Shown piece after piece: positions 1 to 64,000 of a stretch of 64,000 bases of DNA; positions within the stretch are counted from its first letter, which is position 1, and the number at the start of each line of letters is the position of its first letter. The stretch comes from Maribacter sp. ACAM166 (GTDB lineage: Bacteria > Bacteroidota > Bacteroidia > Flavobacteriales > Flavobacteriaceae): assembly GCF_005771495.1 (NCBI RefSeq), contig NZ_VAUW01000001.1, positions 124,001 to 188,000 on the forward strand. Direction: 5' to 3'. A program made the position numbers and the translations under genes. The notes beneath the pieces were generated by a model that was not told where the DNA came from, made no database searches, and saw only the letters and a program-made list of their open reading frames with translations.

Positions 1-1156
1 ATATAGCAAAAGCGATAACAGATAATATCATACCAATCATGAAAATGGTATAAGTCCAACGTAAGAGTGTATATTTTCTATTTAACACGATACCAAGAAA
101 ATAAAGGTCCTTAGTTAAAGAGGTATAGATATAGTCTTTGTCTTTAATCATTTCTTGAATTGCCCACTCATATTCTCCCAATTTCATTTTATGAAAATTA
201 CCGAAGAACAATAGGTTTACATTTTTATTCTCAACATCTTCCTTGGTGAATTCACCACTGGTAACATTGGGCCTGGTCGCCAAAACAGCTAGGATCATTG
301 AAACAATAGCAAATAACACGAATATTACCGTTGGGTAAATTAAGTAGTCATTTGATGGGTTATCTAATTTCGGTATTAGGTTTGACAATGCCAACGAGAT
401 TATAATCGCATTTACAGACAATAAAATGTTTGCCTTTGTATCTGCAATATCACTTAGTGTAATGTGATTTTTTAAGGTTACCCTGTACAAAGTCTGTATA
501 CCACGATCCGGACTTTCTCCCTTAAATTGGGCTTTGAGTCTTTCTTTTTTAGCGATCTTTTTCTCAGATTTTTTATCCTTGATTAATTTTCTCAGATTTT
601 TATCCTTCTTTATAAGCCAGTGCTCTTTAGCGTAATCGGTATAATATTGATGATTGGTTCTAAATACTTGTATGTTTTCTTGTAGCCATTCTTTTTGGCT
701 ATAATTTTTAACGCCTAATAATTTCAGTTCTTCTCGTAATAACTCTGTAGTTTCAATATAACTACTTTGCGCAAAGTGAGAGGAATCTGCATCTCGTATG
801 ATTTTTTCCATTAAATTAGTAGGCTTGGTATTCCATTTTGTAGCCCGAATGCACCCTTTTATTTTCTCAATTTTGTCAAGGGTATAACCTACTTTCGTTA
901 GGAATTTCTCAGCTATTTCACAACTACTTTCCTCATGGTCTTCAATACCTTTTGTGTAGCCAGTGTCATGTAGCCAGGCTACTAGCTCCAAAATCTCCTT
1001 TTCCTGATTTGATAGAGAACATGATTCCAATAATTCTTTAGTACTTTTAACAACTCGTTGTGTATGTCTTAGGTTGTGGTATAAAAAGTTCTTATCCAAA
1101 TGATTGGTAAGTAATTCAACCACAAACTGTTGTGTCTTATCTAAGATATCTGACAT
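1..1156 (-). CDS. HD-domain / PycTM-like membrane protein (3' end cut by window edge)
   Basis: The reading frame begins at ATG 1156 and stays open to the left edge (385 codons seen). Residues 1-200 form an HD phosphohydrolase domain: YHNLRHT at 26-32, the HD doublet His63-Asp64 in WLHDTGY, and the distal DAD at 122-124. A Lys/Glu-rich linker (183-212) leads to a segment LSDIADTKANILLSVNA (234-250) followed by hydrophobic helices. That segment is characteristic of the DUF5706/PycTM family, the membrane effector module of Pycsar cyclic-pyrimidine defence. In flavobacteria HD-PycTM fusions are common and their function is untested. The HD part could hydrolyse a nucleotide signal that the TM part senses. 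No cyclase is visible in this window, and genes beyond the edge are unknown. The gene is divergent from the next one, with a 56-bp gap. Confidence 0.8.
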   Translation of the reverse strand, partial: MSDILDKTQQFVVELLTNHLDKNFLYHNLRHTQRVVKSTKELLESCSLSNQEKEILELVAWLHDTGYTKGIEDHEESSCEIAEKFLTKVGYTLDKIEKIKGCIRATKWNTKPTNLMEKIIRDADSSHFAQSSYIETTELLREELKLLGVKNYSQKEWLQENIQVFRTNHQYYTDYAKEHWLIKKDKNLRKLIKDKKSEKKIAKKERLKAQFKGESPDRGIQTLYRVTLKNHITLSDIADTKANILLSVNAIIISLALSNLIPKLDNPSNDYLIYPTVIFVLFAIVSMILAVLATRPNVTSGEFTKEDVENKNVNLLFFGNFHKMKLGEYEWAIQEMIKDKDYIYTSLTKDLYFLGIVLNRKYTLLRWTYTIFMIGMILSVIAFAI

Positions 1157-1212
1157 AGAAAAAATTGGTTAGAATTACCCAAATTACGAAAATTTAAAGG
1201 GGGTTTATTGCT

Positions 1213-4200
1213 ATGAAAAAATATTATGCTTATTTATTGCTTTTACTGGTTATTACTGGTTGTGCCACCTATAGTACAAAGTATGTGGATGACAAATATG
1301 CTATCGACGTTATCGAGCTAAAAGAAGTTTCTCATACCTTTTATTTAGTAGGGGATGCAGGGCTGTCTCCAATGGGTGGAATGAACCCTGCCCTTAAAAT
1401 TTTCAAGGACAAATTGGATGAAGCAGATAAGAATAGTACTGCTATTTTTTTAGGGGACAATATCTACCCTGCAGGATTGCCAGACCCTAAAGATTCTACT
1501 GTAGCGTATTTGACAGCTAAAAATCATTTGGATGCACAATTGAAAACACTTGACAATTTTAAAGGCAGACCACTTTTTATACCAGGTAATCATGATTGGT
1601 ATACAGAAGGTTTAATCGGTTTGGAACGTGAAGAAGATTATATTAAAAAAGCTCTAAAGCAAAAAAATCCTTTCCTACCCGAGAATGGATGTCCTATCGA
1701 TGTTGTAGAAATAGGAGATGATGTTGCTATCATAACCATTGATACCGAGTGGTACTTGACGAATTGGGACAAGCGGCCTGATATAAATGATAAATGTAAT
1801 ATAAAAAGTAGGGAGAAGTTTTTCTTGGAGCTTGAAGATGCCATAAAAGATTACCGAGACCGAACTACGGTTATTGCCATGCACCATCCTACAAGTAGTT
1901 ATGGTCCACATGGTGGGCAATTTTCATTGAGAAAGCAATTTTATCCTAAAGAATTGCCTTTTCCAATACCGGTTTTAGGAACTTTTATCAATGTATTAAG
2001 AACTACTTCCGGTGCTTCTATAGAAGACTTAAACAATAAGCGATATAATGAGTTAATGAAAAGGGTGACCACATTGGCGCAATTTTCTGAACGCGTAGTT
2101 TTTGCATCTGGTCATGAACATTCACTACAATATATTGTAGAAAATAATACACCACAAATTGTAAGTGGTGCCGGTGCAAAAGAAGGAACGACCCGATTAT
2201 TGAACGGTTCGCAGTTTAATACTGGGAGAATGGGGTATGCTACCTTAGAGGTATATACCGATGGTTCTTCGAGAGTTCGATTTTATGGTGTAGGTGATGA
2301 TGAAAAGGAAGAATTTTTATTTACCAATGTTGTATTGCCTCCCAAGCAAAAGAAATTTATAGGTGATTTTACGACCGATTTTCCAGATACTATAAAGGCG
2401 TCGGTATATACTCAAGATGAAATCGATAAAAGTGGCTTTTTTAAAACTATTTGGGGTAATCGTTACCGAAAGTATTATGGAACTAAGGTTAAAGTACCAA
2501 CTGTAAATCTAGATACATTAATGGGTGGTTTGGAACCGGTTAAAAAGGGCGGCGGACATCAGTCTAAATCATTACGCTTACGACGCAAAGATGGTAGGGA
2601 ATATGTTATGAGGGCATTACGAAAAAGTGCAGAGCTCTATTTGCAGTCAATGGCTTTTCAAGATCAGTATGTGCTAGATGATTTAAAAGAGACCTACACC
2701 CAAGAATTATTACAAGACTTTTATACGGGTGCTCATCCATATGGGCCATTTACTACAGGTATACTTTCAGATGCCGTAAATCTCTATCATACTAATCCTG
2801 TGTTATATTATGTACCCAAACAACCTGCGTTAAAGGAATATAATGAGTCTTTTGGTGATGAACTATATATGATAGAAGAGCATACAGGTGATGGTCATGG
2901 AGATTTAGCAAGTTTTGGTTATGCCAATGAGTTGAAGAGTACCGATAGTATGCTTGAAGACTTGCGTGATGATGAGAAGTATGAGGTAGATAAAGATCTT
3001 TATTTAAGAGCCAGACTTTTTGATATGGTTTTAGGAGATTGGGATAGGCATGTTGACCAATGGAGATGGGCAGAATTTAAAGATGAGGAAAAAGATAAAA
3101 TTATTTATCGACCAGTACCTAGAGATCGAGATCAAGTGTTTTCTAAAATGGGAGATGGAGTATTAATGAATATTGCAACTCGTATTATACCAAGCTTAAG
3201 ACTTATGGAAGGTTTTACCGAGGAGATACGAAGTGTAAAAGGCTTTAATTCATCACCTATGACCTATGTTTTGGATTTGGCTTTACTAGGGGAGACCGAA
3301 AAAAGGCAATGGTTGTCCCAAGCGAAATACTTACAAGAAAACTTAACACCAGATGCCGTTGATAAAGCATTTAAAGCTTTTCCAGAAGAAGTGCGTGATG
3401 AAACCGTCACGGAAATTAAAAATATCTTATTGGAACGGTTAAGTCGTATTCAAGATACAGCTAAAAAGTATTACAATGTTCTTAATAAATACGCAGTAGT
3501 TGTAGGTACCGACAAAGATGATTGGTTTGAGATAAATAGATTAAATAACAAGGAGACAGAGGTAAAAGTATATCGAAATATAGATGATAAGAAGGAAAAA
3601 TTGTTTTACAATAAGGTTTTTACAACTGAAGACACGAATGAAATATGGGTTTTTGGATTGGATGATGATGATATTTTTGAAGTTGAAAATCCCTCAAATT
3701 TTAATGGTGTTAAAGTAAGAATTATAGGTGGTCATAATAATGATATCTATCGAGTGAAGAGTGGGAAGAAAGTTGCTTTGTATGATTACAAAAGCAAGAA
3801 TAATACATTTGAAGAAACTGGTGGGGCTAAAGTCAAACTATCAAATGATTATGAGCTTAATACCTACCAACCCCTAAAATTAAGAAATAGTTTTAGTCAG
3901 ATAATCCCAACCGTTGGTTTTAATCCAGATGATGGTATACGTATAGGGTTCTTGAACACGTATACCTATAATGGGTTTAGACAAAATCCATTTACTCAGC
4001 AGCATACGTTTGGGGCTTCCTATTATTTTGCTACAAGTGGTTTTGATTTTAAATATCAAGGAGAGTTTGCGCATATATTTGAGAATTGGAATGGTGAAGT
4101 TATGGCAAGGTTTACTAGTCCCAATTTTGCTGTGAACTTTTTCGGATATGGGAATAACTCGATAAATCTAGACGATGATTTAGAACTTGATTATAATCGA

Positions 4201-4929
4201 GTAAAATTAAGACAAATAGAGTTTTCACCTTCTTTAGTATGGAGAGGGCAATTAGGTGCAAAAGTTAAGCTTGGAGTTTCCTTTCAAAATATAAGTGTTG
4301 AAGAAACAGATAATAGATTTATAAATACCTTTTATCAGCAAAATGGCGAAGAGACAAATAGTGATTTTTTAGGCGTACATGCAGGGTATTCCTTCGAAAA
4401 TAAAGACAACAAGGCTTTTCCAACGTTGGGTATGGCTACCTCTTTATATATAGGGTTTAAGGACAATATTTCTAATGATGGTGGTAATTATGGATATATA
4501 ATTCCATCCATTGGTTTTGATTATAAATTGGTCCCTAATGGTAGGTTGGTGTTGGCTACTAAATGGAAAGCTCATTTTAATATGGGTGATGGGTATGAGT
4601 TTTATCAGGCCGCAAGTATAGGTGGTGCCGATGGTTTGCGAGGCTTTAGAAACCAGCGTTTTACCGGTAAAACTGCTTACTATCAAAATACAGACATAAG
4701 ATTTAGCCTTAAAAAGAAACGTACGCGATTGCTGCCAATGGCTATGGGTGTGTTTGGTGGGTTTGACTATGGAAGGGTATGGTACCCGGGTGTACGTTCT
4801 GAGCGATGGCATACATCCTATGGCGGTGGATTCTTTTTAAATGCTTCTGATATCATATCCATCAAAACAGCACTTTTTGCAAGTGAAGATGGACCGAGAT
4901 TTTCTTTTGGTTTAGGCTTTGGTTTCTAG
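1213..4929 (+). CDS. Lipoprotein metallophosphoesterase fused to Omp85/BamA-like outer-membrane barrel
   Basis: This 1238-residue protein starts with a lipoprotein signal ending in ITGC (Cys17). Residues 40-310 are a calcineurin-like phosphoesterase with all metal-site motifs: GDAG (47-50), GDNIYPAG (81-88), GNHDW (125-129), HHPT (225-228) and GHEHS (301-305). A middle part (about 440-800) has a Gly-rich start, a Lys in YVMRALRK and a GDWDRHVDQW segment near 609. From about 890 to the end it is a beta-barrel with the Omp85 signature GGADGLRGFRNQRF and a terminal Phe, so it should sit in the outer membrane. Flavobacteria carry such metallophosphoesterase/BamA fusions. The substrate is unknown. 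It stands alone and converges on the next gene 12 bp away. Confidence 0.9.
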   Translation: MKKYYAYLLLLLVITGCATYSTKYVDDKYAIDVIELKEVSHTFYLVGDAGLSPMGGMNPALKIFKDKLDEADKNSTAIFLGDNIYPAGLPDPKDSTVAYLTAKNHLDAQLKTLDNFKGRPLFIPGNHDWYTEGLIGLEREEDYIKKALKQKNPFLPENGCPIDVVEIGDDVAIITIDTEWYLTNWDKRPDINDKCNIKSREKFFLELEDAIKDYRDRTTVIAMHHPTSSYGPHGGQFSLRKQFYPKELPFPIPVLGTFINVLRTTSGASIEDLNNKRYNELMKRVTTLAQFSERVVFASGHEHSLQYIVENNTPQIVSGAGAKEGTTRLLNGSQFNTGRMGYATLEVYTDGSSRVRFYGVGDDEKEEFLFTNVVLPPKQKKFIGDFTTDFPDTIKASVYTQDEIDKSGFFKTIWGNRYRKYYGTKVKVPTVNLDTLMGGLEPVKKGGGHQSKSLRLRRKDGREYVMRALRKSAELYLQSMAFQDQYVLDDLKETYTQELLQDFYTGAHPYGPFTTGILSDAVNLYHTNPVLYYVPKQPALKEYNESFGDELYMIEEHTGDGHGDLASFGYANELKSTDSMLEDLRDDEKYEVDKDLYLRARLFDMVLGDWDRHVDQWRWAEFKDEEKDKIIYRPVPRDRDQVFSKMGDGVLMNIATRIIPSLRLMEGFTEEIRSVKGFNSSPMTYVLDLALLGETEKRQWLSQAKYLQENLTPDAVDKAFKAFPEEVRDETVTEIKNILLERLSRIQDTAKKYYNVLNKYAVVVGTDKDDWFEINRLNNKETEVKVYRNIDDKKEKLFYNKVFTTEDTNEIWVFGLDDDDIFEVENPSNFNGVKVRIIGGHNNDIYRVKSGKKVALYDYKSKNNTFEETGGAKVKLSNDYELNTYQPLKLRNSFSQIIPTVGFNPDDGIRIGFLNTYTYNGFRQNPFTQQHTFGASYYFATSGFDFKYQGEFAHIFENWNGEVMARFTSPNFAVNFFGYGNNSINLDDDLELDYNRVKLRQIEFSPSLVWRGQLGAKVKLGVSFQNISVEETDNRFINTFYQQNGEETNSDFLGVHAGYSFENKDNKAFPTLGMATSLYIGFKDNISNDGGNYGYIIPSIGFDYKLVPNGRLVLATKWKAHFNMGDGYEFYQAASIGGADGLRGFRNQRFTGKTAYYQNTDIRFSLKKKRTRLLPMAMGVFGGFDYGRVWYPGVRSERWHTSYGGGFFLNASDIISIKTALFASEDGPRFSFGLGFGF

Positions 4930-4941
4930 TAACAATTTTAA

Positions 4942-5793
4942 TTACTCTAAAGAATAGGTATAGAGATTGCCACCAGTGCCATGTGTGCGTTCATCAGAAA
5001 TCAATAAGGTGTTTTCATTAAGAAAACAAACCGATTCTAATTGAGTTCGTGCGCCTAAGTCAATTTCCTGCATTTTACCTTTAGAGAAATCATCCCATGT
5101 AAATTCAGAAAAAATAAAAAGCTTACCGTAGCTAAGGGCTATTATTTTATCTCCTTTAGGTGAAATGTCTATAGAGGTTATTTGGCATATTTTCCATTCT
5201 TTACAAGGTGTAAACGACCCAACTAATGTAGCTTCGTACGATCCTTTTGTATCTGGCAAAGAATAAATATTCGCCTCACCAGAAAAAGGTTTAGAACGAT
5301 TCTTTGTGACTATAAAAAGCTTGTTTCCGTGGTGAAATAATGCTTCTGCATCATAAAACAAGCCATCTTTTTTTGGAGGAAACTCCTTTTGATCAGGATA
5401 ATAAAACTCTATATGTTCAGCATCTATTTTATCACCAGGTTCAATAGTAGGGTTTGGAATTTTATAAATGACTAGATTTTTTCGAGAATTACCATTGTTG
5501 CCAATATCGGCAATGTAGAGGTTGCCTGCCTTGTCCATCGACATATCTTCCCAATCATCATTATCCCCATTTTTAACTTTTAGGCTTTTCAGGATATCGC
5601 CTTTGAAGTTTACTTGGTAAATTTCATCTTCGTTTCCTTTGTCTTCAAGGACCCAAACTGTAGCGTCATTATAGGTGGCCATACCAGAAATTTCTTCTAA
5701 ACTTAATGGTAGGTTTGTGATTACCTCTAATTGTCCATAATTAATACAGGAAGTGAGAATGATTGGTAAACAGTAGAAAAGAAACTTTGACAT
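4942..5793 (-). CDS. Lipoprotein, SdiA-regulated/YjiK-like beta-propeller family
   Basis: I chose the internal ATG at 5793 (283 residues) because it gives a clean lipoprotein signal, MSKFLFYCLPIILTSC. The longer frame to 5862 puts charged residues before it. The mature part resembles SdiA-regulated/YjiK-type propellers: LEEISGMATYND near the start, then GDNDDWEDMSMDKAGNLYIADIGNN, then FYDAEALF, then SVCFLNENTLLISDE. In known propellers of this group such blades face a metal-binding pocket. No catalytic role can be assigned. It lies 81 bp downstream of the PAP2/haloperoxidase gene on the same strand and may share its transcript. Confidence 0.65.
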   Translation of the reverse strand: MSKFLFYCLPIILTSCINYGQLEVITNLPLSLEEISGMATYNDATVWVLEDKGNEDEIYQVNFKGDILKSLKVKNGDNDDWEDMSMDKAGNLYIADIGNNGNSRKNLVIYKIPNPTIEPGDKIDAEHIEFYYPDQKEFPPKKDGLFYDAEALFHHGNKLFIVTKNRSKPFSGEANIYSLPDTKGSYEATLVGSFTPCKEWKICQITSIDISPKGDKIIALSYGKLFIFSEFTWDDFSKGKMQEIDLGARTQLESVCFLNENTLLISDERTHGTGGNLYTYSLE

Positions 5794-5874
5794 GGAGTGC
5801 TTATCCCAATTTTGAATTAAATATATTATTTTTAGGCGGTAAAATAAATTTGTAGAAATCAAATTATTTTACAG

Positions 5875-7242
5875 CTACTGATTTTTTTTCATTTTTATTT
5901 TAGAATTTAACAGATTCCCTACTTTTCTTCCTTGGTCAACACCAACTTCAACAGCAGCCCTATAATGAATGCCACCATACATTCTACTTATTGCTGCTTC
6001 ATCTGCTGCTTCATTAAAGGAAGTATAATTTCTAATTGGAAGTCCAAATGGTGTTTCGGTATCATCAACAAAGCTGAAATCTTCGCCAAAAATACTAGTT
6101 AACGCAGTAGCAGCGGCTCCTGAAACTACACTGTGCCCACTAGTGTATTCAGGAAATGGAGGCGTCTGTAAAATGGGCTTCCAATTTTCGTCTATATGCT
6201 GATTGATCAGAGTTTCAGGTCTAATTAAATTACTCCTATACTTTTCATCCCAACAACTTATAAATGCATCAGCTATGGCTAAAGAAGTTTTGGTGTATGC
6301 AAATACGGTGTCATCAAAATTACGCTTCGTTTTTCTAGATGCTATTTTAGTAATACCAATCCAATGGGCACCAGGGGTGATTTTTTTGGTAGCAAACATT
6401 AAATGCCCTCTTGTAACCGATACATATGGATTACAATCCCAAAATTTTGCTATCGCTACTTCCTCAGATTCATCTCCGTTTTCAGTTATTCTGTTACTGA
6501 TATCATATACCTCTATCAGCTCTTTATAAAAATCTGAATCTTTTTCCATAGAAAAGGGCGGCGGCGGTATTGGTTTGAATTGTGATGCTGAGTCTAGTAC
6601 AAATGGTCTAATCTTATCCCAATGCGGTTCTATACCATCCATGTAGGCGGGTGGTGTTGGTTGCCATCTAGAAGCCTCATCGGTATTTATAGTAAATTTA
6701 GGCATTGTACGCGTTTGGCTGTATTTGTCGTTTCCCATCCAATCTTTTATATGTTCCGAAACTTTCAAGCCATAGGTTTTTGAAACCTCAAATTCGGTTT
6801 CATTTAAAGTTCTCCATTGATGAAACAAGCTATCTTGCAAAACATCGAATTTATCTTCGGAAAAAATCAACTGTCGACTGATGTTCATATGCGCAATTAA
6901 GGCCGCTAATTGTGGATTAATCCCTTGAACAGTATCTAATTTTGGTACGGGTTTTAAATCAGTAATTTGACCCGCTAATGATTGGTAGTTGGGGTTTACT
7001 TGTGCTATTATTTCGTAAGCGGCAATATTTGGATAAGCAAAAATTCTACTTGCTACAGGCGGAGAAAAGATATCATGAACCATAATTTCCACAATTTTGT
7101 CAATAGAATTGTGTAATTCCCCTGGGGTAATAACAATAGGTTCTTGTTTTTTTTCTTTCGAACAAGAAATTATAAAGGCTAAAAATAGGAAGCCAAAAAA
7201 TTTGTTCAATAAAGTTTTAAGCTTTGTAATAAGATTTTTCAT
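5875..7242 (-). CDS. Vanadium-dependent haloperoxidase / PAP2-family lipoprotein
   Basis: The protein has 455 residues. The N-terminus carries a lipoprotein signal ending in FIISC. The C-terminal third has the vanadate/phosphate-binding residues shared by vanadium haloperoxidases and type 2 phosphatidic acid phosphatases: RPETL (Arg341), TSGHS (Ser368-His370) and SRMYGGIHY (Arg420, His426). An upstream KFWDCNPY block is typical of the haloperoxidase-like branch. The sequence cannot decide between halide oxidation and phosphatase activity. Genes of this type are often found near SusCD/ASPIC-UnbV loci in marine Bacteroidetes (from memory). Here such a locus lies 3 kb away on the same strand. 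CAAAATTA at 7262-7269 is TAATTTTG on the minus strand and a possible -7 box. Confidence 0.85.
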   Translation of the reverse strand: MKNLITKLKTLLNKFFGFLFLAFIISCSKEKKQEPIVITPGELHNSIDKIVEIMVHDIFSPPVASRIFAYPNIAAYEIIAQVNPNYQSLAGQITDLKPVPKLDTVQGINPQLAALIAHMNISRQLIFSEDKFDVLQDSLFHQWRTLNETEFEVSKTYGLKVSEHIKDWMGNDKYSQTRTMPKFTINTDEASRWQPTPPAYMDGIEPHWDKIRPFVLDSASQFKPIPPPPFSMEKDSDFYKELIEVYDISNRITENGDESEEVAIAKFWDCNPYVSVTRGHLMFATKKITPGAHWIGITKIASRKTKRNFDDTVFAYTKTSLAIADAFISCWDEKYRSNLIRPETLINQHIDENWKPILQTPPFPEYTSGHSVVSGAAATALTSIFGEDFSFVDDTETPFGLPIRNYTSFNEAADEAAISRMYGGIHYRAAVEVGVDQGRKVGNLLNSKIKMKKNQ

Positions 7243-7455
7243 GTGACTTTTGGTAAAGGGACAAAATTAAATAAAATTGGGGCTATTAAGTATTCATCAA
7301 GGCTTTAAGATGAGTTTTAATACAGTATTTTGATGATATATCATTTATTCTTGCCTACTGCATGAATGATTTTAAGATAAATCTAACATTTGATTGTGGT
7401 AATCTTAAAATATCCAATATATTTAAGCACTTTATATTTTTCAATTTTCAAATTA

Positions 7456-9108
7456 ATGATAGGGATACTTTCTTTTTTAGGATTTACAATTTTGGTGGCG
7501 GTTATATCATATTTAGCAACCCGGAAAACCGATGAAAAATCGTCTGATGGATATTTTTTAGGAGGGCGAAGTCTTACTGCAGGTGTTATTGCTGGATCTC
7601 TATTATTAACCAACCTGTCTACAGAACAGATTGTTGGATTGAACGGAAGTGCTTACACAGACGGATTATCTGTAATGGCTTGGGAAACATTAGCCGCTAT
7701 AGCAATTGTTATAGCTGCAATATTTTTACTTCCTAGATATTTAAAAGGAGGATTGACTACTGTACCTCAATTTTTAGCGAAACGGTTTGATGTTGCAACC
7801 AAAACTATTACATCGGGTCTTTTTTTAACAGGCTATGTAGTAGTGCTGTTGCCTGTTATTTTATATTCTGGATCTGTTGCTATTAGTGGAATGTTCGACA
7901 TTCCAACATTATTGGATGTGTCGGATAAAACAGCATTGATTATTTGTATTTGGGGAATTGGAATTATAGGGTCTATATACGCAGTTTTTGGAGGTTTAAA
8001 GGCGGTAGCAGTATCAGATTCTATAAATGCAATAGGCTTGTTGACAGGAGGCTTGTTAATTCCAGTATTCGGCTTGATGGCCATTGGTGACGGCAGTGTT
8101 TTTCAAGGTTTAGAAAATTTGATAAGTGCAAACCCAGAACGTTTTGATTCGACGGGTAACACAGGACAGGAAGTGCCATTTTCTACTATTTTTACGGGTA
8201 TGATGTTAGTGCAATTGTTTTACTGGGGGACTAATCAACAAATTATACAAAGAGCATTAGGAGCTAAAAATTTGGCAGAAGGTCAAAAGGGATTGTTGTT
8301 GGCTTCATTTCTTAAAATACTAGGACCATTAATTTTGGTTTTGCCAGGTATGATTGCCTATCATTATTTTGATGGAGGATTAGATTCTAGTGATTTAGCG
8401 TATCCAGAATTAGTACGTGCCGTTTTGCCTAAGCCTTTGGTTGGGTTTTTTGCAGCTGTACTTTTTGGTGCAATATTAAGTTCTTTTAATAGTGTTCTGA
8501 ATAGTTCAGTAACACTTTTTGGAATTGATATTTATAAGCAACATATTAACAAGGAAGCTTCTGAAACTACCGTTGTAAAATATGGTAAGATATTTGGTAT
8601 CTGCTTAGCTTTGGCAGCAATGTTTATTGCCCCATTAATAGCGAATGCAGGCAGTCTATTTAATTACCTGCAGGAAATAAACGGAATCTATAGTATTCCA
8701 ATCTTTACAATTATTGTAGTTGGTTATCTGACTAAAAGAGTGCCTGCAATTGCTGCGAAAGTTGGTATATTTTCAGGATCAGTATTGTATTGCGTAAGTC
8801 AATTCTGGCTGAAAGGTAGGTTTGTAAGCGATGCATTGGCCGAAGCAAAAAGTGCTGGAATTACGGATGCAAATAGTCTTAAGCTGATTGAAGCAGAGGC
8901 TTATCCACATTACTTACATATTATGGCAATTCTGTTTGTGACTAACATTATAATCATGTTGGTTATTGGTGCTATAAAGCCACGTAAAGAGCCGTTTGTG
9001 TTAGAATATACAAATCAAGTCTCTATTACGCCTTACAAATATGTAAATCAAGTGGGGATAGGAATTTGTACTATCGTAATTGGAATTTACATCTATTTTG
9101 CTCAGTAG
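7456..9108 (+). CDS. Sodium:solute symporter (SSS/SLC5 family, vSGLT-like)
   Basis: The protein has 550 residues from ATG 7456. The frame runs back to 7390, but the upstream part lacks the family's N-terminal helix, so the internal start MIGILSFLGF is preferred. It has about 13-14 hydrophobic helices with SSS hallmarks: a short DEKSSDGYFLGGRSL segment before helix 2, NLSTEQIVGLNGSAY, AVFGGLKAV, the NQQIIQRALGAK loop and AILSSFNSVLNSS, which belongs to the sodium-site helix. Relatives import sugars or related solutes with Na+. It is divergent from the PAP2 lipoprotein gene (213 bp between start codons) and converges on the GyrI-like gene. The substrate is not predictable from sequence alone. 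Confidence 0.9.
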   Translation: MIGILSFLGFTILVAVISYLATRKTDEKSSDGYFLGGRSLTAGVIAGSLLLTNLSTEQIVGLNGSAYTDGLSVMAWETLAAIAIVIAAIFLLPRYLKGGLTTVPQFLAKRFDVATKTITSGLFLTGYVVVLLPVILYSGSVAISGMFDIPTLLDVSDKTALIICIWGIGIIGSIYAVFGGLKAVAVSDSINAIGLLTGGLLIPVFGLMAIGDGSVFQGLENLISANPERFDSTGNTGQEVPFSTIFTGMMLVQLFYWGTNQQIIQRALGAKNLAEGQKGLLLASFLKILGPLILVLPGMIAYHYFDGGLDSSDLAYPELVRAVLPKPLVGFFAAVLFGAILSSFNSVLNSSVTLFGIDIYKQHINKEASETTVVKYGKIFGICLALAAMFIAPLIANAGSLFNYLQEINGIYSIPIFTIIVVGYLTKRVPAIAAKVGIFSGSVLYCVSQFWLKGRFVSDALAEAKSAGITDANSLKLIEAEAYPHYLHIMAILFVTNIIIMLVIGAIKPRKEPFVLEYTNQVSITPYKYVNQVGIGICTIVIGIYIYFAQ

Positions 9109-9141
9109 GTGGACTTTTTAATCGGCGTTAAAAGATACGTA

Positions 9142-10050
9142 CTACTGCTCAATGATAATGGGTAAATAAACTTCGGTCTTCCAATTAATTGAATTCCCAC
9201 CCATATCTGGGTTGTTGTAAAATATTTCTATAGCACGTGGTGCTACATCTAAGTTGTTTTTTTTAGCGTAACGTAACAATGCATACCATGCTCTATCTGA
9301 TGTGATGTAATTCCCATGATAAATCGCTTTAATTCCTTTTCTGGCTTCAAGCTTTTTATATTGAATTTCGGTATTCGTTGGTAAGTTTTGTTGAGGTAAA
9401 ACAGGATAGCCAAAATTATAGGAAATACTATCTTTTAATCGATTCCATTCTGTAATCTCCAACATAGGCGGTCCATTTAATTCTACACCGTTTTTTAGCA
9501 GAACTTCACCTATAAAGCTTGAATTTTCCATCATTCCTTTTGCCTTTTCTACTTGTGTTTTCTTAATAGGTATAAAAGCGAGAAATTTTTCAGGAATCTC
9601 TTCAATACCAATAATTGTAATCTTGAAATTATCAACATGGTCTTTGAGTACAGTCATAAAATTAAAAACTATTTTTTCAGAACCAGTAGAGAAATCGGTA
9701 TTTGAAAAAGGGACTAAAAGTTTATTTTTAAGACTATTTATTAGGTTTTTGTCGGTTACACCAACAGTAACTTGTGAAGTGGAATCTGTTAATAATTTAA
9801 TTTGCCAGTCATAAATATGTGTAGAGTCTGCAATATTGAATGTCTGTTGTACATGACTGAGATTAGCATCTTCCCTTAATTCTACTGAACTATCCAAACC
9901 ATTATTCCATAGTTTTAAGGATTGAATAATTGTTTCTGGAAACGTGTTTGATTTAAAATTAATGATATAATCTGCAGATTTGATAAAAAAGTACCAAACC
10001 AAGAATAATGATACTATTATTGAAAAAATATAAATTCTTCTTTTAATCAT
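9142..10050 (-). CDS. Membrane-anchored protein with GyrI-like effector-binding domain
   Basis: The protein has 302 residues from ATG 10050 (a longer frame to 10092 lacks support). An N-terminal helix (about 5-22) anchors the protein. Residues 25-150 resemble a polyketide-cyclase/SRPBCC-like region. Residues 195-300 fit the GyrI-like/bacterial transcription-activator effector-binding fold, with GPPMLEI, KGIKAIYHGNY and the closing YLPIIIEQ. There is no DNA-binding domain, so it may bind a small molecule in the periplasm. It lies downstream of the triple ASPIC/UnbV genes on the same strand, 89 bp from the last one, and may be the tail of that operon. Confidence 0.7.
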   Translation of the reverse strand: MIKRRIYIFSIIVSLFLVWYFFIKSADYIINFKSNTFPETIIQSLKLWNNGLDSSVELREDANLSHVQQTFNIADSTHIYDWQIKLLTDSTSQVTVGVTDKNLINSLKNKLLVPFSNTDFSTGSEKIVFNFMTVLKDHVDNFKITIIGIEEIPEKFLAFIPIKKTQVEKAKGMMENSSFIGEVLLKNGVELNGPPMLEITEWNRLKDSISYNFGYPVLPQQNLPTNTEIQYKKLEARKGIKAIYHGNYITSDRAWYALLRYAKKNNLDVAPRAIEIFYNNPDMGGNSINWKTEVYLPIIIEQ

Positions 10051-10064
10051 ATTGTTTATAATGT

Positions 10065-10090
10065 GCCATATGTACTGCAGTGCATATGGC
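10065..10090. repeat. 26-bp near-perfect palindrome centred on a PstI-like site
   Basis: The sequence GCCATATG is mirrored by CATATGGC around CTGCAG, with one mismatched pair. It lies between the stop of the last ASPIC/UnbV gene (10140) and the start of the GyrI-like gene (10050). No T-run follows on the minus strand, so an operator or an RNA hairpin is as likely as a terminator. Confidence 0.4.
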
Positions 10091-10139
10091 AAGTTTTAAT
10101 AGCTTATTCTTTTTATGCCTTTGATACTAATACAGCTAA

Positions 10140-13100
10140 TCATCTCTTGATTTTATATACTTGAGCTGAGCTATCGTTCATTGTTACAAGTAGATATGGT
10201 TGCTGTTTTAAATAAAAAATGTTCGTATGTCGTACGGATTTGAACATAAAATTCAATCCTAATTGATTTCCTAAAATGATGTCATTTGATTTTTTAAGTA
10301 ATGCCCCCGGAAAAGAATCAAACCTACCGTGGTAAGGTTTTACGCCGAAATAATTACCTCCAATTAATACTTCATCCGTATTGTCGTTATCAAAATCGTA
10401 TTTTAAAAAGGTAGTTAGAGGAGCCGTTTGAAGTTCATAACCAAAAGGGACGAACGAAAATTTACCATTATCATTTTTCAAGTATCCAGATGCTAATTCG
10501 GAAACATGTAAAATATCAGCATTGTGTAGTTGTTCACTAGTTAGAATTCCAGTAATTGATGTACCGGCAAATGAACTGTACGAGGTGAACTTTTTGCGAA
10601 GTGATACAAGTTGACTCGATAATTCATTTAAACTCGCTAAGGGGTAGTAGGAGCCGTTTTTGTAGGTACAAACAATTGTTTCAGTATCTCCATTTTTGTC
10701 AAAATCGCTGTAATACATTCTCATTGGGTTTTCCTTAGAGGCAGTGTATTTGGAGTTCATACCCCAATTACCCAAAAGGTAATCTTGATCACCGTCTCCA
10801 TCTATATCAAAACTTTCAACGCTTTGCCATAGACCTTTTAATTCGTCCTCGATATATTGCTCCGTTAAAACAAAATTAGTTCCCTCATTTCTATAAAACT
10901 TTGGGGCCATCCATTCACCGACAATGATTAAATCTTGTATACCATCATTATTAAAATCTGTAGCAATAGCATCAGTTACCATACCTAATGATTCGAATGG
11001 ATTTTCAGAAGACAAGGTGAATTTACCATTGGTATTAATAAGCAAATGCGAACTGGCGGGTTTACCAAAATCTGAAGACACAGCCTGGTTACCAATAAAC
11101 AGGTCTAAATCATTATCTCCATCCACATCAATCGACACGATTACCGATGCATTATCGTAAAACAAAGGGAACGTATTAGTTTCGAAGTCCGTTTGATTAA
11201 AGCTGTAGTAACTATCTGAAAGTGGTTTTGATTTTCCATAAAAATCTGCTCCACCACTACCAATGACTAAATCAACTGCACCATCCTTATTAAAATCTGC
11301 TAGTATAGAAGTTACATCTTCTTTAATTGAATCTTTGGCCAAATTCTGGTATTTCACATTTATGAAAGAACTGTCTTGTTGAATATAGGTTTCGGATGGT
11401 ATATACTTAGATCCGCCGAAGAAAATATCTTCCTTCCCATCATTATTGATATCCGCAACACTTGTTGCTGGGCCGCGGTCTGACAATTGGTAAGGAATAA
11501 GTTTTTGACGATTGAAATCTGTATAACGATCCTCTTTATGGGTGAAATTTATTCCTAAATTATCTTCTACACCTTCAAAAAGTGGTGTTACATTAGAGTG
11601 TAAATTTTTATAATCATAGGCTTTTGTTTTATTAGGTTCTATAATCAAGGTCTGGTTTACGCTAACATTTTTTATAACCTGATAGGTGGCATTAGGCCAA
11701 ATAATTTTCAATGAATCAATAGTAGCTAAACTTCCATAACCAAAATGTATAATGGGCTCAGAGGACGCTTGAAAACCCCTTACGGTGTATAATTCTTTGA
11801 ATTGCTTTTTGCCACCCGCAAAAGAAACTATTTTGGTTCCTAAGCCATAGTTATTCCCTTTTGTATAATTTAATTTCACTTTTAAATAGTTCGATTTTGA
11901 ATTGGTTAAATTCTCGTAAACCGATAGCTTACTATTTAAGTTATTAGTTACAATATCTAAATCACCGTCATTATCTAAATCACCGTATGCAGTAGCACCA
12001 GAAACAAGAGTGTCATTAGGAATCCAACTATTGGACTTGTCCTTAAATAGTAAACTTTCATTCCCTTGAAATACTTTATTTCCCACATTGCCCGATGGCA
12101 TTAGATTAAGTGCTTTGTGGTCTATAAGATTGGTGTTGTTCATTTTATTTTCAATATTATCATTGGAAAGAAAATTAATGTAATCTAAATCATTGGGACG
12201 TTTAGGAATGCCATTGCTGATAAACAAATCTTGTTCACCATCTTGGTCATAATCTCCAAAAAGGGCACTCCAACTCCAATCAGTAGCAGAAACGCCGCTT
12301 TGCAAAGCAGTTTCTATAAAAGTACCATCTGGTTGATTTAAGAACAGCATGTTTCTAGTGAATTGGTAGTGGTACCCATACTCACTTATCCTGATTTTTT
12401 GAATTTGAAGATTATCATCTCCTTCTGAAGCTTTAAGTACTTTCTCGTCATCGGGTAACATATCTAACGAAATCAAGTCTGGTCTACCATCGTGGTTAAT
12501 ATCTGTAGCATCGCTCCCCATTGAAAACCTTGAGGTATGTCCGAAATAGGTCCTCAAACTTTCTGTAAACGTACCATCACCATTATTTAAATAGTAATAA
12601 TCATCTTCATGAAAATCATTTCCAATGTAAAGGTCTGGAAATCCATCCGTATTAAAATCAGCAACAGAGACTCCTAATCCATAGCCATTAATACCTCCAA
12701 AAATACCCGCTTGCTCACTTACATCTACAAATTCGCCATTATCATTTCGAAGCAGTTTATCGCCCGATTCATAATTTCGTTGATTTCTTAATTCCATTTT
12801 ACCATACGTTTCTTGAGTGTGAACAGCATGGTTTAAAAGGTACATATCTAGATCACCATCTAAATCATAATCTAAAAATGCGGCATTTGAGCTATAAGAA
12901 TCGAAATCAAGTCCATATTGGGCAGCGCTTTCTATGAATTCGCCATTACCCTTATTAATGTAAAGTTCGTTATGGCCGTTAAATCCATTAAGGCCAACGA
13001 CGGCACAAACATAAATATCTAAAAGTCCATCACCATTTACATCACCCATTACAGCACCTGTATTCCATGAACTATTTCCTGAAATTCCGGCTTTATCTGA

Positions 13101-13394
13101 AATATCCTCAAAAGTCATATTTCCTTTATTAAGATAAAGTTGATTCGCTGTTTGGTTAGCGGAAAGAAAAATATCTGGTAGACTATCATTGTTGATATCA
13201 CCTATGGCAACACCACCACCATTATAAAAATAGAGATAGTCCAGAATATTCAAATCATCAGATTCGGTAAGATTATTCTCAAAGTGGATTCCTGTATCTT
13301 TAGATGAAAGTTTCTTAAAAACCTCACCTTCATTTTTTGTGGAACAGCTTATTAGAAAGGAAAAGAAGAATAGTATTAGGATGCTATTTTTCAT
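10140..13394 (-). CDS. FG-GAP/VCBS-repeat lipoprotein with ASPIC/UnbV domain (third in tandem)
   Basis: The protein has 1084 residues. The lipoprotein signal ends in FLISC (Cys17). It contains many FG-GAP/VCBS calcium-loop repeats of the form DxNxDGxxD, for example DVNGDGLLDIYV, DYDLDGDLDMYL and DINHDGRPDLIS, which should build two beta-propellers. Between them, at about 500-580, is an ASPIC/UnbV domain with RGFQASSEPIIHFGYG and IIWPNATYQ. The start overlaps the end of the preceding paralogue by 11 bp, so the two are co-transcribed. Surface carbohydrate or ligand binding is likely, but no enzymatic function is known for the family. It is one of three same-length paralogues. Confidence 0.9.
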   Translation of the reverse strand: MKNSILILFFFSFLISCSTKNEGEVFKKLSSKDTGIHFENNLTESDDLNILDYLYFYNGGGVAIGDINNDSLPDIFLSANQTANQLYLNKGNMTFEDISDKAGISGNSSWNTGAVMGDVNGDGLLDIYVCAVVGLNGFNGHNELYINKGNGEFIESAAQYGLDFDSYSSNAAFLDYDLDGDLDMYLLNHAVHTQETYGKMELRNQRNYESGDKLLRNDNGEFVDVSEQAGIFGGINGYGLGVSVADFNTDGFPDLYIGNDFHEDDYYYLNNGDGTFTESLRTYFGHTSRFSMGSDATDINHDGRPDLISLDMLPDDEKVLKASEGDDNLQIQKIRISEYGYHYQFTRNMLFLNQPDGTFIETALQSGVSATDWSWSALFGDYDQDGEQDLFISNGIPKRPNDLDYINFLSNDNIENKMNNTNLIDHKALNLMPSGNVGNKVFQGNESLLFKDKSNSWIPNDTLVSGATAYGDLDNDGDLDIVTNNLNSKLSVYENLTNSKSNYLKVKLNYTKGNNYGLGTKIVSFAGGKKQFKELYTVRGFQASSEPIIHFGYGSLATIDSLKIIWPNATYQVIKNVSVNQTLIIEPNKTKAYDYKNLHSNVTPLFEGVEDNLGINFTHKEDRYTDFNRQKLIPYQLSDRGPATSVADINNDGKEDIFFGGSKYIPSETYIQQDSSFINVKYQNLAKDSIKEDVTSILADFNKDGAVDLVIGSGGADFYGKSKPLSDSYYSFNQTDFETNTFPLFYDNASVIVSIDVDGDNDLDLFIGNQAVSSDFGKPASSHLLINTNGKFTLSSENPFESLGMVTDAIATDFNNDGIQDLIIVGEWMAPKFYRNEGTNFVLTEQYIEDELKGLWQSVESFDIDGDGDQDYLLGNWGMNSKYTASKENPMRMYYSDFDKNGDTETIVCTYKNGSYYPLASLNELSSQLVSLRKKFTSYSSFAGTSITGILTSEQLHNADILHVSELASGYLKNDNGKFSFVPFGYELQTAPLTTFLKYDFDNDNTDEVLIGGNYFGVKPYHGRFDSFPGALLKKSNDIILGNQLGLNFMFKSVRHTNIFYLKQQPYLLVTMNDSSAQVYKIKR

Positions 13395-16300
13395 TTAATC
13401 GATAAATTTTCGGCTTCTCATTGTTAATGGCAGCGATTAAGAAAACACTGCCCATTTTGTCTTTGAACAATTCTAAATGTTTGACTTCTTCTTTTATGAA
13501 AATACCACTTTTATTATAGTTTTGCCAATCGAAGCCCATTTTACCATCACCTAACAAAACATTACCATAATTGGCATCTAATCTGGAAAATTGAGGTTTA
13601 AATTCGAAATTATTACCTGCCATAATTAAATCTAAATTTCCATCGTTGTTTACATCTGTACATTGAATACCACATATGCAAGAAAATTGTACGCGTGCCG
13701 GTAATTCTTTTATTGTAAATGTTCCATCTCCTTCATTTATGGCAATGACAGATTCAGCAATCGAAGCTTTTTTAACGATTGTATTTGCAATGATCTCTTT
13801 AGAGAATAGTTCGTCAATTGTTTTTTTAGCATATTCAGAAGCCTTAATGTTTTTTTTCTTTAATGCCAATATTTGGGTGGTAAGTTCTCTTTTTTGATGG
13901 ATAGGGTAATCACCGCCATCATAATTTTGAGTTACGATTTGTTCAATAGTTCCATCATTGTCAAAGTCATTTACCCACATTTTCATGGGTTGATTTTTTT
14001 TAGGCTTGTAATGAAGATTGCTTCCAGAATTACCTAATACTAGGTCTAAATCACCATCATTGTCCAAATCTTTGGCATCTAGTGCTCCCCACCATCCGTC
14101 AAGACTATCTAAATTGGTAGAATACTTGCTAAGGCGTTTGCCAGAATTTTTAAAAATATTAGGTCTCCCCCAATCAGATACTGTTACTAAATCTTTTTTA
14201 CCATCACCATCCATGTCCAGCCATTTCGCATCGGTAATCATACCCGCATTTTTAAGGTCGTATCCAGAACGTTCAGTTACATCAGCAAATGTATTGTCGC
14301 CATTGTTTAATAACAATAGATGATTGGGTTCAATACCATATGTGCCAACCACACTTCTTGATCCTACAAATAAATCTATGTACCCATCATTATTAAAATC
14401 ATAGGGAGCTATTACTGAAATATTTACATTAACTGTAGGCAATTTATCTTTTATTTTCTTGAATTTCCCCTTACCATTATTTATAAATATTCTAATGCCG
14501 TATGTGTTTTGCATACCTAATTCATTACCACCATTACCTACCACTAAATCCAGGTCGCCATCATTGTCCATGTCGAAAAAGGCTGCAGATGTATCTTCGT
14601 AATCTGAATCATTTTCGAAAATAGATGTATTTGGTATACCGAGATTGCCATCACCACTATGTAGATAAATAGCCGCGGTCTCACCTTTGGCGCCGCCGAC
14701 AAATATATCTTCATTACCATCGCCATTAACATCTCCTACAGCTAATGCAGGGCCTTCTTCATCTAAAGATTTATAGATAAGGCCTTCATTGTTAAAGTCA
14801 TTATAATCATTTTCATGATGGGTTAATAAAGTTTTATTGGAAATTTCATTAAGTAATTTAGAATTGGTTTTAAGATTATTAGCCTTATAAATACCAGTAG
14901 CATCAGTATAGTCTATAGTAATATCTGAATTGACTGCTACATTGGTTAGTTTTTGCGTTGTATCATCTGGCCAAATGATTCTTATAGAATCTATTTTAGT
15001 GGTACTACCAATACCAATAGTCATAGGATAGTCGACAGATGATTGAAAACCTCTTGAAGGAATCAAAGTTTGGTCTATTATTTGGTCTTTATAATATACT
15101 TTGGCGTTAGTACCAATTGCAAACTTATTTTGGTCTGGTCCGATAAATCTTAGCTTTATATAATTATGGTCTTTAAGTTTGTCACTGTTGTTTTTGTAAA
15201 CAAAACTTTCCATGTTTACATTGTTGACCACTAAGTCTAAATCTCCGTCATTATCCAAATCACCATAAGCAGCTCCATTTGATTTACTGGGTAGTTCGAA
15301 GCCCCATTGCTTGTTGAAGTTACTAAAGGTGATATCCCCGTTATTGTGATAAGCATAATTTGGTAAAGGACTCATTGGCATTTTGCTTATTATAGAATCT
15401 ATAGATTCTTTTTTACCTGTGAGTGCCATTTTTTGGATAATTTCATTTGCGAAAAAATCAACAAAATCAAGGTCGGTTAAATCATGATTGATACCGTTGG
15501 TTATATAGATATCCTTTAAGCCATCATTATCCATATCAAATAGTAACCCAGACCAGCTCCAATCAGTTGCCTCTACACCACTATAGTATGCAACCTCTGA
15601 AAATGAGCCATTACCATTGTTAAGTTGAAGTGTGTTTTGAATATACTGCTGGTGAAAATCTTTGCTTTGTTTTAGTTTGAAAATATTATACCCTTCAAAT
15701 TCCATGACAGACTTAACACGTTGGTCTGGTTCTGGGAGCATATCGGTAATAAAAATATCAGATAAACCATCATTATTGATATCTGCAATGTCAATGCCCA
15801 TAGCAGATAAACTTAAATGGTTTGTCCATTTTTTAATTTCTTCAGTAAACGTACCGTCTTGATTATTTATATATAGATAGTCTCTTTCGTAAAAATCATT
15901 CGAAACATATAAATCTGGATAAAGGTCTTGATTGATATCTGCAACCATTACTCCTAAGCCGAAACCTATTAAGCTACCATATATTCCAGATTTTTCACTT
16001 ACGTCTATAAATTTACCATCATCATTTCTCAATAACATATCACCGACGCCCTTAAAGATATCAGGTACACCTTCCCAATCTTGCGCTCTAACATTTCTTT
16101 GTTCTGCATATCCAAGGCTACTAACAGGAATGTTGCTATTGTTCAAAATATAAGCATCTAAATCTCCATCTTTATCATAGTCAAAAAATGTTGCATGTGT
16201 TGAAAAACCTGTTTTAGCTAGGTTGTATTCTTCCGCTTTTTCAGTAAAAGTTAAATCGCCATTGTTAATGTATAAATCGTTGTCATGGTTGTTACCTTCC

Positions 16301-16734
16301 ATGTTGCCTGCATTACTAACATAAATATCCAATAAGCCATCGTTATTTATATCGACCATTACAACCCCTGTAGACCAAGGTTTGTTTCCTGTGGTGCCTG
16401 ATTTTAAGGTTATGTCATCAAATTTAAAGTTCCCTTTGTTCAAATAAAGCTTATTCGGCACCATATTTCCGGTCAAGTAAATATCAGTTAGCCCATCATT
16501 GTTGATATCGCCTAAGGCAACACCACCACCATTATAGAAGTTTCGGTATTTAAAAATGTTGAACTTTTTCTGGTTTTCAATGTGATTAATAAAATCAATA
16601 CCTGAGCTGTCAGAAGGGACTAATGTAAATAATGTATTTTCTTTTGAACTTCTAGGTACAATTTCAGATTTCTCTTTACAAGAGAAAATCAGCACTCCTA
16701 AAAACAGCAAAATTGTAATATGAAATCTGTTCAT
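13384..16734 (-). CDS. FG-GAP/VCBS-repeat lipoprotein with ASPIC/UnbV domain (second in tandem)
   Basis: The protein has 1116 residues from the internal ATG at 16734, which gives the signal MNRFHITILLFLGVLIFSC. The longer frame to 16782 would run into the upstream gene. Calcium-loop repeats of the type DINNDGLTDIYL, DYDKDGDLDAYI and DLDNDGDLDLVV fill the protein. The ASPIC/UnbV block is at about 525-610, with RGFQSSVDYPMTIGIG and IIWPDDTTQK. The stop of the upstream paralogue lies one base before this start, and the downstream gene overlaps its end, so these are tightly coupled. The mature lipoprotein is probably displayed on the outer membrane. The function is unknown. Confidence 0.9.
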   Translation of the reverse strand: MNRFHITILLFLGVLIFSCKEKSEIVPRSSKENTLFTLVPSDSSGIDFINHIENQKKFNIFKYRNFYNGGGVALGDINNDGLTDIYLTGNMVPNKLYLNKGNFKFDDITLKSGTTGNKPWSTGVVMVDINNDGLLDIYVSNAGNMEGNNHDNDLYINNGDLTFTEKAEEYNLAKTGFSTHATFFDYDKDGDLDAYILNNSNIPVSSLGYAEQRNVRAQDWEGVPDIFKGVGDMLLRNDDGKFIDVSEKSGIYGSLIGFGLGVMVADINQDLYPDLYVSNDFYERDYLYINNQDGTFTEEIKKWTNHLSLSAMGIDIADINNDGLSDIFITDMLPEPDQRVKSVMEFEGYNIFKLKQSKDFHQQYIQNTLQLNNGNGSFSEVAYYSGVEATDWSWSGLLFDMDNDGLKDIYITNGINHDLTDLDFVDFFANEIIQKMALTGKKESIDSIISKMPMSPLPNYAYHNNGDITFSNFNKQWGFELPSKSNGAAYGDLDNDGDLDLVVNNVNMESFVYKNNSDKLKDHNYIKLRFIGPDQNKFAIGTNAKVYYKDQIIDQTLIPSRGFQSSVDYPMTIGIGSTTKIDSIRIIWPDDTTQKLTNVAVNSDITIDYTDATGIYKANNLKTNSKLLNEISNKTLLTHHENDYNDFNNEGLIYKSLDEEGPALAVGDVNGDGNEDIFVGGAKGETAAIYLHSGDGNLGIPNTSIFENDSDYEDTSAAFFDMDNDGDLDLVVGNGGNELGMQNTYGIRIFINNGKGKFKKIKDKLPTVNVNISVIAPYDFNNDGYIDLFVGSRSVVGTYGIEPNHLLLLNNGDNTFADVTERSGYDLKNAGMITDAKWLDMDGDGKKDLVTVSDWGRPNIFKNSGKRLSKYSTNLDSLDGWWGALDAKDLDNDGDLDLVLGNSGSNLHYKPKKNQPMKMWVNDFDNDGTIEQIVTQNYDGGDYPIHQKRELTTQILALKKKNIKASEYAKKTIDELFSKEIIANTIVKKASIAESVIAINEGDGTFTIKELPARVQFSCICGIQCTDVNNDGNLDLIMAGNNFEFKPQFSRLDANYGNVLLGDGKMGFDWQNYNKSGIFIKEEVKHLELFKDKMGSVFLIAAINNEKPKIYRLNEK

Positions 16735-16735
16735 T

Positions 16736-19700
16736 TTAGTTATTATAAATATAAAAAAAAGGTGATTTGTTGTTTCTGCCAACTATATAGGTGTCAACTC
16801 CTTTTATTTTAATTTTATGTATTTCTCGTGAGGCACCGTTTATTTGAAGCATGTTATATGCGTCGCTAAATTGCACATTTTTATTTTTAGAATTAAACAA
16901 AATTAACCCATGAAGGGCATCTAATCTGCCTAATTGAGTGCTAATTTCGAAGTTGTTGCCAACAATTAACAAATCTTTAAACCCGTCAGAATTGAAATCT
17001 TCTGCTATAATGTCGTTAATGGAAGATATCTGTGCTATTGTAGGCAAAGGTTGTTTTTTAAAATTTCCAGAACCATCATTTCTAAACCAACAACTTTGTA
17101 ATTCATAGACTTGTTTTTTATCTGCTTTGTTTAACGAGTTTTGCCCAAATAATTCACTGATACTAGCTAAAGCGAAATCTGAATAGGATAGGAATTTTTT
17201 ATTTAAATAGGGCATTTGTTTTGCCAATTCATCTTTTGAAGCAAATGGGGTTTCTATGTCTTTATGATAATAGGTGATTAAAGGGTCTAATTGTCCATTA
17301 TTATCAAAATCATAATTGTATAGGGTTATAGGATGTGATTTAGAGGCTTTAAATTTGGTGTTTGTTCCCCAATTACCGCAAACGAAGTCTAAATCCCCGT
17401 CATTATCTAAATCAGTAACAAGAATTGAATTCCACCATCCATTAGTTTCTTTAAGTGAACTAGAGTCTACTAGATTTAATTTTTTACCGTCATTTAGAAA
17501 TATGGATATTGGCATCCAATGCCCTACTACAATCAAGTCATCTAGTCCATCACCATTAACATCTACCCAAGACATATCTTTTACATTACCAATTAATTTT
17601 AAATCTGGAGCAATGGTATCTATCTCATTTTTAAATTTTCCATTACCATTATTTGTGAAAAAATATTGCTCTGGAGTTATGCCATAGGCTGAAGGTTCTT
17701 GGTCTGAAGTAATAACCACATCGTTATCGCCATCATTATCAAAATCATTTACAGATATTTTAGAGGAATTTAGTTCAATAGTATTAAAAGCTAATGTGTC
17801 TTTTTTAAAAATTCCATTTTCATTAATATAGAGTCTCGGTTTTAGGGGTGATCCATTTAAAAATTCATTTCCACCACTTGCTACTAATAAGTCAAATTGT
17901 TGGTCACCATTTGCATCAAAAAAGATGCTTGCTACATCTTCATTGATTGCACTTTCATTAAATAATTCTGGTTGGCTATCTATGAAATTGCCAGATGCTG
18001 ATTGAACGTATAAATGAGATGATTGTGCTTTAGCACCTCCTATGAAAATATCATCAAACCCATCATTATTTATATCGGAAATTGAAATTGTTGGCCCCTC
18101 ATTTGAATTGGCGAAAGGAATTAAAGGTTCCTTACTAAAATCTAATGTTGGTTTTTCATTATGAACAAATTTTAGTATTGGTGCTTGTATGGTATCAAAG
18201 TATATTTCGTTGTTAGTGACTTTAATTCTTGGTTCATAACTGTTATTGTAATCCAATAGGACTTCTTGATTGTATTGAAGATTCACTATTGTTTGCTCTT
18301 TATTATCTGGCCATACTATACAAAGAGAATCTATGACAGTATCTTTTTCAAGTCCAAATAATAATTTGTTCGAACTGGATGATAAATAGCCGTTAGTAGT
18401 GTAATGTTCAAGAACTTGAACGCCGCTTTTTGTATATAAAGAAAGTTTAGCGCCTAAACCAAACCTGTTTTTTTTAGGGCCGTTTAATTTTAAGGTTATA
18501 TAGTGTGAATTCTCTAATGTGTTTTCTAAAATATAAAGTTCATCATCAATGTTATTTACAACAATATCCAAATCACCATCATTATCCAAATCGGCATAAG
18601 TGCAGCCATTACTGTAAGAAGGTTCAGCGTTAAGCCATTGGGCAGACATATCATCGAATTTTAAATCACCTTTGTTTTTAAAAAAATAATTTGAAACTTT
18701 TTTTTCGGGTATTTCTTTAATGAGGGGCATATCTGTATTATCCATGCCAGTATCTATACGTCTTTGTATTTTTTCATTGGCAATGAAGTTCATGTAGTCC
18801 ATATCATTAGTAGCTCCCTTGATGCCGTTTGAAATGAATAAGTCTTTGTATCCGTCATTGTCAAAATCTGCTAATAGTGAGCCCCATGACCATTCGGTGG
18901 CTGAAATACCACTTAAGTTACCAATCTCTGAAAAATTATGACCATTATTGTTGACATGCAAGGTGTTTTGCATAAACTGCGGAGCGTAGCCATTTTTAAT
19001 ATACTGTTGATAAATAGGGTAGGCATATTCTAAACCCGAAGTTTTGTAAGTATATAAATCTTCTGGTAGCATATCTAGGGATACAATATCTGTGAAAGAA
19101 TCATTGTTGATATCTGCAATTGCATTTCCCATTGAATAGTGGGTGGTATGGCCTAATTGATGTTCGTCGTTAGATATAACTTCTATAAAAGTTCCATTTT
19201 TCTGATTCATATATAGGTAATCATTTTCGAAAAAATCATTACCAACATAAATATCTGGATATCCATCATTGTTTAAATCGCTTATTGAGAGGCCAAGTCC
19301 GTAGCCACTTTTACCTTGAAAAATACCTGATTCGTAACTTGTATCTTCATAATGCCCATTATTGTTAGTGTAAAGTCGGTCTCCTGAAATGGAACTGATG
19401 ATTTTACGTTGTGTACCCTTTCCATAATTAATGTTTGGGTGAACCGAATGGTTCAAAAGATACATGTCTAAATCTCCATCTTTGTCATAGTCAAAAAATG
19501 CAGCTTTCGTTGATAGGCCAGAAAATGCCAATCCATAATTTTCAGCCTGTTCTATAAAAGAGGGTATGCCGTCGTTATTTATTCCTTGATTTACATAAAG
19601 CAAATTTTGCCCTGATAGGGCTCTATAGCCGGAAGCCTTACAGATGTAGATATCTAATAAGCCATCATTATTGATGTCAACTTGAGTAACCCCAGTGGTC

Positions 19701-20029
19701 CAATTTCCTATTTCAAGATTTTGTTTGGGTAATTCAATTTCTATGAATTTTAAGTTTCCTTGATTCAAGTAAAGCTTGTCTTCGGCTTGGTTAGCGGCAC
19801 AATACAGGTCAATAAGGCCGTCATTATTAAAATCGGCAGTTATTACCCCAGCGCCATTATAATAATAGAGATAATTTAGAATGTTTAGTTGAGGTGAATT
19901 GGTTAATTGGTTGGTAAAGGTTACGCCAGTTTGTTTGGAAGATAATTTTTTGAACAGCGGTTTTTGCTTTTTACCGCATCCGAACAGTAAGCATGAAAAT
20001 ACTATAAGTAAGATAAATATTTTTTGCAT
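16736..20029 (-). CDS. FG-GAP/VCBS-repeat lipoprotein with ASPIC/UnbV domain (first in tandem)
   Basis: The protein has 1097 residues and a lipoprotein signal ending in LLFGC (Cys18). Its architecture matches the next two genes: an N-terminal FG-GAP propeller (DFNNDGLIDLYC, DINNDGLLDIYI, DYDKDGDLDMYL), ASPIC/UnbV at about 510-600 (NGYLSSSSNKLLFGL, IVWPDNKEQ), then a second propeller. It is the first gene after the susCD terminator hairpin, with a 163-bp gap to susD, so it may have its own promoter or rely on readthrough. It occupies the position where starch loci carry SusE/SusF surface lipoproteins. A role as an accessory ligand-binding surface protein is inference. Confidence 0.9.
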   Translation of the reverse strand: MQKIFILLIVFSCLLFGCGKKQKPLFKKLSSKQTGVTFTNQLTNSPQLNILNYLYYYNGAGVITADFNNDGLIDLYCAANQAEDKLYLNQGNLKFIEIELPKQNLEIGNWTTGVTQVDINNDGLLDIYICKASGYRALSGQNLLYVNQGINNDGIPSFIEQAENYGLAFSGLSTKAAFFDYDKDGDLDMYLLNHSVHPNINYGKGTQRKIISSISGDRLYTNNNGHYEDTSYESGIFQGKSGYGLGLSISDLNNDGYPDIYVGNDFFENDYLYMNQKNGTFIEVISNDEHQLGHTTHYSMGNAIADINNDSFTDIVSLDMLPEDLYTYKTSGLEYAYPIYQQYIKNGYAPQFMQNTLHVNNNGHNFSEIGNLSGISATEWSWGSLLADFDNDGYKDLFISNGIKGATNDMDYMNFIANEKIQRRIDTGMDNTDMPLIKEIPEKKVSNYFFKNKGDLKFDDMSAQWLNAEPSYSNGCTYADLDNDGDLDIVVNNIDDELYILENTLENSHYITLKLNGPKKNRFGLGAKLSLYTKSGVQVLEHYTTNGYLSSSSNKLLFGLEKDTVIDSLCIVWPDNKEQTIVNLQYNQEVLLDYNNSYEPRIKVTNNEIYFDTIQAPILKFVHNEKPTLDFSKEPLIPFANSNEGPTISISDINNDGFDDIFIGGAKAQSSHLYVQSASGNFIDSQPELFNESAINEDVASIFFDANGDQQFDLLVASGGNEFLNGSPLKPRLYINENGIFKKDTLAFNTIELNSSKISVNDFDNDGDNDVVITSDQEPSAYGITPEQYFFTNNGNGKFKNEIDTIAPDLKLIGNVKDMSWVDVNGDGLDDLIVVGHWMPISIFLNDGKKLNLVDSSSLKETNGWWNSILVTDLDNDGDLDFVCGNWGTNTKFKASKSHPITLYNYDFDNNGQLDPLITYYHKDIETPFASKDELAKQMPYLNKKFLSYSDFALASISELFGQNSLNKADKKQVYELQSCWFRNDGSGNFKKQPLPTIAQISSINDIIAEDFNSDGFKDLLIVGNNFEISTQLGRLDALHGLILFNSKNKNVQFSDAYNMLQINGASREIHKIKIKGVDTYIVGRNNKSPFFYIYNN

Positions 20030-20131
20030 GAGAGGTTATCTACTGTGCGAATGATATATTGAAAAGTATATTTCAATTTTCTTTAAAATTTGACAATAAA
20101 AAAGGGTTGATATATAGGTATTGGTAGTAAG

Positions 20132-20167
20132 AAAAAAGAATCCCTTAAAGTTAAGGGATTCTTTTAA
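20132..20167 (-). terminator. Intrinsic terminator after susD
   Basis: A 12-bp perfect inverted repeat, AGAATCCCTTAA and its mirror (20137-20162), has almost no spacer. It is followed on the minus strand by a run of Ts, and A/T runs on both sides make it look bidirectional. It is 30 bp past the susD stop and would separate, or attenuate, susCD transcription from the three ASPIC/UnbV genes. Confidence 0.8.
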
Positions 20168-20191
20168 ATACTGTAGTATTTAATATAAATC

Positions 20192-21820
20192 TTAATACCC
20201 AGGGTTCTGAACCAAACTAGGGTTAGCTAAAAGTTGTGGTAAAGGTATTGGGAAAAGTAATCTCTTACTGTTACCAATTTCTGTATCGCCTTTAAATTCC
20301 CAACCTCTTAAATATTGTCCAAAACGAATTAAATCATTTCTTCTATATCCTTCAGTGTACATTTCTCTTCCTCTTTCGTCAAGTAAATCACTTTCGGTTA
20401 CTGTTCCAAGAGGTGTTGCATCTCTTAATACACGTAAGGTGTTAACCATATTTGTTGGGTCTCCTGAGCTACGGAACATTGCTTCAGCTTTCATTAAATA
20501 AGCATCTGCATAACGAAATTGAATTTTGTGAAGGGTGTTTTCTCCAAAACGTGGGTTGTACTTTAATATACGTATACCCGTTCTTTCGCTGTTATTGATT
20601 AAATTTTTAGCACCTGTTCCGTCTACAAAATCTCTACCGAATACAAGGTCATTACCTTGTCTATCAGCTAATTTTGTACCATCTAAATCGTATTGTTGAT
20701 TTATTAAGAAACCAAAACCAATGTTTGATCCAAACTCATAACCTTCAGCGTCAATAGTACCTGGCCTTGAGCTAAAAGCTATTCCTTCAGAAGGAACTCC
20801 TCCTCTTCTTTCTTCTTGATCATCTAAAGCAGTTAGGTCAGTTTCAACACGATTACTATTCGCATCACCTTCAAATAGGTCATAATATTCGGCAAGTGTA
20901 CTGAAACCATTCCAACCACCACCACCGGCAAGTCCATATTGGTTAAGGTGCATTGGTGCATATATTACGTTTTGAACGTTAGATTCCGTAAACCAAATTG
21001 TTTCACTATCTGCGGTACTTTTGAAAATATCAAAATAGCCTGCTTGTAAATCATGGCCGTCAGCAGCTATTAGGTCTACCAATGAAATTACTTGTGCCAT
21101 GTCTGCAGCTGCAGGAGAACCGCCGCCGCCAGTTAATTGATTTTCATAAACATGTTTGTTCAATAAAATCTTCGCCTTCAAAAAACGTGCAGCCGCTTTT
21201 CCTGGTCTTTTTAATTCATCACCTGAATTTGCAGCGCGAGTAGGTAAACCAGAAATACATAGATCTAAATCTGCGATAATAAATTGTACAGCTTCTGCTC
21301 CTGAATATATTACAGGTAGGTCTGTAGATGGCGCGGTAGTATCTCTAAAAGGTACTTGTCCATAAAGATCTAAAATCCACCACATGGCATATGCCCTAAG
21401 AAAACGAGCTTCTAGCTTTACATCTTCAGGAGAATTACTTCTATCATCTAATATCTGCGAAGCCGATAATTGATTCTTGTTCCATTGCTCAAATGGGGTG
21501 ATTACATCAGAATCTTCTAGTCCCCATTCGTGTTGGTGCAATTTTCTCCAACGACCATTATCACCCCAGTCAGCTCCTCTTGTTGGGATGATTTGGGCAT
21601 CAGTTGTTACTTCCGCAAGGGCATAAGTGTTAGCTTGATCAGATAATTGACCTCTAACATCACCGTACAAGGCCTCAAGTGCAGAGGTTGGATTTTCTAG
21701 TCCTTGAAAACCATCGGTTATAAAAGAGTCTGTTTCTTCAATTTCCAAATCGGTACAGGACACAAACCCCCAAGCCAAAAGGAAACTTGATAGATAAATT
21801 TTAATTTGATTTCTATTCAT
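20192..21820 (-). CDS. SusD/RagB-family nutrient-binding outer-membrane lipoprotein
   Basis: The protein has 542 residues. The lipoprotein signal ends in FVSC (Cys22) before TDLEIEETDSF. The SusD fold is evident: an N-terminal helical TPR part, ARFLRAYAMWWILDLYGQVPFRD (segments about 140-160), AARFLKAKILLNKHVY, and the C-terminal RYADAYLMKAEAMFRS and FPIPLPQLLANPSLVQNPGY. SusD partners lid the TonB-dependent SusC channel and help bind glycans. It lies 19 bp downstream of susC in the same operon. From the divergent maltose genes the substrate is likely an alpha-glucan or malto-oligosaccharide. This is inference, since no surface amylase is adjacent. Confidence 0.93.
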   Translation of the reverse strand: MNRNQIKIYLSSFLLAWGFVSCTDLEIEETDSFITDGFQGLENPTSALEALYGDVRGQLSDQANTYALAEVTTDAQIIPTRGADWGDNGRWRKLHQHEWGLEDSDVITPFEQWNKNQLSASQILDDRSNSPEDVKLEARFLRAYAMWWILDLYGQVPFRDTTAPSTDLPVIYSGAEAVQFIIADLDLCISGLPTRAANSGDELKRPGKAAARFLKAKILLNKHVYENQLTGGGGSPAAADMAQVISLVDLIAADGHDLQAGYFDIFKSTADSETIWFTESNVQNVIYAPMHLNQYGLAGGGGWNGFSTLAEYYDLFEGDANSNRVETDLTALDDQEERRGGVPSEGIAFSSRPGTIDAEGYEFGSNIGFGFLINQQYDLDGTKLADRQGNDLVFGRDFVDGTGAKNLINNSERTGIRILKYNPRFGENTLHKIQFRYADAYLMKAEAMFRSSGDPTNMVNTLRVLRDATPLGTVTESDLLDERGREMYTEGYRRNDLIRFGQYLRGWEFKGDTEIGNSKRLLFPIPLPQLLANPSLVQNPGY

Positions 21821-21839
21821 GATTTTACAATTTTTTTAA

Positions 21840-24800
21840 TTAAAATGAGGCGTTGATGCCAAATGTTACTGTTAAGGGGTTAGGGAATGTCATAAAGTCA
21901 ATTCCTCTAGTTGGTAATTCTGCTGAATTTAAATTACCTGTATTAACAGTTACTTCAGGGTCTATACCGCTGTAATCAGTTATTAAAAATAAATTTTGAC
22001 CAGTTAATGAAAGTCGTAAGTTTCTAAGTGTTCCTTCTCCTGAAAGTGGCACGTTGTAACCAACCGATACATTTTGTAGTCTTATGAAATCTCCTTTCTC
22101 TAAAAATCTAGTAGAAACTGCAGTCGATGCCCCTGGATCTTCACCAAGACTTAATACATTATTAGTAACATTTCTAGCAGTACCAATTTGACCAGCATTA
22201 AAGAATGAGTTAGCCGTGTTATTGTAAACTGAAAAGCCAAATTGACCTGTTAAATAAGTGGCAACATCCCAATTTTTAACTTTTAGGTTCAAAGATAATC
22301 CTGAAGTAATATCAGGTAAAGCATCTTCACCAACAAATGTCTTATCAACATCTGGATCGCCTACTCCATTTCCATCTATATCAGTGTAAATAGGGTTTCC
22401 AGTACTGTCAAAACCTTCGAATTGCGCCATGTAATATGAGAATAAGGAATATCCAGATTCAAAACGTTGTGCAAATGCACCTGTTAAACCAGGGCCGTTA
22501 ATTGGGCCTGAATTAATTGCACCAGCAAAGTTTTGAATTTCATTATCATTGTAAGAGATATTAAAGTTTGCTGAGAAATTAACATCTTCTTGTTGTATGA
22601 AGTCGTAACCTAAAGCAAATTCAATACCTTGATTGATAACATTGGCATCTACGTTACCAAATTGAAACGGCGTAGTTGCAGGAAAAGCTGGAGGTGTTTT
22701 TAATAAAAGATCTTTGGTGTCTCTACGATATACATCAACACTACCGTTTAAACGATCATTATTAAATCCAAAATCCAATCCTACGTTGAAATCCAATGTA
22801 CTCTCCCATTTTAAAGAAGGATTATCGGTAGCAACAATGGCAAGTCCATTCGCTTGTATTTCATTACTATTGTTAATACCCAATCCTCCAAAACGTTGTC
22901 TCGCTACAAAGTTGCCATAACCTAAACCAGCTTGGTTACCGGTAATACCGGCACTTAATCTTAATTTAAGTGTTGAAACATTTTCACCGATGAAATCTTC
23001 TTCTCCAATTTGCCAAGCAAATGCACCAGAAGGGAAATAACCATATTGATTTTCTGGACCAAATCGAGAAGAACCATCAGCTCTCATAGTCGCTGTAAAT
23101 AAATACTTGCTATTTAAGCTATAGTTAACCCTTCCAAAAAGTGACTGTAACTCATCTGTATTGTCATAAGTATCAGCAGTAAGTGCAGTTACGTTTCTAT
23201 CAAATGAATAAGGTAGATTGTCTGTAGTTGAACTCGGGAATAATCTATTAATAACTAAATTGGTAGTGTTAGCAGCATAATAATATTGTTGAAACGATCC
23301 ATCGATAGAGTTTTCCGCCCCATTAACTGTATTGACCAAATCATTACCCATTGCATTCAAATCTGTGGTAGAAAAACCACGAGCAACTGCATTACGACCA
23401 CGAGTTCTAAAATCTTGGAAAGCATAACCAACAATAACATCGAAGTTTGAATTTTCAAATTCTTTTGCGTAATTAATAGTGGTTTCCAAGGTTTTGTTGT
23501 CTCTATCTAATGTGTAATATGTTCCAAACCCATTATCAGAAATACCAGGATAGTTAATGTTTTTTGCACTCAAAACAGAAACGTTCCCACTTTCAGATTT
23601 ATCGAGACCTACATTGACTTTTGCAGAAAGTTCTGGAGTAAATTTGTATTCAGCAGACCCATTTAAAAGCAACCTGTCTGTTTTACTTATATTCTGAGAT
23701 TCAACCAAAAGGTTGATTGGGTTTCTTGAAATACTACCATCTGGTTGAAAACCAGTACTGTTAGGCCATGTTGGATTTGCAGAATATGCAGCACCTAAAA
23801 TATCGCCTTCAACACCTGCCGTTGAATTTAATGGTGGTTGTGATTTATTTACCCTAGAAATTGACGTTTGAAAGGTTAATAAAAGTTTGTCCTCCAAAAA
23901 CCGTTGGTTTAGATTAATTCTACCTGTTATTCTTTCGAATTCAGATTTCTCTATAGTACCAAATTGCTTTTGATACCCAAAAGTTGCACGAACGTTTCCT
24001 GAACCGTAGTTATTAGAATACGATAAATTATTATTAGTAGATGCTGAAGATCTAAAAAGTACTTCTTGCCAATCTGTATTTGAGCCAAAATCATTTGCAG
24101 CTGCATCGCCACCATATTGTGGTAAAGCAGATAAGAATTCCTCTCGGTTCAATAAGTCAAATTGTCTTACTGGTGTCGCAACGCTTAAACTAGTAGAAAA
24201 ATCCCAAATTCCTTTTTGGGCAGCTTTACCAGTTTTTGTAGTTATGATAACTACACCGTTAGCACCTCTAGATCCATAAATAGCTGTAGCCGATGCATCT
24301 TTTAAGATACTCATACTCTCTATATCATTAGGATTTAAGAAATTTAAAGGGTTGCCAGTTTGACCACTTCCAGTACCACCGGCATTAGAACCTGATGCTT
24401 CTGTGCTTTCTCCAAAAAGAGGAACACCATCTACAACGAATAAAGGGTTATTATTGGCTCTTACAGAGTTAGCTCCCCTAATATTGATTTGAATACCAGC
24501 ACCTGGCTCACCAGTTGTTTGCTGTATATTCACACCAGCGGTCTTACCTTGAATAAGTTGCTCAGGTGAGGATATTGCACCGCCATTAAAATCTTCAGAG
24601 GTTACTGCAGCTACCGATCCAGTTGCATCTTTTATAGTTGTTGTACCATAACCTATGATTACTACCTCTTCTAAAGCTTCTGCATCTTCTTCTAATGTGA
24701 AATTAATTGAAGTTCTGCTATCTACAGATACTTCTTGACTTTTGTATCCGATATAACTGACTATTATTGTAGCGCCGTCATTTACGGTTAAACTGTAATT

Positions 24801-24971
24801 GCCATCAAAATCTGTCTGTGTCCCGTTGGTGGTGCCTTTTTCTAAGACACTTGCACCAGGTAGCGGACCACCTGCATCTGAAACAGTACCAGATACTTCT
24901 TGCGCCTGAGAAATACCGAAGGAAAGAAATGCCCCTAGCACTAACAGACTTTTAAGTAGTGTAATCTTCAT
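21840..24971 (-). CDS. SusC/RagA-family TonB-dependent outer-membrane transporter
   Basis: The protein has 1043 residues with a signal peptide (about 1-23). An N-terminal carboxypeptidase-regulatory-like domain (VSGTVSDAGGPLPGASV to FDGNYSLTV) is followed by a TonB-type plug with EEVVIIGYGTT, SVAAVTSEDF, LIQGKTAGVNIQQ and VDGVPLFG. The C-terminal 22-strand barrel ends in Phe. Together with SusD it takes up oligosaccharides across the outer membrane using the proton-motive force. It is divergent from the LacI-family gene, and a perfect LacI-type operator is centred about 100 bp upstream of its start, so repression by that regulator is likely. Confidence 0.95.
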   Translation of the reverse strand: MKITLLKSLLVLGAFLSFGISQAQEVSGTVSDAGGPLPGASVLEKGTTNGTQTDFDGNYSLTVNDGATIIVSYIGYKSQEVSVDSRTSINFTLEEDAEALEEVVIIGYGTTTIKDATGSVAAVTSEDFNGGAISSPEQLIQGKTAGVNIQQTTGEPGAGIQINIRGANSVRANNNPLFVVDGVPLFGESTEASGSNAGGTGSGQTGNPLNFLNPNDIESMSILKDASATAIYGSRGANGVVIITTKTGKAAQKGIWDFSTSLSVATPVRQFDLLNREEFLSALPQYGGDAAANDFGSNTDWQEVLFRSSASTNNNLSYSNNYGSGNVRATFGYQKQFGTIEKSEFERITGRINLNQRFLEDKLLLTFQTSISRVNKSQPPLNSTAGVEGDILGAAYSANPTWPNSTGFQPDGSISRNPINLLVESQNISKTDRLLLNGSAEYKFTPELSAKVNVGLDKSESGNVSVLSAKNINYPGISDNGFGTYYTLDRDNKTLETTINYAKEFENSNFDVIVGYAFQDFRTRGRNAVARGFSTTDLNAMGNDLVNTVNGAENSIDGSFQQYYYAANTTNLVINRLFPSSTTDNLPYSFDRNVTALTADTYDNTDELQSLFGRVNYSLNSKYLFTATMRADGSSRFGPENQYGYFPSGAFAWQIGEEDFIGENVSTLKLRLSAGITGNQAGLGYGNFVARQRFGGLGINNSNEIQANGLAIVATDNPSLKWESTLDFNVGLDFGFNNDRLNGSVDVYRRDTKDLLLKTPPAFPATTPFQFGNVDANVINQGIEFALGYDFIQQEDVNFSANFNISYNDNEIQNFAGAINSGPINGPGLTGAFAQRFESGYSLFSYYMAQFEGFDSTGNPIYTDIDGNGVGDPDVDKTFVGEDALPDITSGLSLNLKVKNWDVATYLTGQFGFSVYNNTANSFFNAGQIGTARNVTNNVLSLGEDPGASTAVSTRFLEKGDFIRLQNVSVGYNVPLSGEGTLRNLRLSLTGQNLFLITDYSGIDPEVTVNTGNLNSAELPTRGIDFMTFPNPLTVTFGINASF

Positions 24972-25334
24972 AAATTATTGATTTAAGTTGAGTTAAATAA
25001 TTTCAATTGTTAAAAATATGTAAAATTTGTAGCTTTTTGAATCTGTTTCTTGAAGTTTATTTGCGAAAACGTTTTCGTGTTGACAACTTTTTTATTGTCA
25101 AAATCATAAAAATATTATTTGGCTTTGCTGTGATTGACAAAAATTATGGTGCTAATATATGAATATATTAATATATGATAATTTTTTAAATATATGAAAT
25201 TTCACTCATTTTCTAATTCATAATAATTATGATATTCAAAGCATAATTACATATTTTGCTTTTGTATAGGTGCTTTATATAAAAATATTATTAGATTAAC
25301 GTCAAGTGAGATGTAATCTGATAAAACCTATTTT
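24972..25334. other. Divergent intergenic region between susC and lacI-type gene
   Basis: This 363-bp gap contains no gene. It holds the 14-bp LacI-type palindrome at 25064-25077 and a very AT-rich stretch around 25150-25200 with several overlapping ATATAT/ATTAATAT motifs. No exact TAnnTTTG box was found for either gene. Confidence 0.7.
25064..25077. promoter_or_regulatory. LacI-family operator upstream of susC
   Basis: CGAAAACGTTTTCG is a perfect 14-bp palindrome. It matches the general LacI/CcpA-family operator shape with a central CG. It lies about 93 bp upstream of the susC start and 258 bp upstream of the LacI-family gene, which makes it the obvious target of that regulator. Confidence 0.8.
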
Positions 25335-26357
25335 TTGAAACCAAAAATTACATTAAAAGACATTGCTAAAGAGTTGGATGTTTCAATTTCAACCGTATCT
25401 AAGGCGCTAAAAAATAGTGCTGAGATAAGTAAGGATACAAAAGATAAGATAAAAGCTTTCGCAAAATTCTATAATTATCGCCCTAATAATATAGCGCTCA
25501 GTCTAAAAAATAAGAGAACTAAAAATATTGGTGTTATCATTCCAGATATAGTTCATCATTTTTTTACCACCGTTTTTAGGGGAATTGAAAAATATGCAAA
25601 TAAAAAGGGCTATAATATTATCGTTTGTATTTCAGATGAATCTATTGAGAAGGAAGTTATTAACATGGAGATGTTGGCTAATGGCAGTATAGATGGTTTT
25701 ATTCTTTCCTTAAGTGCAGAAACCCAATTAAAAAATGAATACACTCACTTGAAAGAATTATTGGATCAAGGTATTCCTATTGTTCTTTTTGACCGTGTAA
25801 CTTCAGAAATTGAATGTGATAAGGTTGTATTGAATCACAACGAAATAGCGCGCGAAGCTGTTGAGCATTTTATTAGTGCTGGATCAAAAAATATTGCATT
25901 AGTTACCACGGAGAAATATTTTAATGTAAGTGAAAGTAGGCGTTATGGATATTTAGATGCTTTAGAGGCTCATAATATAAAAATTGAAGAGAATTTGATT
26001 CTGACGCTTCCTCATGATATGGAAAACGATAGCCTTATAACAGAATTTTTTCAACATAATAAAGTTGATGCTGTTTTATGCGTAAATGAGATATTTGCCA
26101 TTCAATGTATGAGTATTATACAGGAACTAGGTTTTAATGTGCCTAACGATATTTCGATAATCGGTTTTACTGATGGCATATTGTCAAGATTTTCTGTACC
26201 TAGAATTACTACGGTAGCTCAACATGGTGAATTAATGGGTGAGCGAGCAGCTAAATTATTGATTGATCGTATGGAGTGGGTAGATGAAGTTGAAGAACCT
26301 TTTAAAACAGAAGTAATAAATGCCACATTAATTAAGCGAGGTTCATCAATCAATTAA
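25335..26357 (+). CDS. LacI-family transcriptional regulator
   Basis: The protein has 340 residues. It starts at TTG 25335. The frame is closed by a stop at 25314 and has no ATG in between, so the TTG is needed to keep the complete DNA-binding domain. The helix-turn-helix is at 7-26 (LKDIAKELDVSISTVSKALK) and the hinge at about 48-62 (YRPNNIALSLKNKRT). The rest is a periplasmic-binding-like sensor domain (IGVIIPDIVHHFFTTVFRGIE, VLFDRV, ISIIGFTDG). It heads the maltose utilisation genes and is divergent from susC. By analogy with starch loci of flavobacteria it should respond to maltose or a phosphorylated sugar. Confidence 0.93.
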   Translation: MKPKITLKDIAKELDVSISTVSKALKNSAEISKDTKDKIKAFAKFYNYRPNNIALSLKNKRTKNIGVIIPDIVHHFFTTVFRGIEKYANKKGYNIIVCISDESIEKEVINMEMLANGSIDGFILSLSAETQLKNEYTHLKELLDQGIPIVLFDRVTSEIECDKVVLNHNEIAREAVEHFISAGSKNIALVTTEKYFNVSESRRYGYLDALEAHNIKIEENLILTLPHDMENDSLITEFFQHNKVDAVLCVNEIFAIQCMSIIQELGFNVPNDISIIGFTDGILSRFSVPRITTVAQHGELMGERAAKLLIDRMEWVDEVEEPFKTEVINATLIKRGSSIN

Positions 26358-26370
26358 TACTTTTGTGATT

Positions 26371-27039
26371 ATGAAAAAAGTGGGATTTATTTTTGATTTA
26401 GATGGCGTAATCGTAGATACGGCTAAATACCATTATTTGGCTTGGAGGAAACTAGCCAATGAATTGGGGTTTGAATTTTCAAAAGAGCAGAACGAACTCT
26501 TTAAAGGAGTAAGCAGAAAAAGATGCTTAGAAATTCTATTGGATATTGGTAAAATTAAAGCTACACAAGAGCAATTTGATACTTGGATGATAGATAAGAA
26601 TGTAGATTATTTGGCTTACATAGAAAAGATGGATGCCAAAGAAATACTACCCGATGTACCAAGAGTGCTTGAATATTTAAAGAAAAAAAACATCCCAATC
26701 GCATTAGGTTCAGCAAGTAAGAATGCTAGGCCAATTTTAGAGAAAGTGAATTTAGTATCCTATTTTGATAGTATTGTAGATGGCAATAGTGTGACAAAAG
26801 CAAAACCTGATCCCGAGGTATTTTTGATTGCGGCTAATAATTTAGGTGTCAATGCGAGTTCATGTATCGTTTTTGAAGATGCCGTTGCGGGTATACAGGC
26901 GGCAAATAGCGCAAAAATGACTAGTATAGGTATTGGTGATTCTAATATACTTGATGAAGCTTCCTATAATTTTAAAGATTTCACCGAAATAAGTGATAGT
27001 TTTTTGGAATCACTTTTAAGTAAAAATCGAAAGAAATAA
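26371..27039 (+). CDS. pgmB: Beta-phosphoglucomutase (HAD superfamily)
   Basis: The protein has 222 residues from ATG 26371, just after an alternative GTG at 26365. The HAD motif DLDGVIVDTAKYH places nucleophile Asp9 and acid/base Asp11. Other motifs are GSASKNA, KAKPDPEVF and VFEDAVAGIQAA. The cap-domain segment GVSRKRCLEILL is typical of beta-PGM rather than of general phosphatases. It converts beta-glucose-1-phosphate, released by the maltose phosphorylase next door, to glucose-6-phosphate in the cytoplasm. It is 13 bp after the LacI gene and 56 bp before the GH65 gene. Confidence 0.92.
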   Translation: MKKVGFIFDLDGVIVDTAKYHYLAWRKLANELGFEFSKEQNELFKGVSRKRCLEILLDIGKIKATQEQFDTWMIDKNVDYLAYIEKMDAKEILPDVPRVLEYLKKKNIPIALGSASKNARPILEKVNLVSYFDSIVDGNSVTKAKPDPEVFLIAANNLGVNASSCIVFEDAVAGIQAANSAKMTSIGIGDSNILDEASYNFKDFTEISDSFLESLLSKNRKK

Positions 27040-27095
27040 ACTAGACAATTTATTTAAAGTTCAATTATTTTTGATGACAATTCAATTGTAAATTA

Positions 27096-29399
27096 ATGAA
27101 TCAGAATTATATAAAAGCAGATAAGTGGTGCATCATTGAGGAAGATTTCGACAAGGAAAATGTAAAATCATCTGAAAGCATTTTTAGTTTAGGAAATGGG
27201 GCAATGGGTCAGAGAGCCAATTTTGAAGAAACCTATACTGGTGAAACTTTTCAAGGTAGTTATATCGCCGGTGTGTATTATCCAGATAAAACCCGTGTTG
27301 GTTGGTGGAAAAATGGGTATCCTGAATATTTTGCAAAGGTATTGAACGCGCCTAATTGGATCGGAATCAAAATCTATATTAATGAAGTAGAGTTTGATTT
27401 GGCAACATGTAGAAAAGTTTCACATTTCAAAAGGGAACTGAACATGAAAGAGGGGTGTTACACTAGAAGTTTTGAGGCGGTTACTTCAAATAATTTGGAA
27501 ATAGCAGTTACGGTCAAACGTTTTCTAAGTTTAGATATTGACGAGGTTGGTGCGATTTCATATGTTATAAAAGTTCTTAAGACAGATGCAGACATTGTTT
27601 TCGAACCCTATTTGGACAGTGGAATAACAAATGAAGACAGTAATTGGGACGATAAATTCTGGAACACTACAAGTGCTTCTGTGTCTGAAAACCGTGCTTT
27701 TATTGAAGCGCATACCATGAAGACCAATTTTCAGACCTGTACGTTTATGCAGGCTTCTTTAAGTTATAATGGAAAACTAATCTCAGCTGAGAATGGTGTA
27801 CAGGAAGATGATTTTGTGTCATTAAAATTTAAACAAAAGGTAAAAGTAGATGAATCTGTCACCTTAACTAAGTTCGGTGGATACACCGTTTCAAGAAATC
27901 ACCCTAGTGATCAACTTATAGCTGTTGCCAATACGGCATTGGATAGCGCGCTTTCTTTAGGCTTTGACGGTCTACTGAAGAAACAGAAAGAAGCTTGGGC
28001 TTCAATCTGGGAAATGAGCGATATTGTGATAGAGGGCGATGTAAAGGCCCAGCAAGGTATTCGATTCAATATATTTCAACTCAACCAAACGTATTTAGGC
28101 ACAGATTCAAGATTGAATATTGGCCCTAAAGGGTTTACTGGTGAAAAGTATGGAGGTAGCACCTATTGGGATACGGAAGCCTACTGTATTCCATTTTACA
28201 TGGCTACAAAAGACGATAAGATAGCTAGAAAGTTATTGAAGTATAGGTATAATCATTTAGAAAAAGCAATTGCCAATGCAAAAAAACTAGGCTTTTCAAA
28301 TGGTGCTGCATTGTACCCCATGGTTACGATGAATGGTGAAGAATGCCACAACGAGTGGGAAATTACATTTGAGGAAATTCATAGAAATGGCGCTATTGCC
28401 TTCGCAATACATAATTATTATCGCTATACAGGTGATTATAGCTACATACCAGAAATGGGATTGGAGGTACTTATAGCAATTGCTCGGTTCTGGCATCAAC
28501 GTGTTAATTTCTCTGAGGATAAAGAAAAATATGTGATGTTGGGTGTTACTGGCCCAAATGAATATGAGAATAATGTACATAACAATTGGTACACGAATTA
28601 CTTGGCTAAATGGTGCATTAATTATGCGTTGACCCAGTTAGATAAGGTTAAGAATGGTTACCCAGATGATTATCATAGAATTATCGGCAAGACTAAACTT
28701 ACCGATAGGGAGTGTGAAGCATGGAAAAAGGTTGCAGACAATATGTACTTTCCTTACTCAAAAAAATACGGTGTGTTTTTACAGCAAGATGGGTTTTTGG
28801 ACAAAGATTTGGTGAAGGTTAGTGCGTTGCCAAAGACTGATAGACCTATAAACCAAAAATGGAGTTGGGATAGAATTCTAAGATCTCCTTACATAAAGCA
28901 GGCAGATATTTTACAGGGCTTTTACTTTTTCGAGGAAGATTTTTCTTTTGAAGATCTTGAGAAGCACTTTGATTTTTATGAGCCGTTTACAGTGCATGAA
29001 TCATCTCTATCACCATGTGTTCATTGTATTCAAGCAGCCAAACTTGGTAGAATGGAACAGGCTTATAATTTCTATTTAAGAACATCTAGGTTAGACTTGG
29101 AAGACTATAATAAAGAAGTTGAAGAAGGCTTGCATATAACTTCAATGGCAGGTACTTGGATGAGTATTGTAGAAGGTTTTGGTGGTATGCGGGTGATAGA
29201 TGATAAATTATCATTCAAACCGCAGATCCCTGACCAGTGGAAAGAATATTCTTTTAAGGTTAATTTTCGTAATCGTATCATCAAAGTGAACGTGACTGCT
29301 AAAGCAGTAACTTTTGAATTATCTGGCTCTAAAGAAGTATCGATTAGAGTGAATGGTAAAAAGGTAGAACTCTACCCCGATGAGATCATTACGGTTTAG
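27096..29399 (+). CDS. GH65 maltose phosphorylase
   Basis: The protein has 767 residues and no signal peptide, so it is cytoplasmic. The GH65 (alpha/alpha)6 barrel carries STYWDTEAY (355-363), the ECHNEWEITFEEIHRN segment (416-431) typical of maltose phosphorylases, and the catalytic acid Glu489 in GPNEYENNVHNNWYTN. The enzyme phosphorolyses maltose to beta-glucose-1-phosphate and glucose. Trehalose, kojibiose or nigerose specificity is less likely, since the maltose-type loop is well matched. It sits between pgmB and the GH13 gene, which completes the route to glucose-6-phosphate. Confidence 0.92.
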   Translation: MNQNYIKADKWCIIEEDFDKENVKSSESIFSLGNGAMGQRANFEETYTGETFQGSYIAGVYYPDKTRVGWWKNGYPEYFAKVLNAPNWIGIKIYINEVEFDLATCRKVSHFKRELNMKEGCYTRSFEAVTSNNLEIAVTVKRFLSLDIDEVGAISYVIKVLKTDADIVFEPYLDSGITNEDSNWDDKFWNTTSASVSENRAFIEAHTMKTNFQTCTFMQASLSYNGKLISAENGVQEDDFVSLKFKQKVKVDESVTLTKFGGYTVSRNHPSDQLIAVANTALDSALSLGFDGLLKKQKEAWASIWEMSDIVIEGDVKAQQGIRFNIFQLNQTYLGTDSRLNIGPKGFTGEKYGGSTYWDTEAYCIPFYMATKDDKIARKLLKYRYNHLEKAIANAKKLGFSNGAALYPMVTMNGEECHNEWEITFEEIHRNGAIAFAIHNYYRYTGDYSYIPEMGLEVLIAIARFWHQRVNFSEDKEKYVMLGVTGPNEYENNVHNNWYTNYLAKWCINYALTQLDKVKNGYPDDYHRIIGKTKLTDRECEAWKKVADNMYFPYSKKYGVFLQQDGFLDKDLVKVSALPKTDRPINQKWSWDRILRSPYIKQADILQGFYFFEEDFSFEDLEKHFDFYEPFTVHESSLSPCVHCIQAAKLGRMEQAYNFYLRTSRLDLEDYNKEVEEGLHITSMAGTWMSIVEGFGGMRVIDDKLSFKPQIPDQWKEYSFKVNFRNRIIKVNVTAKAVTFELSGSKEVSIRVNGKKVELYPDEIITV

Positions 29400-29447
29400 T
29401 AGTATCACGTAAATTTAGATTAGTTTTAAGAATATGAAATTGTGCCA

Positions 29448-31220
29448 ATGAATAGGAAAATTGTTATTTATCATGTGTTTACCAGACTTTTTGGAAACAC
29501 CAATACCAATAATAAGCCGTGGGGTACAGTTGAAGAAAATGGAGTTGGTAAGTTTGCTGATTTCACCAAAAAGGCGCTTACCGAAATTAAGGGCTTAGGT
29601 GTTACCCATATATGGTATACCGGTGTTCCCCATCATGCGGTAATACAAGATTATACAGAATTTGGCATTTCTAATGATGATCCTGATGTGGTGAAAGGTA
29701 GAGCTGGCTCTCCGTACGCAGTAAAGGATTATTACAATGTAAATCCAGATTTGGCAATTGACCCAGCTAAAAGACTTCAAGAGTTCAAAGCATTAATCAA
29801 GCGTACTCATGCGTTGGATATGAAAGTTATCATTGATATAGTGCCTAACCATGTAGCACGGTCTTATCAAGGTAAAACCAACCCAAAAGTAGTAACTGAT
29901 TTTGGGTTTGGTGATGATACCTCTGTCGAATATCAAAAGGATAATAATTTTTATTACATACCAGGTTCTGAATTCCATACTCCAGAATGGAGAAATGGTT
30001 ATACCCCTTTAGGTGGTAATACTCCAAATTTACCTGATTCTAAATTGGTTGAGGTGCCCGCAAAATGGACGGGTAATGGTTCTCGAAGTCCGCAGCCAGA
30101 TATGAATGACTGGTATGAGACGGTTAGAATTAATTATGGGGTAAGCCCAGACGGTAAGTTGGATTTTGATATGCTTCCCAATGATTTTGGTGAACGTGAT
30201 TACAAAGAACATTTTGACTATTGGAAAAAGAAAATTGTTCCTAGTTCTTGGAGGAAATTTAGAGACATTGCACTATACTGGTTGAATATGGGTGTTGATG
30301 GTTTTCGCTATGATATGGCCGAAATGGTTCCGGTTGAATTTTGGAGTTTTATGAATTCTTCCATAAAAATGAAAAATCCAGATGCCTTTATCATGGCCGA
30401 GGTATACAATCCAGACCTATATAGAACCTATATCCATAAGGGCAAAATGGATTATTTATATGATAAGGTTGATTTTTATGATGGGTTAAAACATATTATG
30501 AAAGGGTATGGTTGGTCGGATCATCTTCCTGTGGTACAAAATGGGTTAAAAGATATTGAGCACCATATGCTCCATTTTTTGGAGAATCATGACGAACAAC
30601 GTATTGCTAGTCCAGAATTTGTAGGTAGTCCAGATATTGGTAAGCCTGCAATGGTAGTGTCGGCTACTATAAGCACTTCGCCAACGATGCTATATTTTGG
30701 TCAGGAAGTTGGCGAGCCTGCAGCTGAACATGCCGGTTTTGGAAGTTCTTCAAGAACTTCTATTTTTGATTATATCGGTGTTCCGAACCATCAAAGATGG
30801 GTGAATAACAAGAAATTTGATGGAGGCCAATTATCTTCAGATGAAGCTGATTTACGTGATTTTTATAAGCGACTTTTGAATTTCACAATTGGGAGTGAAG
30901 GGTTGATGGGTGCTTATCGTGAAATTCATTTTTATAATAAAGAACTTACCGAAAATTATACTCATAGAGTGTTGTCATATGTGCGTTGGTCTGCGAATCA
31001 AAAATTGATAATAGTCTCGAATTTTGATGTCAACGAGCATTTTTCGTTTGATCTTAAGTTGCCTGTAGATCTAATGAACGAATGGCATTTAAAAGAGAAA
31101 TCTTATAATTTAATTGATGTTCTTTATGGGGATTCTAATTCATTGAGAATCGAAAATGGAGAGGGTCATATTTCAATAAACTTAAATCCATTGGAATCCT
31201 TTATTTTTGAATTAAAATAA
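29448..31220 (+). CDS. GH13 alpha-amylase-family glycoside hydrolase (no signal peptide)
   Basis: The protein has 590 residues from ATG 29448 (GTG 29442 also possible). The GH13 motifs are complete: DIVPNH (130-135), DGFRYDMAE with nucleophile Asp289, FIMAEVYNP with acid/base Glu318, and FLENHDEQR with Asp382. A C-terminal beta domain ends in ESFIFELK. No export signal is seen, so it should act on imported malto-oligosaccharides and feed maltose to the phosphorylase. It is 48 bp after GH65 and 6 bp before the next gene, so it is operonic. The exact specificity (neopullulanase, cyclomaltodextrinase or alpha-glucosidase type) is not resolved. Confidence 0.92.
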   Translation: MNRKIVIYHVFTRLFGNTNTNNKPWGTVEENGVGKFADFTKKALTEIKGLGVTHIWYTGVPHHAVIQDYTEFGISNDDPDVVKGRAGSPYAVKDYYNVNPDLAIDPAKRLQEFKALIKRTHALDMKVIIDIVPNHVARSYQGKTNPKVVTDFGFGDDTSVEYQKDNNFYYIPGSEFHTPEWRNGYTPLGGNTPNLPDSKLVEVPAKWTGNGSRSPQPDMNDWYETVRINYGVSPDGKLDFDMLPNDFGERDYKEHFDYWKKKIVPSSWRKFRDIALYWLNMGVDGFRYDMAEMVPVEFWSFMNSSIKMKNPDAFIMAEVYNPDLYRTYIHKGKMDYLYDKVDFYDGLKHIMKGYGWSDHLPVVQNGLKDIEHHMLHFLENHDEQRIASPEFVGSPDIGKPAMVVSATISTSPTMLYFGQEVGEPAAEHAGFGSSSRTSIFDYIGVPNHQRWVNNKKFDGGQLSSDEADLRDFYKRLLNFTIGSEGLMGAYREIHFYNKELTENYTHRVLSYVRWSANQKLIIVSNFDVNEHFSFDLKLPVDLMNEWHLKEKSYNLIDVLYGDSNSLRIENGEGHISINLNPLESFIFELK

Positions 31221-31226
31221 TCACTC

Positions 31227-31973
31227 ATGTTAAATAAAATTTTCACACTCTTACTAATTTGTATTTCGTTAATTTCCTGTACTATGAAAAAACCTTTGGT
31301 AATTGGTCATCGAGGCGCTATGGGGCATGAAACAGAGAACACCTTGCCTTCCATTCAAAAAGCGATTGATTTGGGGGTAGACATGATTGAAATAGATGTT
31401 TTTAAGATTAAAAGTGGGGAAATCGTAGTTTTTCATGATGATACGGTTGATAGACTTACCAATGCTCCAGGAAATATTGAAGAGTATAATATTCTTGATT
31501 TGAAAAAATTGATTGTTGATGGCGGACATCAAATACCAATGCTTCAAGATGTATTAAAACTTATCGATAACAAAGTTGCGTTAAACATAGAGTTAAAAGG
31601 TGCAGGTACTGCTGATAAGGTCAATTTTATAATGGATTATTATATAAAGCAGAAGAATTGGTCACCAGAAAATTTTATAATTTCAAGTTTTAATTGGGAT
31701 GAGCTAAAGGAAATGAGAAAAAAAAATCCCGATGTCGCTATAGCTGTTTTAACTGGAAAAAATCCAGTTGATGCAATACCTATTGCTAAAGAATTGAATG
31801 CAGTTGCCATAAACCCATATTTTGAAGAATTGAATTTAGAAGTTGCGAACGAAATACGTGATGCCGGATTTAAAATTTATACATGGACGGTAAATGACCC
31901 TACAGATATTGAAGCTATGAAAAAAATTGGTGTTGATGGAATCATTACCAATTTTCCAGAACGAGTCAACTAA
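31227..31973 (+). CDS. Glycerophosphodiester phosphodiesterase, lipoprotein
   Basis: The protein has 248 residues with a lipoprotein signal ending in SLISC (Cys18). The GDPD TIM-barrel motifs are HRGA (28-31), ENTLPS, EIDV (Glu55, Asp57) and FHDDTVDR (His70). Known members hydrolyse glycerophosphodiesters to glycerol-3-phosphate and an alcohol. Attachment to a membrane implies a periplasmic or surface site. It is the last lipid- or sugar-related gene of the run and overlaps the next start by 1 bp (TAATG). Confidence 0.9.
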   Translation: MLNKIFTLLLICISLISCTMKKPLVIGHRGAMGHETENTLPSIQKAIDLGVDMIEIDVFKIKSGEIVVFHDDTVDRLTNAPGNIEEYNILDLKKLIVDGGHQIPMLQDVLKLIDNKVALNIELKGAGTADKVNFIMDYYIKQKNWSPENFIISSFNWDELKEMRKKNPDVAIAVLTGKNPVDAIPIAKELNAVAINPYFEELNLEVANEIRDAGFKIYTWTVNDPTDIEAMKKIGVDGIITNFPERVN

Positions 31974-33247
31974 TGTATGATGTTCTAGTAATCGGTGGTG
32001 GTGCCGCAGGCTTTTATGCTGCAATTCATGTTGCAGAAGCTCGACCTAATGCTAAGATTGCCATTTTAGAACGTGGTAAGGAGGTACTTACCAAAGTAAG
32101 GGTTTCAGGTGGCGGGCGATGTAATGTTACCCATGCAGAATTTAATCCTAGCGAACTTAGTAGTAATTATCCAAGAGGTGAGAAAGAACTTTTGGGTCCG
32201 TTTCACCAATACGCAAGTGGAGATACAGTAGGTTTTTTTGAGGATCGAGGTGTTGCATTGAAAATTGAGGAAGATGGTAGAATGTTTCCTGTTAGTAATT
32301 CTTCACAAACCATTATAGACTGTTTCATGTCTGAGGTAGAACGATTAGGAATCCAAATTAAACAACGTTGTTCTGTAAGCGGTTTAGAGCAAATTGAAGA
32401 GGATGGTGACATACTTTGGAGAGTTAAGGTAGGAGATGATTTTTTAGTCACCAAAAAATTGATAGTAGCTACGGGCAGTAATCCAAAAATATGGAAACTT
32501 ATTGAAGAATTAGGCCATACCATAGTTCCACCAGTTCCTTCCTTATTTACATTTAATATTAAAGATGAACGAATTACAGGTATCCCAGGCGTATCAACAC
32601 AGGCAGAGGTTGTAGTGCTGCCTAAGAAAAAGTATGGTCAAAAAGCAACAAAGATAAAGTTCGATTCATCTGTACTTGCTTCTGAAGGGCCATTGCTTAT
32701 TACACATTGGGGTATGAGTGGGCCAGCTATTTTAAAACTATCGGCATGGGGAGCTCGTGTTTTGGAGCACTATAATTACCAGTTTAAAATTCAGGTAAAT
32801 TGGGTGCCAGAATATCATCAAAACGGACTTTTAGAATTGTTTTTGAAAGTGAAACAAGATGAAAAGAAAACCATTCTACGAACCAAGGTTTTGGATATCC
32901 CTAAGCGACTTTGGGTTAATTTAGTTCGAGCTTCAAAAATACCAGATGAAACTACGTGGCCAGAAATTTCTAAACAACAGCTAATATTACTGGCTCAGCA
33001 ACTAACAGCTGGTGTTTTTCAAGTGAACGGTAAAAGTACTTTTAAAGAAGAGTTTGTTACCGCTGGGGGTGTACATCTAAAGGAAATTAACTTTAAAACA
33101 TTTCAAAGTAAACTTCTACCTAGCCTATATTTTGCAGGAGAAATTATAAATGTAGATGCCATAACCGGTGGTTTTAATTTTCAAAATGCCTGGACAGGAG
33201 GTTATCTTGCCGCAAAAGGTGTCGTAGAAGACTTAAAATCAAATTAA
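31973..33247 (+). CDS. BaiN/RdsA-type (HI0933-like) NAD(P)/FAD-dependent oxidoreductase
   Basis: The protein has 424 residues. The N-terminal FAD-binding motif GGGAAG is at 8-13. The family signature KVRVSGGGRCNVTH is at 41-54, and the C-terminal FAD contact is in ITGGFNFQNAWTGG. The HI0933 family has an uncertain physiological substrate. Some members reduce steroid or bile-acid intermediates or act in redox stress. Its start overlaps the stop of the GDPD gene, so they are translationally coupled, but this gives no clear functional link. Confidence 0.88.
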   Translation: MYDVLVIGGGAAGFYAAIHVAEARPNAKIAILERGKEVLTKVRVSGGGRCNVTHAEFNPSELSSNYPRGEKELLGPFHQYASGDTVGFFEDRGVALKIEEDGRMFPVSNSSQTIIDCFMSEVERLGIQIKQRCSVSGLEQIEEDGDILWRVKVGDDFLVTKKLIVATGSNPKIWKLIEELGHTIVPPVPSLFTFNIKDERITGIPGVSTQAEVVVLPKKKYGQKATKIKFDSSVLASEGPLLITHWGMSGPAILKLSAWGARVLEHYNYQFKIQVNWVPEYHQNGLLELFLKVKQDEKKTILRTKVLDIPKRLWVNLVRASKIPDETTWPEISKQQLILLAQQLTAGVFQVNGKSTFKEEFVTAGGVHLKEINFKTFQSKLLPSLYFAGEIINVDAITGGFNFQNAWTGGYLAAKGVVEDLKSN

Positions 33248-33249
33248 GT

Positions 33250-33795
33250 ATGGAACTCAAAAGCTATGTAGCATTTTTAAGAGGTATAAATGTTGCAGGA
33301 AAAAAGAAAGTTTCCATGGAATCATTGAAGGCTTTATGTGATAATTTGGGTTTAAAAGAGGTTAGAACGTATATTCAGAGTGGGAATATTTTATTCAAAA
33401 ATGAACAGCTACAAACCGATTCGTTAGCAGGGTTATTAGCTGATGCGATTCAAAAAAAATATGGTTTTCAGGTTCCTGTACTAGTAAAAACTGTCAGTCA
33501 AGTAAAGAAAATTTTAGACTATAATCCATTTGACAATGAGGAAGATTTAGTTGCAAATAAAATCTATTTCGTTTTACTGAATGAAGTTCCAACAGATGAA
33601 TTGCTTACAAAGTTTAAGGCAGATACATTTGAAAATGAAGAATACTTCGTAGCTGAAAATTGTATGTATCTTAAATGTAATTTAGGGTATGGTAAAGCTA
33701 AATTGAATAATAATTTAATTGAGCGAAAATTAAAGGTTTCGGCGACTACCAGAAATTTTAGAACTATAAGTAAATTGGTAGCATTGGGTAGTTAG
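33250..33795 (+). CDS. DUF1697 family protein
   Basis: The protein has 181 residues. The DUF1697 family is recognised by the start YVAFLRGINVAGKKKVSMESL and by TYIQSGNILF, with a small alpha/beta ferredoxin-like shape expected. No catalytic residues are established and the function is unknown. It begins 3 bp after the flavoprotein gene, so it is the end of the plus-strand operon, and it converges on tspO. Confidence 0.85.
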   Translation: MELKSYVAFLRGINVAGKKKVSMESLKALCDNLGLKEVRTYIQSGNILFKNEQLQTDSLAGLLADAIQKKYGFQVPVLVKTVSQVKKILDYNPFDNEEDLVANKIYFVLLNEVPTDELLTKFKADTFENEEYFVAENCMYLKCNLGYGKAKLNNNLIERKLKVSATTRNFRTISKLVALGS

Positions 33796-33819
33796 ACCTT
33801 TAGGTGTAGAGATTTGAAA

Positions 33820-34293
33820 TTAATTCAATTCCCAGATTTTATAATTTAAAAAAGCCGCAAAGAACACCCATAAAACGTATGGTATCAATAAAATTGACGC
33901 TACCTTACTGACCACATTAAACCATTTAATAGTTAGAATAAGGACTGCCAGTAAAGTTAGAATTACCATTAGACCCCAAAAAGGTTGTTGTAGGCCAAAA
34001 AATACGATACTCCACAATCCGTTTAAAAGCAATTGGAAGCCAAAATGATACAAACCGGTTTTCACCCATTTATGATGAAATCCCTTTGCCCAAACCAAAC
34101 CAACGGAAATTCCCATTAAAACATAAAGTGCCGTCCATATAGGAGCAAAGACCCAATTTGGCGGATTAAAATTTGGCTTGTTCAACGTAGTGTACCAGTC
34201 GTTTACTGAACTTTGTGTGACGACACTACTTAGAAACCCAATGGTAGAACAGATAAGGATGCCAAGTATGATGCATGTTATTTTCCTTTTCAA
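33820..34293 (-). CDS. tspO: TspO/MBR family tryptophan-rich sensory protein
   Basis: The protein has 157 residues and five predicted membrane helices. The conserved motifs are DWYTTLNKPNFNPPNWVFAPIW, ALYVLMGISVGLVW and QLLLNGLWSIVFFGLQQPFWG. The family binds porphyrins and other tetrapyrroles, and bacterial members influence photosynthesis or stress responses. It is a single gene, divergent from mvaD and convergent with the DUF1697 gene. Confidence 0.92.
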   Translation of the reverse strand: MKRKITCIILGILICSTIGFLSSVVTQSSVNDWYTTLNKPNFNPPNWVFAPIWTALYVLMGISVGLVWAKGFHHKWVKTGLYHFGFQLLLNGLWSIVFFGLQQPFWGLMVILTLLAVLILTIKWFNVVSKVASILLIPYVLWVFFAAFLNYKIWELN

Positions 34294-34349
34294 CGGTTTG
34301 GTGTTTAGCTCTAAAATAAGGATTTATTTTAATTGACAGCCCTAAAAAC

Positions 34350-34357
34350 TATCTTTG
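34350..34357 (+). promoter_or_regulatory. Candidate -7 box for mvaD
   Basis: TATCTTTG fits the Bacteroidetes TAnnTTTG element and ends 17 bp upstream of the chosen ATG at 34375. A TTG at 34333 is closer than the usual -33 spacing, so only the -7 element is well supported. Confidence 0.5.
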
Positions 34358-34374
34358 TATAAATTGTGATTTCA

Positions 34375-35457
34375 ATGACCGAAAAAGAATTTATACCAGC
34401 TTCCTACACAGCATTGAATGATGAAGGGATAGTTGCTTATTGCTCTCCTAGCAATATAGCATTGATAAAGTATTGGGGAAAACGAGAAAATCAAATCCCA
34501 GCGAACCCCTCTATCAGTTTTACGTTGGACGCTTGTTCTACAACAACCAGGGTTCATTACAAAAAACGAATACATAAGAATGATGAGTTCTCGTTTGACC
34601 TTTTTTTTGAAGGTGAGGCTAAAGAAGAATTCCAACCAAAAATTAAAACGTTTCTAAAACGCATTGAAAAGTATATGCCTTTTTTGAAGGACTACCATTT
34701 TGTAATCAATACTTCTAATACATTTCCCCATAGTAGCGGCATTGCATCATCTGCTAGTGGTATGTCGGCATTGGCGTTATGTTTTATGGAAATGGAACGA
34801 GGGTTTGATAAAAATATAACTCTAGAATATTTCAATCAAAAGGCATCATTTTTATCCCGTTTAGGTTCTGGTAGTGCATGTCGTAGCATTCAAGGCCCAT
34901 TGGTGCAATGGGGAGAGAGTGATGCGGTAGAAGGCAGTTCAAATCTTTTTGGAATTAAGTATCCATATGAAGTCCATCCAATTTTTAATAATTATCACGA
35001 TACAATTTTATTGGTTGATAAAGGAGAAAAGCAGGTGAGTAGTACGGTTGGTCATGATTTAATGCACGGGCATCCTTTTGCATCAAATAGATTTAAGCAA
35101 GCCGATACCAACGTAGAGAAGTTAAAGATTGTTTTTTCAAAAGGCAATCTAGATGAATTTATAAATATAGTAGAAAGTGAAGCACTTACTTTACATGCCA
35201 TGATGATGACCAGTAATCCTTATTTTATATTAATGAAGCCAAATACGCTATCTATAATAAATAGTATTTGGAAATTTAGAGAGGAATCTAAAACTCATGT
35301 TTGTTTTACGCTAGATGCAGGTGCGAACGTACATGTGCTTTATCCTGAAAATGAAAAGGATATAGTTTTTCCGTTCATAAAAGATAAGTTGATTTCTTTT
35401 TGTCAAAATGGACAGTATATTTGTGATCGAATAGGTTTGGGTGCGAAGAAGTTGTAA
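34375..35457 (+). CDS. mvaD: Diphosphomevalonate decarboxylase
   Basis: The protein has 360 residues from ATG 34375. A GTG at 34366 is in frame but sits too near the -7 box. The motifs are SNIALIKYWGKR (about 26-37), PSISFTLD, and the GHMP loop PHSSGIASSASGMSAL (118-133). The enzyme makes isopentenyl diphosphate from mevalonate-5-diphosphate with ATP. It begins a cluster with a mevalonate kinase and a prenyltransferase. This fits the classical mevalonate route used by flavobacteria in place of the MEP pathway. Confidence 0.93.
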   Translation: MTEKEFIPASYTALNDEGIVAYCSPSNIALIKYWGKRENQIPANPSISFTLDACSTTTRVHYKKRIHKNDEFSFDLFFEGEAKEEFQPKIKTFLKRIEKYMPFLKDYHFVINTSNTFPHSSGIASSASGMSALALCFMEMERGFDKNITLEYFNQKASFLSRLGSGSACRSIQGPLVQWGESDAVEGSSNLFGIKYPYEVHPIFNNYHDTILLVDKGEKQVSSTVGHDLMHGHPFASNRFKQADTNVEKLKIVFSKGNLDEFINIVESEALTLHAMMMTSNPYFILMKPNTLSIINSIWKFREESKTHVCFTLDAGANVHVLYPENEKDIVFPFIKDKLISFCQNGQYICDRIGLGAKKL

Positions 35458-35604
35458 GTGAGTTATGTACGATTGAACCAAAAAATTCGTTAGTAAATAA
35501 GTATTTCGCCTATTTTGTTTAAGCATATACAGCAAAACGTTGAACTTTATCTTAATCTTTGGTTATATTTAAAAGTATTATCGATATTTGCACAGATTTT
35601 TAAA

Positions 35605-36543
35605 ATGAAAGGACCACTGTTTTATTCCAAAATTCTTCTCTTCGGAGAATATGGTATCATTAAAGATTCCAAAGGTTTGTCTATACCCTATAATTTTTAC
35701 AAGGGAGCTTTAAAATCTGATACCAATCTATCGAAAGAGGCAGCAAAGTCTAATAAAAGCTTAGAAGCTTTTGCGAGCTACTTGGAAGAACTTACAAAAA
35801 ACGATCCAGACTTAATTTCTTTTGATTTAGATATCCTTAAAAAAGATATAGAAGCAGGCATGTATTTTGATAGTTCGATACCGCAAGGATATGGTGTAGG
35901 TAGTAGTGGAGCCTTAGTTGCTGCGATTTATGATAAATATGCAAAGGAAAAAATTACGGTCTTAGAAAATCTCACAAGAGAAAAACTATTGATACTCAAG
36001 GCGATTTTCGGTACTATGGAATCTTTTTTCCACGGTAAATCATCTGGTCTTGATCCATTGAATAGTTATTTAAGCCTTCCTATACTTATAAATTCCCAAG
36101 ATAATATAGAATCTACGAGCATTCCTTCTCAAAATACCGACGGTAAAGGTGCGGTGTTTTTATTAGATAGTGGTACGGTAGGTGAAACAGCACCAATGGT
36201 TCAGATTTTTATGGAGCAGATGAAGAATGACGGATTCCGTAATATGCTCAAGAATCAGTTTATAAAGCATACCGATGCCTGCGTTGAAGATTTTGTGAGT
36301 GGGAACATTCAATCTTTATTTGGTAATCTAAAACAACTTTCCCATGTTGTTTTAGATAATTTTAAACCAATGATTCCTGTCAAATTTCATGAGTTGTGGA
36401 AGAAAGGTATTGATACTAATGATTATTATCTCAAGCTTTGTGGATCTGGCGGAGGCGGCTATATTTTAGGATTTACTGAAGATTTTGAAAAAGCGCAAAC
36501 TGCACTTAAAGACTACAAACTAGAAGTAGTTTATAACTTTTAG
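35605..36543 (+). CDS. Mevalonate kinase-type GHMP kinase
   Basis: The protein has 312 residues from ATG 35605. The frame opens at 35515, but the preceding stretch does not look like a GHMP start. The motifs are SKILLFGEYGII (8-19), the ATP loop PQGYGVGSSGALVAA (93-107), and the C-terminal LCGSGGGGYILGF. The position between mvaD and a UbiA prenyltransferase supports mevalonate kinase rather than another GHMP kinase. It lies 147 bp after mvaD. Confidence 0.85.
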   Translation: MKGPLFYSKILLFGEYGIIKDSKGLSIPYNFYKGALKSDTNLSKEAAKSNKSLEAFASYLEELTKNDPDLISFDLDILKKDIEAGMYFDSSIPQGYGVGSSGALVAAIYDKYAKEKITVLENLTREKLLILKAIFGTMESFFHGKSSGLDPLNSYLSLPILINSQDNIESTSIPSQNTDGKGAVFLLDSGTVGETAPMVQIFMEQMKNDGFRNMLKNQFIKHTDACVEDFVSGNIQSLFGNLKQLSHVVLDNFKPMIPVKFHELWKKGIDTNDYYLKLCGSGGGGYILGFTEDFEKAQTALKDYKLEVVYNF

Positions 36544-36555
36544 GAAATTTCAAAC

Positions 36556-37461
36556 ATGTTTGATAGAAAAAGCAAACTCTTACTTTTAAAAGTATTGAGT
36601 CTTTTTTCCGTGGTTAGAGGGTATAATATACTGGTCATTGCCCTCGCTCAATATTTGGCATCCATTTATATATTGGCACCAGACTTATCGCTAAGAAAAG
36701 TTGTTTTTGATGTCAACCTATTTGTAATTGTTATTGCTTCTGCAATGGTCATTGCCGCAGGCTACATTATTAATAATTTCTACGATGCAGAAAAAGACCT
36801 AATCAACAAGCCTAGAAAAAGTATGTTGGATCGCCTGGTGAGCCAACGATTTAAATTGACTACTTATTTTGTATTGAATTTTATGGCAGTAATAGCAGCT
36901 AGTTATGTGTCTTTTAGGGCTGTCTTCTTTTTTTCTTCTTATATTTTTGGAATATGGCTTTACTCCCATAAGTTGAAGAGAATTCCACTTTTAGGAAATT
37001 TCATATCAGCAATCTTGGCCATAACTCCTTTTTTCGTAGTCTTTGTATATTATCGCAATTTTGAAACTGTGATTTTTGTACATGCAATGTTCTTGTTTCT
37101 ATTGATTCTTTCACGTGAAATGATCAAAGATTTGGAGAATATTTCAGGAGATATTGCTCAAAATTATAGAACCATTCCTATAATTTATGGAGCGAACATT
37201 TCTAAGACAATCATTGCCAGCTTAATTCTGTTCACCCTATTACCGTCATTGCTTCTAATTTTTAAGTACGATGTAGGATATATGAATTTTTATTTCGGGG
37301 TATGCATTTTACTTCTAGTGTTATTCATTTTTCTACTATTAAGATCAAAAATAAAAAAGGATTATGTGTGGCTGCATAATATTCTAAAGCTCATTATTGT
37401 AGCAGGTGTCTTCAGTATTCTGCTTATCGATGTAGATATGGTTTTAAATAGAATACTATAG
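36556..37461 (+). CDS. UbiA-family prenyltransferase (geranylgeranylglycerol-phosphate type)
   Basis: The protein has 301 residues and eight predicted helices. The first Asp-rich motif is NNFYDAEKD (Asn73, Asp77, Asp81). The second is SREMIKDLENISGD in the middle. These bind the prenyl diphosphate through Mg2+. Its place after mevalonate genes suggests a geranylgeranyl or similar donor. Flavobacterial homologues are often named geranylgeranylglycerol-phosphate geranylgeranyltransferases, but menaquinone-type acceptors cannot be excluded. It lies 12 bp after the mevalonate kinase gene. Confidence 0.87.
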   Translation: MFDRKSKLLLLKVLSLFSVVRGYNILVIALAQYLASIYILAPDLSLRKVVFDVNLFVIVIASAMVIAAGYIINNFYDAEKDLINKPRKSMLDRLVSQRFKLTTYFVLNFMAVIAASYVSFRAVFFFSSYIFGIWLYSHKLKRIPLLGNFISAILAITPFFVVFVYYRNFETVIFVHAMFLFLLILSREMIKDLENISGDIAQNYRTIPIIYGANISKTIIASLILFTLLPSLLLIFKYDVGYMNFYFGVCILLLVLFIFLLLRSKIKKDYVWLHNILKLIIVAGVFSILLIDVDMVLNRIL

Positions 37462-37489
37462 ATCTCATTAATATGTATAAGATAATTAT

Positions 37490-37518
37490 TTGAACGGCAA
37501 TGCAATTTCCTACCTTTG
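37490..37518 (+). promoter_or_regulatory. Promoter of the pseudouridine-synthase gene
   Basis: TTG (37490-37492), 18 bp spacer, TACCTTTG (37511-37518): close to the Bacteroidetes TTG-N19-TAnnTTTG consensus. It is 18 bp before ATG 37537, which supports that start over the TTG at 37516. Confidence 0.65.
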
Positions 37519-37536
37519 TGCAAAATTGGTACAGTT

Positions 37537-38379
37537 ATGAGTAGGGATGATTCTAGTAGAGAAAAAAAATCTTCGGGAAGACAGGGTGGTAATTTCAAAA
37601 AGAAAAGCTACGCTCGTGGTAATGCTCCCATAAAGAAAAATGTTTCACCCAGTAAGCCATCAGATCCAAATTCCATCCGACTAAATAAATATGTAGCTAA
37701 CTCGGGTGTATGCTCGCGTAGAGATGCTGATATATATATCGCAGCTGGTAGTGTGACCGTAAATGGAAAGCCTATTATTGAGATGGGTTATAAAGTGAAA
37801 TTGACCGATGAGGTTAAGTTCGATGGCCAATTATTGAACCCTGTTAAGAAAGAGTATGTATTGCTCAATAAACCAAGAGATTTTGTTACTACTATTCGAG
37901 ATGAAAAAGGCAGAAGACATGTTTCTGGATTAATTTCTAGTGCGTCAAAGTCAAAACTTTTACCTGTTGATAAATTAGAAAAGGAGCATACTGGTCTACT
38001 TTTATTTACCAATGATGGTGCAATGACCAAGACGCTTAAGAGTCCTATAAACGGCTTACGTAAAATATATCATTTAGTATTGGATTTGGAATTACGAAGT
38101 GCAGATTTGAAGAAAATTCAAGAAGGTGTTACAGTAGATGAAAAGATGGTACGTGTTCAGGATATAAGTTTTATAGCTGACTCTCCTAAGCGTGAAGTAG
38201 GCATAGAGATATTTAGTTCTAGAAATAAAATTGTAGAACGACTTTTTGACACTTTAGGATATAAGGTGCAAAAATTAGATAGAGTAGTTTTTAGTGGTCT
38301 AACCAAAAAGGATTTACCTAGGGGACATTGGAGATATTTGACAGCTCAAGAGGTAATTAATCTTAAGGTCATTAAATAA
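37537..38379 (+). CDS. RsuA/RluB-type pseudouridine synthase, atypical active site
   Basis: The protein has 280 residues. A basic, low-complexity N-terminus (1-45) precedes an S4 RNA-binding domain (IRLNKYVANSGVCSRRDAD, about 47-65) and the RsuA/RluB catalytic domain. The family motif GRLDxxTxGLLLxTND is altered here to DKLEKEHTGLLLFTND (residues 145-160), so the catalytic Asp is replaced by Glu148 and the preceding Arg by Lys. The later HSGRNRIVRR-like block is also altered, to FSSRNKIVERLF. The reading frame is intact. It may be a non-catalytic paralogue or bind RNA only. A normal copy elsewhere in the genome is expected. Confidence 0.85.
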   Translation: MSRDDSSREKKSSGRQGGNFKKKSYARGNAPIKKNVSPSKPSDPNSIRLNKYVANSGVCSRRDADIYIAAGSVTVNGKPIIEMGYKVKLTDEVKFDGQLLNPVKKEYVLLNKPRDFVTTIRDEKGRRHVSGLISSASKSKLLPVDKLEKEHTGLLLFTNDGAMTKTLKSPINGLRKIYHLVLDLELRSADLKKIQEGVTVDEKMVRVQDISFIADSPKREVGIEIFSSRNKIVERLFDTLGYKVQKLDRVVFSGLTKKDLPRGHWRYLTAQEVINLKVIK

Positions 38380-38958
38380 AAAAGAGTCCTTTTCAAATTA
38401 TAGGATAAAGGAATTTATTTCAAGGCAACAACGGTAAAATAAAGCTGTTTTAGCACACTATCACGTAACGTGTGTAAGTTTAGAACAACAAGGATTGGAT
38501 TTTTTTGAGTCTGGTCCTTTTTTTAGTTCTGTTAGGAATTTATTTAAAATAATCCTCCAGTTCCTTATGGGTATGGTCTATTTTTAGCTGATTCACATAC
38601 CGATAAATATACGAACCAGTCTGCACTCGGGTTTCAACACGGCATCGTCCGTTGAGAATTAAAACTTTTCCTTTCATGTTCTCGATAAATTTTGTTGTAT
38701 AAATAATCTTGATTTCCATCGAAAACTGATAGAACACCGTGAGTACTTTTTAGTTATCATGCCGACTCTTGGTCGTATATTAATATTTATGCTACACTTT
38801 GGGTAAAATCCGCTAAGGGTTATCCTTGCTGCTTCTTGATAGGGAGCATTAGATGGACAGGCTTATAGCAATCATTAAGGAGGTAGTATTTTATACGATA
38901 GGATTAGTAATACCGAAGAACAAGCCATATTTTTAAGTAAGACCCTACAATCATATAC
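38380..38958. other. 579-bp gap with no convincing gene
   Basis: An open frame of about 60 codons on the minus strand (38540-38719, with GKVLILNGRCRVETRV) has no recognisable family and could be a relic. An imperfect inverted repeat CACAC/GTGTG lies near 38453-38474. Nothing else is supported. Confidence 0.5.
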
Positions 38959-39840
38959 ATGGCTATAGAGCAACAATTTCAAATCTCAAAATTCAAGTTA
39001 AAGCACCTACCAAAATTGTTCGTAAAAACCTACCATGTTTGGATGGCGAAAGACCCTTTTAAAATTAGCGCGGTCATTGCGTATTACGCTATCCTTTCCC
39101 TGCCTGGTTTGTTGATTTTAATTCTGGAATTGGTAGGCGGTATTTGGGGTCGTGAAATAGTACGTGGAGAACTATTTTCCGAAATTTCATCAGCTATGGG
39201 TCCAGAAACGGCTCAGTCCATACAAGAAATGATTGCCGATAGGGGAAGTCAAAACACATCGATAGTGGCTACTATTTTAGGGGTAGGAGTTTTGATATAT
39301 GGTGCCACAGGTGTTTTTTATCAGTTACAGAATGCATTAAACGATATTTGGGATACGAAACCAAAATATTCTAATGAAGTTTTATCAACACTTTTTATGC
39401 GATTGAAAGGATTTGGCTTTATACTTATTTTTGGATTTTTACTTCTGATTAGTTTTGTATTGACCTCTTTTTTATCCGCATTTTCAACACAACTTTCTAG
39501 ACTTTTGCCCGATGGTATGCTAGAACTAAGTTTTGGTTTGGATATTCTTTTATCGTTAGGTTTTATATACTTATTGTTCGGTGCAATGTTTAAATACTTG
39601 CCAAGTACCCAAGTGCCATGGAAAGCAGTTAAAGTTGGGGCAGCCCTTACTGCATTTTTATTTTTGATAGGTAAATATTCCTTGGCCTTCTACTTTAGTA
39701 AGGCAGAACCTGGTTCTACATATGGTGCCGCAGGAAGCATTATTTTAGTAATGCTTTGGGTTTCCTATTCAAGTTTGATAGTAACTTTTGGAGCCCAGTT
39801 CACCAAAATTTATTCAGATAAGTATTTGAAACCAATATAA
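38959..39840 (+). CDS. YihY/virulence factor BrkB family membrane protein
   Basis: The protein has 293 residues with six predicted helices. Family features are DPFKISAVIAYYAILSLPGLLILI, GPETAQSIQEMI, GVLIYGATGVFYQLQNALNDIW, and the closing GSIILVMLWVSYSSLIVTFGAQFTKIY. YihY/BrkB proteins are inner-membrane proteins of unsettled function, once misread as RNase BN. It is a single gene that converges on the M1 peptidase, 8 bp away. Confidence 0.9.
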   Translation: MAIEQQFQISKFKLKHLPKLFVKTYHVWMAKDPFKISAVIAYYAILSLPGLLILILELVGGIWGREIVRGELFSEISSAMGPETAQSIQEMIADRGSQNTSIVATILGVGVLIYGATGVFYQLQNALNDIWDTKPKYSNEVLSTLFMRLKGFGFILIFGFLLLISFVLTSFLSAFSTQLSRLLPDGMLELSFGLDILLSLGFIYLLFGAMFKYLPSTQVPWKAVKVGAALTAFLFLIGKYSLAFYFSKAEPGSTYGAAGSIILVMLWVSYSSLIVTFGAQFTKIYSDKYLKPI

Positions 39841-39848
39841 CATTATAT

Positions 39849-41438
39849 TTATTTTTCTTCGAATAAAAGCCAAAGATTGGGGTCAAGAATAACGGTGTCT
39901 GGTTTGGTTTCAGATTCAATTACAACGGATTTTGTTTTAGTTGATATTAGTACTGTTTCAATTTTGATTGCACCATTTTTAACAATAGCAACTTCTAATG
40001 GAAATTGAAAGGTATGAAAGTCTTGTACTTGCAGTATTTCGATGGTGACCTTACCTTTCTTATAGATCCATTCCCATTTAATTTCTGGGTAGCCTTTGGT
40101 GAAAATCCATTGTTGAAAAAAAGAATCAAGATTTTGACCAGATACAATTTCCATTTCATTTTGAAAGTCGATGGTCATTACATTAGCATTTTGATATCTG
40201 GTGTAATATGTCCTTATGCCTTTCCAAAATAATTTATCTCCTAGTTTATGACGTAGCATATTCAATACCCAACCTCCTTTTTGATACGTATTGGTGCTCA
40301 GAACCTTCATAGGGTCTTTAATACTTGCGTCAACAATGGGTGACGGATTTTTCTTATAATAAGCTAGAATTTCTTGACGGTCTAAAGCTAGTTCTTCCTT
40401 CCGTTTTTCATCCCCATAAACACTTTCTTGGTATAATATCGCAAAGTAGGTCGCAAATCCTTCACTCAACCAAACGTGATTCCAATCATTTTCTGTAGCG
40501 GAGTTTCCAAACCATTGATGAGCGATTTCATGTGCAATCAGCCCTTCTACCTCATTTTTACCGGTTACTGAATTTTCGAAATAGGAGATGGTGCCAGCAT
40601 TTTCTAGTCCGCCCCATTGGGTTTTTGCCTGCATATTGGCAAGTTTTGCGTATGAATATGGGCCTACACTATCTATAAAGTATTTTAAGACCTTGGTGGC
40701 TACACCATAATCAGAGAAACCGTCCAACCTATTTTCAGGGTATACCCAAGCCGATACTTGAGTATCATATACTTGATCTAATAATTTACTGGCAAATTCT
40801 GTGACGCCAATGGTCACAACTTTCATTGCAACTGGTGCAGGTTCTTTGTATGTAGTTAGTTTTAACCCGTTACCTAAATTGCTTTCTTCAATTTTTTCAC
40901 CAGTAGCAATTACATCATAATGAGCCGGTGCAGTGATTCTAAACTCAATACTGGCTTTATCATATGGATGGTCAACGGATGGCAGCCAATGCCGCGCCAA
41001 ATTGGGCCAGTTATCACCAAAGAAAGAACGTTGTCCGAATTTGGTGGTGTCTATAACTAAACCACGCTCAGGAATACCATGGTATTGGATGGTAAATATT
41101 TTTTGCTTCGTTGCATCTTTGGTAGGTATAATTTTCAGTTTGTTTGCTTCATAGGTATAATCTACGATAGTACTATCTTCAAATACGCCAGTAACCTCCA
41201 TGCCAAAAGTCTCTGATTTTGCGATGAGGTCCAAATTAAATTCATTGACTTGGTTATTAAAATGTACATTAATAATGGCCTCACCTATAATCTCATTCGT
41301 ATCATCATTTAAGGATAAATTAAACGTATAATGCTGTATGTCTGCTGAGGTATTCCTATGATAGGTGTCTTGGCAATAGATGAATTGACTAACCATGAAC
41401 ATTAGTAGTATCAATACTGTATTTAGAAATTTTAACAT
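39849..41438 (-). CDS. M1-family metallo-aminopeptidase, secreted
   Basis: The protein has 529 residues with a signal peptide (about 1-22). It shows the M1 exopeptidase motif GGLENAG (276-282) and the zinc site HEIAHQWFGNS (His303, Glu304, His307) with the third ligand Glu326 in WLSEGFATYF. It is shorter than classical 850-residue M1 enzymes, as in other Bacteroidetes members that lack the C-terminal helical domain. It should remove N-terminal residues from peptides in the periplasm. It is a single transcription unit. Confidence 0.92.
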   Translation of the reverse strand: MLKFLNTVLILLMFMVSQFIYCQDTYHRNTSADIQHYTFNLSLNDDTNEIIGEAIINVHFNNQVNEFNLDLIAKSETFGMEVTGVFEDSTIVDYTYEANKLKIIPTKDATKQKIFTIQYHGIPERGLVIDTTKFGQRSFFGDNWPNLARHWLPSVDHPYDKASIEFRITAPAHYDVIATGEKIEESNLGNGLKLTTYKEPAPVAMKVVTIGVTEFASKLLDQVYDTQVSAWVYPENRLDGFSDYGVATKVLKYFIDSVGPYSYAKLANMQAKTQWGGLENAGTISYFENSVTGKNEVEGLIAHEIAHQWFGNSATENDWNHVWLSEGFATYFAILYQESVYGDEKRKEELALDRQEILAYYKKNPSPIVDASIKDPMKVLSTNTYQKGGWVLNMLRHKLGDKLFWKGIRTYYTRYQNANVMTIDFQNEMEIVSGQNLDSFFQQWIFTKGYPEIKWEWIYKKGKVTIEILQVQDFHTFQFPLEVAIVKNGAIKIETVLISTKTKSVVIESETKPDTVILDPNLWLLFEEK

Positions 41439-41752
41439 GTAATGTTTTAGTTGGATTAATTTATTTTTTTCAAAACTTAATTTTATACTAGGTAAATATG
41501 AGACTGTTTATTATGCCAACCCCTACATTGTAATTATCTAAAAAGCCAAGTGTTTCTATGGGTATATAGTGTATTAGGTTTCTTGATAAAATTATTTTCA
41601 GATTAGACTTTCCCCTAAATTATTTACTATTATTGTTTTGAAATAGACTTAGCAGGAGTACGTTGCAGTACATATTCAAATAAAAAAAATATCTTTTAAT
41701 CACTAATTTTGGTTTTTCCAGCTATTTCAAAAAAGTTCGAAGGCTTAAAATA
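41439..41752. other. 314-bp intergenic region
   Basis: This AT-rich gap lies between the start of the M1 peptidase gene and the end of argH, both on the minus strand. It should hold the peptidase promoter and the arginine-operon terminator. I see neither an exact TAnnTTTG box nor a strong hairpin. Confidence 0.5.
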
Positions 41753-43030
41753 CTAAACCTTAGACATCTTTTTTCTAATTTCATTTAAACACAAATTCCC
41801 CAAACTGCCCTCATGGGAGTGATGTATATCTCTTTTTGGCGTAAACGTTCCCTCATTGATTTCTATACCCATTTTCTTATAAGCATCTCTAAATGGCATC
41901 CCGTTTTGTACAAGTTCATTCAACGTGTCTACACTGAATAGGTAATCATATTTTGGGTCTTCTAGAATTTCTTTATTTACACGTATTTCTTTTAGGCTAA
42001 ACGTCAAAATTTCCAAACAGGCTTTCATGTCTTGTATGGCGGGAATGATGATTTCTTTGACCAATTGTAAATCTCTGTGGTAACCACTTGGTAAATTGTT
42101 GATGACCAAGGTCAACTGGTTGGGAATAGATTGTAGTTTATTGCATTTACCGCGAACCAATTCAAATACATCGGGGTTTTTCTTGTGCGGCATAATACTT
42201 GAACCGGTTGTCAACTCATCTGGGAAAGAAATGAAATTGAAATTTTGGCTCATGTATAAACAAATGTCCATAGCCATTTTAGATAGGGTTGCTGCAATGT
42301 TGGCCATCCCGAATGCAGTCGCTTTTTCTACCTTGCCTCGGCTCATTTGTGCAGCTACTACATTATATTTTAGAGTTTCAAAGCCCAGTTCATTTGTGGT
42401 GAAACTACGGTCAATACCAAAAGAACTTCCATAACCGGCAGCACTTCCCATAGGGTTTTGGTTGGCTACTTTGTAGGCAGCCTCAACAAAATAAAGATCA
42501 TCGATTAAACTTTCTGCATAGGCTGAAAACCATAAGCCAAAAGAAGAGGGCATTGCAATCTGAAGGTGGGTATACCCAGGTAACATTACCTTTTTATGCT
42601 CTTCGGCCTTTTCTAAAAGAAGGTCGAAAAGTGATTTAGTCATTGATTTTATTTCAGTCAGCTCATCCTTTAAATACAAATGCATAGCCACCAAAACTTG
42701 ATCGTTTCGAGAACGTGCGGTATGAATTTTTTTACCGGTATCCCCTAGGCTTAAGGTGAGCATGTATTCTATTTTAGAATGCATATCTTCAAAAGAAGGT
42801 TCAATTGTGAATGTACCTTTTTTGATTCTTGCTTCAATAATGTCTAGTTCATCAACAAGTTCTTTGGTTTCTTTCGGGGAAATTAGACCTATTTTCCCTA
42901 GCATTTTTGCGTGTGCCTTTGATGCGATAACATCATATTTTGCTAAGTGCAAATCCAATTCCCTATCATTTCCTACTGTAAAATGATCGATTTTTTTATC
43001 CGTGCTAAATCCTTTATCCCAAAGTTTCAT
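41753..43030 (-). CDS. argH: Argininosuccinate lyase
   Basis: The protein has 425 residues. Fumarase/ASL-family signatures are HTARSRNDQV, GYTHLQIAMP and the mobile catalytic loop GSSIMPHKKNP. The enzyme splits argininosuccinate to arginine and fumarate, the last step of arginine synthesis. It is the last gene of the arginine/proline operon, 58 bp after argE. It is somewhat shorter than the usual 450-460 residues, but no motif is missing. Confidence 0.95.
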   Translation of the reverse strand: MKLWDKGFSTDKKIDHFTVGNDRELDLHLAKYDVIASKAHAKMLGKIGLISPKETKELVDELDIIEARIKKGTFTIEPSFEDMHSKIEYMLTLSLGDTGKKIHTARSRNDQVLVAMHLYLKDELTEIKSMTKSLFDLLLEKAEEHKKVMLPGYTHLQIAMPSSFGLWFSAYAESLIDDLYFVEAAYKVANQNPMGSAAGYGSSFGIDRSFTTNELGFETLKYNVVAAQMSRGKVEKATAFGMANIAATLSKMAMDICLYMSQNFNFISFPDELTTGSSIMPHKKNPDVFELVRGKCNKLQSIPNQLTLVINNLPSGYHRDLQLVKEIIIPAIQDMKACLEILTFSLKEIRVNKEILEDPKYDYLFSVDTLNELVQNGMPFRDAYKKMGIEINEGTFTPKRDIHHSHEGSLGNLCLNEIRKKMSKV

Positions 43031-43088
43031 AATCTTTAAATTAGTAATTAAAACTTATTATTTTTCATTTTAATTAGTAGCCGCACGC

Positions 43089-44153
43089 TTAGTGCAAAAA
43101 TCCTTTTAGTATTTTAATATACAAATCTATGCCTTCTTCAACTTCATCTACATAAATAAATTCATTTGCAGAATGCGAACGTGTACTATCACCAGGACCT
43201 AATTTTAAAGACTGGCAACTTAATGCCGCTTGATCAGAGAGGGTAGGGGAACCGTAGGTTGCTCTACCTAAAACAATACCCGATTTCACCAGCGGATGCT
43301 CTTTATTAATATTGGAGGAATTAAGTCGTAATGATCTTTCCTTTAATTCGCATGGGGCATCTTTTTTCAACAAATCGGCAATTTCTTTATTTGAATAAAC
43401 ATCATTAACCCTAACATCCACAACTAAATCTACATGAGCAGGAACTACGTTATGTTGCGTGCCAGCACTAATTTGAGTGACGGTCATTTTCACATCACCC
43501 AAAGATTCCGATGTTTTGTTGAATTTGTAGTTTTTAAACCAATTTAATACTTCAATTGCATTATAAATGGGATTGTCGGTATTTGGGTGTGCTGCATGAG
43601 ACGGTGTACCTTTAATTACAGCATCGAAAACCACTAAACCTTTTTCAGCAATAGCGAGTTGCATCAATGTAGGTTCGCCAACAATTGCAACATCGATAGT
43701 AGGAAGTTTTGGGAGTAATCCGCGCAAACTATTTTCTCCAGCATTTTCCTCTTCCGCTGAAGCGACCATCAAAATATTATGGGTTAGGTTTTCGCCATCG
43801 TAATAATGAACAAAAGTGGCTAAAAGTGATACCAATGGTCCACCAGCATCATTACTCCCTAAGCCAAATAATTTACCTTCCTCAATATGAGGATGAAAAG
43901 GGTCTTTGGTGTATGCAGTATTAGGTTTTACCGTATCGTGATGAGAATTCAAGAGTAAGGTCGGTTTGCTATCATCCCAACATTTATTCTTGGCAATTAT
44001 ATTGTTGCCATCACGTTCTGTTGGAATGTTATATTGTGCTAACCAAGCTTGAATGGCATCTGCAGTTTTGTCCTCTTCTTTTGAAAAGGATTCTATTGAA
44101 ATTAATTCTTGTAATAATTTTAAAGCACTCTCTGTAAGTTCTATTTGATTCAT
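43089..44153 (-). CDS. argE: M20-family acyl-ornithine deacylase
   Basis: The protein has 354 residues. The M20 metal-site motifs are NSHHDTV (His71, Asp73), GSNDAGG (Asp102) and ASAEEEN (Glu134-Glu136). In this operon it should remove the acyl group from N-acyl-ornithine or N-acyl-citrulline. With an argF'-type transcarbamylase the natural substrate is the acyl-citrulline, and whether the acyl is acetyl or succinyl is open. The start is one base after the argB stop. Confidence 0.9.
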   Translation of the reverse strand: MNQIELTESALKLLQELISIESFSKEEDKTADAIQAWLAQYNIPTERDGNNIIAKNKCWDDSKPTLLLNSHHDTVKPNTAYTKDPFHPHIEEGKLFGLGSNDAGGPLVSLLATFVHYYDGENLTHNILMVASAEEENAGENSLRGLLPKLPTIDVAIVGEPTLMQLAIAEKGLVVFDAVIKGTPSHAAHPNTDNPIYNAIEVLNWFKNYKFNKTSESLGDVKMTVTQISAGTQHNVVPAHVDLVVDVRVNDVYSNKEIADLLKKDAPCELKERSLRLNSSNINKEHPLVKSGIVLGRATYGSPTLSDQAALSCQSLKLGPGDSTRSHSANEFIYVDEVEEGIDLYIKILKGFLH

Positions 44154-44154
44154 T

Positions 44155-44934
44155 CTAAAGTGTTAACGTAGTGAACAATTCTGTGTTTTCATCTAACATG
44201 GTGACATCTCCTAAGCATACTTTTTTGACATCGTTTTCTAAAGCATGAAAGCAATTATGTAGCTTGGGTAACATTCCATCAGCTATGACACCTGCAGATA
44301 AAAGTTCATTATATTTTGTAGTATTTATTTGTTTGACAACAGAATTATCATCTTTAATATCCAATAAGACCCCTTTTTTTTCAAAGCAATAATATAAGGT
44401 AGTACCGTAATGGGATGCCATTGCTATAGAAATTTCTGACGCAATCGTATCAGCATTCGTATTCAACAATTGACCGTTGCCATCATGTGAAATTGCACAG
44501 AAAATAGGCGTTATCTTTAAGCTTAAAAGGTTTGTCAGTAATTCGGAATTTACTCCGTCAATATCGCCCACAAATCCGTAATCAATTTCTTTTACAGGTC
44601 GTTTGTGAGCTTGAATACTATTACCATCTGCACCACTCAAGCCAAATGCATTTATTCCTTTAGCCTGAAGTTGGGCAACAATCTTTTTGTTTGCCAAACC
44701 ACCGTAGACCATTGTGATAATATCTACAGTTTCTTTATCCGTAATACGTCTACCATCTATCACATTAGAGGGTATGCCCAAACGCGTAGCTAATTGAGTT
44801 GCTAATTTTCCACCACCATGTACAAGAATTTTTGGCCCATCTAATCTTGAAAAAGCAGATAGGAAGACATCTAATGCATTTTCATCTTCTATAACATTCC
44901 CGCCAATTTTTACTATGGATAATTTTTGTTTCAT
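44155..44934 (-). CDS. argB: N-acyl-glutamate kinase
   Basis: The protein has 259 residues. The amino-acid kinase fold is evident from IVKIGGNVI, VHGGGKLATQLATRLG, GLSGADGNSI and the closing nucleotide part NTNADTIASEIS. The enzyme phosphorylates N-acyl-glutamate in arginine synthesis. It sits one base after the SDR gene and one base before argE, so these three are co-translated or coupled. Acetyl versus succinyl preference cannot be seen. Confidence 0.93.
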   Translation of the reverse strand: MKQKLSIVKIGGNVIEDENALDVFLSAFSRLDGPKILVHGGGKLATQLATRLGIPSNVIDGRRITDKETVDIITMVYGGLANKKIVAQLQAKGINAFGLSGADGNSIQAHKRPVKEIDYGFVGDIDGVNSELLTNLLSLKITPIFCAISHDGNGQLLNTNADTIASEISIAMASHYGTTLYYCFEKKGVLLDIKDDNSVVKQINTTKYNELLSAGVIADGMLPKLHNCFHALENDVKKVCLGDVTMLDENTELFTTLTL

Positions 44935-44935
44935 A

Positions 44936-45691
44936 TTACGTATTTAAAATTCCTCCATCAATGGTCATTGCCGAACCCGTTATCCACGAGGCATCTTCAG
45001 AAACCAGAAATAGAGCAAGATTAGCAATATCATTAGATTCGCCCAATCGTTTTAATAATGTTTGGTTAGCTGCATTCTCAACAGCTTTTTCAGGGTCATT
45101 AAAAGCTTGTGCAGAGTTCCGAAGCAATGGGGTGTCTACTGGCCCCGGACACATAGCATTCACCCTAATTTGTGGCGCATACTCAACAGCCATTTGCCGC
45201 ATTAACGCAAGCGAACCTGCTTTTGAGGCGCAATACGCCGGATGATTTGGAAAACTTTTATAAGCAGCTATAGAAGCATTTATTAGAATAGTAGACCTTT
45301 TGTTTTTTTGTAATTCTGGGATAGCATATTTAGAAAGGTAAAAAATCGAGGATAAATTGGTGTCTATCGTATTTTTCCATAGCTCATCTGGGAGGTCGGT
45401 GACACTTCCTATCCCCAAAATACCAGCGTTCATTGAAAGAATATCCAATTTTCCAAAATGTTTAATTGCAGCAGTTACGAGTTGTTCATTATAGGATGGG
45501 TGCCTAATATCACCACCAAGAAAAACTGCTTGCTTGCCCAACTCATCGGATAATGCATTACCCCGAATTTCATCTCTACCAGAGAGTATCACTTTTGCGC
45601 CATGAGCTACAAAAGTTATGGCTATAGCTTTTCCCATGCCACTGGTTGCCCCAGTAATTATGGCTACTTTATTTTCGAGTTTCTTAATCAT
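44936..45691 (-). CDS. Short-chain dehydrogenase/reductase inside the arginine operon
   Basis: The protein has 251 residues. Classical SDR motifs are TGATSGMG (13-20), NAG (88-90), Ser140 and the YCASK pair (Tyr153, Lys157), with the Rossmann fold for NAD(P). It sits between argF' and argB with gaps of 4 bp and 1 bp. No SDR step is known in arginine synthesis, since the reductase step is done by ArgC. A misplaced housekeeping or detoxifying enzyme, or an accessory step, are both possible. Confidence 0.88.
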   Translation of the reverse strand: MIKKLENKVAIITGATSGMGKAIAITFVAHGAKVILSGRDEIRGNALSDELGKQAVFLGGDIRHPSYNEQLVTAAIKHFGKLDILSMNAGILGIGSVTDLPDELWKNTIDTNLSSIFYLSKYAIPELQKNKRSTILINASIAAYKSFPNHPAYCASKAGSLALMRQMAVEYAPQIRVNAMCPGPVDTPLLRNSAQAFNDPEKAVENAANQTLLKRLGESNDIANLALFLVSEDASWITGSAMTIDGGILNT

Positions 45692-45695
45692 TTTT

Positions 45696-46637
45696 TTATT
45701 TTAAACCTTCCAGTATTTTTTTCAATACCAATTGTGCGGCATACGTTCTGTTGTTTGCTTGCTCAATGACTAATGATTGTTTGCTATCCAAAACTTCGTC
45801 TGCCACGACCACATTTCTGCGTACGGGAAGACAGTGCATGAATTTGGCGTTGCCCAATTTTTTCAAGGTTATCTGCCAGTCTTTTTCTTGCGGAATAACT
45901 TGCCCGTAATTCGTATAGCTACTCCAATTTTTCACATACACAAAATCAGCATTTTCTAGGGCTTTTTCTTGGTCGTTTTCAATTCTTGAATTTTTAGTAA
46001 TGTTAGTATCCAGCTCATATCCTTTTGGATGGGTAATAACGAATTCAGCATTTTGTTTCTGCATCATCTGTATAAACGAATTGGCAACGGCATGTGGCAA
46101 TGCCTTAGAATGAGGTGCCCATGATAAAACGACTTTCGGATGATTTGTAAAGGTTTGCTCCTCTAGGGTAATGGCATCGGTTAGGGCTTGTAACGGATGG
46201 CCTACAGAACTTTCCATATTTATGATAGGTACACTTGCATATTTTTTGAAACCATTCAACACTTCTTCCGCTTCGTCCTTTTCTTTATCCACCAATCCTG
46301 CAAAAGCACGTATGGCAATAATATCACAGTATTGGGAAATAACCTGGGCCGCTTCTCTAATATGTTCAGAGGTGCCTTGGTTCATTATTGAACCATCAGT
46401 ATATTCAAGCGCCCAACCTTCACTTCCAAAGTTCATAACGATTACTTCCATACCCAAATTCATAGCTGCTTTTTGAGTGCTGAGACGGGTACGAAGGGAG
46501 TTGTTGAAAAATAACAAACCAATGGTTTTATCACTGCCTAAGTCTTTAAATTCTTTAGGATTGTTTTTGAGTGCAATACCTTCCTTGACCCAAGAGGATA
46601 AGGAATCGATATCATTTATGGAGAGGTAATTTTTCAT
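45696..46637 (-). CDS. argF': N-acyl-ornithine carbamoyltransferase (argF' type)
   Basis: The protein has 313 residues. The carbamoyl-phosphate site is seen as FFNNSLRTRLSTQKA (SLRT at 47-50), and HCLPVRRN near the C-terminus is the acyl-ornithine-type signature. It matches the Bacteroides fragilis succinylornithine transcarbamylase pattern rather than ordinary ArgF. The residue that separates succinyl from acetyl use (Pro90 in the B. fragilis enzyme, Glu in the Xanthomonas acetyl enzyme, from memory) is Ser90 here, before EHIREAAQ, so the acyl group is unsettled. It overlaps the end of proB by 4 bp. Confidence 0.92.
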   Translation of the reverse strand: MKNYLSINDIDSLSSWVKEGIALKNNPKEFKDLGSDKTIGLLFFNNSLRTRLSTQKAAMNLGMEVIVMNFGSEGWALEYTDGSIMNQGTSEHIREAAQVISQYCDIIAIRAFAGLVDKEKDEAEEVLNGFKKYASVPIINMESSVGHPLQALTDAITLEEQTFTNHPKVVLSWAPHSKALPHAVANSFIQMMQKQNAEFVITHPKGYELDTNITKNSRIENDQEKALENADFVYVKNWSSYTNYGQVIPQEKDWQITLKKLGNAKFMHCLPVRRNVVVADEVLDSKQSLVIEQANNRTYAAQLVLKKILEGLK

Positions 46638-47398
46638 GCTTTAATTTTTGTGAATATACTTTTATTTTCAATTGCGTCGATAATGAAATTATCGCGTAGA
46701 CCATTCGTAATCCATGTTTCAATACCTGCTTCTTTGGCAAGGGTTGCGGCATCAATCTTAGATTGCATCCCACCGGTACCGTGAGTGGATTTTAAATTAC
46801 CTATTTCTTGATTCATTTCATTTAAATCTGAAACGGTTTGAATAGTTTTTGGGGAGGTGCTTGTTAAAGATGCCTTGGTGTAAATACCATCTGTATTCGT
46901 TGCGATAATCAAAATGTCCGCACATAATAGTGCTGCGGTTAAACCAGCCAATTTATCATTGTCGCCAAACTTAATTTCATCGGTAGCTACTGTATCATTT
47001 TCATTGATGATAGGGATAAAATTATTAGCAACCAATACGTTTATGGTGTTTTTGATATTCACTTTAGACTGTTCTCTTTCAAAATCGGAATACGAAAGAA
47101 GACATTGTGAGGTAAATAGACCTAATTCACGAAAGTTTTCTTGAAAAATACGCATGAGGTGTGGCTGACCAATTGATGCAAGGGCTTGCTTTACATCTAT
47201 TTCCTCACCATTGTGCTCTAATTTCACGAATTGTTTAGCTGCAGCTATTGCGCCAGAACTAACAATGATAAATTCGTACTCGTTCTTTAAAGTGGCTATT
47301 TGCCTGCCTATATCCTCTATTTTACCTCTGGATATATGGTCGGTATCCTTGGTTAACGTATTGGTTCCAATTTTTAATAAAATTCTTTTTTTTACCAT
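46634..47398 (-). CDS. proB: Glutamate 5-kinase, short form without PUA domain
   Basis: The protein has 254 residues. The amino-acid kinase domain shows ILLKIGTNTL, VSSGAIAAAK, NENDTVATDEIKFGDNDKLAG and GTGGMQSKIDAA. The C-terminal PUA domain of longer ProB proteins is absent. This is a known natural variant, so no truncation is claimed. It makes glutamyl-5-phosphate, the first proline step. It overlaps argF' by 4 bp. A 199-bp gap with a heptamer tandem repeat separates it from proA. Confidence 0.93.
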   Translation of the reverse strand: MVKKRILLKIGTNTLTKDTDHISRGKIEDIGRQIATLKNEYEFIIVSSGAIAAAKQFVKLEHNGEEIDVKQALASIGQPHLMRIFQENFRELGLFTSQCLLSYSDFEREQSKVNIKNTINVLVANNFIPIINENDTVATDEIKFGDNDKLAGLTAALLCADILIIATNTDGIYTKASLTSTSPKTIQTVSDLNEMNQEIGNLKSTHGTGGMQSKIDAATLAKEAGIETWITNGLRDNFIIDAIENKSIFTKIKA

Positions 47399-47500
47399 CT
47401 TCTAATTGGCTTTTTATCTTTAGCTAATTGATTTAGGCTAAAAATATTCTGCTATTTTCTAGGTGCCGTCTCCGGGTTATCAGAATAGATATATTACTTT

Positions 47501-47563
47501 CCATCAACCATCAACCATCAACCATCAACCATCAACCATCAACCATCAACCATCAACCATCAA
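47501..47563. repeat. 9 x 7-bp perfect tandem repeat (CCATCAA)n
   Basis: The unit CCATCAA is repeated nine times without error in the 199-bp gap between proA and proB. The length is 63 bp. It is non-coding in this layout and looks like a slippage-prone VNTR. It is not a CRISPR, as the units are contiguous and have no spacers. Confidence 0.95.
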
Positions 47564-47597
47564 CCCTTTTACTAAGCAATGCAGAAGTGATTAACGA

Positions 47598-48794
47598 CTA
47601 CCTTACCTGTCCATTGCCTTTTACATACCATTTATTGGTTACTAAATGTTGCAAGCCAATGGGGCCGCGTTGGTGTAATTTATCTGTACTAATTGCAAGT
47701 TCTCCACCTAAGCCAAATTGGCCGCCATCGGTAAAACGAGTCGATGCATTATGATATACCGCAGCCGTATCAACAGATTGCATAAAAGTATCTGCCTCCT
47801 CTTCATTTGCAGTAATGATTACTGCCGAATGCCCACCGCAATATGTGTTAATATGTTGAATGGCTTCATCTAAATCGGGTACTTGGCCAATAACTATTTT
47901 ATAATCTAAAAACTCCTCATGCCAAACAGAGTCATCGTCGATTTGAGAAGTGCCTTCTAGTCCGGCTAATTTTGCATCGGTTAAAATTTTGAAGTTGTGT
48001 TTTTTTAAGGACTGCAATAATTGGTTTAAAAATTCCATTTTACGAGGCAAATCCCTTGAAATAATGACCTTGTCCACAGCATTACAAGCCGATATTTTGG
48101 TCGTTTTTGAGTTTAAAATTATATCTAAGGCCATTTGTAAATCTGCCTCTTGGGAAACATACACAAAATTATTACCACGTCCACTAACGATTACTGGGCA
48201 CTGCGCGTGTTGCTTTACAAATGCAATCAAACGCTCACCTCCTCTAGGTATAATTAAATCAAGTTTTTGGGTCGGCTTTTCTAAAAATTGCTGAGTTTCT
48301 TCCCGAGAATAATTTAGATAGGTGATCCATTCTTTAGAACAGTCACATGCTTCTAAAGCCATATGCCAAAGATTCACCAAAACTAAATTAGAGTGTAAAG
48401 ATTCTTTGCCGCCTTTCAGTAAAATACTATTACCTGATTTAAAAGCGATACCCGAAGCCTCAATGGTGGCATCAGGTCTTGATTCATAAATAATCATCAC
48501 TGTACCAAAAGGTGCAGTTTTATTGCTTATTTCAAGCCCGTTGTCATGTGTGAATTGAAAGCGTTCAACATGTAAAGGGTCGTCAAGAGCAGCCAATTTT
48601 TTTAAGGAATAGACTATTTCGCCTATCTTTTTTTTATCGACTTTCAAACGGTCTATCATTGCTATGTCTTCAGATTCAAATGAATTCAAATCTTTGTCAT
48701 TGGCAGAGAGTACTATAGACTCTTCTTGTCGTACGAGTTCTGCCATTCGAAGCAGCACCGCATTTCTTTTATCTAAGCTGAGTGTTTTATTCAT
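47598..48794 (-). CDS. proA: Glutamate-5-semialdehyde dehydrogenase
   Basis: The protein has 398 residues. Gamma-glutamyl-phosphate reductase features are NKTAPFGTVMIIYESRPDATIEA, GNSILLKGGKES, and the catalytic Cys in TKISACNAVDKV. The enzyme reduces glutamyl-5-phosphate with NADPH to glutamate semialdehyde. Its start overlaps the argD stop by one base, so it is coupled to the arginine genes. It sits upstream of proB, which reverses the usual proB-proA order. Confidence 0.95.
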   Translation of the reverse strand: MNKTLSLDKRNAVLLRMAELVRQEESIVLSANDKDLNSFESEDIAMIDRLKVDKKKIGEIVYSLKKLAALDDPLHVERFQFTHDNGLEISNKTAPFGTVMIIYESRPDATIEASGIAFKSGNSILLKGGKESLHSNLVLVNLWHMALEACDCSKEWITYLNYSREETQQFLEKPTQKLDLIIPRGGERLIAFVKQHAQCPVIVSGRGNNFVYVSQEADLQMALDIILNSKTTKISACNAVDKVIISRDLPRKMEFLNQLLQSLKKHNFKILTDAKLAGLEGTSQIDDDSVWHEEFLDYKIVIGQVPDLDEAIQHINTYCGGHSAVIITANEEEADTFMQSVDTAAVYHNASTRFTDGGQFGLGGELAISTDKLHQRGPIGLQHLVTNKWYVKGNGQVR

Positions 48795-49918
48795 TATAAA
48801 GCAGTCTTAAGAGCCTTAAAAAATTCATCTAAATCTTGTTGTGTAATATTCAAAGCTGGTAAAATTCGTAATACGGTTTTATCTTTGGCTCCGCCTGTGA
48901 ATAGGTGATGCTCATAAATTAATTTTTTACGTAGTTCAGCTACTTCAAAATCAAATTCAAGCCCTAACATTAGGCCTCTACCTTTTACACGTTTTACTTG
49001 CGGAATCTCTTTTGCCTTTTTATTGAAGTAGGTACCCAATAGTTCAGCATTGGCCACCAAATTTTCTTCTTCAAGCACTTCAAGCACAGCCAAAGTAGCT
49101 GTGCACGCTAAATGATTACCCCCGAAAGTTGTTCCTAACATACCGTATTTGGCTTTTATGCTTTCATGAATTAAAACGCCACCTACCGGAAAGCCATTAC
49201 CCATTCCTTTTGCGATACTTATTATATCTGGTTTGATATTGTGATGCTGAAATCCAAAAAACTTACCACTTCTTCCAAAGCCGGACTGAACTTCATCCGC
49301 AATTAACAAAACACCATTCTCTTTACAAAGAGATGCTACCTGTTGATAAAACTCGGTACTTGGTTCATCTAAACCACCGACCCCTTGTATTGACTCAATA
49401 ATTACAGCGCATATATTTTTTTTGACAATTTCATTTTCAAATGTCTTTATTTCATTAAGTTCTAGAAAAATAACTTTTTGCTGTTGATTGATTGGGGCAT
49501 TTATAGATGGATTATCAGTTGCGGCAACTGCCGCAGAAGTACGCCCGTGAAACCCATTTTTAAAGGCAATCACCTTAGACTTTCCTGTAACAAACGAAGC
49601 TATTTTTAGTGCGTTCTCATTGGCTTCTGCACCAGAATTACACATGAATAAGTTATAGTCATCACAACCGGATTGTCTGCCAAGCTTTTCGGCCAGTTCC
49701 TCTTGTAGAGGATTTTGAACAGCATTACTATAAAAACCTATCTTATCAAGCTGCTCTTTTAGTCGTTGTACATAATGAGGATGAGAATGCCCAATAGAAA
49801 TAACGGCATGCCCACCATAGAAATCTAAATAATCTTGTCCTTTATCATCAGTCACTACTATTCCTTTTGCAGAGACCGGAGTTACATTGTATAATGGGTA
49901 AACGTCGAATAATTCCAT
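48794..49918 (-). CDS. argD: N-acyl-ornithine aminotransferase
   Basis: The protein has 374 residues. It is a class III PLP aminotransferase with CNSGAEANENALKIA (93-107), FHGRTSAA (123-130), ADEVQSGFGRSG, and the PLP Lys237 in SIAKGMGNGFPVGG. Operon context gives the acyl-glutamate-semialdehyde to acyl-ornithine step. Ornithine aminotransferase activity is possible in principle. It overlaps proA by one base. Confidence 0.93.
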   Translation of the reverse strand: MELFDVYPLYNVTPVSAKGIVVTDDKGQDYLDFYGGHAVISIGHSHPHYVQRLKEQLDKIGFYSNAVQNPLQEELAEKLGRQSGCDDYNLFMCNSGAEANENALKIASFVTGKSKVIAFKNGFHGRTSAAVAATDNPSINAPINQQQKVIFLELNEIKTFENEIVKKNICAVIIESIQGVGGLDEPSTEFYQQVASLCKENGVLLIADEVQSGFGRSGKFFGFQHHNIKPDIISIAKGMGNGFPVGGVLIHESIKAKYGMLGTTFGGNHLACTATLAVLEVLEEENLVANAELLGTYFNKKAKEIPQVKRVKGRGLMLGLEFDFEVAELRKKLIYEHHLFTGGAKDKTVLRILPALNITQQDLDEFFKALKTAL

Positions 49919-49992
49919 ATATCAAAAATTATAATTCCAAAATCTCATTCAAGCACACGCTTTTAAAATTGAATAGCGGTTGCTTTTAATCG

Positions 49993-50793
49993 TTATTGGT
50001 GTTTAAATTCAGTAATCTTATTATAGGATGCAACGATACCGCAAATCAATGATGAACTCAGCCCTTGGTGCTCCATTTCGTTCAAACCAGTAATCGTACA
50101 GCCCATTGGTGTAGTTACCCTATCAATTTCTTCTTCCGGATGGTTGCCCGATTCTATAAGCAAACTGGCGGCACCATTGCAGGTGTACATAGCCAATTCT
50201 TGTGCTTCTTTTGCATCGAAACCTAATTGTATGGCACCTTGGGTCGTAGCACGTATCAAACGCATCCAGAAAGCGACGCCACTGGCACAAATAACGGTTG
50301 CAGCCTGCATTTGACTTTCAGGGATTTCCATTGAAAATCCCATTCGGTTGAAAATAGCCTTGGCCAAATCAATTCGCTTTTTACCTTTTTCATTGCTACA
50401 AATACAGGTCATGGATTTCCCTACGGAAATTGCTGTATTGGGCATACTTCGGATGATATAATGTTCTTTTCCTATAACCCTTTCGATTTTATCGATACTA
50501 AAACCAGTAATGGTGGAAATTAGCACATGATTGTCATTGAACAAATCTTTTATGCTTTCTAGAATTTCAGCAAAATGAACGGGTTGAACGGCAAATATCA
50601 AAATATCTGAATTTTTCACAGCCTCTCGGTTATCTTCCGTTACGGTCACATTGCCATATTCTTGAAATTCGGCAATAGATTTTGCGTCTCTTTTAGTAAG
50701 GTACATACTAGTTGCCCCGTTACTATTAAGAATCCCCTTGGCTATTGAAAGGCCTAAGTTGCCGGCACCTATGATGGCTATTTTCATACTCAT
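49993..50793 (-). CDS. proC: Pyrroline-5-carboxylate reductase
   Basis: The protein has 266 residues. It has an N-terminal Rossmann motif IIGAGNLG (8-14), AVQPVHF, and a C-terminal VTTPMGCTITGLNEMEHQGL. The enzyme finishes proline synthesis with NAD(P)H. ATGs at 50793 and 50787 are both possible. It lies between argC and argD, so proline and arginine synthesis share this transcript. Confidence 0.93.
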   Translation of the reverse strand: MSMKIAIIGAGNLGLSIAKGILNSNGATSMYLTKRDAKSIAEFQEYGNVTVTEDNREAVKNSDILIFAVQPVHFAEILESIKDLFNDNHVLISTITGFSIDKIERVIGKEHYIIRSMPNTAISVGKSMTCICSNEKGKKRIDLAKAIFNRMGFSMEIPESQMQAATVICASGVAFWMRLIRATTQGAIQLGFDAKEAQELAMYTCNGAASLLIESGNHPEEEIDRVTTPMGCTITGLNEMEHQGLSSSLICGIVASYNKITEFKHQ

Positions 50794-50905
50794 TATTTTA
50801 AAGTACCAGGTAAAAGTAATTAATACTAGTTTTTTATTTAATTTAAAATTTTCTAAAAATGCGCTGTACTACTTCCTAAATACTTTGTCGTACCAGTATT
50901 ATATT

Positions 50906-51880
50906 TTAAAATACTCCTGCCTTCAGGTTCAGCCCTAAATCTTCTTCAAGTCCGAATATTAAATTCATGTTTTGTACTGCCTGACCTGATGCACCTTTTA
51001 ATAAGTTGTCAATGGCTGAAGTAACCAGTAAAATATCATCATGCTTGTGTAAATGCACATGACATTGATTGGTATTTACCACTTGCTTTAAGTGTATAGG
51101 TTCCTCTGTCATCTGGGTGAAAATGGCATTGGTATAGAAATCTTGATAGATTTTTTCTGCCTCGGCTAAATTTCCCTCAAATTTGGTGTAGGATGTAGCT
51201 AATATTCCACGGGTGAAATTTCCCCTATTAGGCATGAAAAATAAATCACCTGTAGTATTCTGTAAGGCATGTAGACTTTCATTGATTTCGCCCAAATGCT
51301 GATGGGTAAATGGCTTGTACCAGCTTACATTATTATTTCGCCATGAAAAATGTGAGGTTGCCGACGGACTAACGCCTGCGCCTGTGCTTCCTGTTACCGC
51401 ATTGATATGGACATCATGTTCCAATAGATTTGCTTTTGCCAATGGCAGCAATGCCAATTGAATTGCCGTAGCAAAACAACCTGGGTTAGCAATATATTGG
51501 GCATTCTCGATTTGTATTTTGTTCAGTTCTGGGAGCCCATATACAAACTGTTTTCCGTTAAAATCAGCATCTGCATGCAATCTAAAATCATTACTTAAAT
51601 CGATAATCTTGGTATCCGTAGAAAAAGCATGCTCCTTTATAAAAGTGGTTGAATTACCATGCCCTAAACATAGAAATACGACATCAACTTTAAGGTTTAC
51701 ATTTCCTGTAAATTCTAGGTCCGAAATTCCTAATAAATCAGGGTGGGCCGTAGTTACTTTTTTACCTGCTCTGGTGGTGCTGTATACAAAATCGATTTCT
51801 GTTGCCGGATGGTTTAAAAGTATGCGAATAAGTTCGCCTCCCGTATAACCCGAACCACCAATAATTCCTGCCTTAATCAT
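50906..51880 (-). CDS. argC: N-acyl-gamma-glutamyl-phosphate reductase
   Basis: The protein has 324 residues. The NADP-binding start is IIGGSGYTGGELIRIL and the catalytic Cys135 is in ANPGCFATA. GSTGAGVSPSATSHFSWRNNN follows as in the family. The enzyme reduces acyl-glutamyl-phosphate to the semialdehyde. It is the third gene of the operon, 86 bp after argG and 112 bp before proC. Confidence 0.95.
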   Translation of the reverse strand: MIKAGIIGGSGYTGGELIRILLNHPATEIDFVYSTTRAGKKVTTAHPDLLGISDLEFTGNVNLKVDVVFLCLGHGNSTTFIKEHAFSTDTKIIDLSNDFRLHADADFNGKQFVYGLPELNKIQIENAQYIANPGCFATAIQLALLPLAKANLLEHDVHINAVTGSTGAGVSPSATSHFSWRNNNVSWYKPFTHQHLGEINESLHALQNTTGDLFFMPNRGNFTRGILATSYTKFEGNLAEAEKIYQDFYTNAIFTQMTEEPIHLKQVVNTNQCHVHLHKHDDILLVTSAIDNLLKGASGQAVQNMNLIFGLEEDLGLNLKAGVF

Positions 51881-51966
51881 TTTTTTATTTAATTAGTCGC
51901 TTAGTGTTAGTTAACTGTGGTTCGTTCGTGGTTTTTTACGCACACCTAAACCCTTTCAACTAGGTC

Positions 51967-53145
51967 CTATTTATTTACATGGTTATAGATTTTACCGGCA
52001 TTGGACTGTATTTTAATAAATCCTTTTGCCTCATCGGCTGTCCACCCTTTATTCATTTCGCCATAACTTCCAAAAGAAGCGTTCATCAAATCATGTTTAG
52101 AGGAGATACCATTCAATCTGAATTGGAATGGATAAAGGCTTACGAACACATCACCCGAAACCGTTTTCTGTGTATCGGTCAAAAAGGCTTCTATATTTCG
52201 CATAACGGCATCTAAATAATTACCTTCATGAAGTAACATTCCGTAGAAATTACCTTGTTGTTCTTTTTGATATTGTTGCCATTTGGTAAGTGTATGTTTC
52301 TCTAATAAATGATGCGCTTTAATTATTAATAGCGCAGCAGATGCTTCAAAACCTACTCGTCCTTTAATACCAATGATTGTATCACCAACATGAATATCCC
52401 TTCCGATTGCATATTTAGACGCTATGGCTTCTACCTTTTCAATATTACAGACCGGTGTGTCTTTTTCTCCATTGACAGCCACCAATTCTCCCTTTTCAAA
52501 AGTTAAGGTGATATCTGTCGGGTTTTTTTCCTGTAGTTGACTTGGGTAAGCACTTTCTGGTAAAGCCTTATCAGAAGTTAAGGTTTCCTCGCCACCAACT
52601 GAAGTTCCCCAAAGTCCCCTATTGACTGAATATTTTGCTTTCTCCCAAGGGTAGTCAACACCGTTCTCTTTCAAGTAAGCGATTTCTGCTTCTCTGGCTA
52701 ATTTATTATCTCGAATAGGAGTGATAATTTCAATCTCTGGCGCTATGATTTGAAAAATCATATCAAAACGAACTTGGTCATTACCTGCACCAGTACTGCC
52801 ATGTGCAATATATTTGGCACCTACTTTTTTGGCGTAGTTTACAATTTCTATGGCCTGTACAATTCGTTCTGCACTTACCGAAAGTGGGTAGGTGTTGTTT
52901 TTAAGTACGTTGCCAAAAATGAGGTATTTTACTACCTTTTCGTAAAAGGTTTGTACGGCATCGATAGAGGTATAGGAAGTTGCACCCAATTGTAGTGCTT
53001 TTTTCTCAATTTCCTTTATTTCTTTGGATGAAAATCCACCGGTATTTACACTTACCGCATGTACTTCAAACCCTTTGTCTTTTGATAAATATTTTGCGCA
53101 GTAAGATGTATCCAATCCACCGCTATAGGCTAAAACTAATTTCAT
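51967..53145 (-). CDS. argG: Argininosuccinate synthase
   Basis: The protein has 392 residues. The ATP-pyrophosphatase P-loop is AYSGGLDTS (6-14). STGAGNDQVRFD and NRGLWGTSVGGEETL belong to the citrulline and aspartate sites. The enzyme joins citrulline and aspartate with ATP. It comes right after the GNAT gene (70 bp) as the second gene downstream of the candidate Arg leader. Confidence 0.95.
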   Translation of the reverse strand: MKLVLAYSGGLDTSYCAKYLSKDKGFEVHAVSVNTGGFSSKEIKEIEKKALQLGATSYTSIDAVQTFYEKVVKYLIFGNVLKNNTYPLSVSAERIVQAIEIVNYAKKVGAKYIAHGSTGAGNDQVRFDMIFQIIAPEIEIITPIRDNKLAREAEIAYLKENGVDYPWEKAKYSVNRGLWGTSVGGEETLTSDKALPESAYPSQLQEKNPTDITLTFEKGELVAVNGEKDTPVCNIEKVEAIASKYAIGRDIHVGDTIIGIKGRVGFEASAALLIIKAHHLLEKHTLTKWQQYQKEQQGNFYGMLLHEGNYLDAVMRNIEAFLTDTQKTVSGDVFVSLYPFQFRLNGISSKHDLMNASFGSYGEMNKGWTADEAKGFIKIQSNAGKIYNHVNK

Positions 53146-53215
53146 TATAAAAATATTTTACTGCATTTGTTTGTTATAGGGAAGGAATTTTTTTAACGTA
53201 TTCTCCCAGAAACAA

Positions 53216-53845
53216 CTATTTATTTTTCTTTTCTTTTTTTGTTAAAAACAAACTTTCCTTTATGCTTTTTAATCTAGCAAAAGCCTTTCCGTTCATTTCT
53301 TTTACTTCGCTTACTTTTTCCTTACTGTTAGGCTCATAGAGCATACCAGTGCATAAGCACATTTTTTGCTCTGTACGTGTTAGAATATCAAAGTTCTTAC
53401 ACGTTTGGCAACCTTTCCAAAATTCGGGATCATCGGTCAATTCAGAGAAGGTTACTGGTTTGTAGCCTAACTCATAATTGATTTTCATAACCGGGAGCCC
53501 TGTGGTAATACCAAAAATTTTAGCATCGGGAAATTTTTTTCTACTGAGTTCGAATACCTTTCCTTTTATTTTCTTGGCTAGACCTTGTCCTCTGTAATCA
53601 GGATGGACAATTAGTCCAGAATTTGCGACAAATTTCTCATGGCCCCAAACTTCAATATAGCAGAAGCCAGCGAATTTATCACCGTCTAGAGCTAATACAG
53701 CATTGCCATTAGAAAGTTTTTTCTGAATATATTCTGGTGTACGTCTTGCAATACCAGTGCCTCGAATTTTTGCCGATTCTGCAATCGTATCACAAATATC
53801 TTGGGCGTATTTAAAATGTGATTGGTTAGCAACAATTAAGTTCAT
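53216..53845 (-). CDS. GNAT-family acyltransferase, probable first enzyme of arginine synthesis
   Basis: The protein has 209 residues from ATG 53845 (TTG 53851 also in frame). The GNAT acyl-CoA loop is HPDYRGQGLAKKI (RGQGLA at 85-90). CQTC (Cys146, Cys149) followed by CLC (Cys163, Cys165) near the C-terminus may be a small zinc site, which is not usual in GNATs. The operon has argB, argC and argD but no argA or argJ, so this enzyme is the best candidate for making N-acyl-glutamate. Acetyl or succinyl CoA as donor is not decided. It is the first structural gene after the candidate Arg leader peptide. Confidence 0.8.
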   Translation of the reverse strand: MNLIVANQSHFKYAQDICDTIAESAKIRGTGIARRTPEYIQKKLSNGNAVLALDGDKFAGFCYIEVWGHEKFVANSGLIVHPDYRGQGLAKKIKGKVFELSRKKFPDAKIFGITTGLPVMKINYELGYKPVTFSELTDDPEFWKGCQTCKNFDILTRTEQKMCLCTGMLYEPNSKEKVSEVKEMNGKAFARLKSIKESLFLTKKEKKNK

Positions 53846-53930
53846 TGCCAATTGGATTTAAAGTGTAAAAAATAATTTTAATTTTTTGTGCGGAAATGGA
53901 CTCACCTAATTCCATAAATATAGTTCACCC

Positions 53931-53984
53931 TTACGGGCGGCGACGGCGAGATGTGAACGGGCGCGCTAGAGCAACAGTGCTCAT
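53931..53984 (-). CDS. Candidate arginine leader peptide of the arg/pro operon (17 aa)
   Basis: On the minus strand an ATG at 53984 opens an 18-codon ORF ending in TAA at 53931 that encodes MSTVALARPFTSRRRRP. It holds five Arg codons, four of them consecutive (CGC CGT CGC CGC), and CGC is rare in this AT-rich DNA. The ORF lies 85 bp upstream of the GNAT start. It is GC-rich amid AT-rich flanks. A 5-bp hairpin (53969-53982) lies in codons 1-6. A 6-bp stem GTTCAC/GTGAAC (53953-53958 with 53923-53928) encloses the Arg run. This layout is that of a ribosome-stalling leader controlling arginine genes. Function is inference. No strong terminator hairpin with a U-run follows. Confidence 0.75.
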   Translation of the reverse strand: MSTVALARPFTSRRRRP

Positions 53985-54081
53985 GGTGGTATACAAAAAG
54001 TAGATTTTCTCGTTCATTGTGGGGTAAATGTACAAATAATAATTAACGGACATCAACGATGCCTAAATTTTTACAAAAACG

Positions 54082-55425
54082 TCACTTTTTGTTATTATGT
54101 GTAATAATTTCATAAATTAAAAAGGCATATACAGAACAATATTCAATTGCAAGAAGCCACAAGTTTTCCTTAAATTCTGCTTGAGAATAAGCGAAATAAC
54201 TAAGAACGATAGCAGCAGACCACACTAATGCATAGCGATAGGATGTGAAAATAGCGAGTAATACTAAAAAAACACTATACCACGGGTGTACTGTGGTAGA
54301 CATGAAGTAGTAAATAGCGAGTACCCACATCATAGAAGATAGTACGGTATTTAAATCTTGTTTTTTTCGCAAAAAAGCAAATAGGGCTACTATGATAATG
54401 GTCACTATTGGCGTGATTTGGCCATATGTTTTTATTAGTTCCCACGGTTTGGCATTGAATTGAACCGCCGTTCGTTTTACAACATTGTACAAACTTGAAT
54501 TAAACTCAAAATTTGAAAACCACAGACTTAAGGTTTCCGTGTAATTATGAATAAACTCTGGCGTATAAAAGGGTACAAATAGAAGTAGGGAAGTTGCACC
54601 GATTATTAGATAGAATAGGACACTTTTCTTCCATCCTAAATAGTTAAAAAACAGAGGTAAGAACAATAAGGGTACTAATTTTATTGATATCGAACATGCT
54701 AAAACTACCGCAGCCAAATGCCATTTTTTTATGGATAATAAATACATGGATAAGATGAAGAAGAATAGCATCACCCCTTCGAAATGAAGATTTCCGGTGA
54801 GCTCTACGATTACCAAGGGATTCAAAAAATACCAAAATATCAACTGTGGAGATTTGTTGAGGTTCTTTAACAGCTTTCTTCCAAAATAGAAAATACCTAT
54901 ATCTGCCAAAATAATCGTTCCCCGCATTACGATTAACGAACCAAGAATGCTTTTTCCTCCAAAAAGAGCGGCCAAGCTAAAAATAAGCTGATTTAAGGGT
55001 GGGTAGTTACTATAGTGTCTGGCGCTTAAACTTCCCATACCTTTGTAAAGTTCTTGGGCATTAGGAATCACAATATCCGTATTGGTTATCAATTCGTTTG
55101 GAAAATGTAGATAGGGATTAATTGCATTGGCGACCAAATGGCCATCCCATATAAACCGATAAAAGTCTTGAGAAAGGTTGGGTTCCGCTAATAAAAAAAT
55201 AAGTCTAAAAGCAATACCTACTACCAATAAAAATCTGAAGTTCCATTTTTCAAACTGTATCAATTTGTAATAGAGTAAAAAAAGGGCAGCGAAAAGCGTA
55301 AGTAATTTTATAAAGTCCGTTCGTTCAAGATGATACCCAAACGTATAGTAAAACACCAAACTCAATACCGCCAACAACAATGAAACCTTATGTAGTTTCA
55401 GAAATGTACTCAGGGTATTGGACAT
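54082..55425 (-). CDS. Polytopic glycosyltransferase, mannosyltransferase/GT87-like
   Basis: The protein has 447 residues with about ten to twelve hydrophobic helices. The N-terminal extracytoplasmic loop SQDFYRFIWDGHLVANAINPY (split motif, acidic pair early in the loop) is typical of GT-C enzymes that use polyprenyl-phosphate sugars. These enzymes act in the inner membrane on envelope glycans or lipids. The sugar is not predictable. It is a single gene, upstream of and co-oriented with the arginine operon, and separated from it by the leader region. Confidence 0.8.
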   Translation of the reverse strand: MSNTLSTFLKLHKVSLLLAVLSLVFYYTFGYHLERTDFIKLLTLFAALFLLYYKLIQFEKWNFRFLLVVGIAFRLIFLLAEPNLSQDFYRFIWDGHLVANAINPYLHFPNELITNTDIVIPNAQELYKGMGSLSARHYSNYPPLNQLIFSLAALFGGKSILGSLIVMRGTIILADIGIFYFGRKLLKNLNKSPQLIFWYFLNPLVIVELTGNLHFEGVMLFFFILSMYLLSIKKWHLAAVVLACSISIKLVPLLFLPLFFNYLGWKKSVLFYLIIGATSLLLFVPFYTPEFIHNYTETLSLWFSNFEFNSSLYNVVKRTAVQFNAKPWELIKTYGQITPIVTIIIVALFAFLRKKQDLNTVLSSMMWVLAIYYFMSTTVHPWYSVFLVLLAIFTSYRYALVWSAAIVLSYFAYSQAEFKENLWLLAIEYCSVYAFLIYEIITHNNKK

Positions 55426-55477
55426 TGGTAGTTTGGTTTAGTAAAAGGTCAATATAAGGTTTTAAGGGAATATAATT

Positions 55478-56260
55478 TTAACGTTCCATCATTTTACCTA
55501 AAAGCTCTTTCATCATTTTTGCGGCTAAATATGCAGTCATATCTTGAAAATCACGATCCGGATTGTATTCAACAATATCTGCCCCAACTACTTCGGTATT
55601 GATGCTTTGAATTAAATTGATAACTTGTCTTGATGAAAGCCCGCCAGGCTCTTGGTGCGATACACCAGGGGCAAAGGCAGGGTCAAAGCCATCCATATCC
55701 AATGAAATATAAAGTGGGTTTTCAAATTCAGGAATAGTATCTAAATTTAAATTACGCATTTCATGTATTTCAACTTTATATTTTTTTGCTTGCTTCGCTT
55801 GATGTGGGTTTAAAGTTCTGATACCAACTTGTACCAGTTTTACGGCAAAACCATTTTCCATAATTCGTGCAAAAGGGCATGCATGCGAATATGGGTCTCC
55901 CTCATATTCATGGTATAGGTCGGCATGTGCATCTATATGTAAAATATCAAGTTTCGGATAGTAATCATGAAAGGCACTGATAATTGGAAAAGTAACGGAA
56001 TGATCACCACCTAGAGAAAACACTTTTGTATCAGTGCCAACATGCTGTTTGGTAACCGTGGTAATATCAAAATAATCTTTAATTATAAAATCACCTTGGT
56101 CGGTCACAGATTCATGTTCAATAGAAACTCCGTTTTCGGCATAGAGGTTCATTGAATGGCTATAAAGTGCTTTTCTAATTAAATCTGGCGCCTTCGCTGG
56201 GCCTTTTTGAAAGGATGATTTAGCATCCCATTGAATTCCTTGAATTATAATTTTTTTCAT
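55478..56260 (-). CDS. Agmatinase-family ureohydrolase
   Basis: The protein has 260 residues. It shows the binuclear Mn site: GGDHS (84-88), HIDAHAD (108-114) and SLDMDGFDP (Asp188, Asp190). The family contains agmatinase, arginase and formimidoylglutamase. The short N-terminus and CPFARIMENG favour agmatinase-type members of flavobacteria, but sequence alone does not fix the guanidino substrate. It is near the arginine operon but not part of it. Confidence 0.85.
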   Translation of the reverse strand: MKKIIIQGIQWDAKSSFQKGPAKAPDLIRKALYSHSMNLYAENGVSIEHESVTDQGDFIIKDYFDITTVTKQHVGTDTKVFSLGGDHSVTFPIISAFHDYYPKLDILHIDAHADLYHEYEGDPYSHACPFARIMENGFAVKLVQVGIRTLNPHQAKQAKKYKVEIHEMRNLNLDTIPEFENPLYISLDMDGFDPAFAPGVSHQEPGGLSSRQVINLIQSINTEVVGADIVEYNPDRDFQDMTAYLAAKMMKELLGKMMER

Positions 56261-56398
56261 GTTTTAGGCAATGTTAGTTCATTGGTTCGAAACAATATTA
56301 ATGTTTTTGAGGATTTTATTCTTTTCTTGTTTTTATTCTAAATTCACAATTATAAGTTTCTTGATTTCTGTACTTTGGCAGCATTAAAATTAATGCAA

Positions 56399-56689
56399 AT
56401 GATTAAACATACTGTCACCTTTAAACTAAAGTATGCAAAAGGTTCTGAAGAAGAAACCATCTTTCTAAAAGCTGCAGCAGAACTTAGAGCAATACCTAGA
56501 GTTAAAAATTTTCAATGTCTACGCCAAATTAGTCCTAAAAGCAACTTTGATTATGGACTTTCAATGGATTTTGATTCTATGGAAGATTATAATGTATATT
56601 GTGACCACCCAGAGCATACAGCTTTCGTCGGCACATACTGGGCAGGCTATGTTGAAGATTTTTTGGAGTTAGATTATGAACTGTTTTAA
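56399..56689 (+). CDS. Dabb-family (stress-responsive A/B barrel) protein
   Basis: The protein has 96 residues from ATG 56399, where the family start MIKHTVTFKL falls. A TTG at 56375 and an ATG at 56393 are upstream in frame. Dabb features are the alpha/beta-barrel pattern, FQCLRQISPKSNFDYGLSMDF, and YCDHPEHTAFVGTYWAGYVEDFLELDY. Such domains form dimers and have no agreed function in bacteria. Confidence 0.85.
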   Translation: MIKHTVTFKLKYAKGSEEETIFLKAAAELRAIPRVKNFQCLRQISPKSNFDYGLSMDFDSMEDYNVYCDHPEHTAFVGTYWAGYVEDFLELDYELF

Positions 56690-56719
56690 GATTAAGTTTA
56701 GCTTGTGTAAATCAGTAAC

Positions 56720-57403
56720 GTGCTTGTGAAGAAGAAAGGAGAAGGGATTAAAAGCATAAAGAAGCCTTGGCCAACGAGAAATGCTATGGAACAAGTTTAT
56801 GCCATGAAACTTTGGGGTGGTGATGGTTTTGATTTTTATTCGGGCGAAGGATCTTACAATCCTGAAATCGTAAATCCATATGTAGCTGTTTTAACATTAT
56901 TTTTAAAATCATTCAAAAGTCCGCTTGTGGTGTGTGATTTAGGATGTGGTGATTTTAATGTGGGTAAAGAATTGGTGAAGTATTCTAAGAAGTATATTGC
57001 TATAGATATAGTTGCAGATCTTATAGCATATAATAAAGTAAAATTTAAAGAAGAAAATTTAGAATTCCATTGTTTGAATATTGCAGAAGATGATTTGCCT
57101 TCTGCTGATTGTGTTTTGGTGAGACAGGTGTTACAGCATTTGTCGAATGCAGAAATACAACGTATTGTAAATAAGTTGAGAGCTTTTGAATATGTTATTT
57201 TGACAGAGCATCTACCTGAGGGAGATTTCACACCGAATAAAGATATTATTTCAGGTCAAGGAACCAGACTAAAAAAAATAAGTGGTGTAAACCTTTTAGC
57301 GCCACCATTTAATCTGATAGTAAAAGAAGAAAAGCAATTGTCATTTGTTGTTCCTAACAATCAAAAAGGAGTTATTGTAACTACGTTATATAAAATTAAT
57401 TAG
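56720..57403 (+). CDS. Class I SAM-dependent methyltransferase
   Basis: The protein has 227 residues if GTG 56720 is used. An ATG at 56786 is an alternative. SAM motif I is VVCDLGCGDFNVGKEL, followed by YIAIDIVADLIAYN and VLVRQVLQHLSNAEI. The residues before 56786 (KKPWPTRNAMEQ) look coding, so the longer form is preferred. The target is unknown. It starts 30 bp after the Dabb gene. Confidence 0.8.
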   Translation: MLVKKKGEGIKSIKKPWPTRNAMEQVYAMKLWGGDGFDFYSGEGSYNPEIVNPYVAVLTLFLKSFKSPLVVCDLGCGDFNVGKELVKYSKKYIAIDIVADLIAYNKVKFKEENLEFHCLNIAEDDLPSADCVLVRQVLQHLSNAEIQRIVNKLRAFEYVILTEHLPEGDFTPNKDIISGQGTRLKKISGVNLLAPPFNLIVKEEKQLSFVVPNNQKGVIVTTLYKIN

Positions 57404-57433
57404 GTGTAATTTTTTAGGGCTACATTTTAAATG

Positions 57434-57461
57434 CTGTTTTCTTCTTTAAGTTTGAAAACAG
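57434..57461 (+). terminator. Possible hairpin after the methyltransferase gene
   Basis: CTGTTTTC and GAAAACAG form an 8-bp perfect stem with a 12-base loop, 31 bp past the stop. There is no clean T-run, so it is a weak terminator candidate. Confidence 0.4.
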
Positions 57462-57651
57462 TACGTTTGGGAAATTTGTATGTTGATACTATTTCAGCGG
57501 TTATGTCAATCATTTCAAGATAAGAATATGATGCATTTAGATTTTTTCATTTTACCAAATAAGCATTGAATTTTTTAATACAATTTAGCTGATAAAGACT
57601 AGCGAATTAGTCTATCTGATAAATGTCATATTATTAATTACATCGGTTGCT

Positions 57652-57659
57652 TAGCTTTG
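57652..57659 (+). promoter_or_regulatory. Candidate -7 box for the 57684 gene
   Basis: TAGCTTTG matches TAnnTTTG exactly and ends 24 bp before the ATG at 57684. The -33 element is only a TTA, so the promoter is tentative. Two short inverted repeats (AGACTA/TAGTCT at 57596-57613) lie just upstream. Confidence 0.5.
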
Positions 57660-57683
57660 ATTGTACCATAAAAATAAAGTTAC

Positions 57684-58100
57684 ATGACTAAGATAGAGGT
57701 GAACCAAGGAGAAATTAAAGTAAAATTCAATGAACCAAGTTCTGGTAAATTGTCTTTTGCGGAATTAGGAATTAATAATGAGGATTTTAATGTTGAAAGC
57801 GGATTACTTCGTTTGGTATTTGATCTTGAAGGAATAGGAGAGCATAATTATTATCAAATGCCTACTATCGAAATTTTTTACGAAGAAAATATGTCTGAGA
57901 CTCATTGGATTTGTGAGTTTAATGGACAGACAATTTTAGATAAATTGGATCATCATGGTCATTCTACTACGTTATTATTAAACAGGAAAGTTTTGAATAA
58001 TCTAGAACAACATCATGAGAATACATTAATTGTTCATGCGGAATTTCCACAACCAGCTCACCTCAATACAAAGGAGTCTTATATACATTTTTTTAAATAA
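57684..58100 (+). CDS. Small protein of unknown function
   Basis: The protein has 138 residues, is acidic, and has no signal peptide or membrane segment. I do not recognise the family. The pattern of alternating hydrophobic residues (VFDLEGIGEHNYYQMPTI, LIVHAEFPQP) suggests a beta-sandwich. The codon use and a good -7 box upstream support a real gene. It stands alone before a decayed region. Confidence 0.7.
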   Translation: MTKIEVNQGEIKVKFNEPSSGKLSFAELGINNEDFNVESGLLRLVFDLEGIGEHNYYQMPTIEIFYEENMSETHWICEFNGQTILDKLDHHGHSTTLLLNRKVLNNLEQHHENTLIVHAEFPQPAHLNTKESYIHFFK

Positions 58101-59626
58101 GATTTAAAGGAGGGTTTGAAGTAATTTGTTTTTTTAAAATAGATTACTTAAAAGTTTAAGTATAATAATAGTTGCAGGTTTATTTACAAGGATTTTTCGA
58201 AGGAAAATAAGTGTATAAAACTTGCAGTTATTTTGGTATAACTTAAAAATACTCGAATCGTTAGGCGTCTTATTTTAAGACGTCCAATGCTTTTGCTACG
58301 TATACCTGCTAAACTACAGTTAGGTGAAAATAACATCGGCGGTTGTTGAATATCTCCAAAATCAGATTCTCCGATAAAGATGAAGTTTTTCCACTCTCGA
58401 GACCATGTAATTGCTCATTAAAACAGTAATAAGTAAAGCTGTAATCGGGTTTAATGCAGGTTGGCTAGTAATTTGAAAGACCTCACCCATAAACATTTGC
58501 TGGTTATATTTATCCTGTTTGTTGAGTGTTTCTTAATTTTCGACTACCAAAGCCGTTCCCTAAGTCCAGTAGCAGCTCGGTCCTCACGCATTTACCAAGA
58601 TATAGTGAGCATTATGGGGTATTCAGAATATTTTAAAATACCATAGGCTACTTCTGAATTTCTAGTTGTGTTTTTTCTTGAATCAACGACGAGCTTCTTG
58701 CATTTCCTGATTTCAGGAAGGTATTTCAGGAATTCTACTGTTACTTTTCGTCTTAGAACAAGCTAAGAGTTAAAACTCCAACCTGATTCCGAGCATTTCA
58801 AACTTTATAGAGAACCACTCCAGACAAAGAACATCCCATATCATTCCTTTTGCTCTTTAAATGCATGGTAAAGTTGTGCTTCTTTTTTTATCAAGGGTTT
58901 TGTAAGTGATGCTGACGTCACTATCTGTAAGGTTTTTTATTAAAGAATGAGCAGCCCAGCTGTATGGCACTTATTCACTGCCAACTTTAGTGTAGGGATA
59001 AACATTCTCGTGAAGATGTATTGCTAACAGTACCTGGTTTACTATTGTAATCTGAGCACTCAAGGGTGTCTTTTCACTGACTTCCTTTGAGGGGTTCATC
59101 ACTACTGGAATAGTAACTAATAATTCTATTCCAAGTTGCGGTCGGTGCCAATTACCTATAAGGTGCTTCGATAGGCAAATCGTTGTAGTAACGTTTTTAA
59201 GCAAGGGGCAAAACTTCGCCAGTAATCAGTAATACGCATCTTCATCCACAGTATGTTATACTAGTGGTATATAGTATTGTAGTGTATCATCCGAATTAAG
59301 TTCCGGTACTTGGCAGAAGCACGAAAATTGTAATTGGTTTCACTACAGCATTGCACCGATCTAAAAATCCGTTCGGCTGCAGTGAGTTGACCTTTTTTGA
59401 TGGAGTAATAAAATCAGTTATTAGTTTGGGAGTGTACGATGTACAGCGAGCAGTATTTGAGTCACAGCATAAGTCTAAGTACTGGTTTTGTGATTTTTAT
59501 GATAATAGTTGCTAGCAGTAGGGCTAAGGTTAGCTGCAAGGTATAGACTGAGGTACAATTTAATTAAGTTAAAAACAGTTTTTTGCAGATGATTTCATTT
59601 TTTAGTAAATCTACATACAATAAATT
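58101..59626. other. 1.5-kb gene-free, decayed region
   Basis: Apart from the IS66-like relic nothing coding is supported. ORFs at 58461-58646 and 58971-59204 are chance frames or pieces of the relic. The inverted repeat at 58264-58285 lies inside the relic. Confidence 0.6.
58200..59210 (-). mobile_element. Decayed IS66-like transposase (tnpC) relic
   Basis: No intact ORF is present, but minus-strand frames broken by stops and shifts resemble IS66 TnpC in order. At 59204-58971, NPSKEVSEKTPLSAQI followed by HLHENVYPYTKVG fits the RPI..GLLAQI..LPLYRQ..F part. Then TLDKKRSTT and KGMIWDVL (about 58890-58820) fit VLDKNKKGxTHxGYxWV. At about 58400-58280, REWKNFIFIGESDFG and CSLAGIRSK fit RKNYLFAGS..G and CKxNGINP. 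No terminal repeats were found. This is recognition by eye, so the family is tentative. Confidence 0.5.
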
Positions 59627-60042
59627 TTAGGCTTTATTGGTAAATGGGGTTTTGTTAGGACTTAAATTGAGTTCCCCTAATATTTGATTCAATTCATCCA
59701 ATGATTGATTATCAATAATTTCTGTATTGATGATTAATTCTTGTTTTTCGGTTTGTAGAATATAATCTCCGGTAAATTTTTTTATCCACGTAATTTGGTT
59801 TAAGTCTAGTTTTTTTTTGCAAACCACGAGTTTTTACTTATTATTCCATCCTTTATGGTTAAATATTGGTTTTTATATTCATAAAAATAGAGCCCAAGAT
59901 AGAGAATTGAAAGTATTATTAAACCGTAATCCCTCCAAAGCATTTTTTCATTTACGAATAGCGCCAAAGTCCCTAGAATCGCCCAAGTAATTCCGATAAA
60001 TAAATTAACATTCAGCCGTTTCTTTTTATATTTTATTTTCAT
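59627..60042 (-). pseudogene. Small membrane protein gene split by a frameshift at an A9 tract
   Basis: The first part starts at ATG 60042: MKIKYKKKRLNVN, two membrane helices (ITWAILGTLALFV, LIILSILYLGLYF), then KDGIISKNSWFAKKN and a stop. The second part continues in another frame (KKKLDLNQITWIKKFTG to the stop at 59627). The two join exactly if the run of nine As (Ts at 59810-59818 on the plus strand) had one more A. Together they give a protein of about 139 residues, like small PH-domain-like flavobacterial membrane proteins. A sequencing error, true decay or reversible slippage are all possible. Confidence 0.7.
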
Positions 60043-60120
60043 ACTAACACCTTTATTTAGGAATAAGGCACTAAATTTCTTATTTATGGCGGATATACGC
60101 ACTAGTACGCATATTTCCAT

Positions 60121-60935
60121 TTTAGCTGTAATTTAAACAATCCTGTAGAATTATCGGAAAATTGGAAACTTTTGAAATAGTTAAAGTTTCCATTAAATAT
60201 AGAGATAATCAATGACCCTCCCTTTATTTAATTTATTACAAATAATCTTCTACGCACTTGCGGTCAATAATTTGAAGAAAACAAACCCGAAACCTAGTAA
60301 TAACAAAGAGGGAATGGGAATAAACTAAAATCATTTAAAGGTATGGTGCTATACATACTGAAAATTAAATAGACCATTATGGCAAATTCTGAAATCATAT
60401 TAGGAGATAATTTTTTAGCAAGAAATATATTGCATTTCCAGTTTTTTTAAGGCGCCGATATCGAATTTGGGTGTATGTGCAAAATTCACTTTGTATGCTC
60501 TTTTAATATAGCAATAGTATGAATAGAAGCCAAATGCTACTGAAAATAAGGCAAAAATTTTCTTAGATAGCCTACAAGGTTATCAAAAAAAATGCCTAAT
60601 ATGCTGTTACAGGTGAGCCAATAGCAGCTAAATAGAATAACATGGTTTTTGAATAGGCTCGATAGTTTTCCGTTAGGGGGGTCTTCATTTATAAACAGGG
60701 AATGCTTAACAAGGCCACGAAGAATACGCTAAGAAACAGTGAACTGCACAACAAAGGCATAACCCTAAAACGTTATTTTTAACTGGATAGTTTTAAAGTT
60801 AATTTAACCTTTGTTCACACGCCTATAGATGTACGGCAAGAAAGGGGCAAAAAGGACAGCGTTGGTCAATGGCCAATCATTCTTTAAAAGACCGGGCTAA
60901 GCCTTCTAGGGGCCTAAAAACATTACAAGTTTAAC
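60121..60935. other. 815-bp gene-free region
   Basis: All frames are broken by stops. Short hydrophobic stretches on the minus strand around 60450-60790 hint at a decayed membrane protein, but no family can be named. No repeats or RNA genes were found. Confidence 0.5.
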
Positions 60936-61778
60936 CTAACTATACAAGGTGTTGTCATGTGAAATTACATGCTTTTTTACGTTATTTTGAAATTCTTGGG
61001 GGGTTTGCTCCACATGTAGTTTAAAAAAACGACTAAAATAAGAATGATCTTTAAAACCTAGATTATAGGCTATTTCTTTGATCGTATTCTCGCTGTGTAT
61101 AATTTGTCGTTTTGCTTCTAGTATTAGCCGGTCATGGATTATTTGCACTCCTGTTTTATCTAGTTTTTCTTTTAATATTTGATTTAGCCGCTTAGAACTA
61201 ATACCCAATTTTCCGGCATAAAATTCTGCGTTTCGTTTATCTTGATAATTCATTTCAAGTAAAAGCATAAACTCGTATACTCGCTTTTCATTGATATCTT
61301 GCAAGGTGAAATGTTGTTCCTTTAACTGTATCAACTTCAATAGAAATAATTTTAGGACCGCTTTCATCATAATTAAATTGCTGGTTTCCTGATTGTATTC
61401 CTCCTCTAATAGTTGCAAAACGGCAACTAATCCTTTTGAACTCTCTTCAGTTACCTGCAAACAAGAAAACTCGCCTTGGATATTGAACATTCTAAATACA
61501 TCCAATAAAAACTCTTTTAAGTCCCCTTCCAGCAATTCTTGTTTAAAAGATATTAAGACGCCATTTTTACCAGCTTTATTCAGTTGGTGCACCCTGTAGG
61601 GCGGAATCAAATATATCCAATCTCCTTTTAAAGTTTGAAAGTCATGTTGTGGAACATGAAGTGCATCTTCGTTTTGCAGCCACACAATTTCATAGAAATT
61701 CCTTCTTGCTGGGTCATTTAAATAGGCAGGTGGACAATTACCCAAATTTCGAATATATAAAACTTTATCACTGAGCAT
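60936..61778 (-). CDS. AraC-family transcriptional regulator
   Basis: The protein has 280 residues. The N-terminal cupin-like sensor part (1-170, with HVPQHDFQTLKGDWIYLIPPYRVHQL) is followed by two helix-turn-helix units in about 185-270: YAGKLGISSKRLNQILKEKL, then TIKEIAYNLGFKDHSYFSRFFK and TPQEF. It is divergent from the phi-hps genes 230 bp away and is the natural candidate for their control, perhaps by formaldehyde or a sugar signal. This is inferred from position only. Confidence 0.92.
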   Translation of the reverse strand: MLSDKVLYIRNLGNCPPAYLNDPARRNFYEIVWLQNEDALHVPQHDFQTLKGDWIYLIPPYRVHQLNKAGKNGVLISFKQELLEGDLKEFLLDVFRMFNIQGEFSCLQVTEESSKGLVAVLQLLEEEYNQETSNLIMMKAVLKLFLLKLIQLKEQHFTLQDINEKRVYEFMLLLEMNYQDKRNAEFYAGKLGISSKRLNQILKEKLDKTGVQIIHDRLILEAKRQIIHSENTIKEIAYNLGFKDHSYFSRFFKLHVEQTPQEFQNNVKKHVISHDNTLYS

Positions 61779-61956
61779 TATACCTGTTTTTTAAATTGTA
61801 AATCACGGATATTTTTAAGCGGATATATAACCGAAAAGCCACCCGTTTCCAAAATATACCACAAAAATAGCGAATTACACCAGTCCATATGGCGATAAGG
61901 GCAAATTGTACCATATATCTATCAAATTGTGTAACTGTAAAGCACGAATCCCACTG

Positions 61957-61964
61957 TAAATTTG
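61957..61964 (+). promoter_or_regulatory. Candidate -7 box of the phi-hps operon
   Basis: TAAATTTG matches TAnnTTTG and ends 44 bp before ATG 62009. A CTG at 61935-61937 is the only near -33 element at the usual spacing. It lies in the AraC-phi divergent gap. Confidence 0.55.
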
Positions 61965-62008
61965 CATTCGATTTTGATGACACAAAAGATTTTTAAGTCA
62001 ATTTAGTT

Positions 62009-62593
62009 ATGGAAAACATACGTATAGAAGAAGATACCCAATTAGTTGAACGTGCGATGAATACTATTATGGATGAGCACCTTAAGCTAATAAAGACCAT
62101 TCAATATGAGGAAATTTCCACTTTAATTCCGGCTATTGCAAAAGCTGGTCACATCTTTATTATGGGAGCGGGGCGAACCGGGCTTGTGATGAAAGCTGCA
62201 GCGATGCGCTTAATGCACCTGGGGTACAAGGTGTATGTAGTAGGAGAAACTACATCTCCAGCAATAGGCAAAGGAGATATACTTATCGCTGGATCTGGAT
62301 CTGGTACAACTAGTGGAATTGTTAGGGCTGCGGAAACAGCTAAATCAGTAGGAGCAAATGTCGTTTGTTTTACTACGGATTCTAAGTCTCCCTTAGCTTT
62401 ATTGGCAAACTATACGGTTACTATACCTGCCGCTCAGAAACAAGAACGGGACGAAGATATTTCCAAACAATACGCAGGTAGTCTTTTTGAGCAATCACTA
62501 CTATTGGTCATGGATACTTTTATACAAGCTCTTTGGGAAATGGATGGTAGTCCGGCCTCCAACTTATGGAAGCGGCATGCCAATATGGAATAA
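62009..62593 (+). CDS. hxlB: 6-phospho-3-hexuloisomerase
   Basis: The protein has 194 residues. The SIS domain shows IFIMGAGRTGLVMKAAAMRL, VVGETTSPAIGKGD, IAGSGSGTTSG, and the catalytic FEQSLLLVMD. The enzyme turns hexulose-6-phosphate into fructose-6-phosphate in the ribulose monophosphate pathway. It precedes the HPS gene by 52 bp, the reverse of the hxlA-hxlB order of Bacillus. The AraC gene is divergent. Confidence 0.93.
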   Translation: MENIRIEEDTQLVERAMNTIMDEHLKLIKTIQYEEISTLIPAIAKAGHIFIMGAGRTGLVMKAAAMRLMHLGYKVYVVGETTSPAIGKGDILIAGSGSGTTSGIVRAAETAKSVGANVVCFTTDSKSPLALLANYTVTIPAAQKQERDEDISKQYAGSLFEQSLLLVMDTFIQALWEMDGSPASNLWKRHANME

Positions 62594-62645
62594 CAAATAC
62601 GAATTGAAATAAATTATAAATACAATACAATTTAAATATTATATT

Positions 62646-63275
62646 ATGGTAAAATTACAAGTAGCAATCGATTTATTGAAAATAGAGGATGCCATTGCAT
62701 TGGCAACAAAAGTGGCACCTTATGTAGACATTATAGAATTGGGGACCCCACTTATAAAAAGTGAAGGATTATCTGGAATTAGAAAGATGAAAGATGCTTT
62801 TCCGGATAAATTGGTCTTAGCAGATTTCAAAACCGCTGATGCTGGGGAATTGGAAGCTGGAATGGCTTTTGGTGCAGGAGCTGATTATGTTACCATTTTG
62901 GGGACTTCAGGTGATTCAACAATCGCTGGAGCTGTTAAAGCTGCAAAAGCACACGGTAAGGGTGTTGTCGTAGATACAATTGGTGTTAAAGATAGAGTAA
63001 AACGTGCCCAAGAAGCAATCGCTTTAGGTGCCGAATTTGTTGAATTACATTCCGGTTTGGATGAGCAAGCAGAAGAAGGATATTCAATTCAGGTATTAAT
63101 AGACGAAGCTTCAAGAGCTGGAGTTCCTGTATCTATTGCCGGTGGTGTTAACCTAGGCAGCATTAGAAGGGTAAAAGAATCTGGTGTTGTAGTTGCTGTT
63201 GCTGGTGCAGCTATTTACGGAGCGGAAGATCCTTCAAAAGCGGCCAAAGAATTAAAAGAATTATTGAATGCATAA
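62646..63275 (+). CDS. hxlA: 3-hexulose-6-phosphate synthase
   Basis: The protein has 209 residues. The OMP-decarboxylase-like TIM barrel shows VDIIELGTPLIKSEG, the LADFKTADAGE site (Asp60, Lys62, Asp65), VELHSGLDEQ and SIAGGVNLGSI. The enzyme fixes formaldehyde onto ribulose-5-phosphate. With PHI it gives fructose-6-phosphate, so the pair detoxifies or assimilates formaldehyde. In this marine setting the source may be demethylation of methylated algal sugars (inference). A strong terminator follows. Confidence 0.95.
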   Translation: MVKLQVAIDLLKIEDAIALATKVAPYVDIIELGTPLIKSEGLSGIRKMKDAFPDKLVLADFKTADAGELEAGMAFGAGADYVTILGTSGDSTIAGAVKAAKAHGKGVVVDTIGVKDRVKRAQEAIALGAEFVELHSGLDEQAEEGYSIQVLIDEASRAGVPVSIAGGVNLGSIRRVKESGVVVAVAGAAIYGAEDPSKAAKELKELLNA

Positions 63276-63311
63276 GTAGCTTAAAAGCTATAGCCGCTTT
63301 TATTAATTTAT

Positions 63312-63354
63312 ACAGATTCCCATAGATTAGTTTTTATGGGAATCTGTTATTTTA
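63312..63354 (+). terminator. Intrinsic terminator of the phi-hps operon
   Basis: ACAGATTCCCATA (63312-63324) and its perfect complement TATGGGAATCTGT (63335-63347) form a 13-bp stem followed by TATTTT. It is 37 bp after the HPS stop. Confidence 0.9.
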
Positions 63355-63705
63355 CAGTATATGGTACTCATAATTTTAGCTATATTTTTTATTTCATCCT
63401 TACCTAGTTTAGTTTAAGGAATGTTTTTACATCATCTTTCCGAGCTCGTAGTATCGACGAACCATAAGCTGTGCTGCTTGGTTGGGGATACGTGCCGACA
63501 CACTCCGGATTGCAAGCATCAATGAAGGAGGATAAAGAGTATTGTCATCAAAGGAACTCGAAATTGTTCAGTAAGACTTTGACGGTTATTCAAAAAGAGA
63601 TTTCTTATCTGATTGGCGTAATCGAAAAGGCAAAAGAAAATAGTAATTAACTTTTGAGAACTTGACACGATTTTTGTTTTCCATACAGTAGATGTAGCTA
63701 ATTGC
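63355..63705. other. Short gene-free stretch before the sulfatase
   Basis: Only a 43-codon frame at 63522-63650 (MKEDKEYCHQRNSKLFSKTL onward) is open, with no known family. It may be a fragment of a mobile element, but this is not supported. Nothing else is seen. Confidence 0.4.
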
Positions 63706-64000
63706 TTATTTAGGCATAATCAGTTCCAATGGCCCTTTTTCATTTTCAGGATAGAGCGCTTTTTTATTGTTCATTTCATCAGATAACGCCTTCATCATAA
63801 TATTGAGTTGTTCAGGGTTTTTATGTGAAACATTGGTAGTTTCAAACGGATCTTTTTTTAAGTTGAATAGTTCATATCGGGTATGATTTTCTGTTTGAAA
63901 ATGATAAATAATTTTCCACTCTGATTTAACCAAACTTGTGTAATAATTACTACGATGATTACCATGAGGAAAATGGTTTAGAAATAACTCATCACGCTGT
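63706..64000 (-). CDS. Sulfatase, C-terminal part (cut by window edge)
   Basis: The minus-strand frame is open from the right edge to the stop at 63706. It contains ELFLNHFPHGNHRSNYYTSL, VKSEWKIIYHFQ and the C-terminal sulfatase block YELFNLKKDPFETTNVSHKNPE, which is typical of formylglycine-type arylsulfatases. The catalytic Cys/Ser-x-Pro-x-Arg region is beyond the window. Sulfatases of this family remove sulfate from algal polysaccharides. A TTG at 63933 is an internal codon, not the start. Confidence 0.8.
   Translation of the reverse strand, partial: QRDELFLNHFPHGNHRSNYYTSLVKSEWKIIYHFQTENHTRYELFNLKKDPFETTNVSHKNPEQLNIMMKALSDEMNNKKALYPENEKGPLELIMPK

What the first reader, a model, noticed from the sequence alone, without database searches (positions are those of the whole stretch)
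53923..53984. Arg-rich leader peptide upstream of the whole arginine/proline operon: candidate arginine attenuator in a Bacteroidetes
Seen: a minus-strand ORF, ATG 53984 to TAA 53931, encodes MSTVALARPFTSRRRRP. Four Arg codons in a row (CGC CGT CGC CGC) and one more upstream are C/G-ending codons in DNA that is otherwise AT-rich. It ends 85 bp before the first gene of the GNAT-argG-argC-proC-argD-proA-proB-argF'-SDR-argB-argE-argH operon. The Arg run lies inside the loop of a GTTCAC/GTGAAC stem, and a small hairpin covers codons 1-6. Known: runs of the regulated amino acid in a short ORF ahead of its biosynthetic operon are the hallmark of ribosome-mediated attenuation. Inference: ribosome stalling at Arg codons when charged Arg-tRNA is scarce opens the downstream RNA. 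I do not know of a described arginine leader of this form in this phylum. No clear U-run terminator hairpin was found, so the readout could be translational or Rho-linked.
Basis: partly seen in the sequence, partly recalled or inferred. Interest (0 to 1): 0.88.

Follow-up and report, generated by a model that had tools for sequence, protein, structure and literature searches.

The report
Arginine-sensing leader RNA in Flavobacteriaceae
A short arginine-rich reading frame and two folded RNA hairpins sit in front of the arginine operon in much of a large bacterial family, and very probably turn the operon up when arginine runs short, by a read-out that does not look like the textbook one.

Summary
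The leader ORF starts at ATG 54017, not 53984 (28 codons, ending RRRRP), 7 nt behind a TAnnTTTG-like promoter box. Two hairpins follow: P2 (53939-53926; last Arg codon in its 5' arm, stop codon in its loop) and P3 (53913-53892; loop UGNGU). A covariance model finds the unit in 181 of 299 sampled Flavobacteriaceae genomes: 181 of 209 with ArgG, 0 of 90 without. P2 and P3 covary. Leader Arg codons outside P2 are 92% CGU/CGC, against 27% in the adjoining GNAT genes. None of the 299 has an ArgR_C match. Ribosome-mediated attenuation by Arg-tRNA supply is strongly supported on the sensing side, by sequence alone. The read-out is open: U-tracts behind P2 or P3 are not above chance in the family, and folding shows no conserved antiterminator. 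No Rfam match. I file it as a new variant of leader-peptide attenuation, with P3 as a conserved output hairpin of unknown partner. No expression data were available.

The parts
54025..54032 (-). promoter -7 type box TACATTTA (Bacteroidetes TAnnTTTG type, last base A), 7 nt before the leader ATG
   Evidence: sequence; TAnnTTT[AG] followed at 4-9 nt by ATG in 59 of 126 non-redundant leaders against a shuffled mean of 3.3, maximum 6. The start of transcription itself is inferred, not mapped.
53931..54017 (-). leader ORF, 28 codons, MNEKIYFLYTTMSTVALARPFTSRRRRP, nearly leaderless by inference
   Evidence: ATG invariant in 34 of 34 rows; in that alignment all 81 gap runs inside the ORF are 3 nt long, the 23 after it 1 nt; in 126 non-redundant leaders the frame is open for 20 codons or more upstream of P2 in 117, against 41 and 50 in the other frames
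53969..53982 (-). P1 hairpin GAGCA-CTGT-TGCTC inside the ORF
   Evidence: moderate: 86% of cells paired in the genus rows; over the whole structure 12 cells changed on both sides (0 of 500 shuffles reach that) but only 2 pairs with such a change (428 of 500 reach that); fold z over 126 leaders -0.98 on average, below -1 in 42%
53937..53948 (-). Arg control codons CGC CGT CGC CGC
   Evidence: codon before the P2 codon is Arg in 113 of 126; Arg codons outside the P2 codon are CGU or CGC in 462 of 502 against 319 of 1200 in 151 GNAT genes
53926..53939 (-). P2 hairpin CGCCC-GTAA-GGGTG; 5' arm is the last Arg codon plus Pro letters, stop codon in the loop
   Evidence: compensated variants CGCAC/GTGCG, CGCGC/GCGCG, CGCCC/GGGCG; invariant within the 34 genus rows, which say nothing for or against it
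53892..53913 (-). P3 hairpin GGAATT-A-GG-TGAGT-CC-ATTTCC (one T-T mismatch in the window's stem)
   Evidence: 101 unique P3 sequences: 5.85 of 6 outer pairs formed against 4.61 with partners shuffled (maximum 4.83 in 1000); loop GGTGNGTCC in 96 of 101. Within the genus rows the fifth pair is unpaired in 27 of 34.
53216..53845 (-). first gene, GNAT acetyltransferase
   Evidence: Pfam PF00583 and PF13508
51967..53145 (-). argG
   Evidence: TIGR00032 above cut-off
41753..51880 (-). rest of the operon: argC, proC, argD-type, proA, proB, argF'-type, SDR, argB, M20 peptidase (argE-like), lyase (argH-like)

Best explanation
It is a leader-peptide attenuator of the arginine/proline operon. Inferred: transcription starts a few bases before ATG 54017, so a ribosome loads on the nascent RNA almost at its 5' end. 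Shown by conservation: the ORF carries on average four Arg codons in its last 11 codons up to P2, nearly all CGU or CGC, the last of them forming the 5' arm of hairpin P2 (that last codon is Arg by construction of the count). Inferred: with ample charged tRNA-Arg for CGU/CGC, the ribosome runs to the stop in or just after P2 and leaves, P2 and P3 fold, and operon expression is held down; when that tRNA is uncharged, the ribosome stalls on the Arg codons, P2 cannot form, and expression goes up. The step from P2/P3 to the operon is not known. Taken over the family, neither hairpin has the U-tract of an intrinsic terminator, so premature termination by another route (Rho or a paused polymerase), or control of mRNA decay or of translation of the GNAT cistron mostly 45-60 nt downstream, with P3's conserved UGNGU loop as the contact point, are all open; I hold a transcriptional read-out slightly more likely.
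For: Family-wide conservation: R1 in 146 of 299 and R2 in 181 of 299 genomes. Association with the pathway: 181 of 209 ArgG genomes, 0 of 90 without. Position: of the 99 family loci aligned, 97 have GNAT within 120 nt and 99 have ArgG downstream; 80 of 80 named loci carry the P2-P3 pair upstream of GNAT (at least 23 of them share an identical 110-nt leader with a locus already counted). Codon specialisation 92% against 27% CGU/CGC. Frame: mean Arg in 11 codons 3.96 against 0.54 and 0.34 in the other frames. Synonymous change CGT to AGA in L021 and L025. Covariation of P3 and P2. ArgR_C in 0 of 299 family genomes while the control search finds it in 8 of 14 named genomes, Bacteroides among them. 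The same genome has a his leader with a textbook terminator and a thr leader with a P2-like hairpin, so the mechanism class seems to be in use there.
Against: No expression or ribosome data. No conserved antiterminator: the best mean pairing probability between the P2 block and the P3 block is 0.041 (pseudoknots not covered). U-tracts: 8 of 126 after P3; 51 of 126 after P2, below the 65.6 expected from shuffled linkers; yet the window's own P2 and that of L160 pass a loose terminator scan, so a weak terminator at P2 is not excluded. The window's leader does not fold better than shuffles (z 0.60, 147 of 200 shuffles fold at least as well). Arg runs are broken in some rows (His L003, Pro L009, Ser L024 and L028) and some leaders keep only two Arg codons in their last nine (for instance MCHIFPRRP). 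28 of 209 ArgG genomes have no R2 match. ArgR is also missing from most of the class (found in 11 of 247), so its absence is not special to this family.
Confidence: 0.82

Rival explanations
1. Arrest peptide: the nascent ...RRP chain stalls at its own stop codon in answer to free arginine, as TnaC does with tryptophan; codon supply is not what is sensed.
For: Pro in 117 of 126 and a stop right after it in 102 of 126; RRP is the commonest tail, 123 of 149.
Against: No residue reaches a majority at codons -12 to -3 before P2; in P2 variants the stop lies further on; Pro and the last Arg are already constrained by P2 pairing; Arg codon choice is specialised, which an arrest peptide does not need.
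Confidence: 0.07
2. Pure RNA element: P2 and P3 are bound by a protein, the ribosome or a small molecule, and the ORF is incidental or only a passive translation gauge.
For: P3's loop is among the most conserved letters; P2 and P3 covary.
Against: Frame, start, codon choice and 3-nt gaps of the ORF are under selection too.
Confidence: 0.06
3. The conserved block is a DNA operator for a transcription factor.
For: A strongly conserved core GGTGNGTCC and no ArgR to take the role.
Against: The arms change in compensatory pairs while the sequence is free to vary, as in RNA; the core lies more than 100 nt downstream of the promoter box.
Confidence: 0.03
4. The ORF encodes a small protein with a function of its own.
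For: ORF conserved across the family.
Against: Outside the Arg end its residues vary and its length varies (19 to 37 aa among the 111 leaders with a box); it is tied to argG.
Confidence: 0.02

Closest known systems
his and trp operon attenuators of the classical ribosome-mediated type (features recalled)
   Same: Leader ORF with a run of codons of the regulated amino acid ahead of its operon, with hairpins behind it. The window's own genome has a his leader that looks of this type, MKNRTTHHHFYTDAQAR with a terminator AAACCCGTTTGA-GCAA-TCAAACGGGTTTTG.
   Different: Here no U-tract terminator above chance in the family and no conserved antiterminator; the last control codon forms the 5' arm of P2; a hairpin with a conserved loop (P3) follows.
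Polycysteine leaderless short ORFs of mycobacteria (Canestrari et al. 2020; only the reference entry seen) and the candidate cys leaders without terminators in PMC1262725 (passages seen)
   Same: Runs of the regulated amino acid's codons near the stop of a short ORF (leaderless by the title of the former), no clear terminator in the latter.
   Different: Arginine instead of cysteine, another phylum, and covarying hairpins; [quoted passage not shown]
carA leader peptide of Pseudomonas aeruginosa (mentioned in PMC4997734, passages seen)
   Same: A leader peptide at an operon controlled by arginine.
   Different: The paper ties possible attenuation there to pyrimidines and arginine control to the transcriptional level; its codons are not in the passages I saw.
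Structured 5' elements of Flavobacterium psychrophilum (PMC9723704, section 19 read, other passages seen)
   Same: Clues for leader-peptide attenuation upstream of amino-acid operons in the same family; pheA and hisG are named among the conserved 5' elements.
   Different: Section 19 names no arginine gene and 'arginine' occurs once in the main text, on cyanophycin; supplements could not be read.

Membership tests
Ribosome-mediated transcription attenuator (trp/his type) | short ORF with control codons of the regulated amino acid upstream of its operon | tested here: met
Ribosome-mediated transcription attenuator (trp/his type) | intrinsic terminator (stem plus U-tract) before the first gene | tested here: not met
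   family: P3 8 of 126, P2 51 of 126 against 65.6 expected; the window's P2 does pass a loose scan
Ribosome-mediated transcription attenuator (trp/his type) | antiterminator exclusive with the terminator | tested here: not met
   no conserved pairing between the P2 and P3 blocks above 0.041 mean probability; pseudoknots not covered by that method
Ribosome-mediated transcription attenuator (trp/his type) | expression rises when the amino acid is short, depending on leader translation | not testable with these tools
   needs a bench test
Leaderless amino-acid-codon sORF attenuator (mycobacterial polycysteine type) | leaderless or nearly leaderless sORF rich in the regulated codon | tested here: inconclusive
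   box to ATG 7 nt in the window, spacing enriched in the family; 43 of 154 leaders had no box by my pattern; start of transcription not mapped
ArgR regulon | ArgR protein present | tested here: not met
   PF02863 in 0 of 299 family genomes
Known Rfam family (riboswitch, T-box, other leader) | match to a covariance model | tested here: not met
   none at gathering over the window, none at E up to 10 over 53780-54120
Arrest peptide (TnaC type) | conserved residues at fixed distance before the stall site (defining feature recalled) | tested here: not met
   codons -12 to -3 before P2 have no majority residue

The most novel reading that the evidence does not exclude
P3 is a new kind of output module: a hairpin, mostly with a short bulge, and a conserved UGNGU loop, coupled to P2, that stands in for the intrinsic terminator and passes the ribosome's position on Arg codons to polymerase, Rho, an RNase or a protein, in a family that controls arginine synthesis without ArgR.
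Probability: 0.35. Interest if true: 0.8.

Novelty: new variant of a known kind. Interest (0 to 1): 0.64.

Why it matters
It offers an answer to how Flavobacteriaceae control arginine synthesis without ArgR, and it is a natural experiment: 157 leaders in hand with covarying hairpins, codon specialisation and natural variants. [quoted passage not shown] a leader ORF placed 7 nt behind the promoter box makes it testable. P3, without a U-tract above chance and with a conserved loop, may show an attenuation read-out that I found described nowhere in the searches listed in the full report.

Tried and rejected
A second small ORF at ATG 53915 (MELGESISAQ...): rejected, because its ATG is lost in some relatives (ATA in L015, TTG in L024 and L026) while the RNA letters stay. 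Intrinsic terminator at P2 or P3 as a family feature: not above chance, though the scan hits P2 in the window and in L160 and nothing in L037 and L044. Classical antiterminator: none conserved. Pairing of the Arg codons (CGCC) with GGUG of P3: possible by eye, mean probability about 0.03, and not kept in the L165 loop variant; an idea only. GNRA tetraloop (GUAA) docking on P3: recalled idea, weakened by GUAG, UUAA and CUAG loops. Known Rfam element: none. Another copy of the 19-base P3 core in the own genome: none with up to 3 mismatches. P1 as a universal hairpin: only moderately supported.

Rows dropped and biases: 3 of 160 leaders had no P3 loop by my pattern (L158, L159, L160); leaders over 85% identical upstream of P2 were removed to reach 126; the codon counts drop only identical copies of the stretch compared, so relatives count more than once. 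In some searches the P2 position is found by pattern, so the codon at position 0 is Arg by construction; the 502 codons leave it out. In one search the automatic P2 finder picked a wrong hairpin in a few rows (for example L080, L123, L144). The shuffled P3 control keeps the bulge chosen for the true partner, which favours the observed value somewhat. Of 146 R1 hits in the family I fetched 110 as loci (30, 80) and gave 99 loci. The output was cut; I recounted its gene order. GNAT was not found by tblastn in 2 of the 99 (L075, L106) nor in L159 and L160. The search kept the best 80 of 535 relatives.

Full report
What is there. The window lies in a Flavobacteriaceae genome (G000, 4.92 Mb) close to Maribacter (best named relatives; records of the window's own genome may be left out there). 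On the minus strand, 85 bp before the GNAT gene, lies the reported ORF with CGC CGT CGC CGC. Protein families confirm an arginine/proline operon; the argD-type and carbamoyltransferase-type genes miss the cut-off of their best family, and GNAT has Pfam matches only.

Correction of the ORF. I searched GNAT in 60 relatives (match in 44). could read 37 upstream regions (seven more fetched loci were not read by that script, L037 and L039-L044). 36 of the 37 contain CGCCCGTAAGGG; the exception, L038, is from another family. The 36 are 35 same-genus genomes and one of another genus and gave 34 distinct sequences. In all 34 the ATG at 54017 is invariant; the codon aligned to 53984 is ATG in 4. In that alignment all 81 gap runs within the ORF are 3 nt, the 23 after the stop 1 nt. 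Departures in the Arg run exist: His in L003, Pro in L009, Ser in L024 and L028, while L021 and L025 keep Arg by a CGT to AGA change.

Distribution. A covariance model from those 34 (R1) finds one match per genome in 146 of 299 genomes of the family, drawn evenly from a larger group. A model rebuilt from 99 matches (R2) finds 181 of 299. ArgG at E up to 1e-30 is found in 209 of 299. Cross-table: both 181, ArgG only 28, leader only 0, neither 90. Of the 28, I fetched six: L158, L159, L160 and L162 match R2 weakly (E 0.00034, 0.29, 0.0033, 0.00074), L163 ends at the contig edge, and L161 keeps a GTGTCCAAAG stretch and a P1-like repeat but no Arg codons, P2 or P3 that I can see. In a class-wide sample R2 finds 3 of 247, all in this family; 7 family genomes are listed in that sample. 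ArgR_C is in 0 of 299 family genomes and in 11 of 247 of the class, so absence of ArgR is not special to the family. All 80 named loci have the P2-P3 pair upstream of GNAT; these are the 80 closest of 535 relatives, not a random sample, and at least 23 repeat a leader already counted. Gene order: of 99 family loci, GNAT within 120 nt in 97 and ArgG downstream in 99.

Outside the family. Of eight order-level upstream regions, L037, L038, L039 and L044 have Arg-rich short ORFs (for example MNKTTKHINTLAPRFFRRPLWVLN), L040 and L041 weaker ones, L042 and L043 none; R2 matches none of the eight at E up to 1. Arg leaders may thus be older than this RNA form.

Sensor half. In 126 non-redundant leaders the codon before the P2 codon is Arg in 113, the one before that in 68, and Arg averages 3.96 per 11 codons (P2 codon included) against 0.54 and 0.34 in the other frames. 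Outside the P2 codon, 462 of 502 Arg codons are CGU or CGC, against 319 of 1200 in 151 GNAT genes of the same loci and 33 of 101 in the window's operon. CGU, CGC and CGA are read by tRNA-Arg(ICG) in most bacteria (start of the abstract of PMC3711424, seen in the listing). A caveat: a demand for C-rich RNA in that stretch would also raise CGC. A TAnnTTTG box followed at 4-9 nt by ATG occurs in 40 of 126, shuffled mean 1.1; with A or G as last base 59 against 3.3. That the transcript starts 3-5 nt before the ATG is inferred from the usual place of this box, as I recall it.

RNA half. P3: 101 distinct sequences, 5.85 of 6 outer pairs formed, 4.61 when partners are shuffled; loop GGTGAGTCC 67, GGTGTGTCC 22, GGTGCGTCC 7, five others, of which three replace an inner G-C by A-U and one has GU/AC. 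P2: CGCCC-GUAA-GGGU(G) dominates; compensated variants include CGCAC/GUGCG, CGCGC/GCGCG and CGCCC/GGGCG. In such variants the stop can lie beyond the hairpin (L139; L172, L171, L157, L175), so the stop inside the loop is common but not needed. P1: moderate evidence. From P2 to the inner G of P3 the distance is 18-23 nt in 151 of 157 rows; from P3 to GNAT it is 45-59 nt in 136 of 151. In L159 and L160 P3 is replaced by another hairpin with U-rich letters behind it. Within the genus P2 never varies and P3 varies little, so the case for both rests on the family.

Read-out. P3 is followed by at least 5 T in 8 in 8 of 126; P2 in 51 of 126, less than the 65.6 expected from shuffled linkers. Against this, the loose scan counts P2 of the window and of L160 as terminator-like (2 sites found in all against 0.3, and 5 against 0.8, in shuffles). 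Partition-function folding shows P2 (mean probability 0.69) and P3 (0.58) and no conserved exclusive partner. The linker ends in a T-G step before P3 (T 0.70, G 0.75 at -8 and -7), about 11-15 nt behind P2, the spacing of a hairpin-type polymerase pause as I recall it; this is an idea only. Downstream of P3 the RNA is poor in G, which would fit Rho loading or simply an open 5' UTR.

Context in the same genome. The his leader has HHH codons and a textbook terminator. The thr leader of the genus, read in 29 loci, has ACCC...GGGG, a C-run/G-run hairpin that takes in a Thr codon, in 29 of 29; in the window's genome the stop follows it directly. So attenuation by leader peptides seems in general use here and the P2 idea is shared. 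The one further operon looked at, ilvD, showed no obvious leader.

What is known. Ten searches in the held library (listings) showed me no description of an arginine leader in Bacteroidetes; most subscription papers are not held and supplements were not open. PMC9723704 reports clues for leader-peptide attenuation in F. psychrophilum and names pheA and hisG (section 19). PMC7366714 mentions short ORFs like leader peptides in Bacteroides (passages). PMC1262725 reports cys leaders without terminators in Actinobacteria (passages). PMC2965389 has no occurrence of the terms Bacteroid, Flavobacter, arginine, arg operon or Gramella in its main text.

Verdict. Sensing by Arg codons: strongly supported by sequence, untested at the bench. 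Membership in the classical terminator/antiterminator type: two defining features tested and not met. It works like an attenuator; its output is new or at least not described in what I could search.

Noticed in passing
L178 (own genome C14, upstream of hisG): His leader MKNRTTHHHFYTDAQAR, 7 nt behind a TACTTTTA box, followed by an intrinsic terminator AAACCCGTTTGA-GCAA-TCAAACGGGTTTTG.
   Followed up: partly
L180, L184-L212 (upstream of thrA in the genus): Thr-codon leader with a C-run/G-run hairpin over a Thr codon at or near the stop in 29 of 29 loci, much like P2 of the arginine leader, then a conserved CTCCGT-like stretch and a GTGT/ACAC repeat in most.
   Followed up: partly
L037, L038, L039, L044 (other families of the order): Arg-rich leader ORFs upstream of the same GNAT gene with different 3' structures; RRP recurs in three of the four.
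   Followed up: partly
L161: An ArgG genome whose leader keeps its 5' part but seems to have lost the Arg codons, P2 and P3: a natural deletion.
   Followed up: no
L159, L160: P3 replaced by another hairpin followed by U-rich letters, possibly an intrinsic terminator.
   Followed up: no
P3 to GNAT start, family-wide: Strong G depletion in the stretch between P3 and the GNAT start codon, A-rich then T-rich.
   Followed up: no
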